DNA of 6,194 bases from a bacterium (lineage in GTDB: Bacteria > UBP18 > UBA7526): contig JAUXAI010000063.1 in the NCBI GenBank assembly GCA_030619985.1, positions 1 to 6,194 of the forward strand. Direction: 5' to 3'. The position numbers were made by a program, and so were the translations under genes. This document shows, piece by piece, positions 1 through 6,194 of the stretch; position 1 is the stretch's first letter; every line of letters begins with the position of its first letter. A model generated the notes under the pieces. It ran no database searches. It was given only the letters and a program-made list of their open reading frames with translations, and was not told the origin of the DNA.

Positions 1-1644
1 TGCTCCACCAGGCACCATGGGAAAGACATTCTCCTCTGGATCGATGATAAAATCTAAGACTACTGGTTTATTGATAGAGATTGCTTTCTTCAGGGCAGGA
101 AGAACATCCTCCTTCTTCTCCACTCTGATGCCCACTGCTCCGTAGGCCTCAGCTACTTTGACAAAGTCCGGATTTCCACTCAAATCAACGGCAGAGTATC
201 GCCTCTTATAGAAAAGTTCCTGCCACTGTCTGACCAGACCCAAATAGCCATTATCCAAAATGGCCACCTTTACTGGTATCTTATTATGAACACAGGTAGC
301 CAGTTCCTGAATGTTCATCTGGAAGGAGCCATCACCAGCGATATCGAAGACGATTTTATTTGGACAACCCACTTTGGCCCCGATGCTCGCGGGAAAGCCA
401 TAGCCCATGGTGCCCAGGCCACCCGAGGATAAGAAGGTCCTGGGCTTGGTATACTGATAGTACTGGGCAGCCCACATCTGGTTCTGACCCACCTCAGTAG
501 CGATAATGGCCTCACCCTTAGTCACCTCATAGATCTTTTCTACAACATACTGGGGCTTCAGCTTACCGCCCTTTTTATAGGTCAAGGGATGGTTCTTCTT
601 CCACTGCCCAATCTGCTTCAACCAAGCAGATATCTTGGGCTTAGTAACTATCTTATTGAGTTCCCTTAAGACATTCTTCACATCCCCCACAATGGGAATA
701 TCTACCTGAACGTTTTTGCTTATGGCACTGGGATCGATATCGATGTGGATGATCTTTGCCTCAGGAGCAAACTTATCTAACCTTCCCGTAACCCGATCGT
801 CGAATCGAGCACCGATGGCGATGATGAGGTCAGAGTCCATGATGGCATAGTTGGCGTATTCTGTTCCGTGCATTCCCAGCATCCCTAAAGATAAGGGAGA
901 GTCTTCAGGAAAAGCGCCCAAAGCCATGAGGGTAGTGGCTACCGGAATATCTGTCTTCTTTACTAACTGGATGAGTTCCTTACTAGCCCCGGATAATATC
1001 ACTCCTCCTCCAGCATAGATGAGAGGCCTAGTGGCTCTTGATATCATCTGGGCGGCCTTCTTTATCTGTCCCGGATGACCAGAAAGTGTTGGCTTATATC
1101 CCCTAATCTCTGCTTCCTTGGGGAACTTGGCCTCCGTTTCCTGAATCTGAACATCCTTCGGTAGATCAATCAATACCGGGCCTGGTCTTCCTGTAGAAGC
1201 GATGTGGAAGGCTTCCTTCACCGTCCTTGCCAAGTCCTTGACATCCTTAACTAAGAAGTTATGTTTGGTGATGGGTCTGGTGATTCCCGTAACATCTGCC
1301 TCCTGAAAGGCATCATTTCCTACCAGATGAGTGGGAACCTGGCCGGTGATGGCTACCATGGGAATGGAGTCCATATGGGCGGTAGCGATGCCTGTGGTTA
1401 GGTTAGTTGCCCCTGGACCACTAGTTGCCATGCAGACCCCTACCTTGCCCGTTGCCCGAGCATAGCCATCTGCCATATGGGCTGCCCCCTGCTCATGCCT
1501 GGTGAGAATGAATCTAATAGGAGCATCATATAAGACATCGAATACCGGAAGGACGGCTCCTCCACAGATGCCGAATATGACCTCCACCTTCTCCTTTATG
1601 AGACTCTCGATTAAGATCTCTGCACCAGTCATCTTTTGGGCCAT
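1..1644 (-). CDS. ilvB: Acetolactate synthase (AHAS) large subunit, 3' end cut by window
   Basis: This ThDP- and FAD-dependent enzyme condenses two pyruvates to 2-acetolactate, or pyruvate with 2-ketobutyrate, the first common step of valine, leucine and isoleucine synthesis in the cytoplasm. 548 codons are present and the frame is still open at base 1. The last readable residues, PMVPGGA, match the family's extreme C-terminus, so probably only 10-20 residues are missing. Visible marks are: catalytic Glu51 in [10 protein letters not shown]; a pyrimidine-binding domain at about 1-170; a central domain with [10 protein letters not shown] (278-287), the RFDDR signature of anabolic FAD-type enzymes; and a ThDP/Mg site with GDGSF at 437-441 and Asp464-Asn465 before GYLGLVRQW. 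Start: ATG at 1644 with AGGAGG 5 nt upstream. It lies 2 nt after ilvD, so the two are cotranscribed and perhaps translationally coupled. Oddity: the usual GYPGG near residue 27 reads GICGG. The small subunit is not in the window. Confidence 0.96.
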
Positions 1645-1646
1645 TA

Positions 1647-3308
1647 TTACCTCCTCAATATGGCTCCCTTATCCGCTGAACTGACCATCCGGGCATACCT
1701 GGCTAAGTAGCCCTTCTTAATCTTGGGCTTCGGAGCCTTCCACTTAGAAAGTCTTTCCTCTATCTCTTTCTCACTCAATTCTATATCTATTTTCTTATTA
1801 GAAATATCAATACGTATAATATCTCCATCTTTGACTATGGCTATCGGCCCTCCTTTAGCTGCCTCTGGTGAGATATGGCCGATGCATGGACCCCGCGTTC
1901 CTCCAGAGAACCTCCCATCTGTAATGAGAGCCACATCCTTCTCCAATTCCATACCACAGACAGTAGAGGTAGGAGTGAGCATCTCCCTCATCCCCGGACC
2001 TCCTTTGGGACCCTCATACCTTATGATGATTACCTCGCCCTTCTTTATCCTTCCTCCCAAGATGGCCTCCACCGCTTCTTCTTCAGAGTCAAAGACCCTC
2101 GCCGGACCTTTATGCTTGAGCATCTCCTTCGAGACTGCCACCTGCTTCACCACCCCACCATCCGGGGCAAGGTTTCCTCTAAGAATTGCGATTCCTCCCT
2201 CTTTATGGAGAGGACTTTTAAGGGACCGAATAACCTCTTTTCTCTTTATTTCTACACCCTTAATATTCTCTCCCATTTTCTTGCCGGCAACTGTTAACTC
2301 ATCGAGGCTCAAAAGATCTTTTTCTGCTAATTCATTCATCAGTGCTGGGATCCCTCCCGCCTCATCCAGATCCTGCATATGATACTTCCCAGAAGGGGCA
2401 ATATCGCATAGGTGGGGAGTACGAGCACTGATTTCATCGAAGAGTTCTAGATCTAATTCTATTCCTGCCTCATGGGCAATGGCCGGAAGGTGTAAGACAG
2501 TATTCGAGGAGCAGCCCAGGGCCATATCAACAGTAATAGCATTCTCAAAGGCTTCCTTGGTCATTATCTGCAGGGGTTTGATATCTTTTTTAACCAATTC
2601 CATAATTTGCTTTCCAGCAAGTCTTGCTAATTCTTTTCTCTTATTCGAGACAGCCAGAATGGTCCCATTTCCGGGAAGGGCCATCCCTAAAGCCTCAGAG
2701 AGACAGTTCATAGAATTGGCGGTAAAAATTCCCGCACAGCATCCCTCTCCTGGACAGGCAACATCCTCTAACTCTTTCAGTTCCTCTTCGGTCATCTTGC
2801 CAATAGCCACCTTTCCCACTCCCTCAAAGACATTGATGAGATCCACATCCTCTCCCTTATACTTACCAGTAAGCATCGGCCCACCGGAAATAATAATTGC
2901 TGGAATATTTAATCGGGCAGCGGCCATGAGCATCCCAGGGGTGATCTTATCGCAGTTAGTAAGTAGGGCTAATCCATCGAAAGGATGAGCGATGGCCATG
3001 CTCTCCACAGAATCAGCGATGAGTTCCCGAGAGGCTAAGGAATATTTCATCCCCGGATGGTTCATGGCAATACCATCGCAGATCCCGATGATCCCGAACT
3101 CAATGGGTGTTCCCCCGGCCTCTCTTATTCCTTTCTTTATTTCCTTCGCCAACTTATCAAGATGGATGTGACCAGGAACAATCTCATTCGCTGCATTAGC
3201 GATACCGATAATGGGCTTGGCGATATCCTCATCCTTCAAGCCCATAGCCTTCATGAGGGATCTATGGGGCGCCTTTTCATACCCCTTCTTCATAATATCG
3301 CTTCTCAT
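1647..3308 (-). CDS. ilvD: Dihydroxyacid dehydratase
   Basis: It converts 2,3-dihydroxy-isovalerate or 2,3-dihydroxy-3-methylvalerate to the 2-keto acids, the third common step of valine and isoleucine synthesis. It is full length at 553 residues, starting MRSDIMKKG as is usual for the family. ATG at 3308 has GGGAG 7 nt upstream. Conserved marks are: [17 protein letters not shown] at 75-91 with the metal-binding Asp78; NCDKITPGM at 118-126 with cluster ligand Cys119 and Lys121; the CPGEG block at 185-189 (Cys185) running into [19 protein letters not shown] at 430-440; and GRFSGGTRG at 465-473 with the active-site Ser468. The first cysteine of plant and mycobacterial [2Fe-2S] enzymes is Gly46 here (EIVPGHIHL). 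E. coli IlvD, a [4Fe-4S] enzyme, has the same PGH pattern, so an oxygen-labile [4Fe-4S] cluster is the likelier reading. Extra cysteines stand at 191 (GCCAG) and 266 (GCSSN). It is the first gene after a strong promoter at 3338-3366. Confidence 0.97.
1650..1655 (-). promoter_or_regulatory. ilvB ribosome binding site inside the ilvD 3' end
   Basis: AGGAGG is a full Shine-Dalgarno core placed 5 nt before the ilvB ATG at 1644. The same six bases are the last two sense codons (Arg-Arg) of ilvD, directly before its TAA stop. Ribosomes terminating on ilvD therefore sit on the ilvB initiation site, which suggests coupled translation of the two enzymes; the coupling is inferred from position only. 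Confidence 0.85.
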
Positions 3309-3315
3309 CTTCCAA

Positions 3316-3320
3316 CTCCC
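3316..3320 (-). promoter_or_regulatory. ilvD ribosome binding site
   Basis: GGGAG lies 7 nt upstream of the ilvD ATG at 3308. It supports that start, as does the N-terminus MRSDIMKKG, which fits the family. The site falls within a very short predicted leader of about 23 nt. Confidence 0.7.
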
Positions 3321-3337
3321 AATTAGGGTAATTATTA

Positions 3338-3366
3338 AGTATATCCTATAAATTCTATCCTGTCAA
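3338..3366 (-). promoter_or_regulatory. sigma70-type promoter of ilvDB
   Basis: On the minus strand there is a perfect -35 box TTGACA (3361-3366), a spacer of exactly 17 bp (3344-3360) and a -10 box TATACT (3338-3343, five of six consensus bases). Transcription should start near 3331, leaving a leader of roughly 23 nt before the ilvD ATG. That is too short for a T-box or a leader-peptide attenuator, so any control of this promoter would have to act at initiation. AGGATA occurs twice, once just after the -35 box and once just before and into the -10 box, 14 bp apart; this could be an operator but may be chance. The promoter separates ilvDB from the tsaE-tsaB-rimI group. Confidence 0.85.
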
Positions 3367-3398
3367 ATCTTATTAAATTGATTCCTGAAAAAGGATGC

Positions 3399-3470
3399 AA
3401 ACGGATTATGACAGATGCAGACGGAAACTCCTTCGAAGGTTTATCCGTTTGAATCTGCTTAAATCTGTCT
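3399..3470. repeat. Imperfect inverted repeat around a CCTTCGAAGG palindrome
   Basis: The left arm (3399-3425) and right arm (3444-3470) are reverse complements at 19 of 27 positions. The centre holds the perfect 10 bp palindrome CCTTCGAAGG (3430-3439). As RNA it could fold into a long imperfect hairpin between rimI and the ilvD promoter. It has no clean GC stem followed directly by a U tract, so I do not call it an intrinsic terminator, although a role in ending rimI transcription or protecting its 3' end is possible. Confidence 0.7.
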
Positions 3471-3480
3471 GAATCTGTGA
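3441..3480. repeat. 10-nt degenerate tandem array, 4 units
   Basis: Four consecutive 10-nt units on the plus strand each carry an ATCTG or ATCCG core (ttatccgttt, gaatctgctt and two more). The same core reads on the other strand in about three units across 3398-3427, so the array is present in both orientations around the palindrome at 3430-3439. The right array ends 4 nt before the rimI stop codon complement at 3485. The core matches that of the array at 5301-5342. Confidence 0.8.
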
Positions 3481-3484
3481 CTTT

Positions 3485-3943
3485 TTAGAGACCTCCCAAA
3501 TTTTTATTCCACATTATTAAAGCATCCTCACCTGTATCGTTATAATATCCCTTTTGGATGCCCCCTACTTCGAAGCCGAACTTCTTATATAAATTTTGGG
3601 CTGCTAAGTTAGAAGGCCTTACTTCTAAAGTGGCCCTCTTTGCCCCTTTTGATACCGCTAATTTTAGAAGAAACCTTATGAGCCTCTCCCCAATCTTCTT
3701 TTTCCTATATTCTGGATGAACGGCAAGGTTTGTAATATGTGCCTCATCAAATATCAACCAGAATCCAGCATAGCCTACCACCCTGCCCTCACTCTTGGCA
3801 ACCAGAAAGCAAGAAGAATCCCTCTCTTTCAGTTCTGTCAAAAAGGCCTCTCCCGACCAAGGAGAAGGGAAGGAGGCCCTCTCAATCTCCAGGATCTCAT
3901 CGATATCCTCTCTCTTCATATCCTCAATAGTAATGGGAACCAA
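3485..3943 (-). CDS. rimI: Ribosomal protein S18 alanine N-acetyltransferase, GNAT family
   Basis: A GNAT-fold enzyme expected to transfer acetyl from acetyl-CoA to the N-terminal alanine of ribosomal protein S18. I choose the TTG at 3943: GGAGAAGG stands upstream with 6 nt between GGAG and TTG, the product (152 residues) is close to E. coli RimI (148), and VPITIEDMKREDIDEILEIE matches the usual N-terminus. An ATG at 3988 would add 15 residues, lacks a good ribosome site and reads through repeat-like DNA. Visible marks are: RASFPSPWS (22-30); the ITNLAVHPEYR acetyl-CoA strand (70-80); catalytic Glu107 in LEVRPSN; Tyr119 in LYKKFGF, the general acid, 12 residues on as in Salmonella Glu103/Tyr115; and YYNDTGEDALIM (133-144). 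Oddity: the RxxGxG pyrophosphate loop reads RKKKIG, with Lys83 for the first glycine. It follows tsaB after 186 bp of repeats. Some family members act on other N-termini, so S18 specificity is inferred. Confidence 0.9.
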   Translation of the reverse strand: MVPITIEDMKREDIDEILEIERASFPSPWSGEAFLTELKERDSSCFLVAKSEGRVVGYAGFWLIFDEAHITNLAVHPEYRKKKIGERLIRFLLKLAVSKGAKRATLEVRPSNLAAQNLYKKFGFEVGGIQKGYYNDTGEDALIMWNKNLGGL

Positions 3944-3945
3944 AA

Positions 3946-3953
3946 CCTTCTCC
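3946..3953 (-). promoter_or_regulatory. Ribosome binding site that sets a TTG start for rimI
   Basis: GGAGAAGG precedes TTG at 3943, with 6 nt between GGAG and the codon. The next in-frame upstream ATG (3988) has only CACCTCTTCC-type sequence before it, with no purine-rich site. This decides the start in favour of TTG. Confidence 0.65.
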
Positions 3954-3967
3954 AAAAAAAGAAACCT

Positions 3968-3981
3968 GCTACAAGCTGCAA
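3968..3981. repeat. 7-nt tandem repeat, 2 units
   Basis: Two 7-nt units, gctacaa and gctgcaa, are followed by a decayed gcccca. The repeat lies just upstream of the chosen rimI start and would be translated (GLAACSR) only if the ATG at 3988 were used. It is a small member of the short-array class filling this gap. Confidence 0.5.
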
Positions 3982-4005
3982 GCCCCATATTTAGGAAGAG
4001 GTGAA

Positions 4006-4053
4006 GCGGTGTATTTCTGTATCGGCGTATCGGTGTAACGGTGTATCGGTGTC
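4006..4053. repeat. 8-nt degenerate tandem array, 6 units
   Basis: Six consecutive octamers on the plus strand have consensus tcggtgta: two intact or single-change copies flank further variants such as acggtgta and tcggcgta, and the outer units are more decayed (tttctgta). It lies in the 186 bp gap between tsaB and rimI. No open frame of note crosses it, and no protein-binding site is recognised. Confidence 0.85.
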
Positions 4054-4061
4054 TTTCTCTT

Positions 4062-4101
4062 TTGCCCCGTTACTCCCTTACTCCCTTACCCCATCACTCC
4101 G
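4062..4101. repeat. Second 8-nt degenerate tandem array, 5 units
   Basis: Five octamers on the plus strand have consensus ttactccc: two exact adjacent copies at 4070-4085, with variants ttgccccg, ttacccca and tcactccg around them. The unit sequence is unrelated to the array that ends 9 nt to its left, but the unit length is the same. It lies 28 nt beyond the tsaB stop. Confidence 0.85.
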
Positions 4102-4129
4102 TTTCGACATTCCTGGGGCCTGTAGCCCT

Positions 4130-4807
4130 TTATCTCTCAACTGGTGCTCGAACATAGATTGGTTTTAAAGTCGAAAGTTCGCTCTTTTTCTTTCCCCTCA
4201 ATTTCCTTAATCCCAATTCAGCAATGGATGAAGCGCTCGGTAGTCTCCTCGCCTTAGGGGCAAAGACCGCTTTCTTTCCTAACTTCTTCTTAATTAAATC
4301 CCCATAGACCTCAATCCCATCCCCCAAAAAAATCGCCCTTGACCCTTGACCCTTAACCCTTAACGCTATCTTCTTTAATAACTCGTTCGGCTCACAAGCC
4401 ATATGCTTAGTAAGTCTCTTCCTATTCCTATATAAAGCACAATAGACCTCTCCCTTCCGCGCATCCAGAATGGGACAGATTAAATCCTTACAATGGAAGA
4501 GATTAAAGGCCAATCCATCCAGGGTTGGTATTCCAACAATAGGGATATTTAGTCCTTGAGCCAATCCCTTGGCAGTAGCAATCCCGATACGAAGACCAGT
4601 AAAGGAACCCGGCCCCAGAGAGACAGCGATTCCATCCAAATCTTTAAGAGTTAAGGAGGCATCCTTTAATATCCTATCTATAGCAGGCATTAATCTTGAG
4701 GTATGGGTTTCCCTTAGGTTTAGAGTATACTCTGCAATCAGTCTCTCCTCATCCATCAGAGCAACAGAGCCAGTCATGGTTGAGGTTTCAATTCCCAAAA
4801 TCCTCAT
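4130..4807 (-). CDS. tsaB: tRNA t6A37 threonylcarbamoyltransferase complex subunit TsaB
   Basis: TsaB is the non-catalytic ASKHA-fold partner of TsaD; with TsaE they transfer threonylcarbamoyl to A37 of ANN-reading tRNAs in the cytoplasm. From the ATG at 4807 the product is 225 residues (E. coli TsaB, 231). This ATG gives the typical MRILGIETST N-terminus and has AGGGA 5 nt upstream. An in-frame TTG at 4822 lies in repeat DNA and has no ribosome site. Marks (ATG numbering): MRILGIETST (1-10), VSLGPGSFTGLRIGIATAKG (62-81), PILDARKGEVY (112-122), FLGDG (160-164) and the C-terminal LKPIYVRAP (214-222). tsaD is not in the window. Oddity: residues about 149-157 (LRVKGQGSR) are encoded by a 7-nt tandem array, making a basic, glycine-containing insert between a helix (ELLKKI) and the FLGDG strand. 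The gene follows tsaE after 19 bp. Confidence 0.94.
   Translation of the reverse strand: MRILGIETSTMTGSVALMDEERLIAEYTLNLRETHTSRLMPAIDRILKDASLTLKDLDGIAVSLGPGSFTGLRIGIATAKGLAQGLNIPIVGIPTLDGLAFNLFHCKDLICPILDARKGEVYCALYRNRKRLTKHMACEPNELLKKIALRVKGQGSRAIFLGDGIEVYGDLIKKKLGKKAVFAPKARRLPSASSIAELGLRKLRGKKKSELSTLKPIYVRAPVER
4336..4363. repeat. 7-nt tandem array inside the tsaB coding region, 4 units
   Basis: Two copies of cccttga are followed directly by two of cccttaa on the plus strand, four perfect 7-nt periods in 28 bp. On the coding strand it reads in frame as LRVKGQGSR of TsaB, with no stop. Because 7 is not a multiple of 3, each copy is read in a different frame, so adding or losing a single unit would break the gene. 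Confidence 0.9.
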
Positions 4808-4814
4808 ATTTGTC

Positions 4815-4846
4815 CCTATCAACTTATCAACGTATCAACTTATCAA
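4815..4846. repeat. 8-nt tandem array across the tsaE stop and tsaB leader, 4 units
   Basis: On the coding strand, four octamers with the shared core TTGATA (TTGATAAG, TTGATACG, TTGATAAG, TTGATAGG) run through the last codons of tsaE, its TGA stop and 17 of the 19 bp gap's neighbourhood up to 7 nt before the tsaB ATG. The final unit supplies part of the AGGGA that serves as the weak tsaB ribosome site. The array therefore sets both the TsaE C-terminus and the spacing to tsaB. Confidence 0.85.
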
Positions 4847-5285
4847 TTATATCTCGGTAATGCTTTCCTTTTGGAATAAACTCTATTCTTCTTCTATTCT
4901 CGTCGATAATTTCCAGATTTATGATTAGGACTTCTTCTGGCAAGAGTCTTCTTACCTTCTTCGCCCACTCAATGATAGTCACTCCTTCTCCATAGAAGTA
5001 TTCTTCGTAGCCCAGATCATAGACCTCTTTAAGATTATCTATTCGATAAAGGTCAATGTGATAGAGGGGCATTCTTCCCTTATGCTCTTTAATCAGAGTG
5101 AAGGAAGGACTGGTTACATAATTTTTCTTCTTCACTCCCAAGCCTTTTGCCAAACCCTGGGTCAGAGTGGTCTTCCCACTCCCCAACTTCCCAATTAGAG
5201 CAACAACATCTCCCGGTCGAAGTAATTTACCTATCTTCTTTCCCAGTCTTATTGTCTCTTTTGCGCTCTTCGTCTCTACAATCAT
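4827..5285 (-). CDS. tsaE: tRNA t6A37 biosynthesis ATPase TsaE
   Basis: A P-loop ATPase that supports the TsaB-TsaD complex during synthesis of t6A37. The 152-residue length is normal. Visible marks are: an N-terminal SAKETIRLGKKIGKLLRPGDVVALIG that fits the family; a Walker A loop GKLGSGKTT (32-40) with Lys38; the conserved TSPSFTL (58-64); HIDLYR (76-81) with Asp78, the metal-binding acidic position; and IIEWA (104-108). Start: ATG at 5285, only AGAAG and a weak GGGA upstream, but the N-terminus agrees with the family. The C-terminus (IIDKLIR) is encoded by the 8-nt array at 4815-4846, so the last residues are probably not ancestral. It lies 55 bp after the CBS gene and 19 bp before tsaB, consistent with one transcript. 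Confidence 0.95.
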   Translation of the reverse strand: MIVETKSAKETIRLGKKIGKLLRPGDVVALIGKLGSGKTTLTQGLAKGLGVKKKNYVTSPSFTLIKEHKGRMPLYHIDLYRIDNLKEVYDLGYEEYFYGEGVTIIEWAKKVRRLLPEEVLIINLEIIDENRRRIEFIPKGKHYRDIIDKLIR

Positions 5286-5300
5286 CTTCTGTATCCCGCT

Positions 5301-5342
5301 ATCTGCGGTAATCTGCGTTTTGATCTGCGGTCATCTGCGTTT
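5301..5342. repeat. 10-12-nt tandem array, 4 units
   Basis: Four units on the plus strand begin ATCTGCG, with lengths 10, 12, 10 and 10 nt, alternating between ggta/ggtc and gttt tails. A possible decayed fifth unit (gtatcccgct) sits at 5291-5300. The array fills nearly all of the 55 bp gap between the CBS gene and tsaE and touches the CBS stop codon (5341-5343). The ATCTG core is shared with the array at 3441-3480. Confidence 0.85.
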
Positions 5343-5802
5343 AGGCTTCTCCCTTAGCAATGGCCCTGACTACATCCGCCTTCCCTACAATGCCCACGAT
5401 CTTGTCCTTCTCCATAACAGGTAGAAGATACTTTCTCTCCGTGGACATTAAAGTTGCAATATCCTCGATATAGGTATCTGGTTTTATGGTGATTACCTCT
5501 TTGGTCATTACTTCGGAGACCTTTTGGCCTAAGACTTTACCCATTTCCTCTTCAAATCTCTTGGGGCTTTCTAAATAGATTACTCCTTCCAAAAGCTGGA
5601 CTACGGTAGGAATATGAACCTTCTTATCTCTAATGATTAAGTCTGCCTCAGTCACAATTCCTTTTAATTTATTGCTCTCATCCACCACTGGTGCTCCGCT
5701 TATCCTATGCTCTACGAGAAACTTTGCCACCTCCTTTACCGTCATATCCTCTTTTACTGTCAATACCTCTTTTGTCATAATGTCCTTCGCCTGCACAACC
5801 AT
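5341..5802 (-). CDS. Two-CBS-domain protein, function unknown
   Basis: A stand-alone soluble protein of 153 residues made of a Bateman pair. CBS1 spans about 1-60 (AKDIMTKEVLTVKEDMTVKEVAKFL, then ISGAPVVDESNKLKGIVTEADL). A linker with ESPKRFEEEMGKVLGQ covers about 78-93. CBS2 spans about 94-150 (VSEVMTKEVITIKPDTYIEDIATLM, then LLPVMEKDKIVGIVGKADVVRAI). Such pairs usually bind adenosine nucleotides (AMP, ADP, ATP, SAM) and sense energy state; which ligand and which partner cannot be read here. It has no signal peptide, membrane segment or attached catalytic domain. ATG at 5802 has an excellent GAGGAGGTGA site upstream. It stands between nnrD and tsaE, which suggests a housekeeping regulatory role, but no direct link to t6A or NADHX repair is shown. 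Confidence 0.92.
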   Translation of the reverse strand: MVVQAKDIMTKEVLTVKEDMTVKEVAKFLVEHRISGAPVVDESNKLKGIVTEADLIIRDKKVHIPTVVQLLEGVIYLESPKRFEEEMGKVLGQKVSEVMTKEVITIKPDTYIEDIATLMSTERKYLLPVMEKDKIVGIVGKADVVRAIAKGEA

Positions 5803-5809
5803 TATTTCA

Positions 5810-5816
5810 CCTCCTC
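5810..5816 (-). promoter_or_regulatory. Strong ribosome binding site of the CBS gene
   Basis: GAGGAGG stands 7 nt before the ATG at 5802 and continues into GTGA, a near-full match to the anti-Shine-Dalgarno sequence. It is much stronger than the sites of tsaE and tsaB downstream, so the CBS protein may be made in excess of them from a shared transcript. Confidence 0.75.
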
Positions 5817-5818
5817 TT

Positions 5819-5894
5819 CAATGCAAATTGCCTGCCTGTCGGCAGACAGGTAAAATTAGCAATTAGCAATGAAAAATTAAAAAAATTTGCATTG
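5819..5894. repeat. 11 bp perfect inverted repeat enclosing a 20 bp palindromic element
   Basis: caatgcaaatt at 5819-5829 is the exact reverse complement of aatttgcattg at 5884-5894. Between them, at 5831-5850, lies a CCTGCCTGTCGGCAGACAGG element whose halves CCTGTC and GACAGG pair around GGCA. An alternative pairing uses CTGCC with GGCAG. Next to it, a 7-nt periodic stretch (aattagc twice, then decayed copies) runs through about 5854-5881. The whole could fold into a cruciform or RNA hairpin just upstream of the CBS ribosome site. Confidence 0.75.
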
Positions 5895-5927
5895 CTGACT
5901 TTGCATTGATAATTTTGCATTTTACTG
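5886..5927. repeat. 14-nt tandem array, 3 units
   Basis: Three 14-nt units on the plus strand each begin tttgcatt (tails gctgac, gataat, ttactg). The first unit overlaps the right arm of the inverted repeat at 5884-5894, and the left arm at 5819-5829 is an inverted partial copy. The array lies 10 nt from the nnrD stop codon and is AT-rich. Confidence 0.8.
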
Positions 5928-5937
5928 TTCTTTCCTT

Positions 5938-6194
5938 CTATTCCTTGATTTGTTTGAAGGCCTGGGGTAGTTTCTCCAAAACATCAGAGGCAACGAGAGA
6001 CTCCTCTCCCTTCTCTTGGGCAGCCAAATCCCCTGCCAGACCATGGAGATAGGCTCCTGTCTTCGCTGCTTCTAAAGGTTCCTTTCTCTGGGCTAAGAAG
6101 GAACCGATCATCCCCGTCAGAACATCCCCCACTCCCGCAGAGGCCATCCCTGGATTTCCCGTGGGATTGATATAGGTGTTCCCTCCTGGATCAG
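5938..6194 (-). CDS. nnrD: ADP/ATP-dependent NAD(P)HX dehydratase, C-terminal part only
   Basis: This metabolite-repair enzyme of the ribokinase-like fold dehydrates the damaged cofactor (S)-NAD(P)HX back to NAD(P)H using ADP or ATP. Only the last 84 residues plus TAG are in the window; the frame is open at the right edge. The diagnostic stretch is [19 protein letters not shown] (9-27 of the visible part), with the catalytic aspartate of the GxGD motif at position 23. It is followed by [19 protein letters not shown] and the [12 protein letters not shown] end, all standard for the family. An internal ATG at 6147 is not the start because family sequence continues upstream of it. In many bacteria this domain is fused to an N-terminal NAD(P)HX epimerase (Nnr); that part would lie outside the window, so fusion cannot be judged. 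135 bp of repeats separate it from the CBS gene. Confidence 0.92.

Follow-up and report, generated by a model that had tools for sequence, protein, structure and literature searches.

The window, a stretch of 6,194 nt corresponding to contig C2 of a draft genome (G000; 1.25 Mb, 84% complete) that its family membership places in the candidate phylum UBP18, carries on its minus strand the end of nnrD (Carb_kinase), followed by genes for a CBS-domain protein, TsaE, TsaB, a RimI-like acetyltransferase, IlvD and IlvB. The name tsaB rests on a match to the TsaD-family model and on gene context, and that of ilvB on its sequence and the reading in an earlier note on this DNA. The relatives used for comparison belong to a single family, with G001 and G002 in the genus of G000 and G003, G004 and G005 in the wider family; all compared UBP18 genomes are draft MAGs (completeness 75–93% for G000–G003). 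Gaps between genes were called with a codon-based gene-finding script, and their borders are hence approximate.

The earlier note had described short tandem arrays in the five successive gaps from nnrD to ilvD, and TRF detects arrays in all five (5/5). The nnrD-CBS gap holds an element on the minus strand (5829–5921) that combines an array of AATGCAA units (5886–5921; TRF, 14 nt), a 7-nt ATTGCTA array (5854–5870; TRF) and a small hairpin, CCTGCCTGTCGGCAGACAGG (approximately 5833–5852), all on the same strand. The CBS-tsaE array (5301–5342, minus strand; 10/12-nt units CGCAGATGAC / CGCAGATCAAAA, reported by TRF as 10/22 nt) starts at the stop codon of the CBS gene and belongs to the highly repeated CGCAGAT family, with 29 pattern matches in G000, and the 8-nt array between tsaE and tsaB (4817–4850, minus strand; TRF) is a member of the AAGTTGAT word family that spans the end of tsaE and carries its stop codon. 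In the tsaB-rimI gap, two 8-nt minus-strand arrays detected by TRF, ACACCGAT (4007–4052) and GGAGTAAG (4070–4100), form the 3' and 5' arms, respectively, of an inner hairpin (approximately 3998–4111), of which G002 carries an 81% copy at a locus unrelated to this one (L095:6406-6511). This hairpin is flanked by the minus-strand arms of an older 7-mer hairpin recognized through sequence comparison, GGGGCTTGCAGCTTGTAGCAGG on the 3' side (3965–3986) and AGGGCTACAGGCCCCAGG on the 5' side (4112–4129). The 7-nt pair of the earlier note is probably CTACAAG/CTGCAAG near 3969–3983, an outer arm of this older hairpin. At the same site G001 has a simple 7-mer hairpin, and the gap therefore looks nested, with G000 presenting the same outer arms around an 8-mer hairpin. 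Lastly, the rimI-ilvD gap contains an imperfect minus-strand hairpin (3394–3475) with 10-nt GATKCARACR units on both arms and a loop around ACCTTCGAAGGAG, where TRF reports a 10-nt array (3450–3478, minus strand). The family to which this hairpin belongs is dispersed: related copies occur in G000, G002 and G004, and a partial one in G001. The tsaE-tsaB array is only partly intergenic, as it starts within the last codons of tsaE, and a further 7-nt array (4336–4364, minus strand; TRF) lies within the tsaB reading frame, where it encodes approximately ALRVKGQGS; G001, G002 and G004 either lack this array or differ at this site. The 2-nt ilvD-ilvB junction (1645–1646, no strand assigned) is empty in G000, as the earlier note had observed, but it is otherwise an ordinary junction, which arrays and hairpins expand to 175 nt in G002 and to 266 nt in G001. 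No match to an Rfam covariance model was obtained in the window.

The array phenomenon is genome-wide and exceeds chance expectation. In a first sample of G000 (contigs C1–C26 without C15, with C6 and C8 represented by their first 20 kb), 77 of 122 gaps bear an array, against a mean of 3.5 and a maximum of 7 in dinucleotide shuffles and 5.9 among size-matched coding pieces subjected to the same test. In a second sample, which spans 668 kb of G000 and consists in part of contigs picked for matching the window, arrays are present in 157 of 341 gaps of 40–400 bp, compared to 5.4 in shuffled gaps. The earlier contention that regular gap occupation is unlikely by chance is hence borne out, and its statement that every gap is occupied applies to the five window gaps, but genome-wide to only about half of the gaps of 40–400 bp. 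Short-period arrays are also found in 56% of the gaps of G002, 51% of those of G001 (39 gaps) and 70% of those of G004 (23 gaps), but G003, from genus UBA7526, has arrays in only 6% of its gaps and none at a score of at least 50. Array periods are restricted to 7, 8, 9 and 10 nt and their multiples, with large excesses over expectation at 7 nt (102 vs. 1.7) and 8 nt (86 vs. 1.0), counts of 0–3 for each period from 2 to 6 nt and near-background values for periods of 11–13 nt.

About a dozen word families can be distinguished among the arrays, for example AAGTTGAT, CGCAGATGAC, GGTTTAC, ATCAGGTT, AGTTAGCC and ACAAGGGTG, each consisting of a 7–10-nt word repeated with variation in an array that often brings a new stop codon. 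A similar array exists in another gap for 181 of 204 arrays (34–48 in a unit-permuted control), and 266 of the 341 G000 gaps match another G000 gap, 180 of them over at least 60 nt, compared to a single match for shuffled gaps. A fixed 29-mer, CGCAGATGACCGCAGATCAAAACGCAGAT, occurs at many G000 loci and also in G001, G002 and G004. In many gaps, a word that reads forward in the 5' portion returns as its reverse complement in the 3' portion, generating a long imperfect hairpin, and whole hairpins, including their loop, recur at unrelated loci, with some copies in the opposite orientation. Of 146 array gaps, 37 reach a self-complementarity score of at least 15, compared to 0.5 after shuffling and 7 when halves are swapped between gaps, so that strong hairpin scores are confined to about one in four array gaps. 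Certain unit positions do not vary from copy to copy, but the excess of invariant columns within units is modest (4.77 vs. 4.36), leaving a strict core-plus-spacer rule without support. Among 235 other genomes, arrays of AAGTTNAT were not detected and CGCAGAT arrays were present in five, with 1–3 matches each; the scarcity of these two words outside the family points to a largely lineage-specific lexicon. A viral origin was also considered and rejected after one CGCAGAT array pattern returned no exact match in IMG/VR contigs.

Arrays are positioned close to the upstream gene, with the first array starting at a median distance of 9 nt after the upstream stop codon, compared to 33 nt before the next start, and 34 of 168 arrays begin before the stop codon. 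As suggested in the earlier note, orthologous gaps were compared among sister genomes, and the comparison reveals array turnover. The end of tsaE carries AAGTTGAT units in G000 and G001, and GGTTTAC-type units in G002 and G004. In five-way synteny, the nnrD-CBS gap measures 135 nt in G000, 5 nt in G002, 5 nt in G001, 24 nt in G003 and 273 nt in G004, and the ilvD-ilvB gap, 2 nt long in G000, extends to 32 nt in G003. Among 48 orthologous gaps of G000 and G002, which are flanked by proteins with a median identity of 92.7%, about a quarter are 80–100% identical and most show less than 60% global identity. Some array gaps are identical between these two genomes (e.g., 91/91 nt). In clean pairs of occupied and empty sites, the insertion lies close to where the upstream gene ends and before the ribosome-binding site of the next one, and array elements show no constant target-site duplication (overlaps of -6 to +11). 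A separate family present in the same gaps, CCCCGCACC, resembles a classic MITE and shows a duplication of approximately 4–5 nt (RTGA).

The mutation spectrum of the arrays departs from that of four-fold sites. Differences between units of indel-free arrays show a transition/transversion ratio (Ts/Tv) of 0.89 at approximately 17% difference. At 18% divergence, the four-fold sites of G000 and G002 have a ratio of 3.04 (p about 3e-47 for the contrast), and dispersed copies with at least 90% identity show an ordinary 2.9. Unit variation thus probably derives for the most part from something other than ordinary mutation after duplication, and it seems to have been already present when the elements spread; the remaining alternative for the low ratio is old saturation within arrays. 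Candidate mobilizing machinery was searched for in the incomplete drafts of G000–G003, with three transposase families among the targets. These four drafts yielded no match to RAYT-type Y1 transposases (PF01797), to the DDE_Tnp_1 and Transposase_mut families, to reverse transcriptase (RVT_1) or to Ku. A Y-family polymerase is present in the array-poor G003 and was not found in the drafts of the array-rich G000 and G002.

Taken together, these observations make it probable that the arrays are mainly arms or fragments of small, non-autonomous, REPIN/MITE-like dispersed elements located near stop codons. Such elements, approximately 30–230 nt long, would insert between co-oriented genes, usually occupying a stretch that opens within the final codons or at the stop codon of one gene and closes shortly ahead of the ribosome-binding site of the next, and may nest within one another. 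They would spread through a single-strand or hairpin-recognizing process acting in trans, as RAYTs spread REPINs, and their tolerance would be explained by their landing sites in gaps and by the stop codons that come with them. The matches between gaps, the shared words and inverted arms, the copies of whole hairpins, the fixed 29-mer and the proximity of arrays to stop codons all argue for dispersal, as do the presence, absence and replacement of elements between species with approximately 93% identical proteins and the low occupancy of G003. On the other hand, a mobilizer was not detected among the families searched in the incomplete G000–G003 drafts, constant target-site duplications are lacking in array elements, strong hairpin scores are limited to about a quarter of array gaps, the parallel spread of many families would be unusual for one mobilizer, and copying followed by ordinary mutation does not account for the Ts/Tv of units. 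The earlier note aptly offered several mechanisms, which it left unranked, but it overlooked the reading of most arrays as arms or fragments of dispersed elements, often of inverted-repeat type.

Local replication slippage, one of those mechanisms, would have arrays grow in place from a short word and then decay through point mutation without any function. The head-to-tail, degenerate nature of the arrays is in line with slippage, and the over-representation of bacterial heptamers has been ascribed to polymerase contact length (as quoted in PMC4692102 and PMC4679880). Furthermore, a near-perfect long AAGTTNAT array (G000:C49:26067-26157) points to slippage as a probable source of additional units at some loci. 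As the main cause, however, it was rejected on the near-exclusive restriction of periods to 7–10 nt and their multiples and on the contrasting Ts/Tv of units and four-fold sites, and it is further disfavored by words and complete hairpins common to unrelated loci and by gaps that are replaced wholesale, instead of through gain or loss of units, so that an origin primarily through slippage appears unlikely. The restricted unit size, together with built-in variation and a near-random Ts/Tv, would fit de novo synthesis, in which an iterative or error-prone polymerase, acting for instance at fold-back ends, builds arms of 7–10-nt units that are possibly copied onward; inverted arms of a single word and insertions devoid of a constant target duplication also fit this scheme. 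Yet a small common lexicon points to copying and not to synthesis at each site, dispersed copies with at least 90% identity show an ordinary Ts/Tv, and neither reverse transcriptase nor Ku was found in the four drafts, the latter result leaving the suggested repair synthesis at breaks unsupported in its Ku-type end-joining form. Given also the distribution of the Y-family polymerase, de novo synthesis is a doubtful main explanation.

A role as selected signals has been contemplated as well, in a genome whose genes are almost all co-directional: intercistronic hairpins might end, stabilize or separate transcripts, or the arrays might be binding sites for a nucleoid or RNA-binding protein. Elements do sit in the interval that separates a stop codon from the following ribosome-binding site, many gaps have better folds than their shuffled counterparts, and some unit positions are invariant. 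Array-free gaps, however, fold nearly as well as those with arrays (mean z of -1.57 vs. -1.86), the consensus hairpin has hardly any compensatory changes (covariation term 0.3; weak evidence in view of the few varying pairs), and mismatches on the gene strand favor A-C (130) over G-U (76). Selection for a hairpin RNA on the gene strand was rejected on this absence of covariation and of a G-U excess. The near-absence of arrays in G003, their loss or replacement at orthologous gaps and the lack of Rfam matches in the window also speak against selected signals, which are improbable as a general account; transcript-end structures, as put forward in the earlier note, may play a part, but the case for a conserved function is opposed by the missing covariation and G-U excess and by the near-absence in G003. 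Lastly, an assembly or binning artefact, which the draft MAG status of every compared UBP18 genome might invite and which the earlier note named as a refuting case, is very hard to reconcile with a pattern common to independent MAGs, with array gaps that are identical between species, or with the many arrays that lie well within long contigs and are flanked by intact, syntenic genes. Dispersed elements hence remain the preferred reading, and the elements look selfish or neutral and apparently dispensable, rather than required. There is a slim chance that they constitute instead a new element class in UBP18, with hairpin arms of 7–10-nt words that would derive from dedicated, partly random synthesis. 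Such a class would rewrite gaps and the ends of genes independently of any known transposase, reverse transcriptase or end-joining enzyme.

Among known relatives, REPINs, which are described as non-autonomous inverted doublets that form hairpins and are associated with RAYTs (Bertels and Rainey, 2011; PMC3116915), appear the most alike in their presumed working. REP and REPIN sequences and UBP18 elements are both short extragenic inverted words that form hairpins, are dispersed in gaps and are copied as a unit (PMC3116915), and a dispersed extragenic inverted pair forming a hairpin is seen in a subset of array gaps. Unlike REPINs, UBP18 arms are tandem arrays of 7–10-nt units from roughly a dozen word families, and the search of G000–G003 for a Y1 (RAYT/IS200) transposase was negative. 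Cyanobacterial STRRs are 7-nt tandem arrays located in gaps. Predominant use of one 7-nt word, characteristic of TAACTGA/STRR-type repeats, is not seen in UBP18, where there are many words and units span 7–10 nt. The TAACTGA direct repeats of the Beggiatoaceae, also reported in unrelated phyla, are likewise short intergenic 7-mer sets present in many gaps, some of which extend over the end of the preceding gene, but they involve one word and inverted pairs in only 1/170 sets (MacGregor, 2015; PMC4679880), in contrast to the many words, hairpin organization and whole-element dispersal in UBP18. The heptamer repeats of Xanthomonas and Nostoc are also 7-nt tandem arrays in gaps, described as repeats of one G-rich word that related genomes mostly retain between the same genes and that, in Xanthomonas, lie nearer the 5' neighboring gene (PMC4692102); UBP18 differs in its several words and frequent replacement. 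Both heptamer systems resemble single arms of UBP18 elements. MITEs and enterobacterial RU (ERIC-type) sequences share with UBP18 elements their small size, non-autonomous and intergenic nature, inverted ends and occasional location in genes (PMC2229807, PMC2759123), but UBP18 array elements lack a constant target duplication and the CCCCGCACC family alone is MITE-like. Borg tandem repeats are reported to be comparably pervasive and fast-evolving in both gaps and reading frames and to arise independently (PMC9879509), unlike the words and hairpins common to several sites in UBP18.

An open-access literature search retrieved no description of UBP18 repeats. To our knowledge, the density and variety of elements in UBP18 exceed those of known REP and REPIN examples, with approximately half of the gaps filled by short-lived elements of several unrelated word families. 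The origin of bacterial 7–10-nt tandem repeats has so far been explained mainly by slippage, and the limit on unit size and the mutation spectrum provide testable constraints on this origin. The contrast between G003 and the other genomes, within one family, offers a route to the responsible gene. Furthermore, the elements reshape protein ends, both through the stop codons they supply and through in-frame inserts.

Comparison of TsaB across genomes (window positions 4325-4372 and the TsaB of loci L039-L042) reveals recurrent in-frame insertions at a single stretch of the protein, after LLKK. In the window genome and in the array-poor genome of genus UBA7526 (G003), this site holds an array-derived KGQG stretch; of the two congeners of the window genome, G002 carries no insert and G001 carries a different, longer one.

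Several gaps also display a small palindrome at their 3' end, such as CTCCGAACGGAGTGAGGG or TCCGAGCGAAGCGAGGA, which overlaps the ribosome-binding site, as exemplified by the gap at L118:16094-16337 and its orthologue in G002. In one case this palindrome has been kept despite replacement of the array upstream. Triple arrays of CGCAGAT are also present in five unrelated genomes (G045, G092, G141, G190, and G235), at one to three per genome.

Genes within each sampled contig of the window genome (L043-L078 and L110-L129) are nearly all co-oriented, with one opposite-strand gene among about 390 under a pooled codon model. In a larger sample, orientation switches at 12 of 596 adjacent gene pairs, below the switching seen in most other sampled genomes. 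The codon model for this genome called no genes on five short contigs assigned to it (L066, L070, L072, L076, and L078), which are possibly RNA genes or contaminants.

A separate MITE-like family, distinct from the array elements and bounded by terminal inverted repeats of approximately CCCCGCACCTT...AAGGTGCGGGG, is located at ATGA or GTGA stop-start overlaps (L067:9505-9586, L123:3611-3731, L054:8086-8224, and similar members). Its insertions duplicate about 4-5 nt, and hence both the stop codon and the start codon survive.
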